Source: Holophagae bacterium
GTDB lineage: Bacteria; Acidobacteriota; Holophagae; Acanthopleuribacterales; Acanthopleuribacteraceae
Direction of reading: 5' to 3'
NCBI GenBank assembly: GCA_029263455.1
Contig: JAJCXM010000022.1
Coordinates: forward strand, 310,001 to 374,000
Length of the DNA stretch: 64,000 nt
The notes under the pieces are model-generated. The model did not search any database. It worked only from the letters and a program-made list of their open reading frames with translations, and had not been told where the DNA came from. A program made the translations under genes and the position numbers. Position 1 is the first letter of the stretch, and each line of letters begins with the position of its first letter. Below, one piece after another: positions 1 to 64,000 of this stretch.

Positions 1-553
1 TCTGATCGGATTCTATTCAAACGCGCCAAGTATGGTCGGCGGCAGCACCAAAGAGGCATTGGCTTGGTGTGACAAGTTATTTGCTGTCGATGAAGTTTCG
101 GGTCGTTTGGCTCGGGCAAACGTTTATGTCACCAAGAATGATGAACCTATGTGGCGTGAACAATTTGAACATTTACTGGCACATGAGCCAAACGGCGATG
201 TCTATTACGGATATGGTATGGCTCTGACTTCAATTGATAAACATGGAGAAGCCATCAAGGTTTTTGACCAAGGTGCACGACTCAATCATGTGCCATCGCT
301 ATATCAATCTGCGCGATCACGGCTACTCGCTGAGGTGGAATTTGAACAGGCGGTGACTCTTTTTGACCAGTTCCTAAATACCACATCCGCTGGGAACCCA
401 TACCGTTCGGGCGCCTTCTGGCGAAAAGGACAGGCATTGGCAGCCCTGCAACGATACGAGGAAGCACGCCAGTGTTACCAGGATTCTCTCGCCTTGGATA
501 ACGATGATCGGGTCAAAAAAGATCTTGATCGCCTACCCTCAGGAGGTAACTGA
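1..553 (+). CDS. TPR-repeat protein, 5' end outside the window
   Basis: The reading frame is open from the first bases of the window, with no stop before the ATG at position 32, so the true start most likely lies upstream and this is the C-terminal part of a longer protein. The visible part carries helical repeats of TPR type: a YYGYGMALTSIDKHGEAIKVFDQGARL-like unit in the middle and a last unit with GQALAALQRYEEARQCYQDSLALD near the end. TPR proteins are protein-protein interaction scaffolds; no catalytic domain is visible. The stop codon overlaps the start of the next gene by one base, so the two are probably co-transcribed and translationally coupled. Precise function unknown. Confidence 0.7.
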   Translation, partial: LIGFYSNAPSMVGGSTKEALAWCDKLFAVDEVSGRLARANVYVTKNDEPMWREQFEHLLAHEPNGDVYYGYGMALTSIDKHGEAIKVFDQGARLNHVPSLYQSARSRLLAEVEFEQAVTLFDQFLNTTSAGNPYRSGAFWRKGQALAALQRYEEARQCYQDSLALDNDDRVKKDLDRLPSGGN

Positions 554-1644
554 TGATCTTCTTATGCCTGTGGTTATTACAGGGCGCATCGTTTCAAATG
601 GACTGGCAGATTAACGATGAACAAAAAGAGGAATGGGCCATGTTCGGCCCAAACCTCGAGCTGGCTATCTCCCCGAGTAATCAGCTATTCATTTTGGACT
701 GCCTCAATAAACGTATCGTCGTTCTGGAGTTAGATGGGACTTATGTGCGAGAGTTTGGGCAGCCAGGACAGGGACCAGGTGAGTTTCAGGCGCCGGCAGC
801 GCTCGCGTTTAACGAAAATGGCCACTTGGTCGTCTTTGATAGCTTGCGTAGATCGGTCAGCGAATTTGATGAAAAAGGCCAATTCCTAGTTGATCAACTC
901 CTGCCACAGGGTATTGTTTCTGTGTTTCAACCCAGCTTTAGTCAGCAAGGTCTGTTGTTAATGAGTACCGTGCGGCTCAATGCCGAATTCAAACAGTCCT
1001 ACAGCTTGGATATCTACGACAAGTCGCTTGCCATTAAGCAGACCATTTACGAACTGCAGTGTCCAAGTACAGATTGGTCGCGTATGGGTCAACCGGGCTT
1101 TTTTGTGGATTACCTAAAGAGTCAATTCGAATCCGTAAGCGCTGGCGTGCCTGTTGGCTTGGTGTTGGGCTCCTCTTGGTTGGCTATTACTCCGGCAGCC
1201 CAAAAAGGGTTCGTTTTTTCAGGTAATCCTGAGCAGGGCAGGGAACTAAGTTGGCAACATCAACCCGTTCGCTTTGGTGATGACCAGAAGTCACTTCGAT
1301 GTCGTGAATTGGCGCAAAAAATAGCAGCAAATTCGCCTTTTGGTAACCAAGTGACTGAGTCTGTGATCCGCCAGGCTATTGAGCAATCTGAGGTACCTGC
1401 CTTTGTTGTCCCTATTGCAGAACTGTTTCCTGCAGGCGACGGCTTTGGTTTTCTTGTGGTTGAGCAGGACAAAAGCCACCCGTATTCGCTGAGGCTTTTC
1501 GATGCACAAGGCACCGAAATTCAGGGAGGTTCCTATGCCGGACCAACCGAAGCGTTAGTGGCCCAACCGGGACGGTTGTTCGCCGCCGGATTTGACGAGC
1601 AGGATCGAATGTCCATCGTTGGCTATTCCATTCATGACAAGTAG
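553..1644 (+). CDS. Exported six-bladed beta-propeller (NHL/TolB-like) protein
   Basis: 363 aa. The ATG at 553 is preceded by a perfect AGGAGG at 541-546. The first about 15 residues are hydrophobic (IFLCLWLLQGASF), consistent with a signal peptide. The body has propeller-blade signatures: NQLFILDCLNKRIVVLELDG, then GQPGQGPGEFQAPAALAF with NGHLVVFDSLRRSVSEFDEKG, which are typical of the 6-bladed propeller family found in large numbers in Acidobacteriota-like and Bacteroidota genomes. These proteins act in the periplasm or at the surface, but the ligand is unknown. It lies between the TPR gene and a LytS-type sensor kinase (9 nt downstream), so it could deliver a signal to the kinase, but that is inference. 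Confidence 0.65.
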   Translation: MIFLCLWLLQGASFQMDWQINDEQKEEWAMFGPNLELAISPSNQLFILDCLNKRIVVLELDGTYVREFGQPGQGPGEFQAPAALAFNENGHLVVFDSLRRSVSEFDEKGQFLVDQLLPQGIVSVFQPSFSQQGLLLMSTVRLNAEFKQSYSLDIYDKSLAIKQTIYELQCPSTDWSRMGQPGFFVDYLKSQFESVSAGVPVGLVLGSSWLAITPAAQKGFVFSGNPEQGRELSWQHQPVRFGDDQKSLRCRELAQKIAANSPFGNQVTESVIRQAIEQSEVPAFVVPIAELFPAGDGFGFLVVEQDKSHPYSLRLFDAQGTEIQGGSYAGPTEALVAQPGRLFAAGFDEQDRMSIVGYSIHDK

Positions 1645-1653
1645 ACTAGGGAC

Positions 1654-2760
1654 ATGAGCTGGCAGCCAATGCGTTTCACTGACTTCTTAAAGTCAAAGGC
1701 TCTGTGGTCGAGTGCACGGCATGCCATGATATGGGGGGTTCTCATCTCCCCTTTTATGGCGTTTTTGCTGAATGGTGGCCTAGAGAATCCGGGCAAAATC
1801 TTTTCGTATTGGGGACGTAATTTTGCGACTGTAATCTGGGCCACACCATTAATAGGACTTGTGTGGGCTAGTAGCCTTAATTTCGCTTCTGCGTTGCTTC
1901 GATATTATTTGATTCCAAGAATACCCCTCGGTTGGGGGCCCCTGAGAGTTGGCCCTTTCTGCACGGTTGTTGGTGCCGCTGTGGGCATTTCGGCCATGTG
2001 GTTTGTGATTATTTTTTGTGACAATGTGTTGGGTATGCCAACTGTGCGTCCAGATTCGGAATGGACCGTTTCTGGAATCGCGGGTATGTTGGGTATCGTA
2101 TTTGCTCATATGTTTTTTGCCTTTCACTTGAACGAAGTGAGGATGCACGAGGCAATGGACCGTCAAAAGGAACTGGAGAGTCAGCGACTACAGGGCGAAT
2201 TGATGAACATGAACATGCGTATTCGCCCTCATTTCTTCTTTAACGCCCTTAACACCCTTTCTTCATTAATGGAGCAAGACTCAAACAGAGCACAGGATTT
2301 CTTACTAGACCTTTCTGATCTGTTCAGGAAGAGTTTTCGACATGGGTCGGATGGGCACTTGTGTCCGTGGAAAGATGAATACGAACTGATCGAACACTAC
2401 CTGCTATTGGAGTCGTCGCGTTTTGGTGAACGATTAAAGTGGAATCTCGATGTCGATGCTGAAGACGACGCGCCGTTTCCTGCCTTTTTTTTACAACCCC
2501 TTGTTGAAAATGCGGTCCATCACGGATTGAGTCGCTTGAAGGGTCCGGGAACGTTAGAACTTAAGGGTCAGTTCAAAGATAGTCGTTGGCAATTGAATTT
2601 GACGAATAGCGTATCGGAATGCATCCCTTTCCAAATGAAAGAGGGTCATGCGCTCTCAGTGCTTAATGCGCGAGCTCAGTTACTCAATGGAGAATTGAAG
2701 GCCACCTGCGAGAACGGTGAATTTAGCGTTAAAGTCACGCTGCAAATCGATGCCTTATAG
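1654..2760 (+). CDS. LytS/YehU-type membrane sensor histidine kinase
   Basis: 368 aa. The N-terminal half has about four membrane segments (roughly residues 23-41, 50-80, 98-125 and 140-156), followed by a short coiled coil and the His_kinase domain. The phospho-acceptor motif is RPHFFFNALNTLSSL (about residues 191-205), and the ATP-binding N-box is LQPLVENAVHHGL. The protein ends with a short ATPase tail, as in the LytS/AlgZ/YehU class, which phosphorylate LytTR-type response regulators. No LytTR regulator is adjacent, so the partner must lie upstream of the window or elsewhere. The start ATG at 1654 follows an AGGGA-like site. It is probably in one operon with the propeller and TPR genes. 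Confidence 0.85.
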   Translation: MSWQPMRFTDFLKSKALWSSARHAMIWGVLISPFMAFLLNGGLENPGKIFSYWGRNFATVIWATPLIGLVWASSLNFASALLRYYLIPRIPLGWGPLRVGPFCTVVGAAVGISAMWFVIIFCDNVLGMPTVRPDSEWTVSGIAGMLGIVFAHMFFAFHLNEVRMHEAMDRQKELESQRLQGELMNMNMRIRPHFFFNALNTLSSLMEQDSNRAQDFLLDLSDLFRKSFRHGSDGHLCPWKDEYELIEHYLLLESSRFGERLKWNLDVDAEDDAPFPAFFLQPLVENAVHHGLSRLKGPGTLELKGQFKDSRWQLNLTNSVSECIPFQMKEGHALSVLNARAQLLNGELKATCENGEFSVKVTLQIDAL

Positions 2761-2809
2761 ACCAACTTTAGATTTGGTATGATGAGAACCACAACGTGCA
2801 GGAGAAAAC

Positions 2810-5800
2810 TTGTTGCGCTTGTGTTCGCTCGACGTTCGCGCTCCTTTGATGCACAAATGTTTGCTAATTGGGTTCAGCCTATGTTTGTGGTGCCCAACTT
2901 ATGCCCAAGATGAATCGATTCGCTTCCAGCGGCTGAGCCTCAACCATGGTTTGTCTCAGACGACCGTAAATGACATAGCCCAGAGCGAACAAGGCTATAT
3001 TTGGATAGCCACTCAAGATGGCCTTAACCGATATGACGGTTATGACTTCAAGGTTTACAGTTATGAAGCCGATCGCCTAACTAGCCTGTCGGATAATCAT
3101 GTCCAAGTTATTTTGTCTGACCCATCAGGTGACTTGTGGCTTGGCACACCCAATGGTGGATTGAATCGCTATATAGCTAGAATTGATGCGTTTGAAAGAA
3201 TAGATTTAGGCGATATATGCAAAGACATCAGAGGGCTGGCTTTCGACAAGAACGGCCATTTGTGGATTTCAAGTTATGGTTCGGGTTTGCTTAGTTACGA
3301 TCCTGATACAAAACGAAGCCGTCAAATTATGTACCGTGACCCGGGTTGGGGAACGGATCGACTTGGCGAATTGATATTCGACAGGGAAGGCCAGTTATGG
3401 GTGGCGACTCAAGGGGGCGGAGTATGTCGTTTCGATCCCAAATCTGGTCAGATCGTCAAAATGATGCATCGGCAAGATGATACCTCTAGTTTGTCGTCTG
3501 GTGAAGTTATGGCCCTGTTAGAGGATGATCAAGGCCGTATATGGATTGGATGCCATGGTGGGGGTTTAAACCTGTGGCAACCAAAGTCAGGGTCATTTCA
3601 ACATTTCAGCTTTGATGCAAACCGTACAAATAGTCTTGCGGGCAACGATGTAAATGACATTTTCCAAGATTCCGAAGGCTGGATTTGGGTCAGCACGCGA
3701 ACGGGACTTAGTAGAACAAAATCGCTGGAAGACGGATTTTTGCGTTACGAACATGACCCAACCGACGATTACAGCCTACCCCATGACATCATATCCGTAC
3801 TTAGCGAAGACCGAACAGGTTCGCTGTGGGTGGGAACGCTAGGCGCGGGGGTGGCAAAATGGAATCGCAACACCACAGGTTTTCGACACTATCGCTATAT
3901 AGCCGGACATGATCAATCACTTAGTTCGAATTCGGTTTGGTCGATAAGACAAGACAAGATTGGCGATCTATGGGTCGGCACCTCGAGAGGATTGAATTGG
4001 CTCGATCAACGGACGGGCAAATTCATGTCATTTCGACACGATCCTGAAAAGCCCGACTCCATTTCCAGTGACATAGTGCGAGCCGTCTACGTGACCTCCG
4101 ACAGCCGTGTATGGGCAGGGTCCGACGGCTCAGGTGTTTCAATCCTTAATCTCGACAGAAAGAGTTTTTCGCGCCTCAAGCATCAATCTGGCGACGATAG
4201 CTCTCTTCCTAATGATGCCATTCGCTGTTTTCTGGAAACAAATAATGGGCAGTTTTGGGTGGGCACCTATGGGGGAGGACTTTGCCTTTTCGACCCAGTA
4301 ACCGAAGAATTCGAGACATTCTGCGTTCGCAGTGATGAGCCAGACAGTATTAGCGATGACCGCATCTATTCTTTAGTTGAATCCCAAGATGGAAAGCTAT
4401 GGGTTGGAACCCACGGCGGCGGCCTGAACCTCTTTGATCCGGTTTCAGCGCGCTCTATTCGCTACCAACATGACCCGAGCAGAGTTGATACGTTAAGTAG
4501 TAATGGTGTCTTGGGAGTGACCAAAGACAGTGTCGATCGAATTTGGGTATGTACTTCAAATGGATTGAACTTGTTTAAGCCCGACACTCACACGTTCGAT
4601 GTTTATCACAGCCGTGATGGATTGCCCAATAATGTTGTTTACGGAATATTGGAAGACGCAGAAGGATTTATGTGGATGAGCACTAATAACGGCCTCGCCC
4701 GCTTGAATCCTGCTTCCGGGGCCTTTCGGACATTTCACGAACATGACGGTTTGCAAAGTAATGAATTCAACGGCGGTGCTTACTTCAAATCCAGCGACGG
4801 AACCTTATTTTTTGGCGGTATAGCGGGATTTAATGCCTTTGACCCATTAGGCATTACTGTCAATGACTATCCACCGCAAGTGGTGATCACTGACTTGAAG
4901 TTATTCAATCGATCGGTGCGTCCAGATCCGACCTTGGACTCGTCCATACTGCATCACGCAATCGGGTACACGGACGGAATCGTTTTCGACCATCGTCAAT
5001 CCATGTTTGCTCTCGAGTTCGCTGCTTTGCATTATGCAGACCCAAAACAAAACAGATACGCTTACCGCATGGAAGGTCTGGATAACGATTGGATCGAGAC
5101 CAACAGTCAAAGACGTTTTGTTTCTTATAACCGTCTTGCACCAGGCGACTATCGATTCCACGTAATCGCCAGTAATAATGCTGGTGTCTGGAATCGTCAG
5201 GGCAAAGAATTGTCCATCCGGATCTTGCCGCCTCCTTGGCTTACTTGGTGGGCTTATCTTTTCTACCTTACCGCCTTCTTGGCCCTAGCCGTTGGCTTAC
5301 CTGCATGGCGTATTCGTAGTCTGCAAAAACAGGAGCGGCTGCTGCGGCTCTTGGTCAATGCCAGAACGAGCGATTTGTCGGAGCGGAATAAGCAATTGGA
5401 GACTTTGGACAAGACCGTTCACGCGATCAATCGAGAAACGAAACTAAGTGAATTGTTAGACACGTTACTCGAACAAAGCCTGGCTTTGATTTCCAGAGCA
5501 TGTTCAGGTTTGATCACCCTGAACACCGAAAGTGGCTACCGAGTTATGGCTACGAGGGGACAACTCGATGAAGTTGTCGGCACCTTATTAGACGAAGCGG
5601 ATTGTCTCAAGCGCTTCCTTCCTCTGCCAAGTTTGCTGGAATTGGGTGTTTACCTGTCAGAGCAGAGTCCCACCAAGACCCAAGAACTAATCCTAGCCAT
5701 CATGGATGGCGACGTTGTAAAAGGGTTTCTGGCCATGCAACATGCCGCCGAATTGCCTTTTGGCTCCGACGATGTGGACAGGCTGATGCTGTTAAGGGGT

Positions 5801-6739
5801 CACGTGGTGACCGCTATAGAAAAGTCACATCGCATCCAGCGACTTGACGATACCGCAAAAAAACTGAAACAGACCCAGCAGGAACTTATGGAAGCCGCCC
5901 ATCTGGCTGGCATGGCTGAGATCGCCGAGAATGTGCTTCACAACATCGGTAATTCACTGAATAGCATCCACGTTTCTCTTGATGTTGCTAATGATTTGGT
6001 CATTAGAGGAACCGGCCCTCAATTGATATCCAAAGTGGCTGAATTACTAGACGAGCATCGTGAACAGTTAGATGTGTTCTTGACCGCAGCACCCAAAGGA
6101 CAAAGAATCGTGGAAGCGCTACCGTCTTTGGTCCGAGAGTTGGATCAAAACATGGTGCGACTTGGGGAAGAAATCATCGCATCCAGTTTGCACGTCACTA
6201 AAATGACCGAGATTGTGAGGTCACAACATCGGTATGCTGCCGGCGATAGTTTTGTTCGCGCGATATCCATTAATGACCTTCTTGAAGATGTTCTGCATTT
6301 GGAAGAACAAAAAATTCACCAATTAAACATTCAAATCATTCGTGAATTTAATCCCGTACCTCATCTCAACTTGTCCAAAACCAAATTGATCCAGGTCGTA
6401 ATTAACTTAGTTAATAACGCCTGTGAAGCCCTATCTGAAGTAACCGATCGTGAGCGGCGCATCATCGTAAGCACAAAGCTCGCCGATGAATGTTACGTGC
6501 GCATCGACGTGGCCGATAATGGACCCGGCGTGGCCAATGAACTTTGGTCGCGCGTATTTTCGCCAGGTTACTCAAGCAAATCACGACATCGGGGCATGGG
6601 GCTTCATTATTGTGCTACGTGTATCTCTGATATGCGTGGCCGAATCTTGCTTCGACCGCCAGAATCTGGTCAAGGCGTCATCTTCTCATTCTTCTTACCC
6701 ATCCAATCCGATCCGGCATTATCCGGTAACCCGACATAA
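2810..6739 (+). CDS. Double seven-bladed propeller sensor histidine kinase (HTCS-like without receiver)
   Basis: 1309 aa. A TTG start is preceded by GGAG at 2801-2804. Domains in order: signal peptide (to about residue 33); fourteen two-component-regulator propeller units with W-[IVLA]-[GASC]-T-x-x-G-[GL] signatures (about 35-690), enough for two seven-bladed propellers; a Y_Y_Y domain (about 700-820, ending RLAPGDYRFHVIASNNAG); one membrane helix; a GAF-like segment (about 880-1020); a dimerisation motif AHLAGMAEIAENVLHNIGN with the likely phospho-His in LHN; and an ATPase domain with NNACEAL and VADNGPGV. Proteins of this class sense extracellular polymers or their breakdown products. Unlike classical HTCS proteins it lacks a receiver and HTH, so an external response regulator is needed. 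The only other sensor nearby is the LytS-type kinase just upstream. Confidence 0.9.
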   Translation: MLRLCSLDVRAPLMHKCLLIGFSLCLWCPTYAQDESIRFQRLSLNHGLSQTTVNDIAQSEQGYIWIATQDGLNRYDGYDFKVYSYEADRLTSLSDNHVQVILSDPSGDLWLGTPNGGLNRYIARIDAFERIDLGDICKDIRGLAFDKNGHLWISSYGSGLLSYDPDTKRSRQIMYRDPGWGTDRLGELIFDREGQLWVATQGGGVCRFDPKSGQIVKMMHRQDDTSSLSSGEVMALLEDDQGRIWIGCHGGGLNLWQPKSGSFQHFSFDANRTNSLAGNDVNDIFQDSEGWIWVSTRTGLSRTKSLEDGFLRYEHDPTDDYSLPHDIISVLSEDRTGSLWVGTLGAGVAKWNRNTTGFRHYRYIAGHDQSLSSNSVWSIRQDKIGDLWVGTSRGLNWLDQRTGKFMSFRHDPEKPDSISSDIVRAVYVTSDSRVWAGSDGSGVSILNLDRKSFSRLKHQSGDDSSLPNDAIRCFLETNNGQFWVGTYGGGLCLFDPVTEEFETFCVRSDEPDSISDDRIYSLVESQDGKLWVGTHGGGLNLFDPVSARSIRYQHDPSRVDTLSSNGVLGVTKDSVDRIWVCTSNGLNLFKPDTHTFDVYHSRDGLPNNVVYGILEDAEGFMWMSTNNGLARLNPASGAFRTFHEHDGLQSNEFNGGAYFKSSDGTLFFGGIAGFNAFDPLGITVNDYPPQVVITDLKLFNRSVRPDPTLDSSILHHAIGYTDGIVFDHRQSMFALEFAALHYADPKQNRYAYRMEGLDNDWIETNSQRRFVSYNRLAPGDYRFHVIASNNAGVWNRQGKELSIRILPPPWLTWWAYLFYLTAFLALAVGLPAWRIRSLQKQERLLRLLVNARTSDLSERNKQLETLDKTVHAINRETKLSELLDTLLEQSLALISRACSGLITLNTESGYRVMATRGQLDEVVGTLLDEADCLKRFLPLPSLLELGVYLSEQSPTKTQELILAIMDGDVVKGFLAMQHAAELPFGSDDVDRLMLLRGHVVTAIEKSHRIQRLDDTAKKLKQTQQELMEAAHLAGMAEIAENVLHNIGNSLNSIHVSLDVANDLVIRGTGPQLISKVAELLDEHREQLDVFLTAAPKGQRIVEALPSLVRELDQNMVRLGEEIIASSLHVTKMTEIVRSQHRYAAGDSFVRAISINDLLEDVLHLEEQKIHQLNIQIIREFNPVPHLNLSKTKLIQVVINLVNNACEALSEVTDRERRIIVSTKLADECYVRIDVADNGPGVANELWSRVFSPGYSSKSRHRGMGLHYCATCISDMRGRILLRPPESGQGVIFSFFLPIQSDPALSGNPT

Positions 6740-6755
6740 AATTCGTCGAATTCAC

Positions 6756-6785
6756 TTGACATGCAACCATATGGTTGCCTATATT
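6756..6785 (+). promoter_or_regulatory. Sigma70-like promoter with a palindromic operator in its spacer
   Basis: TTGACA at 6756-6761 and TATATT at 6780-6785 are separated by 18 bp. The spacer contains the perfect 16-bp palindrome GCAACCATATGGTTGC at 6763-6778. The ATG of the ArsR-SRPBCC gene is at 6792, only six bases after the -10 element, so the transcript is predicted to be leaderless or nearly so. A dimeric ArsR-type repressor bound to this site would cover the promoter, which fits autorepression (inference). A half-site GCAACCATA recurs at 7637-7645. Confidence 0.7.
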
Positions 6786-6791
6786 GTTTTT

Positions 6792-7556
6792 ATGGAACAT
6801 GTGTTCAAAGCGATGGCAGACGAGAGTCGCCGATTTTTGCTGGATGAGTTGTTTAGAAAAGACGGACAAACTCTTCAGCAGCTCAGTGTACATCTGAGAA
6901 TGAGCCGGCAAGCCGTTTCAAAACACCTGAGAATACTTCAAGACGCTCAACTTGTCAGTATTGCCTGGCATGGAAGGGAAAAGTTTCACTACTTGAATCC
7001 GATTCCTATCCGAGAGGTCATGGATCGTTGGATCGCCAAATACAACAGGCCATTGTTAGAGAAGATGTTCCAAATTAAGAATGGGTTGGAAAACCCAAAA
7101 AGGGAGCAGCAAATGGAACCACCGGTACACGTCTATGAAATCTATATCAAAACAGAGCCACAGTCGTTGTGGCATGCGTTAACCACTCCTGAGTTCACGC
7201 GCCAATACTTCCACTCAACCTTAATTGAATCGGATTGGCAAGTAGGGTCGCCGGTTGTTTATCGAATGGACGATGGCACAGTGGCAGTGGATGGTGTGGT
7301 ATTGGAATCCAAACCGTATGAACGTCTATCGTTTAGCTGGCATGTGCACTACAGTCCAGAATTGGAAAGTGAAGGCGCGACGAGGGTCGTTTTTGAGATC
7401 GAACAAATAAACGACACCTGCCGATTAAAGCTCACCCATGATCAATTTATCGAAGCAAGCGCCTTGTATGACCAAGTCAGCAAAGGCTGGACAGCGATCA
7501 TGAGCAGTTTGAAATCCTTGCTGGAAACAGGTTGCGCACTGGCCGTATCGAATTAA
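6792..7556 (+). CDS. ArsR-family HTH regulator fused to an SRPBCC (AHSA1-like) domain
   Basis: 254 aa from the ATG at 6792. The frame stays open upstream, but the promoter (-10 at 6780-6785) excludes earlier starts. Residues 1-90 form an ArsR winged helix: FKAMADESRRFLLDEL, then the recognition helix region SRQAVSKHLRILQDAQLV and the wing HGREKFHYL. Residues about 110-250 form an AHSA1/START-like SRPBCC domain (YEIYIKTEPQSLWHALTTPEF ... ESKPYERLSFSWHV). In this known fusion type the SRPBCC pocket probably binds a small hydrophobic ligand that controls DNA binding; the ligand is unknown. No metal-binding Cys motif typical of ArsR/SmtB is seen. The gene probably represses itself through the upstream palindrome. 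Confidence 0.88.
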   Translation: MEHVFKAMADESRRFLLDELFRKDGQTLQQLSVHLRMSRQAVSKHLRILQDAQLVSIAWHGREKFHYLNPIPIREVMDRWIAKYNRPLLEKMFQIKNGLENPKREQQMEPPVHVYEIYIKTEPQSLWHALTTPEFTRQYFHSTLIESDWQVGSPVVYRMDDGTVAVDGVVLESKPYERLSFSWHVHYSPELESEGATRVVFEIEQINDTCRLKLTHDQFIEASALYDQVSKGWTAIMSSLKSLLETGCALAVSN

Positions 7557-7728
7557 TTTAGCCAATGATATGGTGCGAGACGTCATGTTGTTTTGTGGAG
7601 GCCTCCCAATGACCGACGCTTGGTGTCATCAAAATCGCAACCATACGACTGTATTCGCGTAAGATTTCTTGGAATTGTTTCCAGTAGGGCATAAGTGCGC
7701 CCGCTTTAATTACGAGGAGGGTTGTGCC

Positions 7729-9825
7729 TTGAAACACTTTATGTCGGGACTCGCGTTACTTAGCTTTGGTCTTTTGTTGTTTGCAGACCAACCGGGTCAA
7801 GTTACGGATGATCCTTATATTTGGCTTGAGAATGTCGAGGGCGAAAGGGCGCTTCAGTGGGTTAAAAACAAGAATGCTGAGTCGCAGGCGATTCTGACTG
7901 GTAACGATCTTTTTGATGGTGTTTATTCACAGATGAAAGATATTTTGAATGCTAAGGACCGAATCGCAGAACCCGAAATTCACGGCAAATATCTTTACAA
8001 TTTTTGGCGTGACGAGGCTCAACCTCGTGGTGTTTGGCGCCGCACATCACTTGAGAGTTATGTATCAAAATCACCTGAATGGGAACTGGTTCTAGATGTC
8101 GACAAACTGGCTAAAGTAGAATCAGAGAACTGGGTGTTCAAAGATTCTGTGATCCGCAGTCCAGACGGTGATCGTGCATTGATTCACTTGTCTCGTGGCG
8201 GAGCTGATGCGGTCGTTGTGAGAGAATTCAACTTACAGACAAAGACATTTGTCGAAGACGGTTTTAGTTTGACCGAAGCCAAGAGTACCGTTGCTTGGCG
8301 AGACTTGGACCACCTTTATGTGGCCACAGATTTCACAGAAGGTAGCTTAACCGACTCGGGCTATCCACGGATGGTTAGGTTGTGGAAACGCGGTACGGCT
8401 ATCAGTGAAGCGGTATCCCTTTTTGAAGGCGAAAAAGGGGATGTAGGTTCCTGGGCTATTTCAAACCGTGATTACGGTGATGATCATGACTTCGTTCTGC
8501 AGCTGAAGACATTCTATACGTCTGACATATATGCCGTAGATGGTCTAAAACTGAGCAAATTAGACCTACCCGATGACGCCACGATCGCTACAGTGATGAA
8601 CGGTCAATTGATAGTTGAATTGAAGTCGGATTGGTTGACCTTTAAACGTGGGTCCGTCGTGAGTGCAGACTATCAACGTTTCTTAGACGGCGAACGGATA
8701 TTTCAATTAGTCTTAAAGCCAGATGAGCGCTCATCGGTATCGACGATCTCACGCACCAAAGATCTTTTGCTGGTTGTGACATTAGAGAACGTCAAGAATC
8801 GTATTCATCAGTTTAGATTTGAACAGGGCAAGTGGGTCTCCAATCCAGTGAGTTGGGAGCAACCAGGCACCATCGCTTTTGTGGACGATGTCACTGACAG
8901 TAATCAGTATTTCGTGACTTATACGGGTTTTTTGACGCCTTCATCTCTATGGCTTATTGACGGTGACAAAGGCAGTAAAACCATGATCAAGACGTTGCCT
9001 GCCTTTTTTGATGCGTCGCCCTATGAGGTGCGGCAATATGAAGCGACTTCAAAGGATGGGACGCTGATTCCCTACTTTGTGGTGATGAGAAAAGATGTCG
9101 TATTAGATGGAAGTAATCCCACCTTGCTATACGCTTATGGTGGATTTGAGGTCTCTATCGTGCCCAAATATTCGGCGTCCGTAGGCAAAATCTGGTTAGA
9201 TCGAGGTGGTGTGTATGCCCTGGCCAATATCCGCGGGGGCGGTGAGTTTGGTCCGAAATGGCATCAGGCAGCGCTCAAGAAAAACCGCCATAAGGCGTTT
9301 GAAGACTTCATCGCCGTATCTGAAAACCTTATTGATCGCGGTGTAACGTCGACACCGAAGTTAGCCATTCGGGGCGGCAGTAACGGCGGACTGCTCGTTG
9401 GTACTGCTTTTACGATGCGACCAGACCTTTACCGCGGCGTTGTATGCCAGGTGCCCTTACTCGACATGAAAAGGTTTAACCAGCTCTTAGCTGGCGCAAG
9501 CTGGATGGGAGAATTTGGCAATCCTGACGATGTAGACATGTGGTCCTATATTCGTACCTACTCCCCATATCACAACCTGCATAAAGATACGCACTATCCA
9601 AAAGTGCTTTTTACCACGTCAACTCGAGACGATCGAGTACATCCGGGCCACGCCCGTAAGATGGTCGCGCGCATGACCGAGATGGGGATCCCGGTTTATT
9701 ACTACGAGAATATGGAGGGTGGCCACGCAGGTGCCGCCAACAATGAACAACGCGCGTACTCCGAAGCTCTTATCTATAGCTATTTGAGTGATCGACTCAT
9801 GCAAGACGAGAAACCCACATTGTGA
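7729..9825 (+). CDS. Prolyl oligopeptidase, peptidase family S9A, exported
   Basis: 698 aa. I chose the TTG at 7729 because GAGGAGG lies at 7714-7720 and the resulting N-terminus (KHFMSGLALLSFGLLLFA) is a signal peptide; an upstream TTG at 7669 lacks a site. The N-terminal segment DDPYIWLENVEGERALQWV is the S9A hallmark, followed by a seven-bladed propeller and a C-terminal alpha/beta hydrolase. The catalytic residues are visible: Ser551 in GGSNGG, an Asp pair at 634-635 (DDRVHPG) and His666 in EGGHAGA. The enzyme cleaves short peptides after proline, here probably in the periplasm. Length is normal for the family. It is separated by 172 bp from the ArsR-type gene and ends in a convergent junction. 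Confidence 0.93.
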   Translation: MKHFMSGLALLSFGLLLFADQPGQVTDDPYIWLENVEGERALQWVKNKNAESQAILTGNDLFDGVYSQMKDILNAKDRIAEPEIHGKYLYNFWRDEAQPRGVWRRTSLESYVSKSPEWELVLDVDKLAKVESENWVFKDSVIRSPDGDRALIHLSRGGADAVVVREFNLQTKTFVEDGFSLTEAKSTVAWRDLDHLYVATDFTEGSLTDSGYPRMVRLWKRGTAISEAVSLFEGEKGDVGSWAISNRDYGDDHDFVLQLKTFYTSDIYAVDGLKLSKLDLPDDATIATVMNGQLIVELKSDWLTFKRGSVVSADYQRFLDGERIFQLVLKPDERSSVSTISRTKDLLLVVTLENVKNRIHQFRFEQGKWVSNPVSWEQPGTIAFVDDVTDSNQYFVTYTGFLTPSSLWLIDGDKGSKTMIKTLPAFFDASPYEVRQYEATSKDGTLIPYFVVMRKDVVLDGSNPTLLYAYGGFEVSIVPKYSASVGKIWLDRGGVYALANIRGGGEFGPKWHQAALKKNRHKAFEDFIAVSENLIDRGVTSTPKLAIRGGSNGGLLVGTAFTMRPDLYRGVVCQVPLLDMKRFNQLLAGASWMGEFGNPDDVDMWSYIRTYSPYHNLHKDTHYPKVLFTTSTRDDRVHPGHARKMVARMTEMGIPVYYYENMEGGHAGAANNEQRAYSEALIYSYLSDRLMQDEKPTL

Positions 9826-9833
9826 TTAGGCGT

Positions 9834-9858
9834 CGGGCGGCTTTAATCAGGTCGCCCG
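9834..9858. terminator. Hairpin between convergent genes, possible bidirectional terminator
   Basis: CGGGCGGC (9834-9841) pairs with GTCGCCCG (9851-9858) over 8 bp with one G-U pair and a 9-nt loop. It lies in the 35-bp gap between the stop of the prolyl oligopeptidase (9825) and the stop of the lytic transglycosylase (9861). There is no clear T-run on either side, so termination activity is uncertain. Confidence 0.45.
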
Positions 9859-9860
9859 TG

Positions 9861-10607
9861 TCAATCACTTGATGAGGGAATAAGTAATCGATCGCCGGTT
9901 CTTAGTTTGCGGGCGTCTATCTTATTGGCTGACAATAAAACGTCCACGGCAACATCGTATTTGCGCGCGATCGATGAATATGTTTCTCCGTGAATTATGA
10001 CGTGATGTGTCTGACCAGAATTCACTTGGTCCCGGAGTCTTTGAATTCGTGCGTGGGCAACCAATGCTGAGGCCTTGATCTTATATACATAATCGCGAAC
10101 CTCCGCTGGCAACTGCGAAGCAATAGCAGGCCAAGCCAGCGTGTCATATTGGGGACACCACTTCTTCACCGATCCCTCACCTGCGACGTAGGCTGCAAGA
10201 GCCACTTCCCAACTGCCAAAAAGTTCGCATAAATATGACAAATATGAGGCACAAGCCCTGGCGGATCTGATTGGATCTAGTCTTTCGTCGACTTCTTGGG
10301 AAACGCTCAGACCAAAGGCTCGAGCTGTCGACTCCCGAAACTGGAACATGCCAACGGCGCTCTTTGGGCTCACCACGTCAGAACGAAACCCACTTTCAAT
10401 TAATGGTAGCCATACCAATGCGGTAGGCACGCCAGCAGCCCTGAATTCTCTTCGAAACGACGCAATATGCGGCTCGGCGCGACGCAGTGAGTGTTCCACG
10501 TGTTCGCTACGTTCGTTTTGCAAATAACGCACCCAAAACTTAACCCGAGCATGGTCTGGTTCCAGGTTAAGCGCACCGGTATGTGGGTTTGCGATAATAA
10601 TCGTCAA
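9861..10607 (-). CDS. Lytic transglycosylase with C-terminal LysM domain (MltD-like)
   Basis: 248 aa from a TTG at 10607. An SLT (GH23) domain covers about residues 50-190: the catalytic Glu is in LPLIESGF, followed by SAVGMFQFRESTARAFGL and ALAAYVAGEGSVKKW. One LysM domain follows (HHVIIHGETYSSIARKYDV ... GDRLLIP). Such enzymes cleave peptidoglycan glycan strands in the periplasm. The start is odd: the TTG has no ribosome site, while the same frame continues upstream as TIIFILLTIII, which together with the coded TIIIA would make a good signal peptide but has no ATG/GTG/TTG before the in-frame TGA. A GGAG lies about 30 nt upstream of the TTG. A rare start codon or a small frameshift is possible. 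The gene follows the two-component pair in the same direction with a 66-bp gap. Confidence 0.8.
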   Translation of the reverse strand: MTIIIANPHTGALNLEPDHARVKFWVRYLQNERSEHVEHSLRRAEPHIASFRREFRAAGVPTALVWLPLIESGFRSDVVSPKSAVGMFQFRESTARAFGLSVSQEVDERLDPIRSARACASYLSYLCELFGSWEVALAAYVAGEGSVKKWCPQYDTLAWPAIASQLPAEVRDYVYKIKASALVAHARIQRLRDQVNSGQTHHVIIHGETYSSIARKYDVAVDVLLSANKIDARKLRTGDRLLIPSSSD

Positions 10608-10673
10608 TAATATAAAAATAATCGTGCCGTTTCAGTTGTCTTTCTCCACTTATCGGCACGCAATCGCTCTAAA

Positions 10674-11405
10674 TCAAGCAGTAAACTTGTAACCCAGTCG
10701 ATGAACTGTAATCAGGTGACGCGGATCGTGTGGGTCCTCTTCGATCTTTTTCCGCAGTTTTGCTACATGCGTGTCCACGGTTCGGGTAAATGGTAATGCT
10801 TGATAACCCCAGACATCATTCAGGAGTTCGTCTCGTGTTACGACTCTTCCCCGATTTTCAATAAAGTATTGCAGTAGCATAAATTCGCGGGATGTCATTT
10901 TGAGTGGTGTGCCGTTGCGTTTTACTTCATGTCGAGCCAGATCAACCTTGATCGGTCCGAACACGAACGAGGTCTGTTTCTGCTGTGCTGAATGAAACTT
11001 AGGTAGCCTTCGACGCATGACAGTTTCGGCACGAGCCAATAACTCTAATAAGCTAAAAGGTTTAGTCACATAATCATCGGCACCTAGTTTTAATCCAAGT
11101 ACCTTGTCAATTTCTTGGCCTCTAGCTGTGAGCATGATGATGGGTACATCCGAACCTTCGTTGCGCAACATTCTGCATACGTCTAATCCGCTAATTTTTG
11201 GCAACATGATGTCGAGGATCATAAGGTCAGGCTGCACCTGCCGGGCTCGCTCCAACGCACGTACGCCGTCCGCGGCGGATGTCACATCATATCCCTCGGT
11301 TGTGAACCCTTCTCGCAACGCGATCGCCAAGGACGTGTCATCTTCGACAATAAGTACCTTCTTGGAATCGGTGGCTGTGATCTCAACTTGTGCTAACTGT
11401 TGCAT
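10674..11405 (-). CDS. OmpR/PhoB-family response regulator
   Basis: 243 aa. Receiver domain at about residues 15-130: KKVLIVEDD with the acidic pocket, phospho-acceptor Asp in [13 protein letters not shown], Thr in IIMLTARG and Lys in DDYVTKPFS. Winged-helix DNA-binding domain at about 145-243 with [25 protein letters not shown] and [17 protein letters not shown] ... HRLGYKF. It is preceded by the histidine kinase gene with a 14-bp gap on the same strand, so the two form a cognate pair. The lytic transglycosylase follows, so an envelope-related regulon is plausible but not shown. Confidence 0.95.
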
Positions 11406-11419
11406 GAATCCCCCTTGGA

Positions 11420-13105
11420 TTACGGCGTGGGCGCTAGGACAGCGGCACCAATATGGTTTTTCTGTTTGTGAATGGGCAAAGATACGGTGAACGTACTTCC
11501 TTTGCCGATTTCGCTTTGTAATTGGATGGTTCCGTCGTGATCTAAGACGATTTGGCGAGCTATCGCCAAACCTAGACCAGTGCCGCGAACATGATGGACA
11601 AGGCCATCACCGACCCGGTGAAATCGCTCAAAAACTTTAGATTGGTCATTGGCTGCGATGCCATAACCGTTGTCTGAAACCGAGATGATGACTTGGTCTT
11701 CACGCGCGTCCAGCCGGACATTGACTTCGTTATTGTCAGGCCCGTACTTAACCGCGTTATCGATGAGATTGTTAAAGACAAGCTGAATAGTGTCTTTTTC
11801 CGCTTCAATGGAGAGTGGGTTCGAACACGAATCATGAAATTGTACTTTTACGTCAGGATGGTCTAGGCGACCCTGATACGCAAACACGCATTCTGCAACC
11901 AAGCTATTGATGCAGACCGGTTCTTTGTTATAGGTCTGATCACCCGACTCCAATTTTGAAAAATCCAAAATGTTCTCTATCAGCTGGGCCAGTCGTTTGC
12001 TTTCAGATTCAATGTGCTGGCCAAATAACTTTACTTTGCTTGATTCCACAACGCGGCCTGACGAGATCATCTCCGAAAAAGCTCGGATCGATGAAACCGG
12101 GGTTCGTAATTCGTGCGAAACATTTGACACGAATTCCGTTTTTAAGTTCGATAGATGTCGGTGGTGACTGGCTGCTCGCAAAGCGAGCGCAAGTCCTGCC
12201 AGTAAAACAATGGCTAAAGCACAAGATAAGGCTAAATTTACGCGCAAGCTGCCAGCTAAACGATTGACGGCCGTATCTTGCGCATCGATATGAAACTGCC
12301 AACCCTGCAAAACGAAGGTCGGTGCCATTGTTTCTTTGACAATGTGATCATGGTCCTTGTGGACAGGACTGCCCACGACCAGCGAGCCCTCATCGTCCAG
12401 GACCCGGATGTTTAGCGCTTGAAGCTGTGATGTTTCTTTTAGCGTTTCATCAACAATGCTAGGCATCAGATGCTGCCGAATATGACCGACGTCCAAGACT
12501 ATGGCGATAACCCCAACCAGACGCCTCTCCTCGTCGCTGACGGGTGCTAGCACAAGCGGGTAATCTGGTTCCGACTCTTCAACGGAATAGCCTGATGGTC
12601 CCAGTGAAACCAACTTCTCTGCCAAGAGCTTCCAGTACAGGGTCGCCACAAAAGCGGCATCTGCGAGATGAGGATCAATATTATCAATCACAGATCCATC
12701 CACCGTGGAAACGAAGAGGGGTGTATCGTTCTGGCCGACTTCGAAACTTTGGGTCATGACCATGGACGCAATTTGACGTTCATCTGGCGTCAATCGTTTA
12801 GCGCGAAGTTGAACAAACGATTTGAGTCGTGTCTCGTCGGTTAACACACTAGACGGAGCCGAGAGAAAGGCATCTGCAATCTTGACAGTTTGTTGACGTA
12901 ATTGGCTGTCTAAGGTTGTCAATGCTCGTTCGATGGTTAGCTCATTGGCAATCTTCGATGCTTGCCGCCATTGTGTTAGCGAGCGCCATTGACGTTGCAC
13001 GAAGAAAAGGGTCGGAATCAACACCAAAACGACCGAAAGCCACGTAATGGATTGCGAGCGAACCAATTCGATGATTCGATTGCCGATGGGTGAGTTCTTC
13101 GCCAC
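11420..13105 (-). CDS. Membrane sensor histidine kinase, partner of the adjacent OmpR-type regulator
   Basis: 561 aa. One membrane helix at about residues 18-36, a long extracytoplasmic sensor region (about 40-280), a second helix ([21 protein letters not shown]), then HisKA with [17 protein letters not shown] and an HATPase domain with [21 protein letters not shown] and [12 protein letters not shown]. All catalytic boxes are intact. No HAMP domain is evident between the second helix and HisKA. The ligand sensed by the periplasmic domain is not recognisable. The kinase gene is first in the kinase-regulator-transglycosylase run on the minus strand; a terminator for the upstream PDZ gene lies 220 bp before it, so it has its own promoter. 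Confidence 0.93.
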
Positions 13106-13323
13106 GAATTCCTCTCGCTTTAAATAGCGACGTGCTGTGAGTAATTAAGCTTCATCTTGTGGTTTACGTGAAAATCTCAGCCAGTTTGCATTGTGATTGC
13201 AATTTTTACAGACGTAAGCAACTCTGCTCAGACGAAGCTAGGGCCTCAAAATCGTCGTTTATGAGCAGGTGACTTGCAAAACGAATGGGGTATTTGTGAT
13301 CTTTGTGTTCGCAAGCTTTGAAT

Positions 13324-13362
13324 GAAATGAAAAAACGCCAGCCTATTTGAATGCCAGCGTTT
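13324..13362 (-). terminator. Rho-independent terminator of the small PDZ gene
   Basis: Read on the minus strand, AAACGCTGGC (13362-13353) pairs with GCTGGCGTTT (13342-13333) over 10 bp including two G-U pairs, with a 10-nt loop, followed directly by a run of T residues. It lies 31 bp past the stop codon at 13394. The rest of the gap to the kinase gene at 13105 shows no supported gene. Confidence 0.75.
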
Positions 13363-13393
13363 ACAAAGATTTCACAAAATAAATCTGGCTGTC

Positions 13394-13858
13394 TTAGATT
13401 TGTGCGTTCGGGTTCGCGTGATGTTTGACCATATGTGCGCCAACCCATTTCGAAACCGTCTCGTCCGGAATGGTCGCCATGATCATGTCGAGCTTTTGGC
13501 GTTTGCCTTTGCGTTCGATAACCAGGGGAACATGGTCGCCGACCTTGATGGACTTCATGGTGGTAGCTAATTGGTCGCCAGTCATGCCAGCCAAGTCCTT
13601 GCCGTTCATGGATATCAAGAGATCGCCTACTTTGGCACCTGCGAGTTCGCCCGGGCTACCTGGCGTTATATCAAAAATTGAAACCAAGCCCGATTCATCA
13701 CCGATTCCGTCCACCTGAATTCCATCCCATGCGGTATTGATGAGATAGGTCGTCATCTTATCCAAACAGGCTTGTGTTTCGCTCGCACATTTATGCCCAT
13801 CATTGGCAAAAAGCGAAGCACTGACGGCCCAAACGGAAATAAGCACAATGTTCTTCAT
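13394..13858 (-). CDS. Small exported PDZ-domain protein (copy 1 of a tandem pair)
   Basis: 154 aa from the ATG at 13858, which is preceded by AGGAGG with four bases of spacing; the longer frame to 13960 lacks such a site. Signal peptide: KNIVLISVWAVSASLFA. Mature part: a Cys pair (CASETQAC), then a TAWDGIQVDGIGD segment and a PDZ domain (IFDITPGSPGELAGAKVGDLLISMNGKDLAG ... MKSIKVGDHVPLVIERKGK). It ends in WVGAHMVKHHANP. No protease domain is present, so it is a stand-alone periplasmic PDZ protein of unknown partner. It shares this whole plan with the next gene upstream (13985-14470) and is clearly its paralogue. A terminator follows at about 13.34 kb. Confidence 0.75.
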   Translation of the reverse strand: MKNIVLISVWAVSASLFANDGHKCASETQACLDKMTTYLINTAWDGIQVDGIGDESGLVSIFDITPGSPGELAGAKVGDLLISMNGKDLAGMTGDQLATTMKSIKVGDHVPLVIERKGKRQKLDMIMATIPDETVSKWVGAHMVKHHANPNAQI

Positions 13859-13984
13859 GACGCCTCCTAGTTCCAGATCGCGAAAGGACACGAAGGAATT
13901 AGATCCTAATCTACAGGTTGCAGATGCAAACGTCTTGACCGACAAGAAAAAAGGCGACAAATGTTGTTAACATCTGTAAAAAAA

Positions 13985-14470
13985 TTAGAGGCCGACGTCG
14001 CTCTTCTTGTAGTGGTGCTGAATAAAGTGGTTGCCAACCCATAATGCAACTAGATCTGTTGGGGGTGACGCCATCTTGACTTGTTTGTGAAACGTACGGT
14101 CACCACGTTGCACTGTGTAGGTAACGACCGTGCCCACTTTTAGTGATTTCATGGCCTGAATGAGGTCCTGATTTGTCCAAGTCTGCATGGGCACACCATT
14201 GAGTTCGACCAGGATATCGTCTACTTTGAAACCTTCAGCAATGCACGGACTTCCAGGCTCAATTTCGACGACACGTACAGGGTCTGAACTGCTTACACCA
14301 TCAACGCGTAAACCGTCCCAAGCGGTCTCCATGTAAGAGCTTACGATCGTTTGTAAACACTGATCAACGGGACGAGGACACTTCTTGTAATGTCTGTATG
14401 ATTCCTGCCCGAATCCCAAACAACATGTCGCAATTATTAGACTTGCCTTTGTAAGTGGGGTAAAAGCCAT
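13985..14470 (-). CDS. Small exported PDZ-domain protein (copy 2 of a tandem pair)
   Basis: 161 aa from the ATG at 14470, preceded by AGGGGA with a spacing of about six; an in-frame ATG at 14500 lacks a site. The signal peptide is AFTPLTKASLIIATCCLGFG. The layout matches the neighbouring paralogue: a Cys pair (CPRPVDQC), ETAWDGLRVDGVSS, a PDZ domain (VEIEPGSPCIAEGFKVDDILVELNG ... AMKSLKVGTVVTYTVQRGD) and the ending LWVGNHFIQHHYKK. An extra Cys lies in the PGSPC loop. The two genes are 126 bp apart and may be co-transcribed. The role is unknown; the pair lies upstream of a kinase with a periplasmic sensor. Confidence 0.72.
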   Translation of the reverse strand: MAFTPLTKASLIIATCCLGFGQESYRHYKKCPRPVDQCLQTIVSSYMETAWDGLRVDGVSSSDPVRVVEIEPGSPCIAEGFKVDDILVELNGVPMQTWTNQDLIQAMKSLKVGTVVTYTVQRGDRTFHKQVKMASPPTDLVALWVGNHFIQHHYKKSDVGL

Positions 14471-14551
14471 GGTTAGTCCCCTGTTCCCTCGCCCAGACAT
14501 TATACTTGAAGCAAGACGGATTGGGCTGTGATTTTAGTTAAGGAGTGAAAA

Positions 14552-15175
14552 ATGAACCAAATTTTTTGGTATTTCGACTTCATTTCACCATTTGCATATC
14601 TACAGTTCCAGGAACTTCATCGCCTATGTGATCCACATCAGATAAATTTACGCCCAATCCTACTGGCAGGCCTTTTGGGGCATTGGGGGCAAAAAGGTCC
14701 TGCGGAAATAGCAAGTAAACGTCTCTTCACTTATCGCCACGTCTTATGGCTTGCGAAGCGAAAAGGGCTAGAGATGCGTCTTCCAGAAGGCCACCCGTTC
14801 AATCCTCTCTTCGGGTTGCGATTAGCTACCGCCTGCGAGTGTCGCTATGACGTTGTGGCAGCGATCTTTGATCATATATGGCGTGCTGGAAAGACATTCC
14901 AAGACGTAGACGAGAATGCAGATTTGGCGGAACGACTAGGCGTGAATATCGCCAAGGTCAACGCGGCATCCGTCAAACATGAGCTCCGTAATAGCGGAGA
15001 ACGGGCTTTAGAAATGGGCGTATTTGGTGTGCCTACTCTGATCATCGAAAACCGACTTTTTTGGGGCTTGGATGCAACCCAGATGGCAGCAGATTTTCTA
15101 GCAGGCGATCGCGAGGGCCAGGATGAAGTGTTCAAATCAGTCGAAAAATTGCCGGTTTTTGCGAGACGAAAATAG
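14552..15175 (+). CDS. DsbA-like 2-hydroxychromene-2-carboxylate isomerase family protein
   Basis: 207 aa. The ATG at 14552 follows AAGGAG. The N-terminus IFWYFDFISPFAYLQFQEL is the signature of the kappa-class GST/2-hydroxychromene-2-carboxylate isomerase branch of the DsbA thioredoxin fold, where the S-P-F/Y-A/S-Y motif replaces CxxC and binds glutathione. FGVPTLIIENRLFWGLD near residue 165 contains the cis-Pro loop (GVPT) typical of the fold. HCCA isomerases act in naphthalene and related aromatic degradation, but many family members have other, unknown substrates and no aromatic-degradation genes are nearby. It is divergent from the PDZ genes and likely monocistronic. A T-run follows at 15191-15199. 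Confidence 0.82.
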   Translation: MNQIFWYFDFISPFAYLQFQELHRLCDPHQINLRPILLAGLLGHWGQKGPAEIASKRLFTYRHVLWLAKRKGLEMRLPEGHPFNPLFGLRLATACECRYDVVAAIFDHIWRAGKTFQDVDENADLAERLGVNIAKVNAASVKHELRNSGERALEMGVFGVPTLIIENRLFWGLDATQMAADFLAGDREGQDEVFKSVEKLPVFARRK

Positions 15176-15234
15176 TTAGCTTAAAGCTTTAGTTTTTTTC
15201 TCAAAACCCGATATGAGAGTCATGGAGGGATAAC

Positions 15235-16737
15235 GTGAGAACCGTTGATAGCGCAGACGAAGTAGCCTTAATTCAACAACGTGTTCTTGATGACGCCGAC
15301 TATCTCGTTATCTACATGGACTGGGTCGTCACAAGCAACCATTCGTTTCTCGTGGCACTTGGCGTTGATAGTGAAGGCAACCGCCGAATTGTGGGTGTGT
15401 GTTATGGAAATGCTCGTTCTGTCAAAACTGTTCAGACGCTCTTAGACGACCTCGTTCACCGCAAGCTGAAAATAGATCGAAGGCGGCTTTACGTGGTGGC
15501 TAGTTCGATGATCCTACGAAATTCCGTACTTGGTATGTTCGGAGATGCTGCATTGATTCAACGGTGTCGCACGCACTGTCTTAATAATGTCACCGGCCCA
15601 TTGTCCGATGACTTAGGCGCGTCAATCAAAAAGCGTCTGAAGTCGGCCTTTTCGGCGCCTTGGCAGCGGGCTCGGGCAGAAATTGAGATTATGGCTACGG
15701 ACATCCGAGATGAAAACCCAATCGTGGCCGCCAACCTGCTTGAGAGCCTCAACGAAGACCTCACCATCAATCGTTTTGACTTGCCTCCAGCGCTCACCCG
15801 CGAACTTGCAACCACTCGATTTCTGTTATCCCCAGAAAAAGGCTTTAAGCATCGCCTTAAGGTGCTTAATCGGCTAAAAATAGAAACAGAAGCCACAGCC
15901 TGTTTTGCAGATCTACTGATTGAAGTCGAAGAAAAATTCAGTCGCATACCTGGCTTTCGCGATCTTTGGATTCTGGATACAGCCCTTAAACAAGAAAATA
16001 TCGACGAGTCTTACGGTGAAGATATTTCGGAACCGATGACCAAAGTCGCTAGCTTCAGCCGTGCACAGCATCGGCGACATAAACGCTGGAATGTCCACCA
16101 TGTTGAGGGGCAAATCCAATGTACGATCCGCGCAAATGTCATGGATATTAGCCTTAATGGTGTTGCCGTTGAGACACGCTCGCCCCTGGCGGTGGGCAGG
16201 TCATATACCTTCAATTTGGCTAATGCCGACAAGAAGGTGGACCTTATCGGCAGAGTTGCTTGGTGTAAGTTAAATAGAACCGAAAGAGTTTCTGCCGATG
16301 AAATAGCGGCCATCTACCGTGCTGGCATCGAATTCGATGGCACACTTTCGTCAGCGGGCGACAATCTGTTAAGTTTTCTGGAGAACAGCGTGGAGATCTT
16401 GCTGGATCGGCGCATTTTTGGTCGCTTCAAAGTCGTGGACGGTGAGCGACCCATCCAACTCAATTCCGCATTTCCGTTTGTGGTTAAGAAAATATCTGCT
16501 TCTGGAATGCTTATCGAAACCGAATTTCAACCAGAACTTCAGACGATATTGCCAATAGAAGTTAAATTGGGCACAAAGACGTTCGAAGCGAGCGGGAAAG
16601 TTATCCACACTCATGAAAAGCCAAACAGTGATCTTTTTGAGTTGGGAATCGAGTTCATCGAATGTGAGAAAGAGAGTAATCTGATTCTTGAGTCGTTTAT
16701 CTCAAATGAACTCGATTCCGTGGCTATATCAGATTAG
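15235..16737 (+). CDS. Inactivated IS256/Mutator-type transposase core fused to two PilZ domains
   Basis: 500 aa from GTG with GGAGGG at 15224-15229. Residues about 20-200 follow the IS256 (Mutator) transposase catalytic core: IYMD29, VALGVDSEGNRRIVGVCYGNA, LLDDLVHRKL, DRRRLYVV, the QRCRTH (109-114) C-x2-H motif followed by NNV, ESLNEDLTINRF and LATT. The usual second Asp (L-F-V-x-D-G) is Ala89, and the catalytic Glu of TTNPIES is replaced (TTRFLLS, Leu198), so two of three DDE residues are lost. The transposase N-terminal DNA-binding part is absent. Residues about 278-380 form PilZ domain 1 with RxxxR (280-284) and DxSxxG (304-309), so c-di-GMP binding is plausible. Residues about 390-485 form PilZ domain 2 with RxxxR (393-397) but Lys419 where Asp is expected. 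The frame is intact over 1.5 kb, arguing for a domesticated gene rather than decay. No terminal inverted repeats were seen. Confidence 0.8.
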   Translation: MRTVDSADEVALIQQRVLDDADYLVIYMDWVVTSNHSFLVALGVDSEGNRRIVGVCYGNARSVKTVQTLLDDLVHRKLKIDRRRLYVVASSMILRNSVLGMFGDAALIQRCRTHCLNNVTGPLSDDLGASIKKRLKSAFSAPWQRARAEIEIMATDIRDENPIVAANLLESLNEDLTINRFDLPPALTRELATTRFLLSPEKGFKHRLKVLNRLKIETEATACFADLLIEVEEKFSRIPGFRDLWILDTALKQENIDESYGEDISEPMTKVASFSRAQHRRHKRWNVHHVEGQIQCTIRANVMDISLNGVAVETRSPLAVGRSYTFNLANADKKVDLIGRVAWCKLNRTERVSADEIAAIYRAGIEFDGTLSSAGDNLLSFLENSVEILLDRRIFGRFKVVDGERPIQLNSAFPFVVKKISASGMLIETEFQPELQTILPIEVKLGTKTFEASGKVIHTHEKPNSDLFELGIEFIECEKESNLILESFISNELDSVAISD

Positions 16738-17474
16738 TCGTCTAAGCTGAAATCCGAAGACGAGCCCATTGATTTATGATTGACTAAACTGCCATCGACG
16801 AATTTTATCTGGCTAGGTAAGCCAGTAGATTCATTCACTTTCGTCGTGAAGTAGCCCATCTTTACGCCTTTGTCAGTGCGCAGATTCCAAGTTTCCACGC
16901 TTTTGCCACCTTGTTCGCTCTTCTGAAACGAAACAGGACGGCCAGTGACGCAATAAGCCTGTTTCTTGCTCATGCCATTAACCAAGCGGCGTTCAGCGAT
17001 GGCGTCCTTGATATCCCTAGACCAATCGTCGTGTTCGTCTTGAAGCGGAACGCGAGAAAAGGCGAGTTCAAGGCCCTTCTTGAAGTCATCAATGTTATGG
17101 ATGTCTACCAGCATAATAACGGTCTGAATATCGTCGTCATCTATACTTTCCAGCTCAATCTCAATGCCGTCATCTTCGATATCGAACTCTTCAACCCTTA
17201 ATCCCTCATTAACGGACACACCCCAATAGGTACTGTCGGCGTGATACCAACTCGCCGAAATGACATTTTCGGCCTCGGTATTGACGCCCTCGGGTGAAAC
17301 TTCAACCAATGGTCGTTTGTAAGTGCCATAAGCATGCCGTCCGGTCGCGCACGGCATATCGATACGCGCGTAAAATGTGCCGTCTAATAGTTTCTTAACT
17401 TCCTTTTTATCTGATCGTCCGAGTCCAGCAAAAGCTGGTGTAATCAAAAGTATCAGTGTGATAAGTCGCAACAT
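16734..17474 (-). CDS. Exported protein of unknown function with a SmpA/OmlA-like C-terminal segment
   Basis: 246 aa. Signal peptide LRLITLILLITPAFAG. The middle is strongly acidic (FDIEDDGIEIELESIDDDDIQT), and the C-terminal part IAERRLVNGMSKKQAYCVTGRPVSFQ resembles the helix-turn region of SmpA/OmlA (BamE-like) proteins, in which a GMS/T-xx-x-V..GxP motif is common. I do not recognise the family as a whole. Two cysteines (C42 and one in YCVTG) could pair. Its stop overlaps the stop of the convergent PilZ fusion gene by four bases. It lies just downstream of the RND pump operon's end but on the same strand with its own signal peptide; any link is speculative. Confidence 0.6.
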   Translation of the reverse strand: MLRLITLILLITPAFAGLGRSDKKEVKKLLDGTFYARIDMPCATGRHAYGTYKRPLVEVSPEGVNTEAENVISASWYHADSTYWGVSVNEGLRVEEFDIEDDGIEIELESIDDDDIQTVIMLVDIHNIDDFKKGLELAFSRVPLQDEHDDWSRDIKDAIAERRLVNGMSKKQAYCVTGRPVSFQKSEQGGKSVETWNLRTDKGVKMGYFTTKVNESTGLPSQIKFVDGSLVNHKSMGSSSDFSLDD

Positions 17475-17511
17475 AGAAGACCTCCCTAAGTGGTTAAGTA
17501 TTTTAACAGTT

Positions 17512-20500
17512 CTAGCGCGACTCGTGTAGCGCCTCTAGATTGACTTTAGTTGTGCTGCCTCCAGATCGTTGGAACATGCTTTTCACGTCCTCGACGATTA
17601 AGTATCCACAGGGAACGAGAATTAGGGAAATGACGGTGGCGAACATCACGCCAAAAGCCAGGGAAATGGCCATTGGAATGAGAAAACGCGCCTGCATGCT
17701 GCGTTCTAACAACAAGGGCAGTAGACCCATGAATGTGGTTAATGAGGTTAATAGGATAGGCCGGAACCTTTTCATACCAGCGGTCAAAACAGCGTCTCTA
17801 GCTGAGCCATCCGAACGGCGATTGCGATTGATGAAATCAACCAAAACTAAACTATCGTTAACCACTACCCCAGATAGAGCAACGATGCCGAATATGGAGA
17901 GCATGGTTAAGTTCATGCCCATCAAAACGTGTCCCCAAATTGCGCCTACTAGCCCAAAAGGAATTGCCGTCATGATGATGATCGGCTGCAGGTAGGATTT
18001 AAGTGGAATTGCCAGTAGCGCGTAAATCATAATTAGTGCGAGCAAGAACCCGCGCATGAGACCAGACATGGTATCCCGTTGTTCCGCTTTTGAACCTTCA
18101 AAAGTCGCCATGGTTTCTGGGAATTGCGCTTTGAGTTTAGGTAGAACATTGGCGGTCAAGTGGGCGATCACCATATCGGGGCTTGATTTGGTGATATCAA
18201 CATCCGCCGTCACATTGACGGCCCGTCTTCGATCCACGCGTTTGATGACAGCGTAGCCGCGGCCGGACTCAACATCTGCTACTTGCGGAAAAGGGATTTC
18301 AAGGCCCCGATTCGTGCGTATTCGCAGATTGTCCAAATGGCCAACCGATCCTCTTTCGCTTTTCGGATAGCGCACCATGACTCTGACATCGTCTCGTCCT
18401 CGTTGAACTCGTTGCACTTCTTCGCCGTAAAAGGCCTGGCGCACTTGACGAGCTAAATCCGCTTGACTGAGTCCCCATGTCTCAGCGTTTTCTTTGATAC
18501 TAACTTGAAGCTCTCTTTTGCCCTCACGAAACGAGTCGGTGACTTCATGAACACCTTCGTAATTGGAAAGTTCAGCTTTTAGCACCTCTGCAGCCTGCTT
18601 GAGACGAGTTACGTCACGCCCAGTTAGTTGAACATCAACATCGTCGCCGGCTGAGAAGAGCGAAGCCGAAAACGAGAGCTCTTGCGTGTCTGCGATGATG
18701 CCGGTGAGTTCGCGCCATCTATGGGCCAGCCGCTCACTGCTTACCTGAATGCGCTCTTCGGCCGGAGCCAATTCAATGGTTACTTCGCCCAGGTGCGACC
18801 CTGTGTCGCCCGATCCGAGGCCGCCGGCATTCTGTGCCTGTGCTAGCCGGTAGGGTTGCTCACCGACAGTCGCATAGATGTGTCGAAATAAGTCGCCATT
18901 TTCCGTGCCACTTGCGTATTCGTCGGCAAGTTGGTGGGCACTCTCTTCCAAGCGCCGAATCGCAGCTTTGGTCACTTCCACGGGTGTTCCTTGAGGCATG
19001 GCTAAAGAGGCGGACACGAAGTCGGCTTCCACCGAGGGCATGAACTCAAATCGAATCCACCCGCTCTTTACGAGTGCGCCGGTTATGATTAATACCGCTG
19101 TCGCAACAGCCACAGCTACGTAGCGCCAACTGAGGCTCATTCTTAAGAACGGCGCGTAGATAGCTTCCACGACTCGTTCTAGTCCAGTGGCAAATCGATC
19201 CTGAAAACGGTGCCACAAATTGGGTTTCTTATGTTCGTCACGTTGGCGAATATGCGACAGGTGGTTGGGTAGAATAAGTTTAGATTCGATGAAAGAAAAC
19301 ACGAGACACGAAATAACGATGACAGGAATGACGCCCATGATCTTCCCGATCGTGCCTTCGACGCTTATCATGGGAAAAAATGCCGCTACTGTCGTTAGAA
19401 TGCCAAAGGTCACGGGCACAGCGACCTCTTTTGCGCCTTCGATGGCGCCGCGCAGTCCTTCACCGTGCCGTTGTTGATGGGTGTAAATATTTTCGCCAAT
19501 GACAATGGCGTCGTCGACCACAATGCCGAGCACGACAATAAATGCAAACAATGATATTAAGTTGATGGACACGTCAAACATCGGCATCAACCAAAATGCG
19601 CCCATGAATGAGATGGGAATACCGATGCTGACCCACAGAGCCAGTCTAAATCTCAGGAATAAACTAAGCGAAATAAATACCAAGAACAAACCGCTTACGC
19701 CGTTGCGGATCAGCAAGCCCAGGCGGTCCTTGAGAACTTTGGATTGATCTTGCCAAATGGCCAATTGAATCCCAGCAGGTAAGCTCGGTTCTGTGCGCTC
19801 GATATAAGCTTTGACTTTGTCGGCGATATCTAGCGCATTCTGTTTGCCGATCCGAAAAACTTCGATTAATACACTGGGATGTCGGTCAAAGCGGCCAGCC
19901 TGTTCGGTTTCTGCGAAACCGTCTATCACCGATGCGACGTCGCCTATCGTGATGCGGGTCCCATTGGCATTCGTCAACACCACAATCTCTTCGAATTGTC
20001 TTTTTCGGTAGGCTTGGCCTTTTGTTCTCAACAAGATTTCGCCTGCGTGCGTTTTGATGGATCCGCCGGGTAAATCAAGCGATGAGCGCCGGATTGCCAT
20101 GGCAACATCGTCAAAACTCAGGTTGTATCTGCGAAGGCTGTCTTCTGAGACCTCGATAGAAATTTCGTAGGGTTTTGCCGAAGCTATCTCAACCGCCGTA
20201 ATGCCAGAAATAGCTGTCAATTCGTCGCGAACACGTTCTGCAACCTGTTTCAAGGAAGACTCGTCAGCTTCGCCGTAGATGGCAATATCTATCACTTGTC
20301 GCCTGTTCGTCAGCTCCTTAATGATGGATTGCTCCACTTCGTCAGGAAATGTGTCAATGGCGTCAACACGTGCCTTGATTTCGTCTAGCACCCGCGCCGA
20401 ATCAGCATCCAGCGTTAACTCGACCATGATTGAGCTAAAACCCTCGGCAGAGGTGGATGTTACGCGCTTAATGCCGTCGAGTCCTTGGATGGCTTCTTCC

Positions 20501-20703
20501 ACTCGTACACTAACGGCTTCTTCGACCTCTTCGGGCGCGGCACCCAAATAAGCAGTCGAAATGGTGATTCGATCCAGTGAGAATTCTGGGAAGACTTCTT
20601 GGCGGGTCCGCATTAGGGCCAGTCCGCCGCTGGCTAAAATGATGACCATGAGCAAATTAGCGGCAACACCGTTACGCGCAAACCAATTGATAAGGCGATC
20701 CAT
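17512..20703 (-). CDS. RND-family efflux pump inner-membrane transporter
   Basis: 1063 aa from the ATG at 20703, which has AGGAGG six bases upstream; a GTG at 20706 is the alternative. Typical AcrB-fold layout: first helix (NGVAANLLMVIILASGGLALM), a porter domain beginning with RQEVFPEFSLDRITIS, the TM4 proton-relay Asp pair in LGIVVDDAIVIGENI, second large periplasmic loop, and a second TM bundle with GVVVNDSLVLVDFINRNR. Residue count is normal for RND exporters. It is the last gene of a tetR-OMF-MFP-RND operon, overlapping the adaptor gene by one base (TGATG). Substrate cannot be read from sequence; the presence of a TolC-type partner suggests export of drugs, detergents or lipids. Confidence 0.95.
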   Translation of the reverse strand: MDRLINWFARNGVAANLLMVIILASGGLALMRTRQEVFPEFSLDRITISTAYLGAAPEEVEEAVSVRVEEAIQGLDGIKRVTSTSAEGFSSIMVELTLDADSARVLDEIKARVDAIDTFPDEVEQSIIKELTNRRQVIDIAIYGEADESSLKQVAERVRDELTAISGITAVEIASAKPYEISIEVSEDSLRRYNLSFDDVAMAIRRSSLDLPGGSIKTHAGEILLRTKGQAYRKRQFEEIVVLTNANGTRITIGDVASVIDGFAETEQAGRFDRHPSVLIEVFRIGKQNALDIADKVKAYIERTEPSLPAGIQLAIWQDQSKVLKDRLGLLIRNGVSGLFLVFISLSLFLRFRLALWVSIGIPISFMGAFWLMPMFDVSINLISLFAFIVVLGIVVDDAIVIGENIYTHQQRHGEGLRGAIEGAKEVAVPVTFGILTTVAAFFPMISVEGTIGKIMGVIPVIVISCLVFSFIESKLILPNHLSHIRQRDEHKKPNLWHRFQDRFATGLERVVEAIYAPFLRMSLSWRYVAVAVATAVLIITGALVKSGWIRFEFMPSVEADFVSASLAMPQGTPVEVTKAAIRRLEESAHQLADEYASGTENGDLFRHIYATVGEQPYRLAQAQNAGGLGSGDTGSHLGEVTIELAPAEERIQVSSERLAHRWRELTGIIADTQELSFSASLFSAGDDVDVQLTGRDVTRLKQAAEVLKAELSNYEGVHEVTDSFREGKRELQVSIKENAETWGLSQADLARQVRQAFYGEEVQRVQRGRDDVRVMVRYPKSERGSVGHLDNLRIRTNRGLEIPFPQVADVESGRGYAVIKRVDRRRAVNVTADVDITKSSPDMVIAHLTANVLPKLKAQFPETMATFEGSKAEQRDTMSGLMRGFLLALIMIYALLAIPLKSYLQPIIIMTAIPFGLVGAIWGHVLMGMNLTMLSIFGIVALSGVVVNDSLVLVDFINRNRRSDGSARDAVLTAGMKRFRPILLTSLTTFMGLLPLLLERSMQARFLIPMAISLAFGVMFATVISLILVPCGYLIVEDVKSMFQRSGGSTTKVNLEALHESR

Positions 20704-21875
20704 CACGACCCTCCTTGAACTGATGGTTCATCCGGCTGATAAGGTTCGATTTTCATGCCGTCTGTCACAACTTCAAGTCGACTGATCGCAACACGCTCTC
20801 CGGCGATCAAACCCTCCCCAATCAGCACCGATTCGGTGGTGCGACGAACGACTTTGATATCTCGAAAGCGCAAACAGTTGTTATTGTCCACAACCAGCAC
20901 TTGGTGATCGCCTCGTAAAGCTTCACGAGGTATGGTCGTCAGCCCCTTCAAAATACGCCCTTTAATTTCTGCATTAACAAACATGCCGGGCGTCAGCGGC
21001 GGCTTGTGAGTCTGGTAGGGATTTTTGACTTGAGCGACCAATTGCATGAGGCGTGTTTGTGGATCTATGGATCCCATCGAACGCGTGATATTGCCCGACC
21101 ATTCAAATGCTTCACCCGCAAATTGGGTCTTTATCTGGACATCGGCATGCATGTCCGAGTTAGTTAAATCCATATCCAAATAGGCTAGTTCACCGTCATC
21201 AATTGCCAATATGATTTCGACCGCGTCAATTCCATAGATCGAGGCTAGGGGTGTGCCGATGCCAACGAATTGACCTTCGTCGACAGTTGCTTGCATGATA
21301 CGACCCGCATAAGGTGCGTTGATAATACATCGCTGCAGGTCACGATCTGCTCGCTCCACTCGAGCTTGCGCGGCCGCGCAAGCTGCCCTTGCTTCGTTTA
21401 GTTGTGGCAGCCTTAGCGTCAGCGGATCCGCGTTTGATTGCTGACCCAACGCCGTCCATTCTTGACGTGCAATGCTTGATTCAGCTTCCTCTTGCGCCAA
21501 TCTAAGTTCTGCGCGGGCAAGCTCAGCCTTTGCCACAATCAAATTCTGTTGGTAATCGAGGTCATCGATACGTAGCAGTTCGTCGCCAATGTCAAAAAAG
21601 GAACCTTCCGAGAATCGATTCGATATCTGCTTGATTTTTCCGCTGACTTCAGCGGTCAGCTGAGACTGCTTAGCGGGCTGGACGGTGCCTTGGCTCAAGA
21701 CATTCATGGTCAATTCTTCTTGAATCACGTCAAGCACACGTACGAGTGGCGGCTGAATTTCGAGCTGTCGTTTGGCGACCGCTGGCTTCGTCTTGACGAT
21801 CATCATTGCCAGTACAATTGCCCCCAGGATGAGGATTAAAGGCAAGATGGTACGTAATCGTTTAAGGCTGGGCAT
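20703..21875 (-). CDS. RND efflux periplasmic adaptor (membrane fusion protein)
   Basis: 390 aa. N-terminal membrane anchor LPLILILGAIVLAMMIV, then the split lipoyl/beta-barrel plan of the HlyD/AcrA family: VLSQGTVQPAKQSQLTAEVSGKI (first lipoyl half), a coiled-coil hairpin (AKAELARAELRLAQEEAESSIARQEW ... ARAACAAAQARVERADRDL), second lipoyl half (INAPYAGRIMQATVDEGQFVGIG) and beta barrel. It bridges the RND transporter and the outer-membrane channel. The start overlaps the outer-membrane-factor gene by 14 bases, and its end overlaps the transporter gene, so all three are coupled. Confidence 0.94.
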   Translation of the reverse strand: MPSLKRLRTILPLILILGAIVLAMMIVKTKPAVAKRQLEIQPPLVRVLDVIQEELTMNVLSQGTVQPAKQSQLTAEVSGKIKQISNRFSEGSFFDIGDELLRIDDLDYQQNLIVAKAELARAELRLAQEEAESSIARQEWTALGQQSNADPLTLRLPQLNEARAACAAAQARVERADRDLQRCIINAPYAGRIMQATVDEGQFVGIGTPLASIYGIDAVEIILAIDDGELAYLDMDLTNSDMHADVQIKTQFAGEAFEWSGNITRSMGSIDPQTRLMQLVAQVKNPYQTHKPPLTPGMFVNAEIKGRILKGLTTIPREALRGDHQVLVVDNNNCLRFRDIKVVRRTTESVLIGEGLIAGERVAISRLEVVTDGMKIEPYQPDEPSVQGGS

Positions 21876-23301
21876 GTGAGGGCTTCCTTTCCTCGCCGGA
21901 CTGTTGCTGGAATCCGCCGCCCAGGGCGAGGTATAAATCGACTCTGTTCTCTAGCTGTGTGCGGCGGGCGCTGATGAGATCTGACTGTGCATTTAGCAAT
22001 CGCCGTTGCGACTCTAAGACAGTGGCGTACGGCGTTAGACCGCGAAGGTATCTATCTTCAGCCAACGAAGCGGCAGCTACTGATTGATCTGTTGCGTACT
22101 GTATGTGTGTAATCCTGCTTTCCCAATGCTGTTCTTGCGATAAATGACGCTCTACTTCGCTATAAGCTCGCATAAGCAAATCTCGAAACTGAGCATCCAT
22201 CTGTGCCATTTGTGCATTGGCCAGTAATATGGATGCCCGAATGCGCCCACCTTGAAAGACGGGTTGCAGGATGTTTCCAAGCAAACTCCAAACGCTGAAG
22301 TTGCTATTTAGGATTTCCGAAAGCGAGTCAGTGCCAGTTCCCAGCGATGCCGATAAACTGAATCGAGGGTAACGCGTTCGTTGGCTGGATTCGAGTGACG
22401 ACTCGCTCGCCAGCACGCGCAAATAGGCTGAGGTCAAATCGGGCCTGCGAGCCACTAGTTCAGACGGCAGAGCTGAAGGTATTTGGTTGGGCAGGCTTGG
22501 TAATTCTTTGGGAATGCGAAGCGAAGCGTCGGGAAAAAGACCACATAATACCTGCAGGACTCGGACGGATTGGTCTCTGGCAACGGCACGTTGTTCAAGT
22601 AGAGCAGCGGCGGTGGCATAATTGGCCTCGGCTAAACGCAAGTCTAATGAAGGGCGAACGCCCATTTTGTAGCGTTTGGTTATCTGGTCCCTGTCTGTTT
22701 GATAGCTGGCCAGCGTTTCTCGTGCCAGATCAAGTGCCTGATCTGCCTCTAAAGCCGTGAAATAGGCCTTGATGACTTGACCGACGAGCGACAAACGGGC
22801 CGCTTCAAAATCCGCCTGCGCCGCTTGAAAACCTTGAATGGCTGCCTTCTCTTGCAGTTTTAGTCGGCCCCACATATCGACTTCCCAGCTAATGTTCAAT
22901 GCCGAATTCCAACTTGTGGTTGTGCTAGAAAGAACGTTGTCTTCGTTGCCCGGAATGGGAAGTCCAATAAAGTTCTGCTTTCGTCGAGAACCGGCTAACG
23001 ACACGCCGATTTCGGGTTTAATGTCGGCGCCAACTATTTGAGCTTGGGCGGCAGCTTGATCCAGACGAGCCATAGCAATATCCAAACTTGGATTAATGCC
23101 GATGGCTCGTGAAACCAATTGATTTAAAGTGTCCGACGAGAAATCGAGCCACCACATATCGGTGATGAGCGCGTGGCTGTCGACCTCGGCATGCCTGAAT
23201 TGATCGGGCACGCCTACGTCGTGGGTTGCCTTTTTCGGAAGGGTAACGGCACAACCCCCAAGAACAACGAGTACGCTGATGCCCACCATCCTATGCTTCA
23301 T
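21862..23301 (-). CDS. TolC/NodT-type outer-membrane efflux lipoprotein
   Basis: 479 aa from the ATG at 23301, chosen over 23316 because GGGGGGA lies 4-10 bases upstream. A lipobox is present (VLVVLGGC, Cys about residue 17), so the mature N-terminus is lipidated as in NodT/OprM proteins. The rest shows two OEP repeats with long helices (DIAMARLDQAAAQAQIVGADIKPEIGVS ... SARRTQLENRVDLYLALGGGF). It forms the outer-membrane channel of the pump. The start lies inside the tetR gene (11-base overlap). Confidence 0.93.
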   Translation of the reverse strand: MKHRMVGISVLVVLGGCAVTLPKKATHDVGVPDQFRHAEVDSHALITDMWWLDFSSDTLNQLVSRAIGINPSLDIAMARLDQAAAQAQIVGADIKPEIGVSLAGSRRKQNFIGLPIPGNEDNVLSSTTTSWNSALNISWEVDMWGRLKLQEKAAIQGFQAAQADFEAARLSLVGQVIKAYFTALEADQALDLARETLASYQTDRDQITKRYKMGVRPSLDLRLAEANYATAAALLEQRAVARDQSVRVLQVLCGLFPDASLRIPKELPSLPNQIPSALPSELVARRPDLTSAYLRVLASESSLESSQRTRYPRFSLSASLGTGTDSLSEILNSNFSVWSLLGNILQPVFQGGRIRASILLANAQMAQMDAQFRDLLMRAYSEVERHLSQEQHWESRITHIQYATDQSVAAASLAEDRYLRGLTPYATVLESQRRLLNAQSDLISARRTQLENRVDLYLALGGGFQQQSGEERKPSHAQP

Positions 23302-23938
23302 GAATATTCCCCCCAAACGCGATTGGCGCGCGCAAGCCAGCGGCGGTAAATGTAATCAACTCTTCCAATACGCTATGCGGGTCGGCATGCTGTTTCGCCA
23401 GAACCTGTGCGTTGAGGATCCAAGTTACCGCGTGGCTCATCGATCCAATTGCAAAGAATAATCTTTGGTTTAGTAAGCTCGTGTTGAGATGGGGTAGAGC
23501 TTGTTGGAAAAGGGGTACAAAACGACTCAGGATTTGTTCGAATTGTGCGCGGAAGCGTAGTGTGAATTCGCTATTTGTTTCCAAGTGCACTCGCATGAGC
23601 AGCCTCAAAAAGGCCGCCCCATCGGCGCCCATTTGCTGTAAGACACGGAATGGAGGTGCCAAAAACGTGCGTAGTAATGATTCCAAAGGCGGTATATCAG
23701 GCTGGTATTCGTGCACCAACCTTTGCAGTTCAAAGATGCGTTCTTGATTAATAGGATCTAACCTACGCTTGAAAACGGCGTCCAATAACTCGTTCTTAGA
23801 ACCAAAATGGTAGTTGACAGACGCCAGGTTGGCATTTGCTCGGCGCGTAATCTCGCGCACAGCGGTCGCGTCGAATCCGCGTTCTGCAAAGAGAAATTCG
23901 GCGGCGTCCAGTAAGCGTTCTGATGTGGAAGCGTTCAA
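23291..23938 (-). CDS. TetR-family repressor of the efflux operon
   Basis: 215 aa. I placed the start at the second TTG (23938), since AGAGG is seven bases before it; the first TTG (23944) would sit only one base from that site. N-terminal HTH: SERLLDAAEFLFAERGFDATAVREITRRANANLASVNYHFGSKNELLDAV, the canonical TetR motif. The C-terminal part is a helical ligand-binding domain without recognisable specificity. It is the first gene of the pump operon and very likely represses it through the inverted repeat at 23956-23967. The closeness of that repeat to the start codon suggests direct autoregulation. Confidence 0.92.
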   Translation of the reverse strand: MNASTSERLLDAAEFLFAERGFDATAVREITRRANANLASVNYHFGSKNELLDAVFKRRLDPINQERIFELQRLVHEYQPDIPPLESLLRTFLAPPFRVLQQMGADGAAFLRLLMRVHLETNSEFTLRFRAQFEQILSRFVPLFQQALPHLNTSLLNQRLFFAIGSMSHAVTWILNAQVLAKQHADPHSVLEELITFTAAGLRAPIAFGGNIHEA

Positions 23939-23955
23939 GTTCAAACCTCTAAATC

Positions 23956-23967
23956 AAACGTTCGTTT
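23956..23967. promoter_or_regulatory. Putative TetR operator upstream of the efflux operon
   Basis: Inverted repeat AAACG-TT-CGTTT, 18 bp upstream of the repressor start codon. Arms of this kind (AAACGnnCGTTT) are common for TetR-family operators. Binding is inferred, not shown. Confidence 0.5.
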
Positions 23968-24071
23968 TAATTGTACGTCTTGCTAATTTATTATGTTTGA
24001 AGTTTGTGGATATTTTTATAGTTAGACTTGAGATGCGAATCGACAGCCATGATGAGCACGGTATTTGACGG

Positions 24072-25007
24072 TTAAGAGGTGCGTGTGCTCAAGTCGCTTT
24101 GTCGTGACTCTATTAACCCCGCGGCGTGCAATTGAGACAAAACGAATTTCAATTCCAATGGGGCCATGATTTTGTCCGAAAACAGCTGGTTCACGGTAAC
24201 GGGACCGTTTGCTACAAGTGTCTCAATTACGTCTAGTGCTCGCAGTCCATCAAGCTCTTTTGGCAATGTTTGATTGAGCCCTCGCCAGAATAGTTTCTGG
24301 TCCATGGACAGCGTGTAGGGCACACGCTCCAACTCGTCGCGCCAATAAACGGACTTCATGATCCAACTCTGCACGCTCAACAACGGTTCGCTTGCGTCCA
24401 CGTCACTAATGCGAAACCAAAAATGGCCGCGATCTAGGCCAATGAGGCTGATGAAAGCGTCGCTGCCGTGAAAATCGTCAAATTGGGCTTCGCTAATGGC
24501 GCCCTTGTGAAAGCTAAGACGACCTTTTGACCGCTCTGTCAAGACATCGAGGTGACCTGTTTTCTGGTTCTGTTCTAAGCTTTGCGCCAGTTCCTCAAAA
24601 GAAAAGGTTGAAAAATCGCCGTGCAGATCTTGGTCAGTGGCGGTGGAATTAATGAGTTTCTCCAAGCGGGCCATTAATTCGGCAGGTTCAAAGGGCTTGT
24701 TAATGAAATCGCAGTAGCGGGAACGTATACCGCGCACTCTGTTGGCCACGTTGGTGGTGCCCGAAACGAAAAGAACGGGCAGTTCAATCGTGTCGTAGCG
24801 ACTTCTGAGGTATTCATAAACTTCCCAACCGGAAAGATCAGGCATGATTAAGTCACACAGCACTGCGTCGACTTGGTGATTCTTCAGAAACTGTTTAACA
24901 TCACTTGAATTTGTTAAGGCAAAGACTTCATGGCCTGAGTTTTCCAATAGGGCTTTGATGAGTGTGATTACGGCGATATCGTCATCAATTATCAATAGTC
25001 TTGCCAT
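24072..25007 (-). CDS. Response regulator with C-terminal PATAN (DUF4388) domain
   Basis: 311 aa from the ATG at 25007 (GGAAG six bases upstream). A TTG at 25031 with a strong AGGAGG but only three bases of spacing is the alternative start. Receiver at residues 1-120: ARLLIIDDD, acceptor Asp in AVLCDLIMPDLSGWE, VLFVSGTT and the conserved Lys in NKPFEPAEL. The following segment (LHGDFSTFSFEELAQSLEQNQKTGHLDVL ... GRLSFHKGAISEAQFDD) is a PATAN/DUF4388 domain, found in regulators of motility and cell-surface behaviour. A C-terminal winged-helix-like part (LDVIETLVANGPVTVNQLF) follows. There is no kinase gene next to it, so it is an orphan regulator. Confidence 0.85.
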   Translation of the reverse strand: MARLLIIDDDIAVITLIKALLENSGHEVFALTNSSDVKQFLKNHQVDAVLCDLIMPDLSGWEVYEYLRSRYDTIELPVLFVSGTTNVANRVRGIRSRYCDFINKPFEPAELMARLEKLINSTATDQDLHGDFSTFSFEELAQSLEQNQKTGHLDVLTERSKGRLSFHKGAISEAQFDDFHGSDAFISLIGLDRGHFWFRISDVDASEPLLSVQSWIMKSVYWRDELERVPYTLSMDQKLFWRGLNQTLPKELDGLRALDVIETLVANGPVTVNQLFSDKIMAPLELKFVLSQLHAAGLIESRQSDLSTRTS

Positions 25008-25257
25008 AGACCGCTTCCAATCTCTGCGCAATTGCCTCCTATTTTAAGAAGGGAAATGTTTTTATTGATATTCGCAGGTTCACTATTCTAGCCAAATTTA
25101 TTGCAATGGCAAAGGCAACTTTGGATGCCCAGCCTGATTGCCGGACTTTTAGGTAACCTAACGGACATTTATCGCTATGAATACTCGTATTTTGCAAAGT
25201 GGCCTGCGTAGAATAGAACTAATTCTTTAATTCAATTAGGTTAGGTGGGAGGTTCTT

Positions 25258-26040
25258 GTGATCCCTGATACGACTAAGTCATGGTGGTACACGGCGTCAA
25301 ATCAGCAACGGGGTCCTGTCGAATGGGCTCAACTCAAAGATATGGCGAAGACAGGTCAATTGGGAGCAGCCGATAAGGTATGGTGTCAGGGGATGCCGGC
25401 TTGGACGTTGGCCAGTGAGATTCAGGGACTTCTGCGGTCGTCTTCAGCACCAGTTAATCAGGAGCCCGTGGCTTCCCCTTATGCAGCGCCCGCTATTGCG
25501 GATGTTCAGACGCAAAAACCTGGCAATGTGAAGCGAGTTAGTTTCCCTTTGTTGTTGGGACTCGCTGTCGGCTATTTCCTCTTGTATGCGGTGGTGTTTG
25601 CTTCGCTCTTCATGGGTGGCGATGATGATGTCTTCATTTGGGTTAGTGCGGGAGCAGGTGGATTGGCATTGATCTGTGGTATTTCTATGGCCGTATATGG
25701 TTGTATTTGTCTCTATCGAGCATGGTATGCCCTGCAGGACGGTCATGCCAGAACAACGCCAGGCAAAGCCGTCGGCTTCATGTTCATTCCGTTTTACAAT
25801 TTTTATTGGATGTTTGTGGCAGGTTACGGTTGGTCGCAAGACTACAATCTATTTACTCAACGTCACAATCAAACGGACGCGCCTGCGGTAAACGAAAATC
25901 TATTCCTTGCCACTAATGTCATGTATTGCTGTCTGATGGTGCCTTTCATTAACTTAATTGTCATGATTCCGGTCATCATTACCGCGTGGATGTCGCTGTA
26001 TCAGATGTGTCGCGCCATTAACTACTTTGCTGAAAACTAA
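25258..26040 (+). CDS. Membrane protein with N-terminal GYF_2 (DUF4339) domain
   Basis: 260 aa from a GTG preceded by GGGAGG with five bases of spacing. Residues about 8-58 form a GYF_2 domain (WWYTASNQQRGPVEWAQLKDMAKTGQL ... VWCQGMPAW), a small module thought to bind proline-rich or signal-transducing partners. Four membrane segments follow (about 92-112, 122-150, 175-195, 220-250), with a cytoplasmic-type loop GHARTTPGKAVGFMFIPFYNFYWMF that resembles a DUF4328-like fold. Function unknown. Its stop overlaps that of the convergent phosphatase gene by four bases. The 250 bp upstream show no other gene. Confidence 0.7.
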   Translation: MIPDTTKSWWYTASNQQRGPVEWAQLKDMAKTGQLGAADKVWCQGMPAWTLASEIQGLLRSSSAPVNQEPVASPYAAPAIADVQTQKPGNVKRVSFPLLLGLAVGYFLLYAVVFASLFMGGDDDVFIWVSAGAGGLALICGISMAVYGCICLYRAWYALQDGHARTTPGKAVGFMFIPFYNFYWMFVAGYGWSQDYNLFTQRHNQTDAPAVNENLFLATNVMYCCLMVPFINLIVMIPVIITAWMSLYQMCRAINYFAEN

Positions 26041-27401
26041 GCCTTAACAAGTTTAGGAAGGATTCGGTTACTTGGCGCTATCGGCCTTGGAACAACTGGT
26101 TGGGATAAGTGCGTCTTGTTCGCTTGCAGTTCAGCTCGTTTGTCACCGACCTGCCAAATAATAAGGGTCCGGTCGTCGAAATCCGGGTCATTGTTTATGT
26201 TGGCGTTCGTGAATGCATCGTAATAAGAGTCCAGCGTCGGTTTGTGGCGGCGTCGTAGCAATTCCCTAATGACCGCATTTGTGTCGATTGTCTCGCTTAT
26301 CCCGTCCGACATAAGTATCAGGATGTCATTGGCTTCGAGATCAACGTTAATAGACGTATATTGGCTATCGGGTAATAAACCAAGCGGCACAGATGACTTA
26401 GTCAGTTGGATCGTTTTCCCTTCGCGAACGATGATAGGCCACGGCATGCCAGCGTTCACGTAACGCAGTCTATTTGTTTGTGCGTCGAAACAGAGCAAAG
26501 ACAGGGCCACAAATCGATTCGCCGGCAAGCAGCGAAATAATTCTCTGTTCAATTCATGCATGACGTCAGCAGGACAGGTTGGCCGTTTGAGGAATTCGCT
26601 TCGTAGCATGCCTTGAGCCATTGCGCCATAAAGTGCGGCAGCGGTTCCTTTTCCAGAGACATCTCCTAAGGCGTGGACGACGCCATCCGAGGGGTGAGGC
26701 AATGACTCAATGAAATCCCCACCTAATTCACGTGCAGGGTCGGACGACCAACGCGCCATTAATTGTCTATGTTCAGCAAAACGAGGTAATAACCCTTGCT
26801 GGGCGGCTCTTGCAGCCTGCAAATCGTCCTGCATTGATCGTTCTCTCTTTTGTAATTGAAAGACCAATCGTGCGTTGACCACGGCGTTGGCAATCAAGGG
26901 TGCAACAGCATTCATGAACCATTCATCGTCCTTGCTGAATCCGGCTAGGTATTCGCTTTCAAGGTTTAATACGCCTACTAAGTGGTTGCTATGAATGAGC
27001 GGGATTGCCAATTCCGAGCGAATGCCGTTGGAACGATCGCAGTCAATAAAGCGCATGTCTCTGGTGACATCGTCCACTCGAACTGAACGGCGCAACTGAG
27101 CGGCCGCACCACAAATCCCCTCGTCGGCCTGCAAGGACATGGCGTCTGGCCATTCTTGGCCATGGCGAATACTATAGCGGGGCTCTAGGCGGTTTTCTTC
27201 TTCGCAATACAAGAATAGAGTAAAGAGGTCGCAGTTGATCACCCGTCGTATTTCGTGACCGATGCCAGCTGCAAGCAAGGACCAATCGGATATTGATGTG
27301 AGATATGATCCAATTTCATGTATTGCAGTGAGTGCACTTAGCGCGTAATTGGCATCTTCATTTGTACCCTGCTGAACTTCTTGTGCGAGCGATAGTGCCA
27401 T
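26037..27401 (-). CDS. GAF-domain PP2C-type (SpoIIE/RsbU) serine phosphatase
   Basis: 454 aa from the ATG at 27401, which has GAGG five bases upstream; the longer frame to 27518 would run into the divergent LysR gene and lacks a site. A GAF domain spans about residues 45-185 (CDLFTLFLYCEEENRLEPRYS ... SELAIPLIHSNHLVGVLNLES). The SpoIIE phosphatase domain follows at about 210-420 with metal-binding Asp in GGDFIES, ALGDVSGKG and LMSDGISET. Such proteins usually dephosphorylate anti-anti-sigma factors in partner-switching pathways. No STAS or RsbW-like gene is in the window, so the target is unknown. Confidence 0.9.
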   Translation of the reverse strand: MALSLAQEVQQGTNEDANYALSALTAIHEIGSYLTSISDWSLLAAGIGHEIRRVINCDLFTLFLYCEEENRLEPRYSIRHGQEWPDAMSLQADEGICGAAAQLRRSVRVDDVTRDMRFIDCDRSNGIRSELAIPLIHSNHLVGVLNLESEYLAGFSKDDEWFMNAVAPLIANAVVNARLVFQLQKRERSMQDDLQAARAAQQGLLPRFAEHRQLMARWSSDPARELGGDFIESLPHPSDGVVHALGDVSGKGTAAALYGAMAQGMLRSEFLKRPTCPADVMHELNRELFRCLPANRFVALSLLCFDAQTNRLRYVNAGMPWPIIVREGKTIQLTKSSVPLGLLPDSQYTSINVDLEANDILILMSDGISETIDTNAVIRELLRRRHKPTLDSYYDAFTNANINNDPDFDDRTLIIWQVGDKRAELQANKTHLSQPVVPRPIAPSNRILPKLVKA

Positions 27402-27496
27402 GTTAACCTCGTTTTGAAGTAATCCTGTACTAAACATGCTCGCTTTTAGTTTGCAATACCAGCGAATTAATTGGCGTAAATATGTGAGAAAAAGTA

Positions 27497-28387
27497 ATGA
27501 ATTTGAGGGATCTACCACTTAATGCTTTACGCGTATTTGTAATCGTTGCGCAGGAAGACGGCGTCGCGGCCGCAGCTGATCGACTACACGTAACCCATGG
27601 TGCTATTAGTAAACAAATCCATCTATTGCAGCAAACGCTCAATATCAGCTTGTTTCGAAAATCTGGCAGACGGCTTGTTTTGACCGAAGCTGGCAAAGAA
27701 TTAGCCGACGGCGCAGGACAAGTATTTTCAGATATGAATCGACTGGTAAATCGTCTTTCACGTCAGCAGGAGGGTGCAAAGTTTGTTGTTTCGGTGGTGC
27801 CATCCTTCGCTGCTCGCTGGTTGGTTCCTCGATTAGAGAGCTGGTATGCTGCCCAGAATTTTGAAATCTATATTAATGCGACCATGTCGGTGTGCAACTT
27901 GAGAGCTGGAGAAGTGGATGTCGCCGTTCGTTATGGCTCAGGTCAATGGCCTGGTCTGCATGCAGAACTATTGCTATCGCCTGAATACATACCAGTCTGT
28001 GCTCCGTCACTGGCCAAAGTCCCATTATCCGATCCTGGATTGATGAAGAATCTCAGACTCATCCACGATAATTCTAGAGAAGCCTGGACCAGATGGTTTC
28101 GCTTGGCTGGACTTGGGGAAGCCTCATTGGCCGGACCGGTTTATGATGATTTTAATGTGGTCCTGCAGGCGGTATTGAGTGGTCAGGGTGTAGGTTTAGC
28201 CAACAAGCGATTTGTACAAGCGGAGTTAAACGAAGGGCGGTTGGTTCAACTCACGCCCCAGTCACTAACTGAAGCAGCCTTCTATTTTGTGTGTCTGCCG
28301 GAACGTCTCGATGAGCGGGAAATCCAGACATTTCGAAGATGGCTATTCGCAGAGATGAGCAGTCAGGAACCCAGCATACGCCTGTAG
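27497..28387 (+). CDS. LysR-family transcriptional regulator
   Basis: 296 aa. HTH at residues about 8-65 (LNALRVFVIVAQEDGVAAAADRLHVTHGAISKQIHLLQQTL ... LFRKSGRRLVLTEAGKEL), followed by a substrate-binding type effector domain (VSVVPSFAARWLVPRLESW ... GEVDVAVRYGSGQWPGL) close to the GcvA branch. It is divergent from the PP2C phosphatase gene (95 bp between starts) and upstream of a SnoaL-like gene on the same strand. Either neighbour could be its target, as LysR genes often control an adjacent gene. Confidence 0.92.
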   Translation: MNLRDLPLNALRVFVIVAQEDGVAAAADRLHVTHGAISKQIHLLQQTLNISLFRKSGRRLVLTEAGKELADGAGQVFSDMNRLVNRLSRQQEGAKFVVSVVPSFAARWLVPRLESWYAAQNFEIYINATMSVCNLRAGEVDVAVRYGSGQWPGLHAELLLSPEYIPVCAPSLAKVPLSDPGLMKNLRLIHDNSREAWTRWFRLAGLGEASLAGPVYDDFNVVLQAVLSGQGVGLANKRFVQAELNEGRLVQLTPQSLTEAAFYFVCLPERLDEREIQTFRRWLFAEMSSQEPSIRL

Positions 28388-28588
28388 TTTTGCTGGCAAA
28401 TTTTGAATTCCGCCCTCATGAATAAGGATCAAAGACCTAGTCGCGAGGCTTTTCTTTGCCCCAAAGCCTCTCCTGACACACTGCTGTCAGTAGCGTCCAC
28501 TCAACCCATACCCGAAAGCGTCATGATTGCGTATGCTATCTCCATGGCAGCCATCTGTATTGAACTAATAACAATTAAAGGAGACTTT

Positions 28589-28960
28589 ATGTCGATCGAA
28601 CAGGTAGCAAAGGGTCTTGTGTCGTTGTGCCGTGAGGGTCAGTTTAACGAGGCAATCGAAAAATACTATTCGGAGGGAATCGTCAGTGTCGAGGCGGTAG
28701 GTAACGAACAAATGCCTGCGGTTATGGAAGGTATTCAAGCCGTAAAGGCCAAGTCACAATGGTGGGCTGATAACCACGAGGTGCATAGCCTTGAAATCCT
28801 TGGCCCCTATTACAATGAGAATAGTTTTTCGATTCATCTAAATTCAGAAGTAACTTTTAAGCCAACAGGTGCCAAGTCGACCTTGAACGAAGTTTGTGTA
28901 TACGAGGTTAAGGACGATAAGATCGTCAAAGAAAACTTCTTCTACGATGTCACAGCCTGA
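28589..28960 (+). CDS. SnoaL-like / NTF2-fold small protein
   Basis: 123 aa from the ATG at 28589, which has AAAGGAG seven bases upstream. The frame is open back to 28403, but that extension looks non-coding. The sequence SIEQVAKGLVSLCREGQFNEAIEKYYSEGIVSVE ... VMEGIQAVKAKSQWWADNHEVH and the pattern of curved beta strands after it are typical of the SnoaL/NTF2 fold. Members range from polyketide cyclases to proteins with no known reaction; no product-specific residues stand out. It ends 53 bp before a strong terminator and may be controlled by the LysR gene 200 bp upstream. Confidence 0.75.
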   Translation: MSIEQVAKGLVSLCREGQFNEAIEKYYSEGIVSVEAVGNEQMPAVMEGIQAVKAKSQWWADNHEVHSLEILGPYYNENSFSIHLNSEVTFKPTGAKSTLNEVCVYEVKDDKIVKENFFYDVTA

Positions 28961-29012
28961 CAGGCTAATAGCAAAATGAATCCGGCTAGTTAATAGGTCG
29001 GTATCATAGAAA

Positions 29013-29035
29013 AAAGGGGACGTTGAGTCCCCTTT
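29013..29035 (+). terminator. Rho-independent terminator after the SnoaL-like gene
   Basis: AAAGGGGAC (29013-29021), loop GTTGA, GTCCCCTTT (29027-29035). The stem is 9 bp with A residues before and T residues after, so it could work in both directions. The about 220 bp between it and the next gene start at 29255 hold only a doubtful 70-codon hydrophobic frame (29086-29298) that overlaps the next gene and has no ribosome site. Confidence 0.85.
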
Positions 29036-29254
29036 CTTGCTAGGCCATTTTTAACCCTGGCATCTCTGCTACTTGGCTATGTCGCTTGTTGCCCTTGCTC
29101 AATAGGTTGATGATGATCTTATTGACGTCCATTTGTGTATTTGTTCGTTGGGTATGGCGAAGCTCCCCTGCTTTTCCTGTCGCGCCAAAAGGTCTCTTAA
29201 GAAGATTGCTCTGCGCTTATCTGGCTCTTATGATGGTTGGCGAAGGGGGATACC

Positions 29255-30460
29255 TTGTTTTTATTGCTGTTATTTTTGGCTTCAAACCCATTTCTTGACA
29301 AATTGAAAGAGCCTAGCTCGTTCAGGGATCTAGAGAGTGCCTACGCCACATTACTAGAGGGCGCAAAAACCTATTCAAGTCACGATAGCCGAAGCGCCGC
29401 CTGTGTCGGAGCGCGTTTGATGCGGGACGGCGACGTTGAACAAGCATCAACATGGTTTAACACAGCTCTTGAGCTCGACAAAGACGACCCTGAAACTTGG
29501 CTGATCGTAGCGCGCGCCTATTATAGGGCGGGCATGCCTGAGAAAGCGGAAACGCTTATCGACAAAACCATGGCTTTTTGTAAGGACCGCCGAAAAGAAA
29601 GCTTCTTGATCTCCATGGCTTGGATGTTCGCGGAATTAGAAGAGCCGGAACGTGCGGCAATAGCGCTTTCCGTTGCTGTACAGATGGATCCGAAAGAAGA
29701 GGACTATCTCTTGGAATGGGCAGCCATATCGGTTCAATTGGGCGATATTGATACCGCTATCGAAAAGATCGAGGCAGCGATTGAAATTGACTCAGACGTT
29801 GGGACCTTGGTCAAGGCTAATCAGATCGTGAATGGGTCCTTCGTTAGCTTTTTCACGATTGTGCCTGTTGGCGCGTTTCCAGTCATAGCCACCTCAGCTA
29901 AGCCAAATTTAACAGCTACTGAACGTGGCAGGGCATTTGGTCTCAAAATCGCCGAGAGGTTATTTGAAAGAAGCTCTCGCACAATGAATAGGGTTTGGGC
30001 AGCGAGCACCTTTTTGAAGTGCTCGGATCTGGAGCGCGCAGAAGCTTGTATTCAGCTAGTTCGGAAACGAGGCAAGCGAAATTCAATGGCGATGTCGCAA
30101 TTGGCGGTTGCCTACGCTGAGCAGGGGATGCAGGGTAAAGCAAATGAGTTTGCTGATCTTGCGTTTAAAGGAGCGGTTGAATCTGAAGACGAAAAAGAAT
30201 TGCTGGCGGCTGGTTGGGCCCTTAGCCGTTTGCATAAAGCCTCAGATGTTTCTTTTGTCCTCATCGCAATGCGTAATAAAGCAAGAGTAGGCCAAGGCAA
30301 ATATCTCAAAATCGCTGGCATGCTGGTAGCTTGCGGCAAGACGAATTCAGGCTTGAATCTTATGAGGGAGTATTTGCTCAAGGACGCAAATGAAGAGTTG
30401 CTTTATCAGTTGGCACTTGAATTGATCGAAGGCGTTTACCGAAATCGCGACTTAATGTGA
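29255..30460 (+). CDS. Exported TPR-repeat protein
   Basis: 401 aa from the TTG at 29255, five bases after AAGGGGG; an earlier TTG (29237) would put that site inside the gene. The N-terminus FLLLLFLASNPFLD is a signal peptide or short anchor. TPR-like units follow: GDVEQASTWFNTALELDKDDPETWLIVARAYYRAGMPEKAETLI, then EEPERAAIALSVAVQMDPKEEDYLLEWAAISVQLGDIDTAIEKIEAAIEID, and later units ending in LAVAYAEQGMQGKANEFADLA. Role unknown; probably a periplasmic scaffold. It stands alone between a terminator and a convergent KptA gene. Confidence 0.75.
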   Translation: MFLLLLFLASNPFLDKLKEPSSFRDLESAYATLLEGAKTYSSHDSRSAACVGARLMRDGDVEQASTWFNTALELDKDDPETWLIVARAYYRAGMPEKAETLIDKTMAFCKDRRKESFLISMAWMFAELEEPERAAIALSVAVQMDPKEEDYLLEWAAISVQLGDIDTAIEKIEAAIEIDSDVGTLVKANQIVNGSFVSFFTIVPVGAFPVIATSAKPNLTATERGRAFGLKIAERLFERSSRTMNRVWAASTFLKCSDLERAEACIQLVRKRGKRNSMAMSQLAVAYAEQGMQGKANEFADLAFKGAVESEDEKELLAAGWALSRLHKASDVSFVLIAMRNKARVGQGKYLKIAGMLVACGKTNSGLNLMREYLLKDANEELLYQLALELIEGVYRNRDLM

Positions 30461-30515
30461 ACACAGCGACAAAAAAAATGAAGGTGCCGAACCAAGCCGC
30501 GACGTCGCACGCTCG

Positions 30516-31061
30516 TTATACTTTGTCTCGGATGTAGGTTGCGGGAACACATTTTGTTAGCCAAACATGATTTTCAGAAAGGAAAAAAGCAAAGTCGTGC
30601 TTGTGCATGGTCGCTGCGTCGATAATCAAAACGACCGGTTGGCCGTGTCGAGACCCAACACGGCGTGCGGTTTCTGTGTCCGCAGAAAGATGGACATGTT
30701 GTCGACTGCCAGGAAGCAAACCCTGCTGACGGATGGCCACCAGGTTTTTGGCCGCCGTTCCGTGGTACAGAACTAGCGGTGGTTCGCATGGGTCAAGTCC
30801 TAGCTTGACCGCGAGCGAATGGCCTTGGTTGGCACGAATACGGAGGCCGTCATCCGAAATTGCAAACCTCTTCTTGTCATTCCGTTTCACAACTTCAAAT
30901 AATAATCCAGGCGTTATGTCTTTGCCCGCAGCGCTCGCCTTAGTCAGCAATTCTTCAACGCTTGCCCAGCCATGTTCGTCGAGGTGTAGGCCAATGAGCT
31001 GCGGGTCATGACGCAATATTAGGCTCAAATACTTACTTGTTGATATGAGTGACTTTTTCAT
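30516..31061 (-). CDS. kptA: RNA 2'-phosphotransferase (KptA/Tpt1 family)
   Basis: 181 aa, the normal length for the family. The N-terminal winged-helix half has SKYLSLILRHDPQLIGL and LDEHGWASVEELL. The C-terminal ADP-ribosyltransferase-like half has the conserved RANQGHS, LYHGT and RQHVHLS motifs, which carry the Arg-His-Arg-Arg residues that transfer the 2'-phosphate of spliced tRNA to NAD. In bacteria its natural substrate is unclear, since most lack tRNA splicing that leaves 2'-phosphates; RNA repair or decapping-like roles have been proposed. The gene is divergent from the YHYH cluster with about 180 bp between and convergent with the TPR gene. Confidence 0.95.
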   Translation of the reverse strand: MKKSLISTSKYLSLILRHDPQLIGLHLDEHGWASVEELLTKASAAGKDITPGLLFEVVKRNDKKRFAISDDGLRIRANQGHSLAVKLGLDPCEPPLVLYHGTAAKNLVAIRQQGLLPGSRQHVHLSADTETARRVGSRHGQPVVLIIDAATMHKHDFAFFLSENHVWLTKCVPATYIRDKV

Positions 31062-31243
31062 AGAACTGACTTCCTGTTGCTAGCGCGTCCCCTAGTAGAT
31101 TTTTATCATTACCAGTGGAGGCTTGTATCTTTGAGAAAGCACATCAACTGCTCGATACCTTCACGGTTCCGCCATATTTGCTCCACTATTTTAAGCCATG
31201 ATTTGGGGTGACGAGGCATTATGCCCACCAAGGAGACGTTGAA

Positions 31244-32584
31244 ATGTTTATACCCGTTTTGATAGCGGCGATTTTGTGGCAAGTGGAAACGCCGAAGTTG
31301 GTTTTTCCATGGGTCACATCCACAGCCCCTTTCACATCCAGACTGTGTCTGGTCAACCTCAATCAACAGTCGCAAACCTTAATGCTCGAAGCCCGCGATT
31401 CAGCGGGAGCGAAAATTCGCAAGGAACATGTCTTGGCAGCCAACGCACAGCTTGTGGACGATGCGTCTAGGCTATTCCCGGAGCTGGTAGGCTTGGGCGG
31501 CTTCTCGGTATTCTGTTATGTAGAACAAGGTGAGCTTCAAGGCGCCTTGGTGATCGCCAGTAATGGCAGTCCGTCCGGATTTTCACCGGCACAAGCTAAC
31601 GCAATGGAAATGGATGAGGCCAGTCATAGTATTGTTTTTCCCTTTCAGAGTGGTTCGGTCGAATCCTCAACGGCCATTGTGTTGGTGAACCTTGACGACG
31701 AAGTGGTAGCGCAGGTTGTGCTTACTGCATTTGAGAATGATGAAGTCGTCGGCCATGCAGATGTGACGGTCCAGGCTGGCGCAAACATCGCCCACATGTT
31801 GAGCGATTTGCTTCCAGAAATGACCGCCACAGGGTACGTTTTAGCTTTGAGCGATACCCCAATTATGGGAACGTCGTTTACGTTCAATCGTTGGGTTGAG
31901 CCTGCCATGTCTCACGCTATTCCGACAACGGCAATATCTGAAACGAACGAGCCGAATACGCTGCTCGATCTTTTTGTCGAGCACACGGAAGCTTATCTAG
32001 ACGGCGAAATGCTGGTGATTCGTACTGATGATATTCCCAACCACGCAAGTCCCTATTTCGCCACCAATGATGCAAGCTATGAAGCACCGCACGAGGGTAT
32101 GCAGCTGAATCCCAATCGCATTTACGCTCAGGACTTCGAATTTCGTGTACCGTTAAACCCCAAAATCTCCGGTACGCTCGAGGAAACCCGTTTGGGCCCT
32201 ATTGGTGTGGCCACCAATGGTGTTGTGTTTTTTAATCAGTACGCCGGACGCACAGCGACAGGCTGGGTCCCATTGGACCAAGAAATTGAGACTTTTGACA
32301 GATTCAACGGTCACCCACAACAGCAGGGCGCCTACCACTACCATCTGGAACCGACCTATTTGACGGAGTCTGACCCCAGCACACTAATAGGCGTCATGTT
32401 GGACGGCTTCCCGATTTATGGTCCATATGACGCCGACTTGTCTGTACCTTCCGATTTGGATGCGTGTAATGGGCATGAACATGTGACGGCGGAATTCCCA
32501 AATGGTATTTACCACTATCATGCGACGCCTGAGCCACCTTATTTGATTGGTTGCTTCAAGGGCACCGCCGGCACATTGAATTGA
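31244..32584 (+). CDS. Exported YHYH-domain protein with two N-terminal beta-sandwich repeats
   Basis: 446 aa from the ATG at 31244 (AGGAG eight bases upstream). Signal peptide FIPVLIAAILWQ. Residues about 20-220 hold two repeats of the type TSRLCLVNLN...QTLMLEARDSAG...LAANAQ and SSTAIVLVNLD...VVLTAFENDEV...VQAGANI, which also occur in the tail of the M36-like peptidase at 47-50 kb. The C-terminal part is a YHYH domain: GVATNGVVFFNQYAG, GAYHYHLEP, LDGFPIYGPYD and GIYHYHATPEPPYLIGCFKG. The function of YHYH domains is not known; the repeated His pairs suggest metal binding. It is first in a tight run with a YwqK-like and an SCO gene. Confidence 0.82.
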   Translation: MFIPVLIAAILWQVETPKLVFPWVTSTAPFTSRLCLVNLNQQSQTLMLEARDSAGAKIRKEHVLAANAQLVDDASRLFPELVGLGGFSVFCYVEQGELQGALVIASNGSPSGFSPAQANAMEMDEASHSIVFPFQSGSVESSTAIVLVNLDDEVVAQVVLTAFENDEVVGHADVTVQAGANIAHMLSDLLPEMTATGYVLALSDTPIMGTSFTFNRWVEPAMSHAIPTTAISETNEPNTLLDLFVEHTEAYLDGEMLVIRTDDIPNHASPYFATNDASYEAPHEGMQLNPNRIYAQDFEFRVPLNPKISGTLEETRLGPIGVATNGVVFFNQYAGRTATGWVPLDQEIETFDRFNGHPQQQGAYHYHLEPTYLTESDPSTLIGVMLDGFPIYGPYDADLSVPSDLDACNGHEHVTAEFPNGIYHYHATPEPPYLIGCFKGTAGTLN

Positions 32585-32592
32585 GGTGGGTG

Positions 32593-33150
32593 ATGATCAG
32601 TGCGGCACAGTGTCTTTTCGTCATTTGCGTATCCCTTTCTGGTACCAAACCCCCCTCGGTCTTTATGACACATGGTCAAACAGGCGTGGACCGAGTCGGC
32701 CACCTGCTAAACAATACTGGACAGTTCTATTCGGGATGGCTCTACACGTTTTGGGATGACGAATCCATCCGGCGCGCCACCTATATCGAAATGGGACAAC
32801 GTGCTGGTCTAGATGTGTCTTGGACCCCCGCTGGAGGTCTAAGTGATCTTCGTTTCTACAAGGCAAATCGACGGGTCGGCAAACATATGGGTTGGTGGTC
32901 AGAGTGCTGCCTTCGTTATCTTACGGAATACCGAAACGGACTGAAAGCGGGTCGTGATTGGGCTTGGTACGAAGATGGTACCCCATCAAAACAGCAACAT
33001 TACAAGGACGGCAGAGAGTACGGCCGCCAACAGGCATGGACCCTGGCGGGCAAACTATATGCGAACTATACAGTGGTTGATGGCAGGCGATTTGGCTTGT
33101 TTGGCTCGCGACCATGTAGCTCGATCATGGAAAGCGGGAGTGGGCCATGA
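32593..33150 (+). CDS. Exported YwqK/MORN-repeat-like protein
   Basis: 185 aa from the ATG at 32593 with GAGGTGG upstream. N-terminal hydrophobic stretch ISAAQCLFVICVSLSG. The middle has MORN_2/YwqK-type strands: RYLTEYRNGLKAGRDWAWYEDG followed by SKQQHYKDGREYGRQQAWTLAGK, in which each unit has an aromatic-x-x-G-x-x-x-G pattern. Database labels such as toxin-antitoxin YwqK rest on weak similarity and should not be read as function. It follows the YHYH gene by 8 bp and overlaps the SCO gene by four bases, so these are co-translated. Confidence 0.7.
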   Translation: MISAAQCLFVICVSLSGTKPPSVFMTHGQTGVDRVGHLLNNTGQFYSGWLYTFWDDESIRRATYIEMGQRAGLDVSWTPAGGLSDLRFYKANRRVGKHMGWWSECCLRYLTEYRNGLKAGRDWAWYEDGTPSKQQHYKDGREYGRQQAWTLAGKLYANYTVVDGRRFGLFGSRPCSSIMESGSGP

Positions 33151-33734
33151 TTCTCTTTTTGCTTGGGCTTTTGGCACAGACGGGTCTTCCGTACTATAAC
33201 GACTCCAACTTGACGCCCGAATGGCCCGTGGTCGCAGTGCAGAAAACACCACCTCCAAAGATCGACTTCACGAATCAAAAGGGCGAATATATTAGTTCGC
33301 AAGATCTTTTTACCCAGCCCACGGTGATTTGTTTCTTCTTCACAAGTTGTGGCAGTATTTGTCCGACAATATTGAGGCATATGAACCAGTTAACGGCGAT
33401 AGGCAGCGCCTTTGGGATAGCTGCGATCTCGGTCATGCCTCGTGTAGATACATCGGCGCGTCTCAAGCAGTGTGCGGAAAAGTACGGGCTCACCGATCCG
33501 CGTTGGCAGCTTCTAAGCGGCGACTTACAGGAAGTGGTTGCATTGGCGCGTGACCATTTCTATATCGATGGTGGGTCCACTGACGATAAGGAGAATGCGT
33601 TCATTCATAGCGAGAAGATATACTTGCTGGATGCCACTGGCTCCATACGTGGTGTTTATCAAGGAACGCGAGCCATAGACATGACATTCTTAGCGCAGGA
33701 CATAGAAGCTATCACTGCTGGCGAACGGCTGTGA
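33147..33734 (+). CDS. SCO1/SenC-family copper chaperone/thioredoxin-fold protein
   Basis: 195 aa. Hydrophobic N-terminus ILFLLGLLAQTG. The CxxxC copper site is present (FTSCGSICPTILRHM), and the conserved distal His is in AFIHSEKIYLLD, so all three copper ligands are kept. SCO proteins deliver copper to CuA of cytochrome oxidases or act in redox defence; the nearby oxidase is cbb3 type, which has no CuA but needs CuB, for which SenC/PrrC homologues have been implicated. It overlaps the YwqK-like gene by four bases (ATGA). Confidence 0.88.
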   Translation: MILFLLGLLAQTGLPYYNDSNLTPEWPVVAVQKTPPPKIDFTNQKGEYISSQDLFTQPTVICFFFTSCGSICPTILRHMNQLTAIGSAFGIAAISVMPRVDTSARLKQCAEKYGLTDPRWQLLSGDLQEVVALARDHFYIDGGSTDDKENAFIHSEKIYLLDATGSIRGVYQGTRAIDMTFLAQDIEAITAGERL

Positions 33735-33768
33735 ACTTTGGCGGTGAATTGAATGCTGGGAGCCAAGA

Positions 33769-35181
33769 TTGAGAATTAGTTACAAGCTATTCATTGCCAT
33801 GTCATCGACGGCTGTGATGGCGTTGTTACTGATGCTTGGCTTTACAAAATGGACAATGCAACAAGGGTTTGTGGAGTATTTGAATGCGTTGGACGAAGCC
33901 AACTACGCTGCGACAGTAGACAAATTGAGAAGCCACTACAAGGCAAACGGAGGCTGGTACCTCTTACAGGATCAACCCCATCTTTGGAACCAAATAACCG
34001 ATGATCGACCTGCTGTTCGTATTAATCGACCAGAACACGGGCGTCGACGCCCGCGTCGCGAGCGTGACGACTGGCCCGCAGAAAAGCCGCCGAATAACCG
34101 CTTAACGCTTTACGACGTCAACAGGCATAAGGTAATCGGGCCGGACCCACGTGACAAGGAGGTGGTATTTCTAGCCATCGATGTTGAAGGCGAAACGGTT
34201 GGGTGGCTGGGCTTAGCCTCGCGTCGTGAACTCGAGGCCGCCGCCGACCTTAGTTTCATTGAACAACAGTCACGAAAGTTTGTCGTATTTGGCTTGTCAC
34301 TTCTGTTTGTTTCGGTGGTGGTTTCATCAATTCTTGCGCGCCATTTCACCAAGCCGATCCGAGCCTTGGCTTGGACCTCAAAACGTTTGAGCGAAGGGGA
34401 TCTCAAAGCACGCACGCGCGTGAAGGGAAATGACGAAATAAGCCAATTAACCCGTGATTTCAACTCCATGGCGGAATCGCTGGTTTCGAGTTTGGAACGA
34501 CGGCAACAGTTGTTAGCTGATGTAGCTCACGAACTCAGAACACCCTTGTCCATTCTACGAGGTGAGATCGAGGCAATCGAGGATGGCGTTCGCGAATTGG
34601 GCCCGGGAACACTCGCTTCAATACAGCAGGAGGTCCGGCGCTTAACCAGAATGGTCGACGACCTGCATCAGTTGGCACAATGGGATAACGCGTCAACTCA
34701 TTTGGACATGGAACCACTGGATCCCATCCAACTGACGCGTCGACGTATGCATCGGATGGCGGCTAACTTTGCTTCCGCCAACTTGGATCTGATCGATGAA
34801 CTTCCTGATAATGTGATGGGTTTAGTTGAAGGCGACGAATCAAGACTCGGGCAAGTGCTGGACAATCTTTTGGATAATAGTCTGAGGTACACCGATGCGG
34901 GTGGTCTTGTGCGAATCACCGCACAATGGAAAGATGATCAATTTCTCTTGATGATCGACGATAGCGCGCCCGCCGTCTCAAATCGAGAGGCCTCAAAGAT
35001 TTTTGAACGTCTCTACCGCGTGGAGCCGTCACGCAGCCGAAAATACGGAGGGTCTGGTTTGGGTCTGGCCATCTGCCGCAGCATCATTGAAGCTCATAAC
35101 GGCCGTATTTGGGCAAAGCCATCTTTACTGGGAGGCCTCAAAATATTGCTGACACTACCTGTTAAAGGGAGCGCACCATGA
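33769..35181 (+). CDS. BaeS/CpxA-like membrane sensor histidine kinase
   Basis: 470 aa from a TTG with GGGAG six bases upstream. Helix 1 (LFIAMSSTAVMALLLMLGF), a periplasmic sensor of about 145 residues that contains a highly basic stretch (RPEHGRRRPRRERDDW), helix 2 (VFGLSLLFVSVVVSSILA), HAMP, HisKA with DVAHELRTPLSILRGEIEAIEDG, and HATPase with LDNLLDNSLRY and KYGGSGLGLAICRSII. The G1 box is weak (MIDDSAPAV instead of DxGxG). The regulator gene overlaps it (ATGA). It lies 34 bp after the SCO gene, so it may belong to the YHYH operon. Confidence 0.92.
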   Translation: MRISYKLFIAMSSTAVMALLLMLGFTKWTMQQGFVEYLNALDEANYAATVDKLRSHYKANGGWYLLQDQPHLWNQITDDRPAVRINRPEHGRRRPRRERDDWPAEKPPNNRLTLYDVNRHKVIGPDPRDKEVVFLAIDVEGETVGWLGLASRRELEAAADLSFIEQQSRKFVVFGLSLLFVSVVVSSILARHFTKPIRALAWTSKRLSEGDLKARTRVKGNDEISQLTRDFNSMAESLVSSLERRQQLLADVAHELRTPLSILRGEIEAIEDGVRELGPGTLASIQQEVRRLTRMVDDLHQLAQWDNASTHLDMEPLDPIQLTRRRMHRMAANFASANLDLIDELPDNVMGLVEGDESRLGQVLDNLLDNSLRYTDAGGLVRITAQWKDDQFLLMIDDSAPAVSNREASKIFERLYRVEPSRSRKYGGSGLGLAICRSIIEAHNGRIWAKPSLLGGLKILLTLPVKGSAP

Positions 35182-35861
35182 AGCGTATTCTCATTGCCGA
35201 AGATGAACCCAAGCTGGCTGCACTGCTGATCGATTATCTGGAACGATTCGGGTTTTCCACACACTGGGTTGACGATGGTGCCGAAGTGATGACCAATTTT
35301 CGGACTTACGAGCCCGATTTGATTCTGCTGGATCTCATGTTGCCCAATCGCGATGGCATGGATATTTGCCGCGAATTACGTAAATGCAGTGAAGTACCAG
35401 TGATTATGGTAACCGCACGTGTTGAAGAAATTGATCGTATTCTTGGTTTGGAATTAGGAGCAGATGACTATATTTGCAAACCTTTTAGCCCGCGTGAGGT
35501 TGTTGCCCGCGTTAAGTCAGTGCTCAGACGGATGGTACCCTCAGACGCCGTTGATAGTCGCGCCACAAGACAAAGACTTATGATTGATGAAGCGGCCTAT
35601 GAAGTAACAGCTGATGGTACCGAGGTCGCCTTGACTCCGCAAGAATTCCACTTGCTCAAAGCCATGGCAGCTCAACCACATCGAGTCTTTTCGCGCAATC
35701 AACTCATCGACAAGATGTATGACGATGGTCGAATAGTAAGTGATCGAACCGTGGATACCTACATCAAGAATCTGCGCAAGAAACTCGCGGTTCCATTACA
35801 CAACGACGAGGTCATCGCATCTGTTTATGGCGTAGGTTATAAGTACGTGCCACCTGAGTGA
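35178..35861 (+). CDS. OmpR-family response regulator (BaeR-like)
   Basis: 227 aa. Receiver: RILIAEDEPKLAALLIDYL, acceptor Asp in LILLDLMLPNRDGMD, VIMVTAR and Lys in DDYICKPFSPREV. DNA-binding winged helix: LTPQEFHLLKAMAAQPHRVFSRNQLIDKMY and RTVDTYIKNLRKKLA ... VYGVGYKYVPPE. Overlaps the kinase gene by four bases. The repeats just behind its stop codon, upstream of the peroxidase gene, have the 11-bp phasing that OmpR/PhoB proteins bind, making the peroxidase the probable target. Confidence 0.94.
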   Translation: MKRILIAEDEPKLAALLIDYLERFGFSTHWVDDGAEVMTNFRTYEPDLILLDLMLPNRDGMDICRELRKCSEVPVIMVTARVEEIDRILGLELGADDYICKPFSPREVVARVKSVLRRMVPSDAVDSRATRQRLMIDEAAYEVTADGTEVALTPQEFHLLKAMAAQPHRVFSRNQLIDKMYDDGRIVSDRTVDTYIKNLRKKLAVPLHNDEVIASVYGVGYKYVPPE

Positions 35862-35900
35862 TTCACGTTTTCTTCACGGCCTATCCACATTTACACCACA
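35862..35900 (+). promoter_or_regulatory. Four 11-bp-phased half-sites, probable response-regulator box
   Basis: TTCACG at 35862-35867 and 35873-35878, then TCCACA at 35884-35889 and ACCACA at 35895-35900, so the core CAC recurs at exactly 11-bp steps. It starts directly after the regulator's stop codon and ends 53 bp before the peroxidase ATG. Direct repeats one helical turn apart are typical for OmpR/PhoB-family binding. A single TTCACG also occurs upstream of the YHYH gene at 31160-31165, without phased partners. Confidence 0.5.
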
Positions 35901-35953
35901 TGCAAGCGTCAAATTGTACTCCGTCAGGGGATATCTGATTAAGGAGTTACTAA

Positions 35954-37636
35954 ATGACAAAAATATTCATGACCTATGCAGCCCTTTTGTTGGCATCACA
36001 GGTCGTCTGGTCGCAGCCTCGCGAACGACCTGATGATGATCATCATCAGGTGTCGCCTGTTCGGCGCATCGCCCGCGATCATGCTCCCGACCGGCCGCAA
36101 GACGTAGTCTTTCAAGCACTCGTGTTTCGTACGATTGATGGGACGCAGAACAACGCCCATCAACCCAACACGGGAGCGACTCATACACCTCTATTGCGAC
36201 TCGTTGAGGCCAACTATGCCGATGGTGTTTCTGCTCTGAGTGGAAATGATCGGCCTGGGCCACGTGAGATTTCAAATGCTGTTTGCGATCAGGATCAAGC
36301 TCACCTGAATGACAGGCGAGCCAGTAGCTTTCTTTGGCAATGGGGCCAATTCTTAGACCACGATATCGACTTGACTGATGGCTCCGATCCTCCTGAACTT
36401 GCGGATATCGATATTCCGACTGGGGATCTGTGGTTTGATCCACAAGGATCTGGCGAAATGTTCATGGCCTTCAATCGCTCTCTTTATGACGTCAAAAGTG
36501 GAAGCGATGATCGCAATCCTAGGCAGCAGCTCAACGAGATAACCGCGTGGATTGATGGTTCGCAAGTGTATGGCTCCGATTTGGAACGAGCCGATGCGCT
36601 TCGTCGATTAGACGGGTCTGGCAAACTCAAGACAAATGATGGCTATCTCCCAAACAACGTTGACGGATTTGCTAATGCTGGTGGGTCTAGCGATCAATTG
36701 TTCCTGGCTGGCGATGTACGAGCCAATGAGCAGGTAGGTCTTCTAGCACTACACACGCTCTTCGTGCGGGAACACAATCGGCTAGCGCAGGAATTAGTCG
36801 AAAGAGAGCCCGGTTTATCCGGCGATGAAATTTATCAACAAGCTCGCATGTTGGTGGGCGCACAAATCCAACACATTACCTATTCAGAGTTTTTGCCGCT
36901 TTTACTAGGACCCATGGCGCCCGGTCCATATCGCGGCTACCGAGATGACCTGGATGCATCTATTGCTAATTCATTCTCGACGGCGGCCTATCGCGTAGGC
37001 CACACCATGTTGAATGATAAGCTTCTTAGACTAGGCCGCGATGGTCGGGAAATTGCCGAAGGTCACTTAGCTCTTCGCGATGCCTTTTTTGCGCCAGACA
37101 AACTTGTCGAAGGTGGATTGGCGCCCGTGTTGCGCGGGTTGGCAGCGCAACAATGTGAGGGCATTGATATCTACATTATTGAAGATGTTCGGAATTTCCT
37201 ATTCGGACCACCCGGTTCTGGAGGATTCGATCTGGCTAGCCTCAACATACAAAGGGGCCGCGATCACGGGCTACCGTCCTACAACGATACACGGCGGCAG
37301 CTTGGGCTGAGACCAGCACGACGTTGGTCGGATATCACTCGTGACGATAAGGTGCAAGCTAAGCTTGCTTCGGTGTATGGCCGTGTTGATGACGTAGATC
37401 TGTGGGTCGGCGGGCTCGCTGAGGATGCGGTTGATGGCGCAATGATCGGAGCCTGCTTCGCCACCATAATCCGTGACCAGTTCGAAGCTCTCCGCGATGG
37501 CGATCGTTATTGGTATGAGGAACGTTTAGACCCAAGGCAGCGGCGCGACATAGAAAATACGCGTCTGTCTGACGTGATACGTCGCAATACAAACATTGGC
37601 GACGAGCTTGCTGATGATGTGTTCATTGTCCCGTAA
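35954..37636 (+). CDS. Exported animal-type (peroxidase-cyclooxygenase superfamily) heme peroxidase
   Basis: 560 aa. ATG after AAGGAG. Signal peptide TKIFMTYAALLLASQVVWSQ. The catalytic landmarks of the superfamily are present: distal His with the heme-linking/calcium Asp in WGQFLDHDIDL, the distal-Arg/calcium loop region RQQLNEITAWIDGSQVYGSD, LFVREHNRLA, proximal His in YRVGHTMLNDK, and NIQRGRDHGLPSYNDTR. These enzymes use peroxide to oxidise halides or organic compounds and in bacteria are secreted or surface-bound; the size is that of a bare catalytic domain. It follows a two-component pair and is probably controlled by it. A 24-bp palindrome lies inside the 5' part of the gene. A terminator hairpin follows the stop. 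Confidence 0.93.
   Translation: MTKIFMTYAALLLASQVVWSQPRERPDDDHHQVSPVRRIARDHAPDRPQDVVFQALVFRTIDGTQNNAHQPNTGATHTPLLRLVEANYADGVSALSGNDRPGPREISNAVCDQDQAHLNDRRASSFLWQWGQFLDHDIDLTDGSDPPELADIDIPTGDLWFDPQGSGEMFMAFNRSLYDVKSGSDDRNPRQQLNEITAWIDGSQVYGSDLERADALRRLDGSGKLKTNDGYLPNNVDGFANAGGSSDQLFLAGDVRANEQVGLLALHTLFVREHNRLAQELVEREPGLSGDEIYQQARMLVGAQIQHITYSEFLPLLLGPMAPGPYRGYRDDLDASIANSFSTAAYRVGHTMLNDKLLRLGRDGREIAEGHLALRDAFFAPDKLVEGGLAPVLRGLAAQQCEGIDIYIIEDVRNFLFGPPGSGGFDLASLNIQRGRDHGLPSYNDTRRQLGLRPARRWSDITRDDKVQAKLASVYGRVDDVDLWVGGLAEDAVDGAMIGACFATIIRDQFEALRDGDRYWYEERLDPRQRRDIENTRLSDVIRRNTNIGDELADDVFIVP
36028..36051. repeat. Perfect 24-bp palindrome within the peroxidase 5' coding region
   Basis: The arms, made of GATGAT/ATCATC repeats flanked by ACCT and AGGT, meet with no loop at 36039/36040. 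It codes for the acidic/His run just after the signal peptide (PDDDHHQ). It could be an operator-like site or an accident of the codon run. Confidence 0.6.
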
Positions 37637-37642
37637 CGGATA

Positions 37643-37667
37643 GGGTGCCGCCATGATTGCGGCACCC
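37643..37667 (+). terminator. Terminator-like hairpin after the peroxidase gene
   Basis: GGGTGCCGC (37643-37651) pairs perfectly with GCGGCACCC (37659-37667) around a 7-nt loop, 7 bp after the stop codon. The T-run is short (GCCTTTGG), so the terminator is intermediate in strength. The remaining about 200 bp to the convergent gene at 37865 hold nothing I can support. Confidence 0.7.
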
Positions 37668-37864
37668 GCCTTTGGCTGATCTTGGATCCGAAATCAAACG
37701 AATCAAATTTCGAAGCGGGCGACGGTTAAATCGATTAGCTTTGCTTGGGCGAGCATGACCTTTATCATCGCCTGTGGATGGTGCCTTTTTTTGTAAACAA
37801 ATGGGTTCTGGCTATTTCTGTCGAAGCCGTACCTCGAGGCTACTGTCTCAGAGACGACCTTTAA

Positions 37865-38545
37865 TTAAGGGGCGATTTGCCGACATAAGACTTCAAAGCT
37901 ATTTTGCAGGTCTGGAAAATTGAGCCATTTTCCGGTCACTGCCAGCACGCCGAAGAGTATCAAAAACAGCGGCGTTAGTCGTTCCAGGTGCCGCCAAATG
38001 GACGGATTTGTCCATTGGCTGCCGACGGCAACGGCTAACAGAGCTGGCAGAGTCCCAAGCCAAAAAACCACCATCGCGAATATTGCGCTAATGGGATGAC
38101 CTGAGGCGCCTGCTGCGAATGCAAATGCATATAGATAACCGCAAGGTAATAGAGTAGAGAGTAAGCCTATTAGGAATGGTGTTGCCGATTGCGTTTTTTT
38201 GCCGATCAAGCGACTCATCCATTGGCCAGGCTTGGCGAATATACGTGTACGTCGTCCGACCACGTGAGAGAAACCCAATAACATCATCATGATGCCCAGT
38301 CCAATTGCGAGTGCGCGTTGCAAGGAAAGTGTTGATGATAGTGCAAAGAGGCCTTGACCCACCCAGCCTACGACCGCTCCTAACGAAAGATAAGCAATTA
38401 GACGTCCGAGTTGATAACCTAAATGATGGCGCCAGCCGACGGGCCGCAGGTTGAGGCTATAAAAGGCGACAAATGGACCACACATGGCGACGCAGTGGAA
38501 GCTACCAACAAATGCAGCGCCAGCAATCAGCCAAATACTACTCAT
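37865..38545 (-). CDS. Sulfite exporter TauE/SafE-like membrane protein of the cbb3 cluster (CcoS/CcoH-linked)
   Basis: 226 aa with about six membrane segments. It has the Cys motif CVAMCGPFVAFY in the first helix and LLSTLLPCGYLYAFAFAAG in the middle, the hallmarks of the small SafE-like (UreH/CcoA-unrelated) transporters that sit at the end of cbb3 assembly operons. Paired Cys-Met-Cys and Pro-Cys motifs suggest copper handling, but transport has not been shown for this branch. It overlaps ccoH by four bases (ATGA) and is the last gene of the oxidase operon. Confidence 0.85.
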   Translation of the reverse strand: MSSIWLIAGAAFVGSFHCVAMCGPFVAFYSLNLRPVGWRHHLGYQLGRLIAYLSLGAVVGWVGQGLFALSSTLSLQRALAIGLGIMMMLLGFSHVVGRRTRIFAKPGQWMSRLIGKKTQSATPFLIGLLSTLLPCGYLYAFAFAAGASGHPISAIFAMVVFWLGTLPALLAVAVGSQWTNPSIWRHLERLTPLFLILFGVLAVTGKWLNFPDLQNSFEVLCRQIAP

Positions 38546-38982
38546 CGATGGATGACCGTTTGATATTCGATAGCACCAGACGGCGTATCACCACGGAGTG
38601 TAAGTCGCCACTTGCCTGGATCTAATAGGGGCATCGATGCATTGAAGAGCCCGCTTTCTTGTGCTTTTAGTTCAATTTCGAAATCGGATGCGGCTGTTTG
38701 AGGACGATACAGGTAAGCATGCATGGCTACCGGCATGGGGCTATTTGTATGAGCTTTGAGATGGACGCTCATGATGTTGTTTTCATGATCGATTGTCCAT
38801 TGAAATCCCTGCCCACGTCTTCTTGCTTCGAGCGTTTCCTCGTAGTTGATTTCGCGTTCATAATAATCTGCACTGGTTAAGTCGATGTCCAATTGAGTGG
38901 AAACGAAGATAGCTACTAGGTTAGCAATCACGGCAACACTAAGTAGCCCAAATATGAGCACTTTATAGGGTTTAATCTTCAT
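38542..38982 (-). CDS. ccoH: FixH/CcoH, cbb3 oxidase assembly protein
   Basis: 146 aa. One N-terminal membrane helix (VLIFGLLSVAVIANLVAIFVS) followed by ADYYEREINYEETLEARRRGQ, the characteristic YYxxxxxYxxxxxxxR segment of FixH, and a periplasmic beta-sandwich. The ATG at 38982 overlaps the ccoG end by 11 bases; a TTG at 38994 is the alternative. CcoH stabilises the oxidase during assembly. Confidence 0.88.
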   Translation of the reverse strand: MKIKPYKVLIFGLLSVAVIANLVAIFVSTQLDIDLTSADYYEREINYEETLEARRRGQGFQWTIDHENNIMSVHLKAHTNSPMPVAMHAYLYRPQTAASDFEIELKAQESGLFNASMPLLDPGKWRLTLRGDTPSGAIEYQTVIHR

Positions 38983-40363
38983 GAGCTGGCCCAATCAAGG
39001 TGATTTCATCTTGAAAGATCGTCTTATCTTCACGTCGAAAACTGACTACCAGTCTCTCTTTCCCATCAGGAGAGAATTTGTCTAAATGGCGGCTTACAAA
39101 AATTGACTGGTTTTGGGTGGACTGAGCTGGGATGTTCCAAGTGCGGAGCGCCGTCGTCAATTCGAAGCCTGGTGGCAGGCAGGGTTCTATGGTGATCGCC
39201 TTAGACGTTCGGTTCGATATTTTGACCTGAAAGTGATTAATCACGTGATCGGACTGAACGCGCGAGAATCCGCTGCCAGCCGCCCGCAGGATCTGAATAC
39301 TGTATTCGCGTTTGTTGAGTAGGGCATAGCTGCCTGCAGCAAGTAGAAATACTGCCAAAATACTGTAAGCAACCGTGCGTAACCTAATGCTACGTTGTGA
39401 TTTCCCTTCCAGTTCACTGATTGATGTGTAGCGAATGAGACCGACATCACGTCCCACCTTTTCCATCACTTCATCGCAGGCGTCCATGCAGGCGGTACAG
39501 TTGACACATTCCATTTGTAAGCCCATGCGAATGTCGATGCCTGTGGGGCAAACCGCCACACAACGATTACAATCAATGCAATCACCTGCCTTGGACTCTA
39601 CGCCTTTTCGCAGGTGTTCGCGGGGTTCCCCGCGGCCGTAGTCGTAGCCAACGATGAGAGAGTGTTCGTCGAGCAAGGCGGATTGGAACCGTCCATATGG
39701 ACAGGCAATAATGCAGAACTGTTCCCGGAACCAGGCAAAATCGGCAAAGAAGAGAAACGAGAGGAACGCCATGAAAGTAAACCAACTCCAGTTGTCGCCA
39801 GGCGCTGTAAACGTCATGTGCATGACGTGATCGGAGCCCGCGAAATAACAGAGCACGGTATTGGCGAAATGGATGGAAATGATCATGAATAGCGATAATT
39901 TAAGGGTCTTTTTTCGCAGTTTCTCCCACGTCCAAGGTCCACGATCCAGGCGTCGCCGTTTCATGGCATCACCCTCGATCCACTTCTCAATGCGCCGAAA
40001 GACGTGTTCAAGAAAAACGGTTTGAGGGCATGCCCAACCGCACCAAAGGCGTCCCCACAGTGCGGTGATTAAGAAAATACAGACAATTCCGCCAACCACA
40101 AAGAACCAAAATATGTAGAAGTCCTGTGGCCAGAAAACAATGCCAAAGAAAGCGAACTTACGGTCAACAATGTTCAACAAGACAGCTTGATGGCCATCAA
40201 TCTTAATCCATGGCAGGACAAAGAAGAGCACGATCAGGAATGCGGCCAGCCATTGTCGGCGTTTAAGCCACAATCCCTTGAAACTAGCGGGGTATAGCCA
40301 AAACCGCCGACCCCCTTCACCAATAGTGGTGACGCGTTCTTTGGTAGGTGACGTCGTGGTCAA
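38972..40363 (-). CDS. ccoG: CcoG (FixG/RdxA), cbb3 oxidase accessory iron-sulfur protein
   Basis: 463 aa from a TTG whose GGAG lies inside the last codons of ccoP. Five membrane helices, a WGRLWCGWACPQTVFLE motif, and two 4Fe-4S motifs (CIDCNRCVAVCP and CVNCTACMDACD) at about residues 258-300, then an Ig-like C-terminal domain. CcoG reduces Cu(II) to Cu(I) for oxidase assembly in studied bacteria. All cysteine motifs are intact. Located between ccoP and ccoH as usual. Confidence 0.95.
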   Translation of the reverse strand: MTTTSPTKERVTTIGEGGRRFWLYPASFKGLWLKRRQWLAAFLIVLFFVLPWIKIDGHQAVLLNIVDRKFAFFGIVFWPQDFYIFWFFVVGGIVCIFLITALWGRLWCGWACPQTVFLEHVFRRIEKWIEGDAMKRRRLDRGPWTWEKLRKKTLKLSLFMIISIHFANTVLCYFAGSDHVMHMTFTAPGDNWSWFTFMAFLSFLFFADFAWFREQFCIIACPYGRFQSALLDEHSLIVGYDYGRGEPREHLRKGVESKAGDCIDCNRCVAVCPTGIDIRMGLQMECVNCTACMDACDEVMEKVGRDVGLIRYTSISELEGKSQRSIRLRTVAYSILAVFLLAAGSYALLNKREYSIQILRAAGSGFSRVQSDHVINHFQVKISNRTSKAITIEPCLPPGFELTTALRTWNIPAQSTQNQSIFVSRHLDKFSPDGKERLVVSFRREDKTIFQDEITLIGPAHED

Positions 40364-40367
40364 TTGG

Positions 40368-40985
40368 CTACTCCACCGGGCTGCTGGACTGCGCTTCTAG
40401 GTCGGCCTGAATGCGTCCTTCGCTATCGACTAATTCGCCTTGGGCAGGGATTGGATTGGCAGCTGTCGTTCCACGCAGAGAGCGCAAATAAAATGCGACC
40501 GCGCGGATGTCGTCGGGCCTCAAGCTCGCCTTCCACGGCACCATACCTTTGGACGGTACGCCCTCAGAAACGATATGGACCAGATCCGCAAGTGTGCCAC
40601 CATGGATGTAGTAATCGTCGGTCATGTTTGGACCAATACCTCCACCACCGTCAGCGGCATGACACGGTACGCAGAATGTGCGATAGGTCATTTTGCCATC
40701 TTCCTGCCAGTCGTTCTTTTCATACAGGGCGGTCAGGTCTTCACCTTCTTGTTGGGCGTTATCCTGATCGGTCGTGGTTAGTACCGTACGTCGTTCGGCG
40801 TCCGCCTTTTCCCAAGCATTGGCCGGTAGTTTGTCGGGCCTCATCCAATGGTAGTAAGGGACATAGAAGAGAGCGAGCAGAGCTGTGGCCCAAAAAATTC
40901 CCAGCCACCAGCGCGGCAGGTCATTGTCGAGTTCTTCAATGCCGTCGTAATCATGTGATAATTCAAGCGGTTTATCTTGGTTCAT
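40368..40985 (-). CDS. ccoP: CcoP, cbb3 oxidase cytochrome c subunit, monoheme form
   Basis: 205 aa, clearly shorter than the usual diheme CcoP of about 300 aa. N-terminal YDGIEELDNDLPRWWLGIFWATALLALFYVPYYHW is the typical CcoP anchor. Only one heme site is present, FCVPCHAADG, with the axial Met in SKGMVPWKASL. The domain that would hold the second CxxCH is missing rather than mutated. Monoheme CcoP together with a fused CcoNO is known from Bacteroidota-type cbb3 oxidases. Overlaps ccoQ by four bases. Confidence 0.93.
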   Translation of the reverse strand: MNQDKPLELSHDYDGIEELDNDLPRWWLGIFWATALLALFYVPYYHWMRPDKLPANAWEKADAERRTVLTTTDQDNAQQEGEDLTALYEKNDWQEDGKMTYRTFCVPCHAADGGGGIGPNMTDDYYIHGGTLADLVHIVSEGVPSKGMVPWKASLRPDDIRAVAFYLRSLRGTTAANPIPAQGELVDSEGRIQADLEAQSSSPVE

Positions 40986-41164
40986 GGTCTCTCCTCCAAA
41001 TGGCTTGACGGTTCATCGTTGAGTGGGATCTGATCCAATCCGCGATATCGTTCTCCGCCGCGCCAAACATGCACAACAATGGCCGTGAATGCGGCACTCA
41101 GCAATAAAACAGCGATCTGGGGTAGCGTCGGCAAATGGGTTTGGCTAAGCACGTCTGAGATCAT
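40982..41164 (-). CDS. ccoQ: CcoQ-like small membrane subunit
   Basis: 60 aa with one membrane helix (QIAVLLLSAAFTAIVVHVWRGG) and a polar C-terminus. AAGGAG is six bases before the ATG, and the gene sits three bases after ccoNO. Called from position and the helix followed by WRGGERYRG; CcoQ sequences are poorly conserved. Confidence 0.7.
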   Translation of the reverse strand: MISDVLSQTHLPTLPQIAVLLLSAAFTAIVVHVWRGGERYRGLDQIPLNDEPSSHLEERP

Positions 41165-41167
41165 GTT

Positions 41168-43267
41168 TTACTCCTTGATATCGGTGCCAAGTCGCTGCAA
41201 GTAAGCGATCAAGGCAGTTATTTCTTTGTCGGCAAGGCCATTTGCGCCAGATTCGGCCAACTCATCGGCGATCAATTGGGCTTGGGCACGGGCGTCGGCC
41301 TCCGAATATTGCACTTCTGCTTCGCTATACGGGACACCGATTTTGGTCATCGCTGCGACTTTATGACTAATGCCCTCAAACGAAACCTGTGCCGTCAGCA
41401 ACCAGTTGTAAGCTGGCATGATGGAGTCGGAAACGACTGTGCGTGGATCTTCCATATGACGGAGGTGCCAAAGGTTCGGGTATTTCCCGCCGATGCGATG
41501 AAGATCTGGGCCGGTTCGTTTTGAACCCCATAAGAAGGGATGGTCGTAGACGAATTCCCCTGCCTTTGAGTATTCTCCATAACGCTCTGTCTCTGCCCGA
41601 ATGGGACGGATCATTTGTGAATGACAGTTGTTACAACCTTCGCGAATATAGATATCACGTCCCACCAACTCAAGCGGCGTATAGGGTTTGACCGACGCAA
41701 TACTTGGGACATTGGATTCGATGGCCAACATGGGAACAATTTCGAGGATGCCTCCGATGAGAATGGCCAAAGTGACACCTACGGAGAAAAGAAACGGCTT
41801 GCCTTCTAAACGCATATGGAACTTACCCTGTAGCGCGCCACGATCTCGCGGTTTGGCCTCGGCAACGGTGTCAGTCAACGGGCCCGCACTTTGCGCGGTC
41901 TTGAGCATGTTGTAAACCATTAGAACGGTGCCCATCAGGTAAAGAAATCCGCCGATAGCCCGTAAATAATAGAAAGGGATTAGGTTGATGACAGTTTCCA
42001 TGAAGTTGGGGTAAACCAGGTAGCCTTGATCGTCGAAATCAAGCCACATCAAACCTTGGGTAATACCGGAAATGTACATCGCAATCATGTAGACCAAGAT
42101 GCCGATTAGACCTAGCCAAAAATGGTAATTGGCCAGTTTCTCGGAATAGAGCTTGGTGTTGTAGAGTCGCGGCAGCATCCAATAGATGCATCCAAATGAA
42201 AGGAATCCCACCCAACCAAGGGCACCACCGTGCACATGAGAAATGGTCCAATCTGTGTAGTGGGATAACTTGTTTAGTGATTTGATGGAAAGCATGGGGC
42301 CTTCGAAAGTGGCCATGCCGTAAAAAGTGATGGCTACAACCATGAATTTCAGAACAGGTTCTTGCCGAAGCTTGTCCCAACCGCCCCGTAAGGTTAATAA
42401 GCCATTTATCATGCCGCCCCAAGAAGGCGCGATTAACATGAGGCTGAAAAGAACACCTACCGTTTGTGCCCAATCAGGAAGAGAGCTATACAGGAGATGA
42501 TGTGGGCCGGTCCAAATATACAAAAAGATCAATGACCAAAAATGGATGATCGACAGTCGATACGAGTAGATTGGACCTTGTGTGGCCTTTGGCATGAAGT
42601 AATACATGAGACCAAGGAAAGGGGTCGTTAAAAAGAAGGCGACCGCGTTATGGCCATACCACCATTGCACCAGTGCGTCTTGCACACCGGCATAAACGGA
42701 ATAGCTTTTGAAAAGCGTGACTGGCACTTCTAACGAGTTGAAAATGTGAAGTACCGCAACCGTAATAATGGTAGCGATGTAGAACCAAATCGCAACGTAA
42801 AGGTGGCGCTCACGTCGCTTGACAATCGTTCCGAAAAAGTTTATCGCAAAGGCGACCCAAATCAAGGTGATCGCGATGTCAATCGGCCATTCTAATTCAG
42901 CGTACTCTTTCGATGTGGTCAGCCCTAGCGGTAACGTAATAGCAGCTGAGACGATAATAAGTTGCCAGCCCCAAAAATGGACCTTAGACAGCAGGTCCGA
43001 AAACATCCGTGCTTTAAGCAGACGTTGTGTTGAGTAATAGATTCCGCCGAAAAATGCGTTGCCAGCGAACGCGAAAACGACCGCATTGGTGTGTAGCGGC
43101 CTTAGGCGGCCAAAAGTTAACCACGAAGTATTTAGGTTAAGGCGCCAGTCCGCCAACTGCATCGCGATGATCAAGCCGACCAGCATGCCAACGGCGCCCC
43201 AAATGACGGTGGCCCAGATGAACTTGCGGACGATCCCATCGTCATACGAAAAACGCTCAAGACTCAT
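41168..43267 (-). CDS. ccoNO: CcoNO, fused catalytic and monoheme subunits of cbb3-type cytochrome oxidase
   Basis: 699 aa from the ATG at 43267, preceded by AAGGAAG. Residues 1 to about 470 are the CcoN heme-copper oxidase core: WLTFGRLRPLHTNAVVFAF with a heme ligand His, WYGHNAVAFFLTTPFLGLMYY with the CuB His, HFWSLIFLYIWTGPHHLLYSSLPDW, and HYTDWTISHVHGGALGWVG. The rest is CcoO: membrane anchor, GCNNCHSQMIRPIRAETERYG heme c site and axial Met in SDSIMPAYNWLL. The two subunits, normally separate genes, are one chain, which is known in Bacteroidota-type clusters. It overlaps ccoS by 11 bases. Confidence 0.96.
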   Translation of the reverse strand: MSLERFSYDDGIVRKFIWATVIWGAVGMLVGLIIAMQLADWRLNLNTSWLTFGRLRPLHTNAVVFAFAGNAFFGGIYYSTQRLLKARMFSDLLSKVHFWGWQLIIVSAAITLPLGLTTSKEYAELEWPIDIAITLIWVAFAINFFGTIVKRRERHLYVAIWFYIATIITVAVLHIFNSLEVPVTLFKSYSVYAGVQDALVQWWYGHNAVAFFLTTPFLGLMYYFMPKATQGPIYSYRLSIIHFWSLIFLYIWTGPHHLLYSSLPDWAQTVGVLFSLMLIAPSWGGMINGLLTLRGGWDKLRQEPVLKFMVVAITFYGMATFEGPMLSIKSLNKLSHYTDWTISHVHGGALGWVGFLSFGCIYWMLPRLYNTKLYSEKLANYHFWLGLIGILVYMIAMYISGITQGLMWLDFDDQGYLVYPNFMETVINLIPFYYLRAIGGFLYLMGTVLMVYNMLKTAQSAGPLTDTVAEAKPRDRGALQGKFHMRLEGKPFLFSVGVTLAILIGGILEIVPMLAIESNVPSIASVKPYTPLELVGRDIYIREGCNNCHSQMIRPIRAETERYGEYSKAGEFVYDHPFLWGSKRTGPDLHRIGGKYPNLWHLRHMEDPRTVVSDSIMPAYNWLLTAQVSFEGISHKVAAMTKIGVPYSEAEVQYSEADARAQAQLIADELAESGANGLADKEITALIAYLQRLGTDIKE

Positions 43268-43424
43268 TTTCTTCCTTCCTTTCTTGCTTCTCATCAAAGA
43301 GCACACGAAATGCTGGTGTCTCTAAATCATCAAATTGGTGGTTACGGTGGGCCCAGATGTAGGCACCAACGGCGATCCCAGCAAGGATCAAAGTTATCGG
43401 TAAGAGCACAAAGAGAATGCCCAT
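43257..43424 (-). CDS. ccoS: CcoS, cbb3 oxidase maturation protein
   Basis: 55 aa: one membrane helix (ILFVLLPITLILAGIAVGAYIWA) followed by the family signature HRNHQFDDLETPAFRVLFDE. The ATG shares its A with the last base of the ccoI stop codon (TAATG). CcoS is needed to insert heme and copper into CcoN. The frame listed upstream to 43526 lies inside ccoI and is not part of this gene. Confidence 0.93.
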   Translation of the reverse strand: MGILFVLLPITLILAGIAVGAYIWAHRNHQFDDLETPAFRVLFDEKQERKEENES

Positions 43425-45829
43425 TAGGTCGACCCCTTGACGGTAGCTGCAGCTATGGCAATCACCGAAAGTGAACTCAAAGGCATCAGCAATGCAGCCC
43501 ACAGCGGCCCGATCAAGCCAAACCAAGCCAACGAAATGGCGGCCAGATTGTAGGTCACCGACGCGAGCATGCCATTTCGGCCGGCGCGTTTGGTGCGTTT
43601 AGCCAAGTCCATCAGGGTCGCCACATTCAAAAGGCCGCCCTGCGGTATGACGATATCGGCAAACTGCAATGCCGCTTCCGTAGCCCCTGTGTGGGTAACG
43701 GACAATGACGCACAGGCCATTGCGCCCATATCATTGAGGCCATCGCCGACCATCATCACATGGCGATCTTCGGCCACAGCTTCTATCATGAGACGTAGCT
43801 TTTCGGTTGGGATTACGCCACCTTGTACATCATTTAACTTGAGCGCAGAACATGTGGCGACAACATGGGCTGGACGGTCACCTGAAATGACCCTCAATGC
43901 GTGTCCGTCGGCTCGTAACTTGGAAATAGTGGCCGCCGCGTCATCCAACAAGCGGTCGCGTAATTCGAAGGCTGCGGCAAGGCGCTCGTCAACCACCACC
44001 AGCACATGAGTACTATCTGACGATAGATTTTGTCTCTTCAGTTGCGCGTTAATGTGGTCTGAATGGATGCCAAAACGAGGTAAGCCCTGTGGAGCTGCGA
44101 TCACGATCCTACGCCCTTCAACGATCCCGCTTACGCCGTAACCGGGTTGCACTCTGACTTCAGTGGCTGTGAGCGCTGGCGTGGTGTGAAATGATTCGCG
44201 AAAGGCATGAGCCACTGGATGATTGAGCCCATCTTCCAAACATAAAATAGCGCCCTTCAGCCAGTGCTGGTGAGGTGTTTGCCAGTGCTCTCGAACGATC
44301 TTCGGGCAGCCCGAAGTGAGTACGCCAGTTTTGTCGAAAATGACTGAACGTATTCGTGCCGCTTCATCAAGCGCATCAAGTGACCTGATCCATATGCCTG
44401 ATCGGGCAGCTTGAGCTAGCGCAAATGACATGGCTGTTGGTCGCGTTAATGCCAATGCGCAAGGGCAAGCAACAATCAAAATGGTTAGAGCTGACTGCCA
44501 GGCTAACTCTGGGTTGCTGCGCCAATGGAAAACCAACGCAGAAAGGGCTGCAATGGTGACAACTGCAGTGAAACGGGCTGCCATTGGCGACTCATTTTCC
44601 TGACAGACTCTGTTCTTTAGCGTTTGAGCCAAGCCACGTAAGCGTTCCTGGTCTGAATCACAAAACGTCGTGTTCACTTTCATCACGAACGCTGCGCCTA
44701 GATTGATCGCACCTGCAGGGAGGAGTTCCTCTGTCTGTCGCAAAACAGGAACAGACTCGCCACTTACCACGTGTAGATTTAGAATAGCTTCTCGGCTCTC
44801 CAAACGACCATCCACTGGCACAAGTCCGCCACCAACAATGCGAATGCGATCGCCTGGCTTCAGTTCCTGGGCGGTTACTGCCTTCCATCCGTCGCCGTCA
44901 GCGCGTTTGACCATTTGAGGCATGGCGGCAACCAGCTGCCTTGTATGTAGCAATGACTTTTGAACGCCTTGTTGCTGGATGTAGCGACCCAGCAAAAGGA
45001 AGAAGACCAACATCGAGAGTGAATCAAAATAGATGCCGTTCAAGTTACCGCGCATCAGTTGACTGAGACTCAAAATTTCGCCACTAATCAGCCCTACGGC
45101 GATCGGCAGATCCAACGTCAACAAGCGGTGACTGAACAATAGCCATGCACGCCGGAAAAATGGCCTGGCAGCATAGAATAGGACAGGAAGCGAAAGTAGC
45201 GCGGTGATCCAACCAAAGAGAGCGCCATAGCCAGGAGTCTCCAGGCCCACATAAAATGGCAGTGACATGAGCATGCTGTTGCCAGCTAGAGCACCGGATA
45301 TACCGAGCCGCAAAAGGTCATCAGAATCGTCGTCGATTTCTTCAGGACGTTCGTTTAACGAGACACGATAACCAAACTGATCTAACTCTTCGGCCATACC
45401 GATGGCATCGAAACGAGCGTCAAAAGTGAGTTCGACTGTGGCGGCGCTGAGCGAGACACGATGATCGCGGACCCCAGCTCGTTGATCCAAAAAACGTTCT
45501 ATCAGCCAGATGCAAGCGGCACAAGAAAGTCCACGTAAATACCAAGTCACTTTGAATAAGCCATTCGCCAGTTCGGACACATATTGCTCGTGATAGGTGT
45601 TACTTGCGAGGAATGAAAAGTCGGTGGTATTTCGATCACGTAGGTCGGGAGCTGAACCTTGCGTCATTTGCTGGATACGATAGAAGTCAGTCAAGTCGCG
45701 ATCCTTAAGGATGCGAAACACGGTTGCGCACCCCGCACAGCAGAACTCGGACTGACCGGGCAGAAGCTCCCGCTCACAGTGTCTACAGGCCGAGGCTCGA
45801 ACCGTTTCTTTGTGTTCAATCTGTTGCAT
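43424..45829 (-). CDS. ccoI: CcoI, copper-transporting P1B-type ATPase of the cbb3 cluster
   Basis: 801 aa. N-terminal cysteine-rich domain (ACRHCERELLPGQSEFCCAGCATVF), an HMA domain with the motif LSCAACIW, eight membrane segments with the copper motif CPC in VACPCALALTRP, phosphorylation site DKTGVLTSG, and the hinge MVGDGLNDMGAMA. It exports copper to the periplasm for insertion into CcoN. In this operon it is the first gene, in contrast to the proteobacterial order where ccoI follows ccoNOQP. A good sigma70-like promoter lies about 40 bp upstream. Confidence 0.95.
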   Translation of the reverse strand: MQQIEHKETVRASACRHCERELLPGQSEFCCAGCATVFRILKDRDLTDFYRIQQMTQGSAPDLRDRNTTDFSFLASNTYHEQYVSELANGLFKVTWYLRGLSCAACIWLIERFLDQRAGVRDHRVSLSAATVELTFDARFDAIGMAEELDQFGYRVSLNERPEEIDDDSDDLLRLGISGALAGNSMLMSLPFYVGLETPGYGALFGWITALLSLPVLFYAARPFFRRAWLLFSHRLLTLDLPIAVGLISGEILSLSQLMRGNLNGIYFDSLSMLVFFLLLGRYIQQQGVQKSLLHTRQLVAAMPQMVKRADGDGWKAVTAQELKPGDRIRIVGGGLVPVDGRLESREAILNLHVVSGESVPVLRQTEELLPAGAINLGAAFVMKVNTTFCDSDQERLRGLAQTLKNRVCQENESPMAARFTAVVTIAALSALVFHWRSNPELAWQSALTILIVACPCALALTRPTAMSFALAQAARSGIWIRSLDALDEAARIRSVIFDKTGVLTSGCPKIVREHWQTPHQHWLKGAILCLEDGLNHPVAHAFRESFHTTPALTATEVRVQPGYGVSGIVEGRRIVIAAPQGLPRFGIHSDHINAQLKRQNLSSDSTHVLVVVDERLAAAFELRDRLLDDAAATISKLRADGHALRVISGDRPAHVVATCSALKLNDVQGGVIPTEKLRLMIEAVAEDRHVMMVGDGLNDMGAMACASLSVTHTGATEAALQFADIVIPQGGLLNVATLMDLAKRTKRAGRNGMLASVTYNLAAISLAWFGLIGPLWAALLMPLSSLSVIAIAAATVKGST

Positions 45830-45869
45830 GTCCGCTCACAAAAACGAATAAGAGACCTGGTAATCCGGT

Positions 45870-45898
45870 ATAATAATGGTTGGATATGATGCCGTCAA
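45870..45898 (-). promoter_or_regulatory. Sigma70-like promoter of the cbb3 operon
   Basis: On the minus strand TTGACG (45898-45893) and TATTAT (45875-45870) are separated by 17 bp. The start of transcription would be near 45863, leaving a leader of about 35 nt before the ccoI ATG at 45829. No good FNR-type TTGAT-N4-ATCAA box was found here: a TTGA..TCA pair exists but with a spacer one base short. Confidence 0.5.
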
Positions 45899-45970
45899 GA
45901 TGAATGGCCTGTTTTTGGGCCTTTTTGCTACCAGCGCCAACTTTCCTTAGAGGATTTGTGGAAACTAATC

Positions 45971-46006
45971 GCGCCGGAGTGGGCTTGAAACAGCTCACGA
46001 CGGCGC
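45971..46006. repeat. Strong imperfect hairpin with tandem G/A mismatches
   Basis: GCGCCG (45971-45976) pairs with CGGCGC (46001-46006), and GTGGGC (45979-45984) with GCTCAC (45993-45998, one G-U). The two helices are separated by a symmetric GA/GA internal loop, with an 8-nt terminal loop. Twelve pairs with tandem G-A mismatches would be stable in RNA read from the plus strand. It sits in the gap upstream of the cbb3 promoter; function unknown. Confidence 0.5.
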
Positions 46007-46077
46007 TAGCTGCAACGTCGAACTGTGCGGGTGATGTCGCGATCGCCAGTGAGTAGCGTGGCTCATTTGAGTTACAG

Positions 46078-46099
46078 CTGACGTGCGCTCGAACGTCAG
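46078..46099. repeat. Inverted repeat in the ccoI upstream gap
   Basis: CTGACGT (46078-46084) and ACGTCAG (46093-46099) around an 8-nt spacer; GCTG/CAGC sequences on both sides could extend the stem with a bulge. Together with the hairpin at 45971-46006 it is the main structure in the 45830-46144 stretch, which otherwise has no supported gene. One minus-strand frame is open across most of this stretch but lacks a start codon until 45998 and resembles no family I know. Confidence 0.45.
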
Positions 46100-46144
46100 A
46101 CAGCTGGAATACCGCGGGCGCCTTCTTAGCTGAGGTGGGTCGGG

Positions 46145-46386
46145 CTATTCTTCTTTGAATACCGTATCGATGGCGAGGCCGGCTGCTAGCAAAACGTAGG
46201 AAGTCCTGCCGAAGGATTTCCGTTCAATTGAATAATGTAGTTGTCAGCGGTGGTAAATAATTCTTTTCCGAGACCCGCCCATTTTTTTGTGACTGTCCCA
46301 AGTTCAGCATCGTTCAAGTCTAGGAATTTGAAGGTCCAGCCTATTAAATACGCCCGTAAATTTCCGGATGAGTTAGGTCTTGCGAT
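46145..46386 (-). pseudogene. Remnant of a scramblase (LURP-one-related) family gene
   Basis: Read on the minus strand from about 46380, one frame gives RPNSSGNLRAYLIGW, TFKFLDLNDAELGTVTKKW and AGLGKELFTTADNYIIQLN, the conserved C-terminal part of the phospholipid-scramblase/LURP-one fold (K-W-x-G-L-x-x-E-L/V-F-T-x-A/T-D-N-Y/F). It then runs into a stop near 46171. A second frame continues as SYVLLAAGLAIDTVFKEE followed by TAG at 46147-46145, which is the family's typical final hydrophobic helix. A frameshift therefore lies near 46200. The N-terminal half is missing or scrambled: an in-frame TAG lies just upstream at 46389-46387. The break is next to a 9-bp hairpin (46199-46221). Not expressed as a functional protein, as far as the sequence shows. 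Confidence 0.7.
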
Positions 46387-46532
46387 CTAACATCTTTCCT
46401 CATTAGTAAGCAAGATAGGTCTAATTATCATGGTGCGAATCTATCCCACTCTAAAAGTGAAATCGTCGAGGACGGACTCTGTTTTGTTCAGGCTAGAACG
46501 GTCATTTTGGGTTGGAACGTTTGTGATCCAGC

Positions 46533-47156
46533 TTAATTGCGAAACCATCCGCTGATAGAAAGGCGTTGTCGCGAAGTTGGCAACACCTCATGTAGAATGC
46601 TGTCACTGCGAAAGAGAACTAGTGTTCCGGCTAAAGGTTCAATATCTTGGTAGCGCTCAGCCTCGTGGATGCGTAATTGGCCGCCCCATTTGCTGCGCCA
46701 GTTTTCGTTCATGTAATAGACCATACTGATGACGCGATTGCTGCGGCTATTTAATTGGTCTAGATGAGCTGAATATTGTCCCCCAGGAGGGTAGATGGCG
46801 TAATGGACCTCAAGGTCGTGCAGCGCGGTAAAGAGCTCGCGATTAAGTTGCAACCTCAATTGATCTGCTAAGACCAAGAACGATGTTTGTACGTCTGTCG
46901 GCTCGAGCGGGTCCCACCAGCATGTCTTATCACTGCGGATATGGGTTTGTACTTTGCGTAAGACACCGGAGCCAATGCGCGCTGGTTCAAAACGGCGGCT
47001 TTCAAAAAGCTGGTAGCAGTCCTCAGAAAGTAACTTACTCGCGGACGCTGGCTCAACTAACGGCTGACAACACCAGCCCGAACCTACAAGATGTCCAATG
47101 CTTTCTGCGCTGAGTAACGGCGGCACGACCAACGCACCCTCAAGGATCAAAGACAT
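46533..47156 (-). CDS. 2OG-Fe(II) dioxygenase (prolyl-4-hydroxylase-like fold)
   Basis: 207 aa from the ATG at 47156, seven bases after GGAG; a longer frame to 47282 lacks a site. The double-stranded beta-helix residues are visible: HxD in YSAHLDQLNSRSNRVISMVYYMNENW, GGQLRI, and the distal His and Arg in SILHEVLPTSRQRLSISGWFRN. This arrangement is typical of the P4Hc/2OG-FeII_Oxy_3 group, which hydroxylates protein or small-molecule substrates using 2-oxoglutarate, oxygen and iron. The substrate is unknown. It follows the M36-like peptidase by 133 bp on the same strand. Confidence 0.85.
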   Translation of the reverse strand: MSLILEGALVVPPLLSAESIGHLVGSGWCCQPLVEPASASKLLSEDCYQLFESRRFEPARIGSGVLRKVQTHIRSDKTCWWDPLEPTDVQTSFLVLADQLRLQLNRELFTALHDLEVHYAIYPPGGQYSAHLDQLNSRSNRVISMVYYMNENWRSKWGGQLRIHEAERYQDIEPLAGTLVLFRSDSILHEVLPTSRQRLSISGWFRN

Positions 47157-47289
47157 GTAGAGACTCCGATCGCTAAAAGCTAGGGTGATTCTGGTTTGCC
47201 AGCGCATAACATTGCGCTTTTTAATTTGCGATGTCAATGTGGAGCTGAGAGCCGCGACCTCCTTTACAGAAAATGACAACAAATGTTGA

Positions 47290-50016
47290 TTATGGGTGAA
47301 GGATGGGTTGAGACTCGATGCCGTCCATGTACCTGCGCTCGGGCAGATCTCCTCTCAATACGAATGCGGTGAAGGGGACCGTTGCCGACGCCTCGATCCA
47401 ACGAATGAAGGGCGCGCTTGCAGGATTAAATATCGATTCAATCACGCCAATCCGTTTCCCGTTTGCCGGAATTGTCCAGCTGACTTCTCCAAGAGCTATC
47501 CCGTTTTCGCCGTAAGCCTGTAAATGAATCGTGTCTTCAGCGTTGGCCGTATTTACAATGGCAATACCGCTCCAATGTTGCTCATCGACATTGATACCGG
47601 TCAAAGCGGTACGCGAAGTTGACTCACCGACATTAAGGCCTGCCAATGAGAGTCCGTTTTGGGTTCCGAAAAGTTCGTAACCGATGAGAGGTTGATCAGA
47701 CGAGATGTCTATGTGACTGGTAGCGACCGGAATTCCGCCAACTACTAGATCTTCGGCCAAACCCAACCACTTCGAATTGGCCGCTAATGTTAGTGCAGAT
47801 ATTTGTAGGCTTTCGCCGCTCGGGCCACGAAACTGAACCGTGACATTAGCCACGCTTATGCCACGATTGACAAAAGCGATGCCAGTCCAGAATGTGTTTG
47901 TATCAGCCGCCACGTGAGGAATGATCAGTCTGATTCTCGAAGATGACGCCAAAGGCAAGGCAGCGGTTTGAAAGGCGCCATCTACGCGCTGAAAACGCTC
48001 GAATCCAGTTAAATCTCCGGAACCGAAAAGTGTTCCTTGTGTCGTTCCGCTGGCCGCTAAGTCGTCTAGATTCATTGATATTAGATTCCGGTATGCATGA
48101 GAATCGTAAATCGCTTCGCTTGGATTGAGCTGTAAATTCTGGGGAAGCGGTGAAAGGTCCTGTATTTCAGCTTCTGTGGTCCATACCACCGTGTTAGCTG
48201 CAATGTGGGGGAGCTCTAGAAAGGGTTCACGTTGCAGAAATGGATAAGCATATGACGTTTGATCATCTAGGGATCGAACGGTGACAAAACCGGCAAAAGA
48301 TTGAGCGCTACTCAAGCGTAGCGTACGGATGTCTTCTGACTGAAAGATATTCATGGGATCAAGTGTTTCTGACGCTTTGGCTCGTAGCTCCACATCACGG
48401 ATTTCAATCAAATTCCCCATTTGATCGAACCCGTGAAGCCGAATTACTGCCGATTCGAGCTGTGTGTTCACCAGGTCGAAGGAGGGCTTGCCAGCGGTTG
48501 GAAAATGAGCGTACCTGACGTACGGTTCGTAAATCCCCCTCGCCGAAAAAGCGTTGCTAATCTGATCAAAGTGGGTGCCATCAAAGATAAAATCATCAGC
48601 TTCCATAATTGCGATTGCGAGATCACGAAACAGGGGTCGTGGAGCCAAGATGCTTAACGCGAGCATCAGGAGCTCGTCGGTATCCTGCTGTCCGATCTGT
48701 TGTCTGATGTCCACTAATGTCGACGAAATAAGCTGGCCATCTTGGTGTCTAGCACCTGTTATGGCGGTTGGGTAAATGCCTTCAACGTCGCATCGACGAA
48801 CGTAAAATGGAGGTCCGTCTTCGGGATGTTGACCAGCTGCATTCCATTGCATGAGCGCATATATATCGGTGTCGTTGGCTGCCTTCAATTCACGCGTTAG
48901 CGAGTGTGTGAAGTAGTCGGCACATCCTTCAGCAATTGCCCCTGCCTCATTGGTTCGTTGATGCACTGGCAACTGTAAATTGAAACTGGCGTCAAAAAGC
49001 AGGTCGCCAGCAATGGCGAAGTGCAGTGCATGGAAGTATTCGTGATAGATGACATCGGCATCCTCGGCATCATCGACACCGCCATCTCCAAATTCCAATG
49101 ATCCAGCAGGGTCGCTCCAAACAGAAAACTGGGATGCATCAGCGCCATCTAGGCCATGGGCATCAAACGGGATAGGCCGGTTCTGGAGCTCAGTAATGCC
49201 AATGGCCTGCAAATAGCTCTGGGCTCGGTGAATGTGGTGATAGATATTGATCTCTTCGAACCATGGATTCGAGCGCGTGAAAAGGAAGTTGTCACTCGAA
49301 TTAGCTAATTCGCCGTGTGGAGCCGACAGGTCTTGGCTCTGACTGAAAGCACCGTTAATCAGTACCGGTTGATTCTCAGTCAAAGCCAGCAAAGCGACGT
49401 CATCATAAAATCCAATAGCAACCGCGTTATCCTGGTCGTCTTGGTCACGAAGGTCCTGGCCACCTGATGAAACGATCGGATTGGGTAAGAACACCTTACC
49501 GACATTGACATTACGTAATTGCCGGGGCCTGACTAAATAAACCTGCTCGCCACGTGACCAGACGTGCCAATAACTGAACGCGCCTGTGCGGTAGGTTGTC
49601 AATTTAACCTTTATTAAACCTTGTTGGTGTGGAAACCAGGCCATTGTGCTGGGTGCAGGAACGACAACAGGTTGCTGAACGTCGTCAAAAACATCGGATA
49701 GCCAACGCTCTAAACTTAGAGTTTGAGGCAGTGACCCTGTGATTGGCATCTCAGATTTAGGCAACCAGGCCCAAGAAGTGTTGGCCTGCTGGCTGACCGT
49801 CAACACAAATGAAAACAGAACAGGTAGTCCATCAATGGACACCGCTTTCCGCGTGAATTCGCCATGCCTATTTTTTTGCAAGCTCAAGGGCTGCAATTCA
49901 CAAACGCTTGTCCAAGATTCGTACGGCTGCGACGTGAATGTCAGTGCCGGTCGTGGCATGGACTCAACTGTCAGCTGCGTCGAACTCATATAGTACAAGA
50001 GTACTAAGAAGTACAT
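47290..50016 (-). CDS. Exported M36 (fungalysin)-like metallopeptidase with beta-sandwich tail repeats
   Basis: 908 aa with GGAGG before the ATG. Signal peptide at about residues 1-19 (YFLVLLYYMSS). The zinc site is intact: His325-Glu326-x-x-His329 in YHEYFHALH, and Glu363 in AIAEGCADYF, the gluzincin pattern seen in fungalysins. Residues about 600-900 carry repeats of the form NTFWTGIAFVNRG...VTVQFRGPSG...TLAANSKWLGLAEDL and QHWSGIAIVNTAN...IHLQAYGENG...TIPANGKRIGVIE, which match the N-terminal repeats of the YHYH protein at 31 kb. Probably secreted or surface-attached. It lies 43 bp after parA in a same-strand run. Confidence 0.82.
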   Translation of the reverse strand: MYFLVLLYYMSSTQLTVESMPRPALTFTSQPYESWTSVCELQPLSLQKNRHGEFTRKAVSIDGLPVLFSFVLTVSQQANTSWAWLPKSEMPITGSLPQTLSLERWLSDVFDDVQQPVVVPAPSTMAWFPHQQGLIKVKLTTYRTGAFSYWHVWSRGEQVYLVRPRQLRNVNVGKVFLPNPIVSSGGQDLRDQDDQDNAVAIGFYDDVALLALTENQPVLINGAFSQSQDLSAPHGELANSSDNFLFTRSNPWFEEINIYHHIHRAQSYLQAIGITELQNRPIPFDAHGLDGADASQFSVWSDPAGSLEFGDGGVDDAEDADVIYHEYFHALHFAIAGDLLFDASFNLQLPVHQRTNEAGAIAEGCADYFTHSLTRELKAANDTDIYALMQWNAAGQHPEDGPPFYVRRCDVEGIYPTAITGARHQDGQLISSTLVDIRQQIGQQDTDELLMLALSILAPRPLFRDLAIAIMEADDFIFDGTHFDQISNAFSARGIYEPYVRYAHFPTAGKPSFDLVNTQLESAVIRLHGFDQMGNLIEIRDVELRAKASETLDPMNIFQSEDIRTLRLSSAQSFAGFVTVRSLDDQTSYAYPFLQREPFLELPHIAANTVVWTTEAEIQDLSPLPQNLQLNPSEAIYDSHAYRNLISMNLDDLAASGTTQGTLFGSGDLTGFERFQRVDGAFQTAALPLASSSRIRLIIPHVAADTNTFWTGIAFVNRGISVANVTVQFRGPSGESLQISALTLAANSKWLGLAEDLVVGGIPVATSHIDISSDQPLIGYELFGTQNGLSLAGLNVGESTSRTALTGINVDEQHWSGIAIVNTANAEDTIHLQAYGENGIALGEVSWTIPANGKRIGVIESIFNPASAPFIRWIEASATVPFTAFVLRGDLPERRYMDGIESQPILHP

Positions 50017-50059
50017 ATTGCACCTCCCCCAAAATCAGACAAACTTTAACACAGCTGCC

Positions 50060-50827
50060 CTAGGCTGATTCTAGCTCTGTGTACAACGATTCAAATTGTT
50101 TTGTCAGTTTGTGATTGGATGCGCAGTATATGAGTGGCTGATGACGTTGATGGGATTCCTGCATGACTACGGATGAACTCAATCGTGTTTTGAACACAGG
50201 AACGGATTCACTTTCCAGCTCTTGTATGAGTTGTTGCGGCAACCGTGCGCGTGACCGGAATTGATTAACCACGATGCCTTCTATCTGAAGCTGTTGGTTA
50301 TGGTCAGCCTTAATTTCTTCCACTTCTTGGACCAATCGATAGAGGGCCTGCCTGGAAAATACATCACAATCGAATGGCACCAAGCAGCGATCTGCAGCAA
50401 TAAGCGCTGATAAGCTAAAGAAATTAGATGCCGGTGGGGTGTCGATATAAACCGCGTCAAACCGACCTGCCAATGAATCAAGAGCCTCGCGCAATTTGTA
50501 AATCTTGTGTTTGGATTCCAGCCTGTTATGTTGCTCTGCCATGCTGGCATGTGCTGCCATGACGGTGAGATTCGCAAATGGCGTCTCGTACAAGAACCTC
50601 TTGGCTGGCCAATTCAAGAGCGAAAAGCCCAAGAACTGTTCAAAGAACTCACCTAAATGATGATCAGGTTGTATGTCATGACCCAAAACGTATTGGCTCG
50701 TGTTGCTCTGAGGATCAAGGTCAACCAGCAGTGTGGAGAAACCGCGGGCGGCATGTATGGCGGCTAGATTGACGGCGATACTGGATTTGCCAACGCCCCC
50801 TTTCTGGTTGTAAACCACCCTTCTCAT
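50060..50827 (-). CDS. Orphan ParA-family ATPase
   Basis: 255 aa. Deviant Walker A NQKGGVGKSSIAVNLA at the N-terminus, switch motif VDLDPQSNTSQYVLG and the Walker B-like AVYIDTPPAS. No ParB gene or parS-like palindrome is adjacent, so it is not a normal chromosome-partition pair. ParA-like proteins of this kind position other cargoes such as chemoreceptor arrays, pili or cell-surface complexes. Neighbours are a membrane glycosyltransferase 24 bp upstream and the M36-like peptidase downstream. Confidence 0.9.
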   Translation of the reverse strand: MRRVVYNQKGGVGKSSIAVNLAAIHAARGFSTLLVDLDPQSNTSQYVLGHDIQPDHHLGEFFEQFLGFSLLNWPAKRFLYETPFANLTVMAAHASMAEQHNRLESKHKIYKLREALDSLAGRFDAVYIDTPPASNFFSLSALIAADRCLVPFDCDVFSRQALYRLVQEVEEIKADHNQQLQIEGIVVNQFRSRARLPQQLIQELESESVPVFKTRLSSSVVMQESHQRHQPLIYCASNHKLTKQFESLYTELESA

Positions 50828-50851
50828 GAGCCCTCCAAGATTAATGAACTA

Positions 50852-52807
50852 CTATTCATTATACGCTTTGCTGCCCGGGAAGGCTAAAGCCATATCCAAG
50901 TCAGAGGCGGATAGGTTGTAGACAAAAATGGCATAGCCGATTTGATGATCAGGTTGCCGTTGAAGCAGGTAATTCGTGAGTCGACGGAACCGAAATTGGT
51001 CAAATGCCTGTAGTTCCCTTTTCAGCTCGGGTGCTTTGGATTGCGCGACGATGGCTGAAGATTGCAATTCTGGTTGCCACTTGCGAAATAAGCTTCGGTA
51101 GGCCTGTTCGTATTCTGGGGACCATTCACCTTTGCCCCAATTAAGGTAGACCGGTTGCAGCATGCTTGCGCTTACGATATAACGGCCGGGTAAAAGTGGC
51201 TCAATGACAAGTTCTTCCAGGCTCGAGAAACTAGGCAATTTGTGCGTATCAATCCCATAGTGTTTGGGCTCGGCGTTGCCGAAGTAAGAAAAGTAGGTAG
51301 GCTCCTCGGTTGGATTGTCTTCCATCCATATCTTCAACTGATTGAGGCCCTGCCCCCAATCGAGTGAACTATCGATCAGGTGTTTGTATCCATTTTTAGA
51401 GCCACCGACTAGTTGGTTGAAATAGGCTAAATAGTTAGGATGAACGCTAATTGATTCGATAGATACAAGGATCACTACAAAAAAAATGAGCCACTTCCGC
51501 CAGCGCATCAAGGGTTCAAGTGATTTTAGGCCCCACCCGATTGCCATAAACAGAAATGGGTATAAGGGTAGCAAGTGCCTAAGGCCAATGTTAATTCCTG
51601 AAGTGAAGGATATATAACTATAAATAGCCACAAATAAGCAGCTCACGTAAAGGTATGGGTTACGCCAGTACTTAGGCTCTTTGAATAGCCATATGCCGCC
51701 GAAAACCAGCGCGTTGAGGCACAGTAATAGCGTCGTGATTGGGGTTTTGATGAGGAATGCGATTGGGAAAAAGCTGGCACGACCTCCGGAGTGGTATTTG
51801 CCATTCAGAAAGGCAGCTCGATTTTTTGAAAATGCCTTAGCGTATTCAAAACCATACAGGAATGCCTCAGGTGCAAGGCGGTAATTCTTGGCCACGCGGA
51901 CCATCGTTGAGGTTACCGATGTGGTCGATATTCGCGACCACGAGATGCTAGGTTGGCTTGCATGATTGACAGGATCAGATACGGTTCTGAATCGCAAACC
52001 GTAGTTGACCCATACCAGGGCTAAACATCCGATTGCGGCCAGCGAAATGGCCGCTGACAACGCAAAGAGTCGTTTGCGAACAGTATTCAAACTCTGAACA
52101 TCTGGGCCAGATCCCATTTCAAGCACAATAGGTAAGGCGGCACGAATAACAACGGCAACGATGATCACGGGCCCGAGTACAAAGGCCGAGTATTTAGAAC
52201 AGACCGCTGCCGCAAGCGCGACTGTAAATAGACATAAACGTGCCCATGTTAGCTGTTTCAAACAACTGGCGAATAGAAGTACCGAAAGTGTAAGAAATAG
52301 TGTGGCGCACATGTCCGAGGTCGCCAATGAGCTGTGAGCGAGAACCAAAGGGTCCATCGAAAACAAAAAGGTGGACACAATCGCAGACATGTTTCCAAAC
52401 CAATGACGAGAAACATAAAAGACGATGAAGAGGCAGGCAAGCGAGATGGCAATCACGCAACTACGTGCTTGAAATAGAATATCCATAGGCTTAACCGGCC
52501 CGGCGTGAATGAGGTCGCGACCCAAGTGACCAGCTGTCGAACGCGCCCATGCTGGATGGTCCCAGTCAGGTAGTGGCACTCGTTTATCGGCAGCAAGCGT
52601 GAGTGTGATCAGTCTTTGTGCCAAGACGCCATTCTCCGGATGCATTCGATAATCGTTTAGTCGCCAATAGCTAAGGCCACCCGCGATGTGGAACGGCTCG
52701 TCGAACGTAGCTGATTGGATATTGGCGACCGAGGCCGTGCGAATCACAAATAGCAATGCCAATAGCGCGAACCAAAAACTGGTTGGCTGAACTCTGATCC
52801 ATCTCAT
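50852..52807 (-). CDS. GT39/ArnT-like polytopic membrane glycosyltransferase
   Basis: 651 aa with about eleven membrane helices in residues 1-470 and a soluble C-terminal part. The first extracytoplasmic loop has the acidic motif SATFDEPFHIAGG, matching the catalytic DE of GT-C enzymes such as protein O-mannosyltransferases and ArnT. Another loop carries SIDPLVLAHS-type sequence (FSMDPLVLAHSSLATSDM), also common in the family. These enzymes transfer a sugar from a polyprenyl-phosphate donor to lipid or protein in the periplasm. It heads a run with parA, the M36-like peptidase and the 2OG oxygenase. Acceptor unknown. Confidence 0.85.
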   Translation of the reverse strand: MRWIRVQPTSFWFALLALLFVIRTASVANIQSATFDEPFHIAGGLSYWRLNDYRMHPENGVLAQRLITLTLAADKRVPLPDWDHPAWARSTAGHLGRDLIHAGPVKPMDILFQARSCVIAISLACLFIVFYVSRHWFGNMSAIVSTFLFSMDPLVLAHSSLATSDMCATLFLTLSVLLFASCLKQLTWARLCLFTVALAAAVCSKYSAFVLGPVIIVAVVIRAALPIVLEMGSGPDVQSLNTVRKRLFALSAAISLAAIGCLALVWVNYGLRFRTVSDPVNHASQPSISWSRISTTSVTSTMVRVAKNYRLAPEAFLYGFEYAKAFSKNRAAFLNGKYHSGGRASFFPIAFLIKTPITTLLLCLNALVFGGIWLFKEPKYWRNPYLYVSCLFVAIYSYISFTSGINIGLRHLLPLYPFLFMAIGWGLKSLEPLMRWRKWLIFFVVILVSIESISVHPNYLAYFNQLVGGSKNGYKHLIDSSLDWGQGLNQLKIWMEDNPTEEPTYFSYFGNAEPKHYGIDTHKLPSFSSLEELVIEPLLPGRYIVSASMLQPVYLNWGKGEWSPEYEQAYRSLFRKWQPELQSSAIVAQSKAPELKRELQAFDQFRFRRLTNYLLQRQPDHQIGYAIFVYNLSASDLDMALAFPGSKAYNE

Positions 52808-52898
52808 GCGCAGATTCTACACGACTAGACGTTGCTCAAAGCACTGTAAGTGAATGGAATGGGGTATTATTCGATAAAGACTTTTGGATGGAGGGAAT

Positions 52899-53864
52899 GT
52901 GTCGACGCCGTTGGATACAGATTTTGCCCGGGACCTGGTCAGAGGCTTGAAAAATCACCCTAGACGTCTGTTTCCTAGGTACCTCTACGACGATGTGGGA
53001 AGTGCGCTGTTTGAAGTCATAACACTATTGCCTGAATACCTGATTACGCGCAGTGAAACACAGCTTCTCAGGTCATCCTCGGCCGAAATAGCCGCTCAGC
53101 TCCCTTCAGGTTGTGCAGTTTGTGAGCTAGGCGGAGGTCGGGGCGCCAAGGCTAAGTTCTTATTGTCAGGATTGGCCAAACGCGATCGACAGGTGAAATA
53201 TTTCCCCGTTGACGTTTCGAGGTGGGCATTGGATGAGACCGTCATCGGTATGGAAGGTATTGATGACGTTGTGACGACACCGATCTGTGATACTTATTTG
53301 GATGGTTTAGTGCAGGTCGAAGAGCGCATTGATAAAAGACCATTGGTTGTATTGTTTCTGGGGTCAAATTTGGGAAACTTTGATCTTCCCCAGCGAGATG
53401 AATTCATCGCGAGAGTTAGTGCCTGTTTAAAGACTGGCGATGCGTTGCTTTTGGGTGTGGATATGGTGAAACCGAAGGCGTTATTGCACGAGGCTTATGA
53501 CGACCCAATCGGCGCCACGGCCGCCTTCAATAAAAACATTCTGGCGCGAATCAATCGCGAATTTGAGGCCAATTTTGACCCAAGAGCATACGGACACACA
53601 GCCGTTTGGAATGAAAACGAGTCTCGAATGGAATTGGGGCTCGTTAGTCATCGTGCTCAACGAGTGGTAATTCCTTGCCTGGGTCTAGACTTAGACTTTG
53701 AACAAGGGGAGCGTATCGTGACGGAGTATTCGTACAAATTCAATCCTTCAGATATCGATGAGGTCGCCAAAAAGGGAGGATTTAGTGTACAAGGCACTTG
53801 GACACATGCTGAGGGTCGTTTTTCGGAATCACTGTTGATTAAAACAGGTGTAAAGACAAGATGA
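52899..53864 (+). CDS. egtD: EgtD-family L-histidine N-alpha-methyltransferase-like protein
   Basis: 321 aa from the GTG at 52899, which has GGAGGG just upstream; a TTG at 52884 is the alternative. N-terminal FARDLVRGLKNHPRRLFPRYLYDDVGSALFEVITLLPEYLITRSE is the DUF2260/EgtD signature, followed by the SAM site CELGGGRGAKAKFLL and LGSNLGNF. EgtD trimethylates histidine to hercynine, the first step of ergothioneine synthesis. No EgtB-like sulfoxide synthase is in the window, so it may act with a distant partner or on another substrate. It overlaps the next gene by four bases. Confidence 0.9.
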   Translation: MSTPLDTDFARDLVRGLKNHPRRLFPRYLYDDVGSALFEVITLLPEYLITRSETQLLRSSSAEIAAQLPSGCAVCELGGGRGAKAKFLLSGLAKRDRQVKYFPVDVSRWALDETVIGMEGIDDVVTTPICDTYLDGLVQVEERIDKRPLVVLFLGSNLGNFDLPQRDEFIARVSACLKTGDALLLGVDMVKPKALLHEAYDDPIGATAAFNKNILARINREFEANFDPRAYGHTAVWNENESRMELGLVSHRAQRVVIPCLGLDLDFEQGERIVTEYSYKFNPSDIDEVAKKGGFSVQGTWTHAEGRFSESLLIKTGVKTR

Positions 53865-55657
53865 AGTATGTCGATGGCAAACGCTTTCGACGGGCGGTAG
53901 TGGCCGCGGCGCAACATGTGCTTGCCTGCCAGGAGCGTCTGAACCGCATCAATGTTTTTCCTGTAGCTGACGGTGACACGGGCACCAATATGGCAATGAC
54001 CTTGAGGGCGGTTGCTGACCGCGCCATCGATATGAGTGACCGAACACTAGCCTCCATGAGTGCTAGTTTGGCTGAAAGCGCTCTTTTGGGAGCGCGGGGC
54101 AATTCTGGTGCAATTCTCGCCCAGTTCTTTCAGGGATTGGCTGTCTCGTTTAGAGGAAAGAATCGTGTAAATACGACTAACCTTGTGGATTCCATGGTTG
54201 TGGCCGTCTCGCATGCTGAACAAGCGGTATTGAAACCGGTCGAAGGAACCATCTTGACCGTCATGCGTGACTGGAGTGAACATTTAAAACACAAACGTCA
54301 ATCAATTTCAGGCCTTGATCAAATCATGAGCGAGGGACTGGCTGCGGCTAGCCTGGCATTGAGTAGAACGCCCAAACAACTGAAAGTACTTGCCAGTGCA
54401 GGTGTAGTTGATGCAGGTGCCCAAGGGTTCGTAAATATGCTGGAGGGAATTGTCCGTCTCATTGAGGTGGGTCAACTCGATTGGGGTGCCAATGCCGACG
54501 AGACAGAGTTGGTGCAGACCCTGATTGATGAGCCAAATCCAGACCAACAATTTAGATACTGCACAGAGTGCGTCGTTAGTGGTACCGGTATATCGCTAAC
54601 ACAAATTCGCTCGGAAGTGGATGCCTTGGGCGACTCTCTGATAGTGGCAGGCAGTTCGGAACTTATTCGCATTCATATTCATTCCGATGATCCTGAAGCT
54701 GTTTATGAGATTGCTCGCAAATTTGGAGCCGTTAAACTGACGAAGGCAGATGATATGGTTGCCCAACAACAAAATAATTTTGAGCAGAAAAAGACACCGG
54801 CGATCTTAACGGATTCATCTTGTGATGTGCCGAGTGATTTTCTAATTCAACATCGGGTGCAAGTCGTGCCGGTTCGAGTTTCATTTGGCTCACGCGATTA
54901 TTTAGATCGATTGACGATTACGAGCAAAGAAGTTTATCGCTTGATGGCTACTCAGAAATATCAACCTAAAACATCGCAACCCTCGCCCGGTGAATTCATA
55001 AAAGCCTATCGATTGGCGAATGAGCACCACGATCAGGGATTGGTTTTGACGATTTCGTCCGCTTTGAGCGGTACCTATCAGGCTGGCCAAACGGCAGCAA
55101 AGCATTTACCTGATTTTGAAACACGTGTCTTTGATACTCGTTCGGCTGCACCAGGGCATGGCTTACTTTTGATGCTAGCCGCCGAATTCATAGAAGCTGG
55201 CAACGACCTTGATGAAGTCGTTCGCAAATTGACGTTCGCTCGTGCTCACACGACCGTATTCGCGTCGCTTGAAACGGTGGATTATGCGGTTCGTGGTGGA
55301 CGGGTGCCAAAAATTCAGGGGCTTGTCGCTTCTCTGATAGGGCGCGTACCCATTCTTAAAGTTGATCACACTGGCAAAATTAGGCGAGTAGCGATGGTTA
55401 ATCCCGGTGAAACAGCTGATCGCAAGCTGCAAAAATTGATACGAAAACAGGTAGGTAAAAAAGACATACTGCGATTCATTGTCAGCCATGCGAATGCAGA
55501 ACAGCGTGCCAATCGTTTGTTGAGTTACATTGCTGAAGAATTTGGCGTGGTTGATGTGCCGGTGCTTGATGTTTCGCCAACCTTAGGTGCGCATGTAGGC
55601 CCTGGCACAGCAGCTGTTGGTGTCATGGCCTATTCGAAAGCAGAACAACCGTGGTAA
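53861..55657 (+). CDS. FakA-FakB fusion: DAK2/YloV fatty-acid kinase joined to a DegV fatty-acid-binding domain
   Basis: 598 aa. The N-terminal DAK2 kinase domain (residues 1 to about 200) has the metal-binding NVFPVADGDTGTNM (Asp37, Asp39) and GARGNSGAILAQFFQG. The FakA middle domain (about 235-300) has YCTECVVSG and LIRIHIHSDDPEAV. The DegV domain (about 310-595) has AILTDSSCDVPSDF, TSQPSPGEF and ISSALSGTYQ, the lipid-pocket motifs. In Firmicutes FakA and FakB are separate proteins that phosphorylate exogenous fatty acids; here both halves are in one chain. Overlapping PlsY by seven bases gives a direct route from acyl-phosphate to lysophosphatidate. Confidence 0.92.
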   Translation: MKYVDGKRFRRAVVAAAQHVLACQERLNRINVFPVADGDTGTNMAMTLRAVADRAIDMSDRTLASMSASLAESALLGARGNSGAILAQFFQGLAVSFRGKNRVNTTNLVDSMVVAVSHAEQAVLKPVEGTILTVMRDWSEHLKHKRQSISGLDQIMSEGLAAASLALSRTPKQLKVLASAGVVDAGAQGFVNMLEGIVRLIEVGQLDWGANADETELVQTLIDEPNPDQQFRYCTECVVSGTGISLTQIRSEVDALGDSLIVAGSSELIRIHIHSDDPEAVYEIARKFGAVKLTKADDMVAQQQNNFEQKKTPAILTDSSCDVPSDFLIQHRVQVVPVRVSFGSRDYLDRLTITSKEVYRLMATQKYQPKTSQPSPGEFIKAYRLANEHHDQGLVLTISSALSGTYQAGQTAAKHLPDFETRVFDTRSAAPGHGLLLMLAAEFIEAGNDLDEVVRKLTFARAHTTVFASLETVDYAVRGGRVPKIQGLVASLIGRVPILKVDHTGKIRRVAMVNPGETADRKLQKLIRKQVGKKDILRFIVSHANAEQRANRLLSYIAEEFGVVDVPVLDVSPTLGAHVGPGTAAVGVMAYSKAEQPW

Positions 55658-56280
55658 CGATCGCGGCGTATTTGGTAGCGTCCTATCTTTGTGGATCAAT
55701 AGCCACCTCGATTTGGGTCGGTAGATGGGTGTACGGACTAGATGTCCGTGAGCATGGCAGCGGCAATGCTGGTGCTACCAATGTTTATCGTGTCTTGGGG
55801 TGGCGTCCTGCGTTGTTTGTCGTGATCGTTGATGTCGCAAAAGGCTGGGCGCCCACTTGGTTAGCCGTTTTGGTTTTTAGTGAAATGCCACCTGTCAGAT
55901 TGGTGTCCTTACAAATAGCAATTGGTGTAAGTGCCATACTTGGACATGTATGGACCGTCTTTGCGGGTTTCCGTGGAGGAAAGGGCGTAGGAACGGCTGC
56001 TGGTGTGCTTCTGGCCCTTTTTCCGATTGCTGTCCCAATCTGCATTTTAGTTTTCGGTCTGGTTGTTTGGCGGACTGGTTTGGTGTCGCTTGCCTCAATC
56101 ACAGCGGTCTGCTGTTTTCCAATCGTGTTGGCTGTTCTTCAGGTCTATTTTGGGCAATCGATTGCTCCACCGCTCTGGGGCTTGGCGGCCGCTATCGTTC
56201 CTTTCATCATTTACACTCACCGTTCTAATCTCAAGCGTCTTTTAGCTGGCGAGGAGAATAGGTTCCACAAGAAAAAGTAG
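55651..56280 (+). CDS. plsY: PlsY, acyl-phosphate:glycerol-3-phosphate acyltransferase
   Basis: 209 aa from a GTG. Five membrane segments and the three conserved PlsY motifs: GSGNAGATNVYRVLGW, LGHVWTVFAGFRGGKGVGTAAGVLL, and the C-terminal HRSNLKRLLAGEENRF. It transfers the acyl group from acyl-phosphate to glycerol-3-phosphate at the inner face of the cytoplasmic membrane. The frame begins inside the last codons of the FakAB fusion, so the two are translationally coupled and functionally linked. Confidence 0.96.
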   Translation: MVTIAAYLVASYLCGSIATSIWVGRWVYGLDVREHGSGNAGATNVYRVLGWRPALFVVIVDVAKGWAPTWLAVLVFSEMPPVRLVSLQIAIGVSAILGHVWTVFAGFRGGKGVGTAAGVLLALFPIAVPICILVFGLVVWRTGLVSLASITAVCCFPIVLAVLQVYFGQSIAPPLWGLAAAIVPFIIYTHRSNLKRLLAGEENRFHKKK

Positions 56281-56281
56281 A

Positions 56282-58201
56282 TTAGTAGTCTAAAGCTTGT
56301 TTCTTTCTATCCATTCTTGCGGCGAATACCTGCCGAATTCTATTTAGCTCATTGAGTTGAGATTCACTCAGTTGATCTTCATAGACTCCATAGAAAAACA
56401 TCTTGGCTAACAAATATTGGATATTGTCGGGATGGCTGACTAGACCGATTGCATTAACTTCATGCCCCAAGACGGATAATGCTTCCGGTGTGTCTACCAT
56501 TTTTGAACGTAGGACATGAACCATCAATGTCGTCGTCATGGCATAAACGGAGAACGTGTTTCTGAGGATGTAATCGCTGCAAATTAATTCAGCTTGATCA
56601 ATAGCATGTCGGGCATCTTCGACATCAGTCGAGACCAGCAGCGCTTTGTCGACTAATTGATTGGCTTTCATTAGGGGAATTTCAAAACGGCGACCATATT
56701 TCCACGCGTGTTTTTGATCGCTAGCAATGATATCAGCCGGCATGGTTGTTGTGGCTACGTTAACTAAAACAAAAGAGCAAATGACAAATCCTGGCAGGCT
56801 AACAAGCAAGGGCTTCGAGAACACTTTACGTCGTGACGAATTTTGATTAAATCGAATCGCTGCGCCGACGACGAGAATAGTTAAGATACGAATCGCGGGT
56901 ACGCGAATGGGAAACGAAATAAGCGAATGAATGAGAACAACTGCAACAATCGCTCGTGCAGCCATCACGTAATAACGGCGATCAGCATGTTGAGAGCCTG
57001 AGCCTAAACACGTCCAAAGAATAACCAACAAGAGTCCTATCGCGATAATGCCTGGAATGCCTAATTCATTGGAAATTTGTATGTAGTCATTGTGGTATTC
57101 CGTCCAATCTGCGCCACCGTCAGGCGCGGAAGACATTGATGGCGGTAACAAAACGTAGGTTGACCCTAGACCGGTTCCCATTATTGGCGCGCGTTTTAGA
57201 AAATTCACCCCAACTTTCATCGCTTCAACGCGATTGCCCCAGTCAAATCGATTCCTGTCAAACTTATCGAGGTTACTTCCTAGGGGAATCTGGGAGAGAA
57301 TCAAGACCGATAGCATGACGCCAGCGAATGCAAATTTGTAAGCCGTCCAGGATGACTTGTTCCGAGCAGAAGACATGGCAATCTGAGCAAAAAACAATAC
57401 GATTGCGATCACCAGCAGCAGGATACCGCTCCTTGAATTGGCAAATCGAAATGCCAAGAAACACAGATCTAACAAAATAAGATCGAGTAGCGGGTTCAAG
57501 AAGGAAATGAGCACGTTGGATCGGTGGCCGGCAGCACTTTTCCATTCCTTGACCATTTGCCGCAGACCTAATGTAAGCGACTGAATGCAAAGCAAAATGA
57601 GGATAACTGACGTCAAAGCAAAATGGTTTGTATTCACCAATCCGCCAAAAGTTGTTTGGTAAGGAGACAGCCAACTGCCGTCTGAAATGAGTCCCCTACC
57701 TGCCATAATCATCAGCACACTCAAAATGAATGTGATCAATCTGAACCAAATACGAAAAACTTGTCTACGAGGGCGAGGTCCTACAAAAACCAGTAAGACC
57801 AAATAAAAATCGCAACCCAATTTGGCCAGTAATAGGCCATGGTATGAGGGCAAAACAGCAATTTGAGTTTGTACAGCTGTGTCTGGGAATACGGCCGCAA
57901 TGGCGCCTGCAAAGTAGACCTTGATGGGGGCCAAAAAGCTGAACAGAAAATGCGGTAAGGGAATCAATTGTATGAGGCCCGTACCCATCACCAAAATGAT
58001 CAGCCAAGTCACTTGCTTTGGGACTGGATAGCTTGATTTTTCGCCGAAGGCCAAGAATGTAGCTAGCACTAAGAACCCGGCATGTACGGCAAAATCGCTG
58101 GCTGCTAAGCCTCCGAAGTTTAGGTATTGATATAGTGCGTCGCAGAGCAACACGCTCCAAAAAAGATTGGTCCGCCATGCTCTACGATCTAGCTGTATCA
58201 T
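56282..58201 (-). CDS. O-antigen ligase/polymerase-like (Wzy_C) membrane protein
   Basis: 639 aa, about twelve membrane helices in the first 450 residues and a soluble helical C-terminus. Family features: GGLVNTNHFALTSVILILL, RFANSRSGILLLVIAIVLFF, and the large periplasmic loop with WTEYHNDYIQISNELGIPG. Such proteins join or polymerise glycan chains on lipid A core or on undecaprenyl carriers, or glycosylate proteins. The ATG at 58201 lies six bases after a strong hairpin that covers its presumed ribosome site. The TonB receptor gene ends 41 bp upstream. Confidence 0.85.
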   Translation of the reverse strand: MIQLDRRAWRTNLFWSVLLCDALYQYLNFGGLAASDFAVHAGFLVLATFLAFGEKSSYPVPKQVTWLIILVMGTGLIQLIPLPHFLFSFLAPIKVYFAGAIAAVFPDTAVQTQIAVLPSYHGLLLAKLGCDFYLVLLVFVGPRPRRQVFRIWFRLITFILSVLMIMAGRGLISDGSWLSPYQTTFGGLVNTNHFALTSVILILLCIQSLTLGLRQMVKEWKSAAGHRSNVLISFLNPLLDLILLDLCFLAFRFANSRSGILLLVIAIVLFFAQIAMSSARNKSSWTAYKFAFAGVMLSVLILSQIPLGSNLDKFDRNRFDWGNRVEAMKVGVNFLKRAPIMGTGLGSTYVLLPPSMSSAPDGGADWTEYHNDYIQISNELGIPGIIAIGLLLVILWTCLGSGSQHADRRYYVMAARAIVAVVLIHSLISFPIRVPAIRILTILVVGAAIRFNQNSSRRKVFSKPLLVSLPGFVICSFVLVNVATTTMPADIIASDQKHAWKYGRRFEIPLMKANQLVDKALLVSTDVEDARHAIDQAELICSDYILRNTFSVYAMTTTLMVHVLRSKMVDTPEALSVLGHEVNAIGLVSHPDNIQYLLAKMFFYGVYEDQLSESQLNELNRIRQVFAARMDRKKQALDY

Positions 58202-58207
58202 GATTTG

Positions 58208-58232
58208 GCCCCGGGATGAGTCATCCCAGGGC
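58208..58232 (-). terminator. 11-bp hairpin between TonB receptor and O-antigen-ligase-like gene
   Basis: On the minus strand GCCCTGGGATG (58232-58222) pairs with CATCCCGGGGC (58218-58208) with one G-U pair and a three-base loop ACT. It starts 10 bp after the receptor's stop and ends six bases before the next ATG. There is no T-run after it (CAAATC), so it may act as an RNA stabiliser or a translational gate as much as a terminator. Confidence 0.55.
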
Positions 58233-58242
58233 TGTTACTCCG

Positions 58243-60690
58243 TTAGAACGAAAAGTGGATGGAACCGGATGCCTGGCGTCCATTTATTGAACCGCCATAT
58301 AGTTCAAAATGTTCATCGTCAAAGGCGTTGATCACATTCACCGTGCCACGAATGCGGTCGCTGAATTTGTAATCGACATTGATGTTCATGGTGTCGAATG
58401 CGGGTATATGACCTACAAAGACGCCTGCGGCCCAGGCGAAGTCATCCGTGTGTTTCCACTTTGCGCTGGCCGAGAGCTTGTCCCTGTTAAAGGACAATCC
58501 TAAATTGTATTTGTATTCAGGAGAGTTGGGCACAATATCTGCCTCGACACCTGCGTCAACCACGTTGAAATCGAACCAGCTAATGTTGCCATCAACGGTC
58601 CAATTATCGTTTAGGTAGTAGTTAAACGTGAATTCCATGCCGTCCATATCTACTTCACCCGCATTGGTATAGGAGAGGGTGAGAATGGGCTGACCTGCCG
58701 ATGAGGTGGGATCGAGGATGCCATCGTTGGTGGCTAAGCCACCAAAGAGAGAACCGACCGTGCTTTGTAGGGTCCCTAGGATGGCACCATGTAAAGCAGC
58801 AGGAACCCCGTCAGGTAAGGTGTATGGGGTTAGATTTGGGTTAACTCCAGGTAATAAATCAGTCACAAAGTTAGTGGCTGTAGAGGTGTAATAGTCAAAG
58901 GTGACGAAGAGGCTAGTGCCCACGATGCCCTTGTAACCAAATTCGTAGGTTTCGATTTGCTCCACCGTCAAATCAGGATTGCCTAGCGCCATCACCTGGG
59001 TGGTTTCCCAATTTAACGGGATGTCGACGCCGACTGCGGCTTCAAGGCCCGCTTCGATCAAGTTAAACGGCACGACACCCGCTGCGGCGCGTAAGTAAAA
59101 CTCAGAGAAGTTAGGGGTCTGGAACGCTTGGTTGTAGGTTGCGCGAAGCGTGTGGTTCTCGTTGATTTTCCAAACGAGTGCGCCTTTGGGCGATTCTTGA
59201 CTGTCGTGGAGGCTTGACTCGTCATAACGACCGGCAACGACGACATCAAAATGGTCACCGATATGAACAGTGGCTTGGCCAAAGGCCGCTTGCTGGTCTT
59301 CAGCCTTACCTGAAATCATGAGAGTTTCGAAGCCAACATCGTTTGTGGTGTCGATATCTTGCTCGTGATAAGAGAGCCCACCAACTAAGTTAACTTTGCC
59401 GTCGAATAGGTCGTAGTTAACTTGTAATTCTGCATGCTGCTGATAGGAATTTTCGTAAAGTTTGGCCGTCGTATTGAGCGACGTTTGACCGATTGGCGTG
59501 TCACGCTCAGACCGCCAGATCATGAAGTTATAGTGCGGCGTGTTGTAGTTCAGACGAATCCAGGGTCGTTTGGACTGGTCGATTTGAACGCGCCCGATTC
59601 CCGTGACCGCGAGTCCGTTGTCAACTTTTGACGTACCAGCCTCAATACTAAACACATGGCCGTTACTAAATTCTTTGTCGAGGCGAGCACCAAAATAAAC
59701 AGATTCGATTGCGTCCGTATTTAAAGCAGCTAGCTCGGAAGAGCTGCCAGCGGCGTTCTCGTTAGGTAGTGGTCCATATTCGAAAGGCATGTCAGCTAAT
59801 GTCCGTGACTCAGACCAGCTATCGGTCGAGAAGGTGCCACCATTTACGCGATAAGACCAACCGTCGCCAAAGACGCCACCATAACGTGCGTCTGCGCGGA
59901 ATGAGCTTAATTCTCCTCCGGATAAGGTTACATAGCCTCCCGGCGTGTCGACGGGTCGTTTTGTGCGAATATTTAAGACACCATTAAATGCGTTGGCACC
60001 GTAAAGTGCAGAGCCCGGTCCGCGGACCAATTCCATGTTTGAAAACTCTTCGAGTGGAATTGACAGCGTGGCCCATTCTTGGTTACCTAGGAACCCAACG
60101 GCCGGGTCTCGTCCGTCGATCAATACTAAAATACGACGATTCAATGAACTGTTGAATCCACGCGCATTGAGGTTGAAATCATAAGCGCCAGATTGGGTAA
60201 TTTCTACGCCGGGCTGGTTTTCAAGTAATCGGGGTAATTGGCCGTGTGAAGAAGCTCGCTCTAATTCATCAGTGGTAATGACGGAAACCGAAGCCGGTGC
60301 TTCGACAATGCGCTCTACGCGGCGAGAAGCAGACGAAACCGTCAGTACTTCCATGATATTTAGCGGCGCGATCATGTTAACCGTAAGGGTCGAAGCGCGG
60401 CCTTCAACGACGTTGACGTTTTCTTCAACATACGTCTCTAGTCCCGTTGCAGAAAATTCAACGTTATACGTTCCTGTGGGCACGCGACCGATGAAAAAAT
60501 CACCGTTATCGTCGCTAACAACAAATTCCATATAGGAGGATGATCCTCCGGCATCGTTCACGGTGACCAATACACCGGGTGCAGCTCCCGCATTTGTGGT
60601 CACGTGTCCTTTAATGGTTCCAGTGCCTTGCGCAAAAGCTGAGGCCAATAATCCAAAAGCCAACATCAGGCTGGCGAATTTCGCCTTCAT
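58243..60690 (-). CDS. TonB-dependent outer-membrane receptor with carboxypeptidase-like regulatory domain
   Basis: 815 aa from the ATG at 60690 preceded by GGAGG; the open frame extends further back but without a site and with non-coding character. Signal peptide KAKFASLMLAFGLLASAFAQ. A CarboxypepD_reg-like domain (about 22-100: GTIKGHVTTNAGAAPGVLVTVND ... VPTGTYNVEFSATGLETY), TonB plug (EAPASVSVITTDELERASSHGQLPRLLENQPGVEITQ ... RRILVLIDGRDP), and a 22-strand barrel ending in SGSIHFSF with the terminal Phe needed for insertion. Substrate unknown. The regulatory-domain form is frequent in Bacteroidota and Acidobacteriota. Confidence 0.94.
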   Translation of the reverse strand: MKAKFASLMLAFGLLASAFAQGTGTIKGHVTTNAGAAPGVLVTVNDAGGSSSYMEFVVSDDNGDFFIGRVPTGTYNVEFSATGLETYVEENVNVVEGRASTLTVNMIAPLNIMEVLTVSSASRRVERIVEAPASVSVITTDELERASSHGQLPRLLENQPGVEITQSGAYDFNLNARGFNSSLNRRILVLIDGRDPAVGFLGNQEWATLSIPLEEFSNMELVRGPGSALYGANAFNGVLNIRTKRPVDTPGGYVTLSGGELSSFRADARYGGVFGDGWSYRVNGGTFSTDSWSESRTLADMPFEYGPLPNENAAGSSSELAALNTDAIESVYFGARLDKEFSNGHVFSIEAGTSKVDNGLAVTGIGRVQIDQSKRPWIRLNYNTPHYNFMIWRSERDTPIGQTSLNTTAKLYENSYQQHAELQVNYDLFDGKVNLVGGLSYHEQDIDTTNDVGFETLMISGKAEDQQAAFGQATVHIGDHFDVVVAGRYDESSLHDSQESPKGALVWKINENHTLRATYNQAFQTPNFSEFYLRAAAGVVPFNLIEAGLEAAVGVDIPLNWETTQVMALGNPDLTVEQIETYEFGYKGIVGTSLFVTFDYYTSTATNFVTDLLPGVNPNLTPYTLPDGVPAALHGAILGTLQSTVGSLFGGLATNDGILDPTSSAGQPILTLSYTNAGEVDMDGMEFTFNYYLNDNWTVDGNISWFDFNVVDAGVEADIVPNSPEYKYNLGLSFNRDKLSASAKWKHTDDFAWAAGVFVGHIPAFDTMNINVDYKFSDRIRGTVNVINAFDDEHFELYGGSINGRQASGSIHFSF

Positions 60691-60949
60691 GATAGTCCTC
60701 CTAAGAGCTAAATTGACTGCTCCATATCTGACAAACAGAATCAAATCAGTAAGTTGAATATCTATATGCAACATAACACCGAAACGCGTGATCGGCAAAG
60801 GAAATGTCGTGCGTGGAAGCTTTGAATGCAATGCAAACAATGGAATGTTGCATGCGCCATTCGTATCCCGTGGCGCAGCTTCTCGAACCCTATTGGTTGG
60901 CCATCTTTCGTCTTTACGATAGCAGGTTAAACCTCTATCCTTGTGCTTC

Positions 60950-62335
60950 ATGAATACCGTCGCAGTTATTCTCGCTGGGGGCGCAGGGATGCGACTCTGG
61001 CCATGGTCAAGAAGAGAATTCCCGAAGCAGTTTTTAAGCTTAATCGGGTCCGAATGCTTGTTTACGTCTACATTGAGGCGCGCGGCCAAAATACCTGGGG
61101 TCATCGAATTACTGGTGATTTTGGGCCTTGACCAAAAATTCTTAGCACAGCGTGTTATTGCTGAGTGCGATTTTGGTGTGCCGGTTATGTTTGTGGTTGA
61201 GCCGTTCCCTCGCAATACAGCTCCTGCCATTCTATTGGCCGCCTGTGATGTCGTGCAACGGCATGGTGATGTGCATTTGGCCGTTCTGCCAGCAGACCAT
61301 TTAGTGACTGACCAAGAAGGTTTCGTATCCGCGTCGCGGTTGGCGCTGGCGGCTGTCAGTCAAGGTGAATTGGCCATCATGGGAATTAAGCCGAGCTACG
61401 CCGAACCCGGGTTTGGTTATATCGAGACCGATGACAGCGGACAATCCGTTCGACCGTTGGTTTCATTTATTGAAAAGCCCGATGTGGAGCGTGCAACACA
61501 ATATGTTGCTAGCGGCCGTCATTTTTGGAATGCAGGTATGTTCTTCATGGGCTCGAAACGTACGCTAGACCTGTTTGAGGCATACCAACCGCTAATCATG
61601 CAGGCAGTCACGGAGTACCTAAGAACAGGCGAGAACGATGTTTTTCGCGATTGCCCCTCATTGTCATTCGACTATGCCGTCATGGAACATATCGATTCAG
61701 CCGTGGTGGTTGCGTGTGATTTTGGTTGGAGTGACCTTGGCAGTTGGTCCGGCGTGCAGTCAAGCAATGTCCGGGATGCTGATGGTAATGTTTGCCAAGG
61801 CGATGTCTTGGCCATCGAATGCAAGAATAGTCTTCTGTATTCAGATCATCGTTTGGTCGTTGGTCTGGGTCTTGACGACATCGTGGTTGCCGAGACACAA
61901 GACGCCATTCTTGTAGCTCACCAAAAATCTAGTCAAAAAGTGAAGAAAATAGTTGAGCTGCTTGAAGAAAAGGGACGCTCCGAAGCGAAGAGGCGCGCGA
62001 TTGAGTTCCGGCCTTGGGGTAGCTTTACCGTGCTCGAGGATGACCCGAAATTCAAAGTGAAAAGGCTTGATGTGCTGCCTGGAAAAAGGCTGTCCTTGCA
62101 AAGGCACCAAAAGCGAACGGAATTCTGGCTGGTGGTCTCGGGAAAAGCCATTGTTGTGATCGGCGACGAGACGCTAAATCTGAACACGAACGACACCGCC
62201 ACCATTCCTTGTGGAACGATTCACCGAATCGAAAATCCCGGATTAGAACCCCTATGTATTGTGGAAGTACAGGTAGGGACCTATTTTGGGGAAGATGATA
62301 TTGAAAGGTTCGAGGATGATTTCGGACGTCTGTAA
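60950..62335 (+). CDS. manC: Mannose-1-phosphate guanylyltransferase / mannose-6-phosphate isomerase, bifunctional
   Basis: 461 aa from the ATG at 60950 (a TTG at 60941 is the alternative; neither has a clear ribosome site). N-terminal nucleotidyltransferase: VAVILAGGAGMRLWPWSRREFPKQFLSL, FVVEPFPRNTAPAILLA, VLPADHLV, FIEKP and FWNAGMFF. C-terminal cupin type II isomerase: RPWGSFTVLEDDPKFKVKRLDVLPGKRLSLQRHQKRTEFWLVVSG and IPCGTIHRIENPG. It makes GDP-mannose for surface polysaccharide, fitting the glycan-related genes nearby. Divergent from the TonB receptor with a 259-bp gap that shows no other gene. Confidence 0.94.
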   Translation: MNTVAVILAGGAGMRLWPWSRREFPKQFLSLIGSECLFTSTLRRAAKIPGVIELLVILGLDQKFLAQRVIAECDFGVPVMFVVEPFPRNTAPAILLAACDVVQRHGDVHLAVLPADHLVTDQEGFVSASRLALAAVSQGELAIMGIKPSYAEPGFGYIETDDSGQSVRPLVSFIEKPDVERATQYVASGRHFWNAGMFFMGSKRTLDLFEAYQPLIMQAVTEYLRTGENDVFRDCPSLSFDYAVMEHIDSAVVVACDFGWSDLGSWSGVQSSNVRDADGNVCQGDVLAIECKNSLLYSDHRLVVGLGLDDIVVAETQDAILVAHQKSSQKVKKIVELLEEKGRSEAKRRAIEFRPWGSFTVLEDDPKFKVKRLDVLPGKRLSLQRHQKRTEFWLVVSGKAIVVIGDETLNLNTNDTATIPCGTIHRIENPGLEPLCIVEVQVGTYFGEDDIERFEDDFGRL

Positions 62336-62392
62336 AAGCGGGTTGTTAGAATGACGACACGGGCAGTGTAATTTTTGTTTTTGGGAGTTGAT

Positions 62393-64000
62393 ATGTCTAT
62401 TTTGGGTATCTTAGTCATGATGTGGCTGCCAGCCGATTCAAGGGACGATTTACTCGCCCAAATTGAACAAGCAGGTGTTACCGGGTTTCAGCCTGTAGAG
62501 ATAGGCTTGATCGCTAGCGGTGTACCAATTGATGAACTTCCAAAAATGGTTGCTGAATACGAAGCATTTGTAATGGAACTAACATCTGAAGTGGATAGTG
62601 GCAAATCAGCCAAAAAGATGGCGAGACAGTTGTTTAGTGAACTATTCAGCAAGGTGAAGACCCATGATGAGGACTCCCATAAACTCACTGATTTGCTTGG
62701 ATCTAAAACCTATTCAACGGTTACGGCAGCTTTCTTATTTTATGATGCGGCTCAGCGTTTAGGATTAGACGTACAACTGGTTGAAACGCCAATCCACGTA
62801 TTTGCCGTCTTTAATGACAACAAAAAAGAAACCGACATTGAGTTCTTTGACCGTAATTCCTACGACAAAAAATATAGTGATTACCAAGGCTACGGTCGCG
62901 ATTTGTTAGATGCGGGTGTAACTGACCAACAGGCACTCGCTAATATTCAGTTTCAGAATGAATTTGAATCGATCCGTAAACAACGCAAGGGCATCAGTTT
63001 GAGAGAGGCAGCAGCTATTTTGCTGAGCAAAGCGGCGGCAAAATACGGACCCAGCGATGTGAATGTGCGAATTCGAGACCTCAAACTGGTCAATCAACTT
63101 GCACCCGAAAGTTGGTTTGGCAAAGGCAACTTTGATCGCGAATTGCATCGTCACATCGGCGAGCTGTATAAGAGCAAAGAGGTTCTGCTTGGTTTGAAGC
63201 TCGCCACCGTTGCTGCGCAGAGGTTTCCTGACTACACCGAATACAGCCCTTTCCTGTTTAATTTCGCCGTTTTGCGTGTCCAAGAGCTTGATAAAACCAA
63301 GGAATTCTCAAAAGCATTCCTCGTGGCCGATGAAGTTAAGCCTCTATTGGCCGCAGATGTACGCCCATCTTTTAATGATATCTATCCAACCCTACATCAC
63401 AATTTCGCCGTCGATCTGTTTAATAACAAATCTTATGCGATGGCCCTAGAACATGCTGAAGGCGCTTTGGCTGGGTATAAGCAAATGCAGGAACACTACG
63501 CGAGCCAGGCCGAAAGCGCTAAGAAATTGGAAGAGATCAAAGTCTCACTTAAACATGTAGAGGAACTTGTACCCAATGCGCAAGAACTGTGGGTGATGCA
63601 GTTGTTAGACGAAGGCGATCACGTTAAGGCTCAACAAGTGTTAGCTGATCTCGCAGTAAATAATCCAGCGCGTGCAGATCAAATCAAAACGAGACTGGAT
63701 CAACAAGCGTTGAAGTCTCTTTATGAGTCAGGCAACTACCGAGACGCCTTGGCTTTGGCCACAAAGCGTATCAGCGACGACAACGGCCAACAGAATTTTC
63801 TGGCGACATTCAACCGCTTCATCCTAGACCTACTGTCGAAAAAACAATTTGAAGAGTCTCTTAAGGAACTGGACGGGGTTCCCGAAATAGTGGCAGGCGA
63901 CAAAGCTGTCAAAGATCTACGCTACAACACCTATATTGAGTGGCTTAACAGGTTCAAGAACGATTCTGCTAAAAAACAGCTACCTATTTATCAACGAATG
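62393..64000 (+). CDS. Large protein with Cys-less transglutaminase-like domain and TPR-like repeats, 3' end outside the window
   Basis: At least 536 aa; the gene runs off the right edge. ATG at 62393 after GGGAG with five bases of spacing. Short hydrophobic N-terminus (SILGILVMMWLP). Residues about 95-140 (LTDLLGSKTYSTVTAAFLFYDAAQRLGLDVQLVETPIHVFAVF) follow the transglutaminase-like/SirB1 pattern Y-N-C-V-S-A-T-x-L-Y ... R-L-G-I ... P-x-H-V-F. The catalytic Cys position is Thr109 while His135 is kept, so peptide or amide chemistry of the usual kind is unlikely. The later part is helical with TPR-like units (EDGDHVKAQQVLADLAVNNPARADQI, ALKSLYESGNYRDALALATKRI). Function unknown. Confidence 0.7.
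   Translation, partial: MSILGILVMMWLPADSRDDLLAQIEQAGVTGFQPVEIGLIASGVPIDELPKMVAEYEAFVMELTSEVDSGKSAKKMARQLFSELFSKVKTHDEDSHKLTDLLGSKTYSTVTAAFLFYDAAQRLGLDVQLVETPIHVFAVFNDNKKETDIEFFDRNSYDKKYSDYQGYGRDLLDAGVTDQQALANIQFQNEFESIRKQRKGISLREAAAILLSKAAAKYGPSDVNVRIRDLKLVNQLAPESWFGKGNFDRELHRHIGELYKSKEVLLGLKLATVAAQRFPDYTEYSPFLFNFAVLRVQELDKTKEFSKAFLVADEVKPLLAADVRPSFNDIYPTLHHNFAVDLFNNKSYAMALEHAEGALAGYKQMQEHYASQAESAKKLEEIKVSLKHVEELVPNAQELWVMQLLDEGDHVKAQQVLADLAVNNPARADQIKTRLDQQALKSLYESGNYRDALALATKRISDDNGQQNFLATFNRFILDLLSKKQFEESLKELDGVPEIVAGDKAVKDLRYNTYIEWLNRFKNDSAKKQLPIYQRM

Follow-up and report, generated by a model that had tools for sequence, protein, structure and literature searches.

PilZ effectors (PF07238), such as YcgR, Alg44, and MrkH, couple a PilZ domain bearing the RxxxR and DxSxxG motifs to a second domain that serves as output. 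In eukaryotes, the exaptation of dead transposases is amply documented, and FHY3/FAR1 of plants derive from a Mutator-superfamily transposase domesticated for signaling. To our knowledge, the cases of transposase exaptation in bacteria mostly keep a nucleic-acid-directed function. TldR proteins are guided by RNA and bind DNA. These bacterial and phage regulators derive from TnpB and are nuclease-dead (PMC13418256). In ISCth4, an IS256 transposase, residues 1 to 56 dimerize, 56 to 108 bind subterminal DNA, 108 to 165 form a helix-turn-helix (HTH), and 165 to 407 hold the catalytic and insertion domains (PMC7780238).

The gene described here lies in a 64,000-nucleotide stretch of a Holophagae bacterium genome (hereafter, the window). 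Its product shares with the IS256 family transposases of the Mutator superfamily (ISCth4 TnpA, PDB 6xg8/6xgw/6xgx; IS931 and plasmid relatives) the RNase-H fold, the helical insertion, the order of strands and helices, and the first catalytic Asp. Unlike them, it has no N-terminal dimerization, DNA-binding, or HTH domains, has lost the second Asp and the Glu, lacks inverted repeats, carries two PilZ domains, and is encoded by a single-copy chromosomal gene. With standalone acidobacterial tandem-PilZ proteins it has in common the pair of PilZ domains and their order, a complete PilZ1 motif and, as in most of them, a missing PilZ2 Asp/Asn; those proteins start at PilZ1, whereas the fusion adds the transposase core. 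Like PilZ effectors in general, it combines RxxxR and DxSxxG with a further domain, but that partner is a dead DDE transposase core. TldR is comparable as a mobile-element protein that has lost its catalytic activity and been recruited to a cellular role, but it is RNA-guided and DNA-binding, belongs to a different protein family, and has no second-messenger domain. FHY3/FAR1 is also a domesticated Mutator-superfamily transposase, but it is eukaryotic and has no c-di-GMP sensor. Exaptation of dead mobile-element proteins is already known as a type of event, and the IS256 core-PilZ architecture was not found described: the literature searched contained no paper on an IS256-PilZ or transposase-PilZ fusion, and no family in the domain libraries spans the whole architecture, in line with the original prediction that no described family is known to have this layout.

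Domain architecture and homology of the fusion protein

The open reading frame at 15235 to 16737 (+) is uninterrupted over 500 codons, and homologous fusions occur in a congener (L008) and in a second genus of the family (genome G003, locus L005). The gene, its upstream neighbor, and its domains are located as follows (window coordinates):

14552 to 15175, + strand: DsbA-like/HCCA isomerase-type gene, ending 59 nt before the fusion (Pfam PF01323, 2.5e-22; synteny)
15224 to 15229, + strand: Shine-Dalgarno-like GGAGGG, 5 nt ahead of the GTG (read directly in the sequence)
15235 to 16737, + strand: complete fusion gene including its stop codon, 500 aa, starting with GTG (open frame; full-length homologues L008 and L005)
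15283 to 15993, + strand: IS256-type catalytic plus insertion domains, residues 17 to 253, RNase-H fold (Pfam/NCBIfam, hhalign, AlphaFold, Foldseek)
15565 to 15777, + strand: helical insertion domain, about residues 111 to 181 (helices in the model; ISCth4 insertion domain 261 to 325, PMC7780238)
15994 to 16071, + strand: linker from transposase core to PilZ1, residues 254 to 279, poorly conserved (47% identity; low model confidence)
16072 to 16389, + strand: PilZ domain 1, R280xxxR284 and D304-x-S-x-x-G309 (Pfam PF07238; alignments)
16390 to 16719, + strand: PilZ domain 2, R393xxxR397, with Lys419 at the motif Asp/Asn position (Pfam PF07238; alignments)

An IS256/Mutator core had been predicted at about residues 20 to 200; the homology held, and its extent proved larger. 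Pfam PF00872 (Transposase_mut) matched residues 17 to 209 at 9.5e-13, above the gathering cut-off. NCBIfam NF033543 (IS256 transposase) matched at 1.7e-21 with 76.6 bits, below the equivalog cut-off of 150 bits, as expected of a partial and diverged member. When compared by hhalign with five plasmid IS256 transposases, residues 6 to 253 corresponded to positions 161 to 409 of 420 (E 4.7e-35, 32% identity), and the core was 30 to 36% identical to the nearest plasmid transposases over residues 7 to 253. Since the alignment reaches residue 253, the homology takes in all of the catalytic and insertion region, as far as the C-terminus of the transposase, and stops just before the linker.

The AlphaFold model of the core, built from a five-row alignment that excluded L005 and the other genome-search loci, had block-mean pLDDT values of 73 to 93 for most of residues 11 to 250, with a dip to 61 near 201 to 210. 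Its elements run in the order strands 25-32, 37-44, and 50-57, helix 63-75, strand 84-88, helix 92-105, and strand 106-110. As modeled, this order is that of the RNase-H fold, followed by a helical insertion (112 to 181) and C-terminal helices. Foldseek against the PDB bore out the predicted fold: every match with E<0.001 was to the ISCth4 transposase (five chains, the best at 1.4e-9), retroviral integrases came next at about 3e-3, and a PDB sequence search returned ISCth4 alone. A chance similarity to IS256 is ruled out by the Pfam, NCBIfam, hhalign, and Foldseek matches. Of the ISCth4 layout, the fusion retains the catalytic and insertion part only. The dimerization, DNA-binding, and HTH domains are absent, consistent with the predicted absence of the DNA-binding N-terminus, and the protein begins at about profile position 160 of 420. 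A tblastn search upstream of the fusion for a relic of the transposase N-terminus gave the core itself and chance-level matches only.

In the C-terminal half, Pfam PF07238 recognized two PilZ stretches (4.1e-15, 56.4 bits against a cut-off of 22.5). It is important to consider that the identity of this half comes from the HMM and the motifs; AlphaFold was unreliable here (pLDDT 34 for the pair, from two sequences), also in the full-length model. Both Pfam and the alignments agree with the motifs read originally, RxxxR and DxSxxG in PilZ1 and RxxxR without the Asp in PilZ2. The PilZ1 ligand motif is complete in the window and in L008. In L005, c-di-GMP binding by PilZ1 may be weaker because Gly replaces the motif Ser (DIGMTG).

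Standalone tandem-PilZ relatives of about 220 to 240 aa (L012-L022, L034, L037) occur in several other Acidobacteriota families, begin right at PilZ1, and have no transposase core. In one alignment, the PilZ pair of the window was 30 to 38% identical to L012-L022, 32% to L034, and 24% to L037, and the three-row A1 model recovered most of these relatives at E 1e-31 to 1e-55. The PilZ1 motif is complete in the standalone family, and the PilZ2 Asp/Asn is replaced (by Lys/Arg or other residues) in most members. By these sequence comparisons, the PilZ pair of the fusion belongs with this widespread acidobacterial family. No conserved neighbors were seen around the standalone relatives. The c-di-GMP apparatus of the host is large, with 22 GGDEF and 13 PilZ matches in the genome. 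Another unusual PilZ partner was observed in the same genome (L050:1462-3282, +; G000:C32 near 208,600), where a 1170-aa open frame encodes a pair of N-terminal PilZ domains and, after them, a Ser/Thr protein kinase domain.

Catalytic loss and changes around the former active site

Alignment with IS256 transposases placed the catalytic positions as follows:

15319 to 15321, + strand: Asp29, the first catalytic Asp, kept
15499 to 15501, + strand: Ala89 where the second catalytic Asp would be (L008 has Ala, L005 Asn, and every transposase row Asp)
15565 to 15579, + strand: C111-x2-H114-C115, the CxxH motif plus a fusion-only Cys (Lys in all 13 transposase rows)
15826 to 15828, + strand: Leu198 where the catalytic Glu would be (L008 has Leu, L005 Trp, and every transposase row Glu)

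Except for C115, these residues had been predicted for the window and were recovered by the alignment, but the CxxH motif does not extend to the most distant homologue: its His is present in two of the three fusions and is Arg in L005. The Hermes counterpart of this His touches the scissile phosphate (PMC7780238). Among the transposase rows, two or three are themselves incomplete or lack annotation; D, D, and E are present in each of the complete plasmid enzymes L040-L045. Catalytic loss affects the same two positions in all three fusions, though the replacing residues differ, and the TTN ahead of the Glu reads TTR, TTR, and TTS in the window, L008, and L005, respectively. Judging from the alignment, the fusion core cannot transpose, as the second Asp and the Glu are gone in every copy.

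The surroundings of the lost residues have changed as well. Ten residues are invariant in the three fusions and occur in none of the 13 transposase rows, including W30, which adjoins the retained Asp29, C115, N167, and S171. Across cores only 26% identical, the fold is kept together with D29, Q109-R110-C111, E170, E174, T177, and T194, with the new residues beside them. By sequence, the former active-site cleft appears to have been remodeled.

A live mobile element was considered and is ruled out by the catalytic loss, the lack of element-type inverted repeats (only short, chance-like ones flank the gene), and the presence of one copy in the 6.2-Mb draft genome. Truncated IS256-type transposases in which the TTN...E motif is present lie at the ends of contigs C9 and C23 (L002:1447-1821, −, and L003:1435-1773, −). 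They belong to another IS256 subgroup, and ordinary IS256 elements exist or existed in the host genome. Such fragments could favor a role in transposition control, in which the dead core would poison live IS256 transposases through mixed complexes under the control of c-di-GMP. However, they match the fusion core weakly (26 to 29% over about 110 to 130 residues), and the dimerization domain is missing from the fusion (PMC7780238); we regard this role as very improbable.

Distribution, single origin, and conservation of the fusion

The search for homologues with the same fusion and loss of DDE residues, proposed originally, returned two, both dead at the same two positions. The congener fusion (L004/L008, contig JAGQSC010000027.1, Acidobacteria bacterium HKST-UBA04) is full-length, 66% identical to that of the window, and has the same neighbors: the DsbA-like isomerase immediately upstream in the same orientation, a convergent hypothetical gene with a 4-nt 3' overlap, and then an RND pump. 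The G003 fusion (L005:1492-2964, −; 490 aa) is 32% identical overall and 26% in the core, and its neighbors differ (a RecN-like gene and a nitronate monooxygenase). A TAG lies just upstream of its start codon, and the 490-codon frame is intact.

The arrangement with the upstream DsbA-like gene is thus also found in the congener and is absent from G003; in the window, this gene and the fusion possibly form one transcript. GC and GC3 of the fusion gene are similar to those of its neighbors. The hypothetical protein overlapping the fusion 3' end by 4 nt (16734 to 17474, −; 246 aa, signal-peptide-like start) is conserved, adjoining the fusion in the congener too, and has no Pfam or NCBIfam match. 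Farther upstream, two adjacent paralogous genes for small secreted-looking PDZ-domain proteins (13394 to 13960 and 13985 to 14500, both −) are also conserved in the congener. Among the neighbors, none was found that is both conserved around the fusion and points to a process or a partner gene.

The fusion is absent from four other genomes of the family, two of which (G002 and G005) encode distant standalone tandem-PilZ proteins, and no copies beyond the three were found among 93 class genomes and 396 and 397 phylum genomes (overlapping sets). Beyond Acidobacteriota, the search covered plasmids and viral contigs, plus a single pattern scan across genome contigs. Among the 72,556 plasmids, 83 records matched, none covering 80% of the query, and no fusion was found; the viral contigs held no relative of the fusion.

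In the core tree, built without the two lost catalytic columns, the three fusions lie on one side of a branch (95/92), although this tree is weak alone and the placement of G003 is uncertain by itself because the very diverged L005 core has a long branch (2.6). The three also group together in the PilZ tree (95/91). Since the core and PilZ trees each unite them, the sequences point to one old fusion event behind all three copies. The truncation point and linker position common to the fusions agree with a single origin, as do the ten fusion-only invariant residues.

Between the window and L008, identity is 69% in the core, 68% in the PilZ pair, and 47% in the linker, and third positions match at 41% in the core and 34% in the PilZ pair. 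The YN00 dN/dS for the core was 0.14, a rough figure since synonymous change is near saturation. Mobility has been lost, an intact frame is kept across three genomes of two genera, and selection is purifying; consequently, the gene looks like a domesticated transposase whose two halves have remained intact for a long time. The original prediction had taken the core for a domesticated, catalytically dead one and the intact frame as a sign of selection, and the two homologues, dead at the same sites and retaining the fusion, sustain both claims. They also refute a functionless pseudogene, recent chance read-through, or assembly chimera. The host genome is a draft in 40 contigs with IS fragments at contig ends, but the same full-length fusion is present in two other genomes (66% and 32% identity), with the frame intact and the neighbors conserved in one, which leaves this explanation a negligible probability.

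Possible role of the core in a c-di-GMP effector

We propose that, in a single event, an ancestor of some members of this Acidobacteriota family joined IS256 catalytic and insertion domains to an acidobacterial tandem-PilZ protein, and that its descendants would then have inherited the product like any other chromosomal gene. The protein would be a cytoplasmic c-di-GMP effector. PilZ1, with its complete RxxxR and DxSxxG, would bind c-di-GMP, and PilZ2, without the Asp, would be a structural or dimer partner. Binding of c-di-GMP may reposition the RNase-H-fold core or alter how accessible it is, and the core, as the output module, would bind a protein partner, perhaps via the remodeled former active-site cleft. 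The candidate cleft residues are the retained D29, Q109-R110-C111, E170, E174, T177, and T194 and the new W30, C115, N167, and S171. A domesticated dead IS256 core serving as output module of a PilZ c-di-GMP effector is the best explanation overall, and we give it an even chance. The more specific proposal, that the disarmed and rebuilt DDE core is the output of a second-messenger receptor in which c-di-GMP at PilZ1 controls what the former cleft binds, is put forward tentatively, at slightly under an even chance.

The core had been predicted to act as a scaffold or nucleic-acid-binding part. By sequence, a scaffold or partner-binding part is the better reading, and the nucleic-acid-binding option was not supported. 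A c-di-GMP-gated nucleic-acid-binding regulator, whose dead core would hold DNA or RNA nonspecifically or at a new site by analogy with TldR repressors, would suit a fold that comes from a DNA-processing enzyme and keeps several former active-site residues, and the cores of the window and L008 are still mildly basic (net charge +2 and +3). Against it, the protein has no DNA-binding, HTH, or dimerization domain, and the basic segment after the catalytic Glu (residue 181 on) has a net charge of +1, +2, and −8 in the fusions versus +2 to +14 in other IS256 rows. With the N-terminal dimerization and specific DNA-binding domains lost, this segment largely neutralized, and the G003 core at net −13 and pI 4.9, DNA binding is unlikely as a conserved function of the core, and we consider such a regulator rather unlikely.

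The core could also be a passive stabilizer, aiding expression, solubility, or dimerization while the PilZ pair does the real work, as in the standalone relatives. These proteins evidently work without a core, and the core of G003 has diverged to 26% identity. However, the congeners conserve the core to the same degree as the PilZ pair, and certain residues never vary among the fusions, so that a purely passive core seems improbable to us. A partner- or ligand-binding role for the cleft is preferred since the fold and residues of the active-site region are conserved between cores that are only 26% identical.

The fusion adds to the PilZ proteins an architecture for which no description was found, and, if the proposal is true, a DDE core as second-messenger output would be a kind of transposase exaptation absent from the literature searched. 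The DDE core seems to have exchanged the DNA world for a place in a second-messenger effector. The state before the fusion, with live IS256 and standalone tandem-PilZ proteins, and the state after it, with three diverged fusions, are both clear, which makes this family a tractable case of how the folds of selfish elements become signaling modules.

Follow-up and report, generated by a model that had tools for sequence, protein, structure and literature searches.

PlsY is an acyltransferase that takes acyl-phosphate as its donor, and Dak2 domains belong to the dihydroxyacetone kinase superfamily. Among the closest described counterparts of the locus analyzed here is the two-component fatty acid kinase (Fak) of Staphylococcus aureus. 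As described in the accessible text of PMC9136124, S. aureus FakA consists of three domains; the C-terminal one (FakA_C) resembles FakB, has no fatty-acid tunnel and binds FakB. The available parts of PMC10146087 and PMC12594616 present Fak as the Gram-positive route for outside fatty acids and assign acyl-CoA and acyl-ACP synthetases to Gram-negative bacteria. Whether the active FakA-FakB complex assembles in cis or in trans is treated as open, with no structure of the active complex, in the accessible sections of PMC11617999, and in S. aureus devoid of PlsX, outside fatty acids are described as occupying position 1 only (PMC13245860, accessible sections). The literature searched contained no account of a FakA-FakB fusion in nature, a weak negative given that subscription papers were mostly outside the search.

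Domain architecture and immediate neighbours

The window, i.e. the whole stretch of 64,000 nucleotides of Holophagae bacterium contig JAJCXM010000022.1 (genome G000) that was analyzed, contains at 53861-55657 on the forward strand a reading frame of 598 amino acids with an ATG start codon and no internal stops, which we annotate as a putative single-chain fatty acid kinase. On the same strand, it encodes a Dak2 domain (FakA_N, ATP-binding; 53960-54454, residues 34-198; Pfam 122.8 bits, cut-off 27), a FakA-like_M/FakA_L middle domain (PF21645; 54548-54775, residues 230-305; 66.8 bits, cut-off 24.9) and, in the position of FakA_C, a DegV (FakB) domain (54800-55627, residues 314-589; 234.7 bits, cut-off 27). 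Thus, the original prediction of a 598-residue chain carrying DAK2, FakA-middle and DegV domains with their key motifs is borne out, all Pfam cut-offs being passed and the tested catalytic residues kept. Its description as a FakA-FakB fusion is correct in that both halves stand in one chain, but this is not a plain joining, as FakA_C is gone and DegV is in its place. The C-terminal stretch matches FakA-like_C with only 26.3 bits, compared to 234.7 bits for DegV, and was not recognised as the tunnel-less, FakB-docking FakA_C domain; because DegV starts eight residues past the middle domain, FakA_C is missing from the fusion and is replaced by a true DegV domain. Narrower profiles scored below their cut-offs: 299 bits vs. 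396 for TIGR03599 ('DAK2 domain fusion protein YloV'), with positions 1-399 of 530 covered, 190.4 vs. 975 for the NCBIfam FakA_VfrB equivalog and 131.4 vs. 350 for the NCBIfam fatty_FakB1 equivalog.

The predicted model of the fusion has a pLDDT of 85.4 and a pTM of 0.58, a low value, so that the model does not fix the mutual arrangement of the domains. The modelled DegV domain superimposes on palmitate-loaded FakB1 over 279 residues (2.0 Å, Z 35.1) and the modelled kinase domain on FakA_N over 208 residues (1.5 Å, Z 32.1). FakB1 is covered almost in full, which suggests that the fusion has the inserts forming the roof of the FakB1 tunnel, absent from FakA_C. The FakA_C crystal structure was not among the structural matches listed for the model, which has no bearing either way.

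Directly downstream lies plsY, encoding glycerol-3-phosphate acyltransferase (55651-56280, forward strand; TIGR00023 158.5 bits, cut-off 137.2). As predicted, the fusion stop overlaps the PlsY start: direct reading of the sequence places the plsY GTG from 55651 and the fusion TAA up to 55657, an overlap of 7 nt (55651-55657). Upstream, an egtD-like histidine methyltransferase gene (52884-53864, forward strand; TIGR03438 298.8 bits, cut-off 290.9) shares 4 nt, 53861-53864, between its stop and the fusion start; it is possible that the real egtD start is the GTG at 52899, which follows GGAGG, instead of 52884. A scan of 52700-56500 for promoters and terminators yielded 3 and 5 sites, respectively, compared to 4.1 and 4.0 in shuffled sequences.

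Occurrence of the fusion and its genomic context

We identified 52 distinct single-chain fusions, in Acidobacteriota, the KSB1 phylum, Proteobacteria and one Atribacteria bin. These comprise the 24 fusions of alignment A1, which includes the window's fusion and on which residue conservation was scored, and 30 KSB1 loci, with two loci common to both sets. A search of genome contigs returned 77 loci, eight of them with a single-frame fusion: the congener HKST-UBA04 (locus L006), whose fusion is 57% identical to that of the window, a KSB1 bin, UBA2214, an Atribacteria bin and four Proteobacteria bins. In the KSB1 phylum, the fusion profile matched 51 of the 82 genomes; 45 of these matches span at least 556 of the 596 profile positions in one stretch, and the remaining six are interrupted or incomplete. 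In the host phylum, 149 genomes were sampled; Dak2 was matched in 21 of them, with 22 matches, 20 over the cut-off. Of these 20, 16 represent the fusion, and the other four are a normal FakA next to one DegV and two PlsY genes (L099/L119), a protein with the reversed order, DegV-Dak2 (L117), and two without a match to the fusion domains (L097 and L114). Within the host order, the fusion was found in two of the seven genomes, both of the same genus, and in G000 it is the only FakA-type Dak2 protein and the only full DegV protein.

Several observations were made alongside this survey. The sole other DegV-like protein of G000 (L003:565-2328, contig C3; 587 aa) joins a response regulator, DUF4388 and a degenerate DegV, and is possibly a fatty-acid-sensing regulator. 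Genome G107 encodes both an ordinary fusion and a 784-aa protein with DegV preceding Dak2 (L134:5369-7720, reverse strand). An unfused counterpart of the window's gene arrangement is seen in G074, of the same phylum, where fakB and fakA are individual genes lying next to two plsY-like genes (L119:4295-8574, reverse strand). In two loci (L120:5103-7955 and L121:1197-4040), the fusion frame extends upstream to about 950 aa in total; in L120, just the usual three domains were recognised, and the added stretch may be real coding sequence or a frame left open by chance. The fusion in a metagenome bin titled Klebsiella pneumoniae (L010) is almost the same as the fusions of uncultured Proteobacteria, and the label is probably wrong.

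The survey proposed with the original prediction, of the fusion and of the plsY gene that follows it, thus yielded plsY directly downstream in 34 of the 52 distinct fusions. The gene was non-adjacent in the other 18, one of which has too little flank to judge. By set, plsY directly follows the fusion in 9 of the 24 A1 loci (window, L006, L007, L009, L104-L107 and L109) and in 27 of the 30 KSB1 loci read; among the KSB1 exceptions, L154 and L170 have no plsY within about 1.5 kb, and L166 has a downstream flank of 148 bp only. For the predicted three-gene unit with EgtD, the 4-nt overlap is real but the unit is not upheld: tblastn detected no EgtD near the fusion at any of the other loci examined, and in the congener a divergent ParA-like gene lies beside the fusion, without egtD, so that an EgtD-fusion-PlsY unit was rejected. 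The link with EgtD is a local feature, and egtD is not a conserved neighbour. On the other side, the congener and the window have in common PlsY and, behind it, a convergent O-antigen-ligase-like gene.

Conservation of kinase and fatty-acid-binding residues and loss of the docking arginine

The FakA residues N32, D38, D40, T41, N82 and D185 (S. aureus numbers), listed in the accessible text of PMC9136124, correspond to N31, D37, D39, T40, N81 and D184 of the fusion and are invariant in all 24 sequences of A1. Similarly, C234, H272 and H274 of the middle domain, equivalent to FakA Cys240, His282 and His284, are invariant (24/24). In the DegV domain, alignment with FakB2 (4x9x) and with A1 equates T371, S403, H578 and R481 with FakB1 Thr62, Ser95, His270 and Arg173; this network, including the catalytic R481, is invariant in the 24 fusions, except that position 371 is either Thr or Ser. 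In the 30 KSB1 loci, all tested catalytic and network residues are retained with a single exception, H578Y. The position of FakB1 Ser171 is Gly in the fusion, as in FakB2. Loss of the fatty-acid-binding residues, named beforehand as an outcome that would contradict the prediction, was therefore not seen: T371, S403, R481 and H578 are kept, and the predicted fold is FakB-like.

A different pattern was observed at the position of FakB1 R205, which, in the accessible text of PMC8892158, docks on FakA_C, touches the membrane and is described as completely conserved in FakB. In the window's fusion, this position is N514. The FakB2 equivalent is R202, as confirmed by counting on 4x9x. Of the 52 distinct fusions, 5 have Arg at the docking position and 2 have Lys, compared to Arg in 14 of 17 stand-alone DegV proteins (the rest being one Ala, one Lys and one gap), a set that includes the DegV part of the reversed protein L117 and some near copies (Fisher p = 4 × 10−8, with the kinship of the sequences ignored). 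After thinning at 60% identity, the difference persisted, with Arg in 3 of 32 fusions and 7 of 10 stand-alone proteins (p = 4 × 10−4). In some fusions, other basic residues occur close to the docking position. The loss of this arginine fits the architecture because its partner, FakA_C, is absent; and since the same residue is the membrane-contact Arg of FakB1, the membrane contact or loading of the fusion must differ.

Proposed role, origin and comparison with known systems

G000 encodes one PlsY, and PlsY is present in all seven genomes of the order. PlsX was not found in G000 and is absent from all seven, in a search that was positive in 123 of the 149 genomes of the phylum; the absence across the order is what carries weight because G000 is 95% complete and a single gene missing in G000 alone proves little. 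Within the phylum, PlsX is missing in 26 of the 149 genomes, from several families, i.e. its loss is wider than the host order. All seven genomes of the order encode a PlsB-like protein that scores 350-382 bits, below the TIGR03703 cut-off of 618.5. The protein of G000 (G000:C26:47456-49438) reaches 385 bits with this profile and exceeds the cut-offs of Pfam GPAT_C (205.2 bits) and Acyltransferase (79.8 bits); as the equivalog cut-off is not reached, it is graded PlsB-like only. In five of the seven genomes (G001, G006, G005, G002 and G003; PlsY loci L086-L090), PlsY occurs with neither PlsX nor the fusion, that is, with neither known source of acyl-phosphate, so that PlsY in these genomes would use a different donor or serve another function. 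The possibility that the fusion substitutes for PlsX wherever the latter was lost was rejected, because PlsX is present in 6 of the 8 other fusion genomes tested; the two without it are the congener and UBA2214.

Taken from sequence and predicted structure, the reading that we consider highly probable is that the fusion would be a working, self-contained fatty acid kinase in a single chain that supplies PlsY. The DegV domain would draw a fatty acid from the membrane, and the tethered kinase domain would phosphorylate it while held by DegV, either within one chain (in cis) or between the two chains of a dimer formed by the middle domain (in trans). The acyl-phosphate would then pass to PlsY, whose gene is probably cotranscribed with the fusion, and PlsY would place the acyl chain on position 1 of glycerol-3-phosphate. 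Points that weigh against this reading are the loss of the membrane-contact Arg, the 18 fusions that have no adjacent plsY, the five genomes of the order in which PlsY occurs with neither PlsX nor the fusion, the low pTM, and the scores below the FakA and FakB1 equivalog cut-offs. With no recognisable PlsX in G000, the acyl-phosphate could not become acyl-ACP. Given the lack of this bridge and the presence of the PlsB-like protein, the fusion and PlsY would thus form a salvage lane beside the PlsB-like route, the former serving outside or recycled fatty acids and the latter newly made chains; for such a PlsX-free salvage role in the host genome, the case appears evenly balanced. The earlier proposal that the fusion feeds PlsY accordingly stands as far as the linkage is concerned (plsY directly downstream in 34/52), and its pathway has to be refined to a setting without PlsX and with a PlsB-like protein.

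The same absence of PlsX from G000 could be read as a sign that phospholipid synthesis in this organism starts mainly through the fusion and PlsY, with FASII fatty acids freed by a thioesterase and phosphorylated by the fusion in place of PlsX; Firmicutes offer a precedent, as an acyl-ACP thioesterase together with Fak is described as rescuing or bypassing plsX loss (PMC13245860, accessible sections). We regard this as improbable, because a PlsB-like GPAT is found in 7/7 genomes of the order and the fusion is missing in 5/7; the same GPAT makes it unlikely that phospholipid synthesis starts through the fusion alone. It is also conceivable that the protein binds a fatty acid but chiefly phosphorylates another substrate, such as another acid or a dihydroxyacetone-like compound, or senses fatty acids, and the weak matches of the fusion to the DhaL and glycerone kinase profiles (22-25 bits) point in this direction. 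The FakA-specific middle domain with its Cys-His-His residues, the FakB catalytic Arg and the linkage with plsY in two phyla argue against this option, which we consider very improbable.

A sequencing error or faulty gene call that joined two neighbouring genes has a certain basis in that adjacent but separate fakA and fakB genes exist, e.g. in Chloroflexota loci. Such an artefact is hardly credible and was already refuted by the 52 distinct forms, each in a single frame and lacking FakA_C, that come from many independent assemblies; in particular, a lone annotation or assembly error, the other outcome anticipated as contradicting the prediction, is excluded by the 57% identical congener among 51 other single-frame relatives.

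With respect to origin, it is possible, although on balance rather unlikely, that the single-chain form is the older one and that FakA_C is a decayed fused FakB without the tunnel. The two-component Gram-positive Fak would then go back to a duplication that gave a separate FakB, with the tethered copy losing its fatty acid. If so, the fusions would preserve the ancestral arrangement, and the location of DegV in them would show the fatty acid site during catalysis. Kinase-domain trees separate FakA from most fusions; they give no usable root, as L097, the one outgroup row obtained, has a branch of length 10. In the DegV tree, the fusions do not all fall into one clade, yet a single clade is not rejected (p-AU = 0.279, L117 excluded).

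The occurrence of a putative one-chain Fak linked to plsY in several further phyla widens the Gram-positive picture of Fak; a natural 1:1 fusion provides a direct handle on the cis/trans question of the active complex; and Fak with PlsY but without PlsX predicts a lipid signature in which outside fatty acids occupy position 1 only. Compared to the dihydroxyacetone kinase DhaK-DhaL, the modelled fusion has folds in common (Z 25.8 for DhaL and 17 for DhaK), but identity is 14% and 9%, respectively, and the fusion lacks DhaK and has the FakA middle domain and FakB. With respect to the PlsX-PlsY pathway, PlsY is present and scores over the equivalog cut-off, whereas PlsX was not found in the genome or the order. 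The N-terminal part is common to the fusion and TIGR03599 YloV, the usual FakA, and the FakA_C part of YloV is replaced by DegV. With the two-component FakA and FakB of S. aureus and S. suis (7w7h), the fusion shares the nucleotide and Cys-His-His residues, an FakB-type DegV domain, the network and the catalytic Arg; it differs in being one chain with a fixed 1:1 ratio, in having no FakA_C and a mostly lost docking Arg, and in occurring with plsY directly downstream in outer-membrane phyla.
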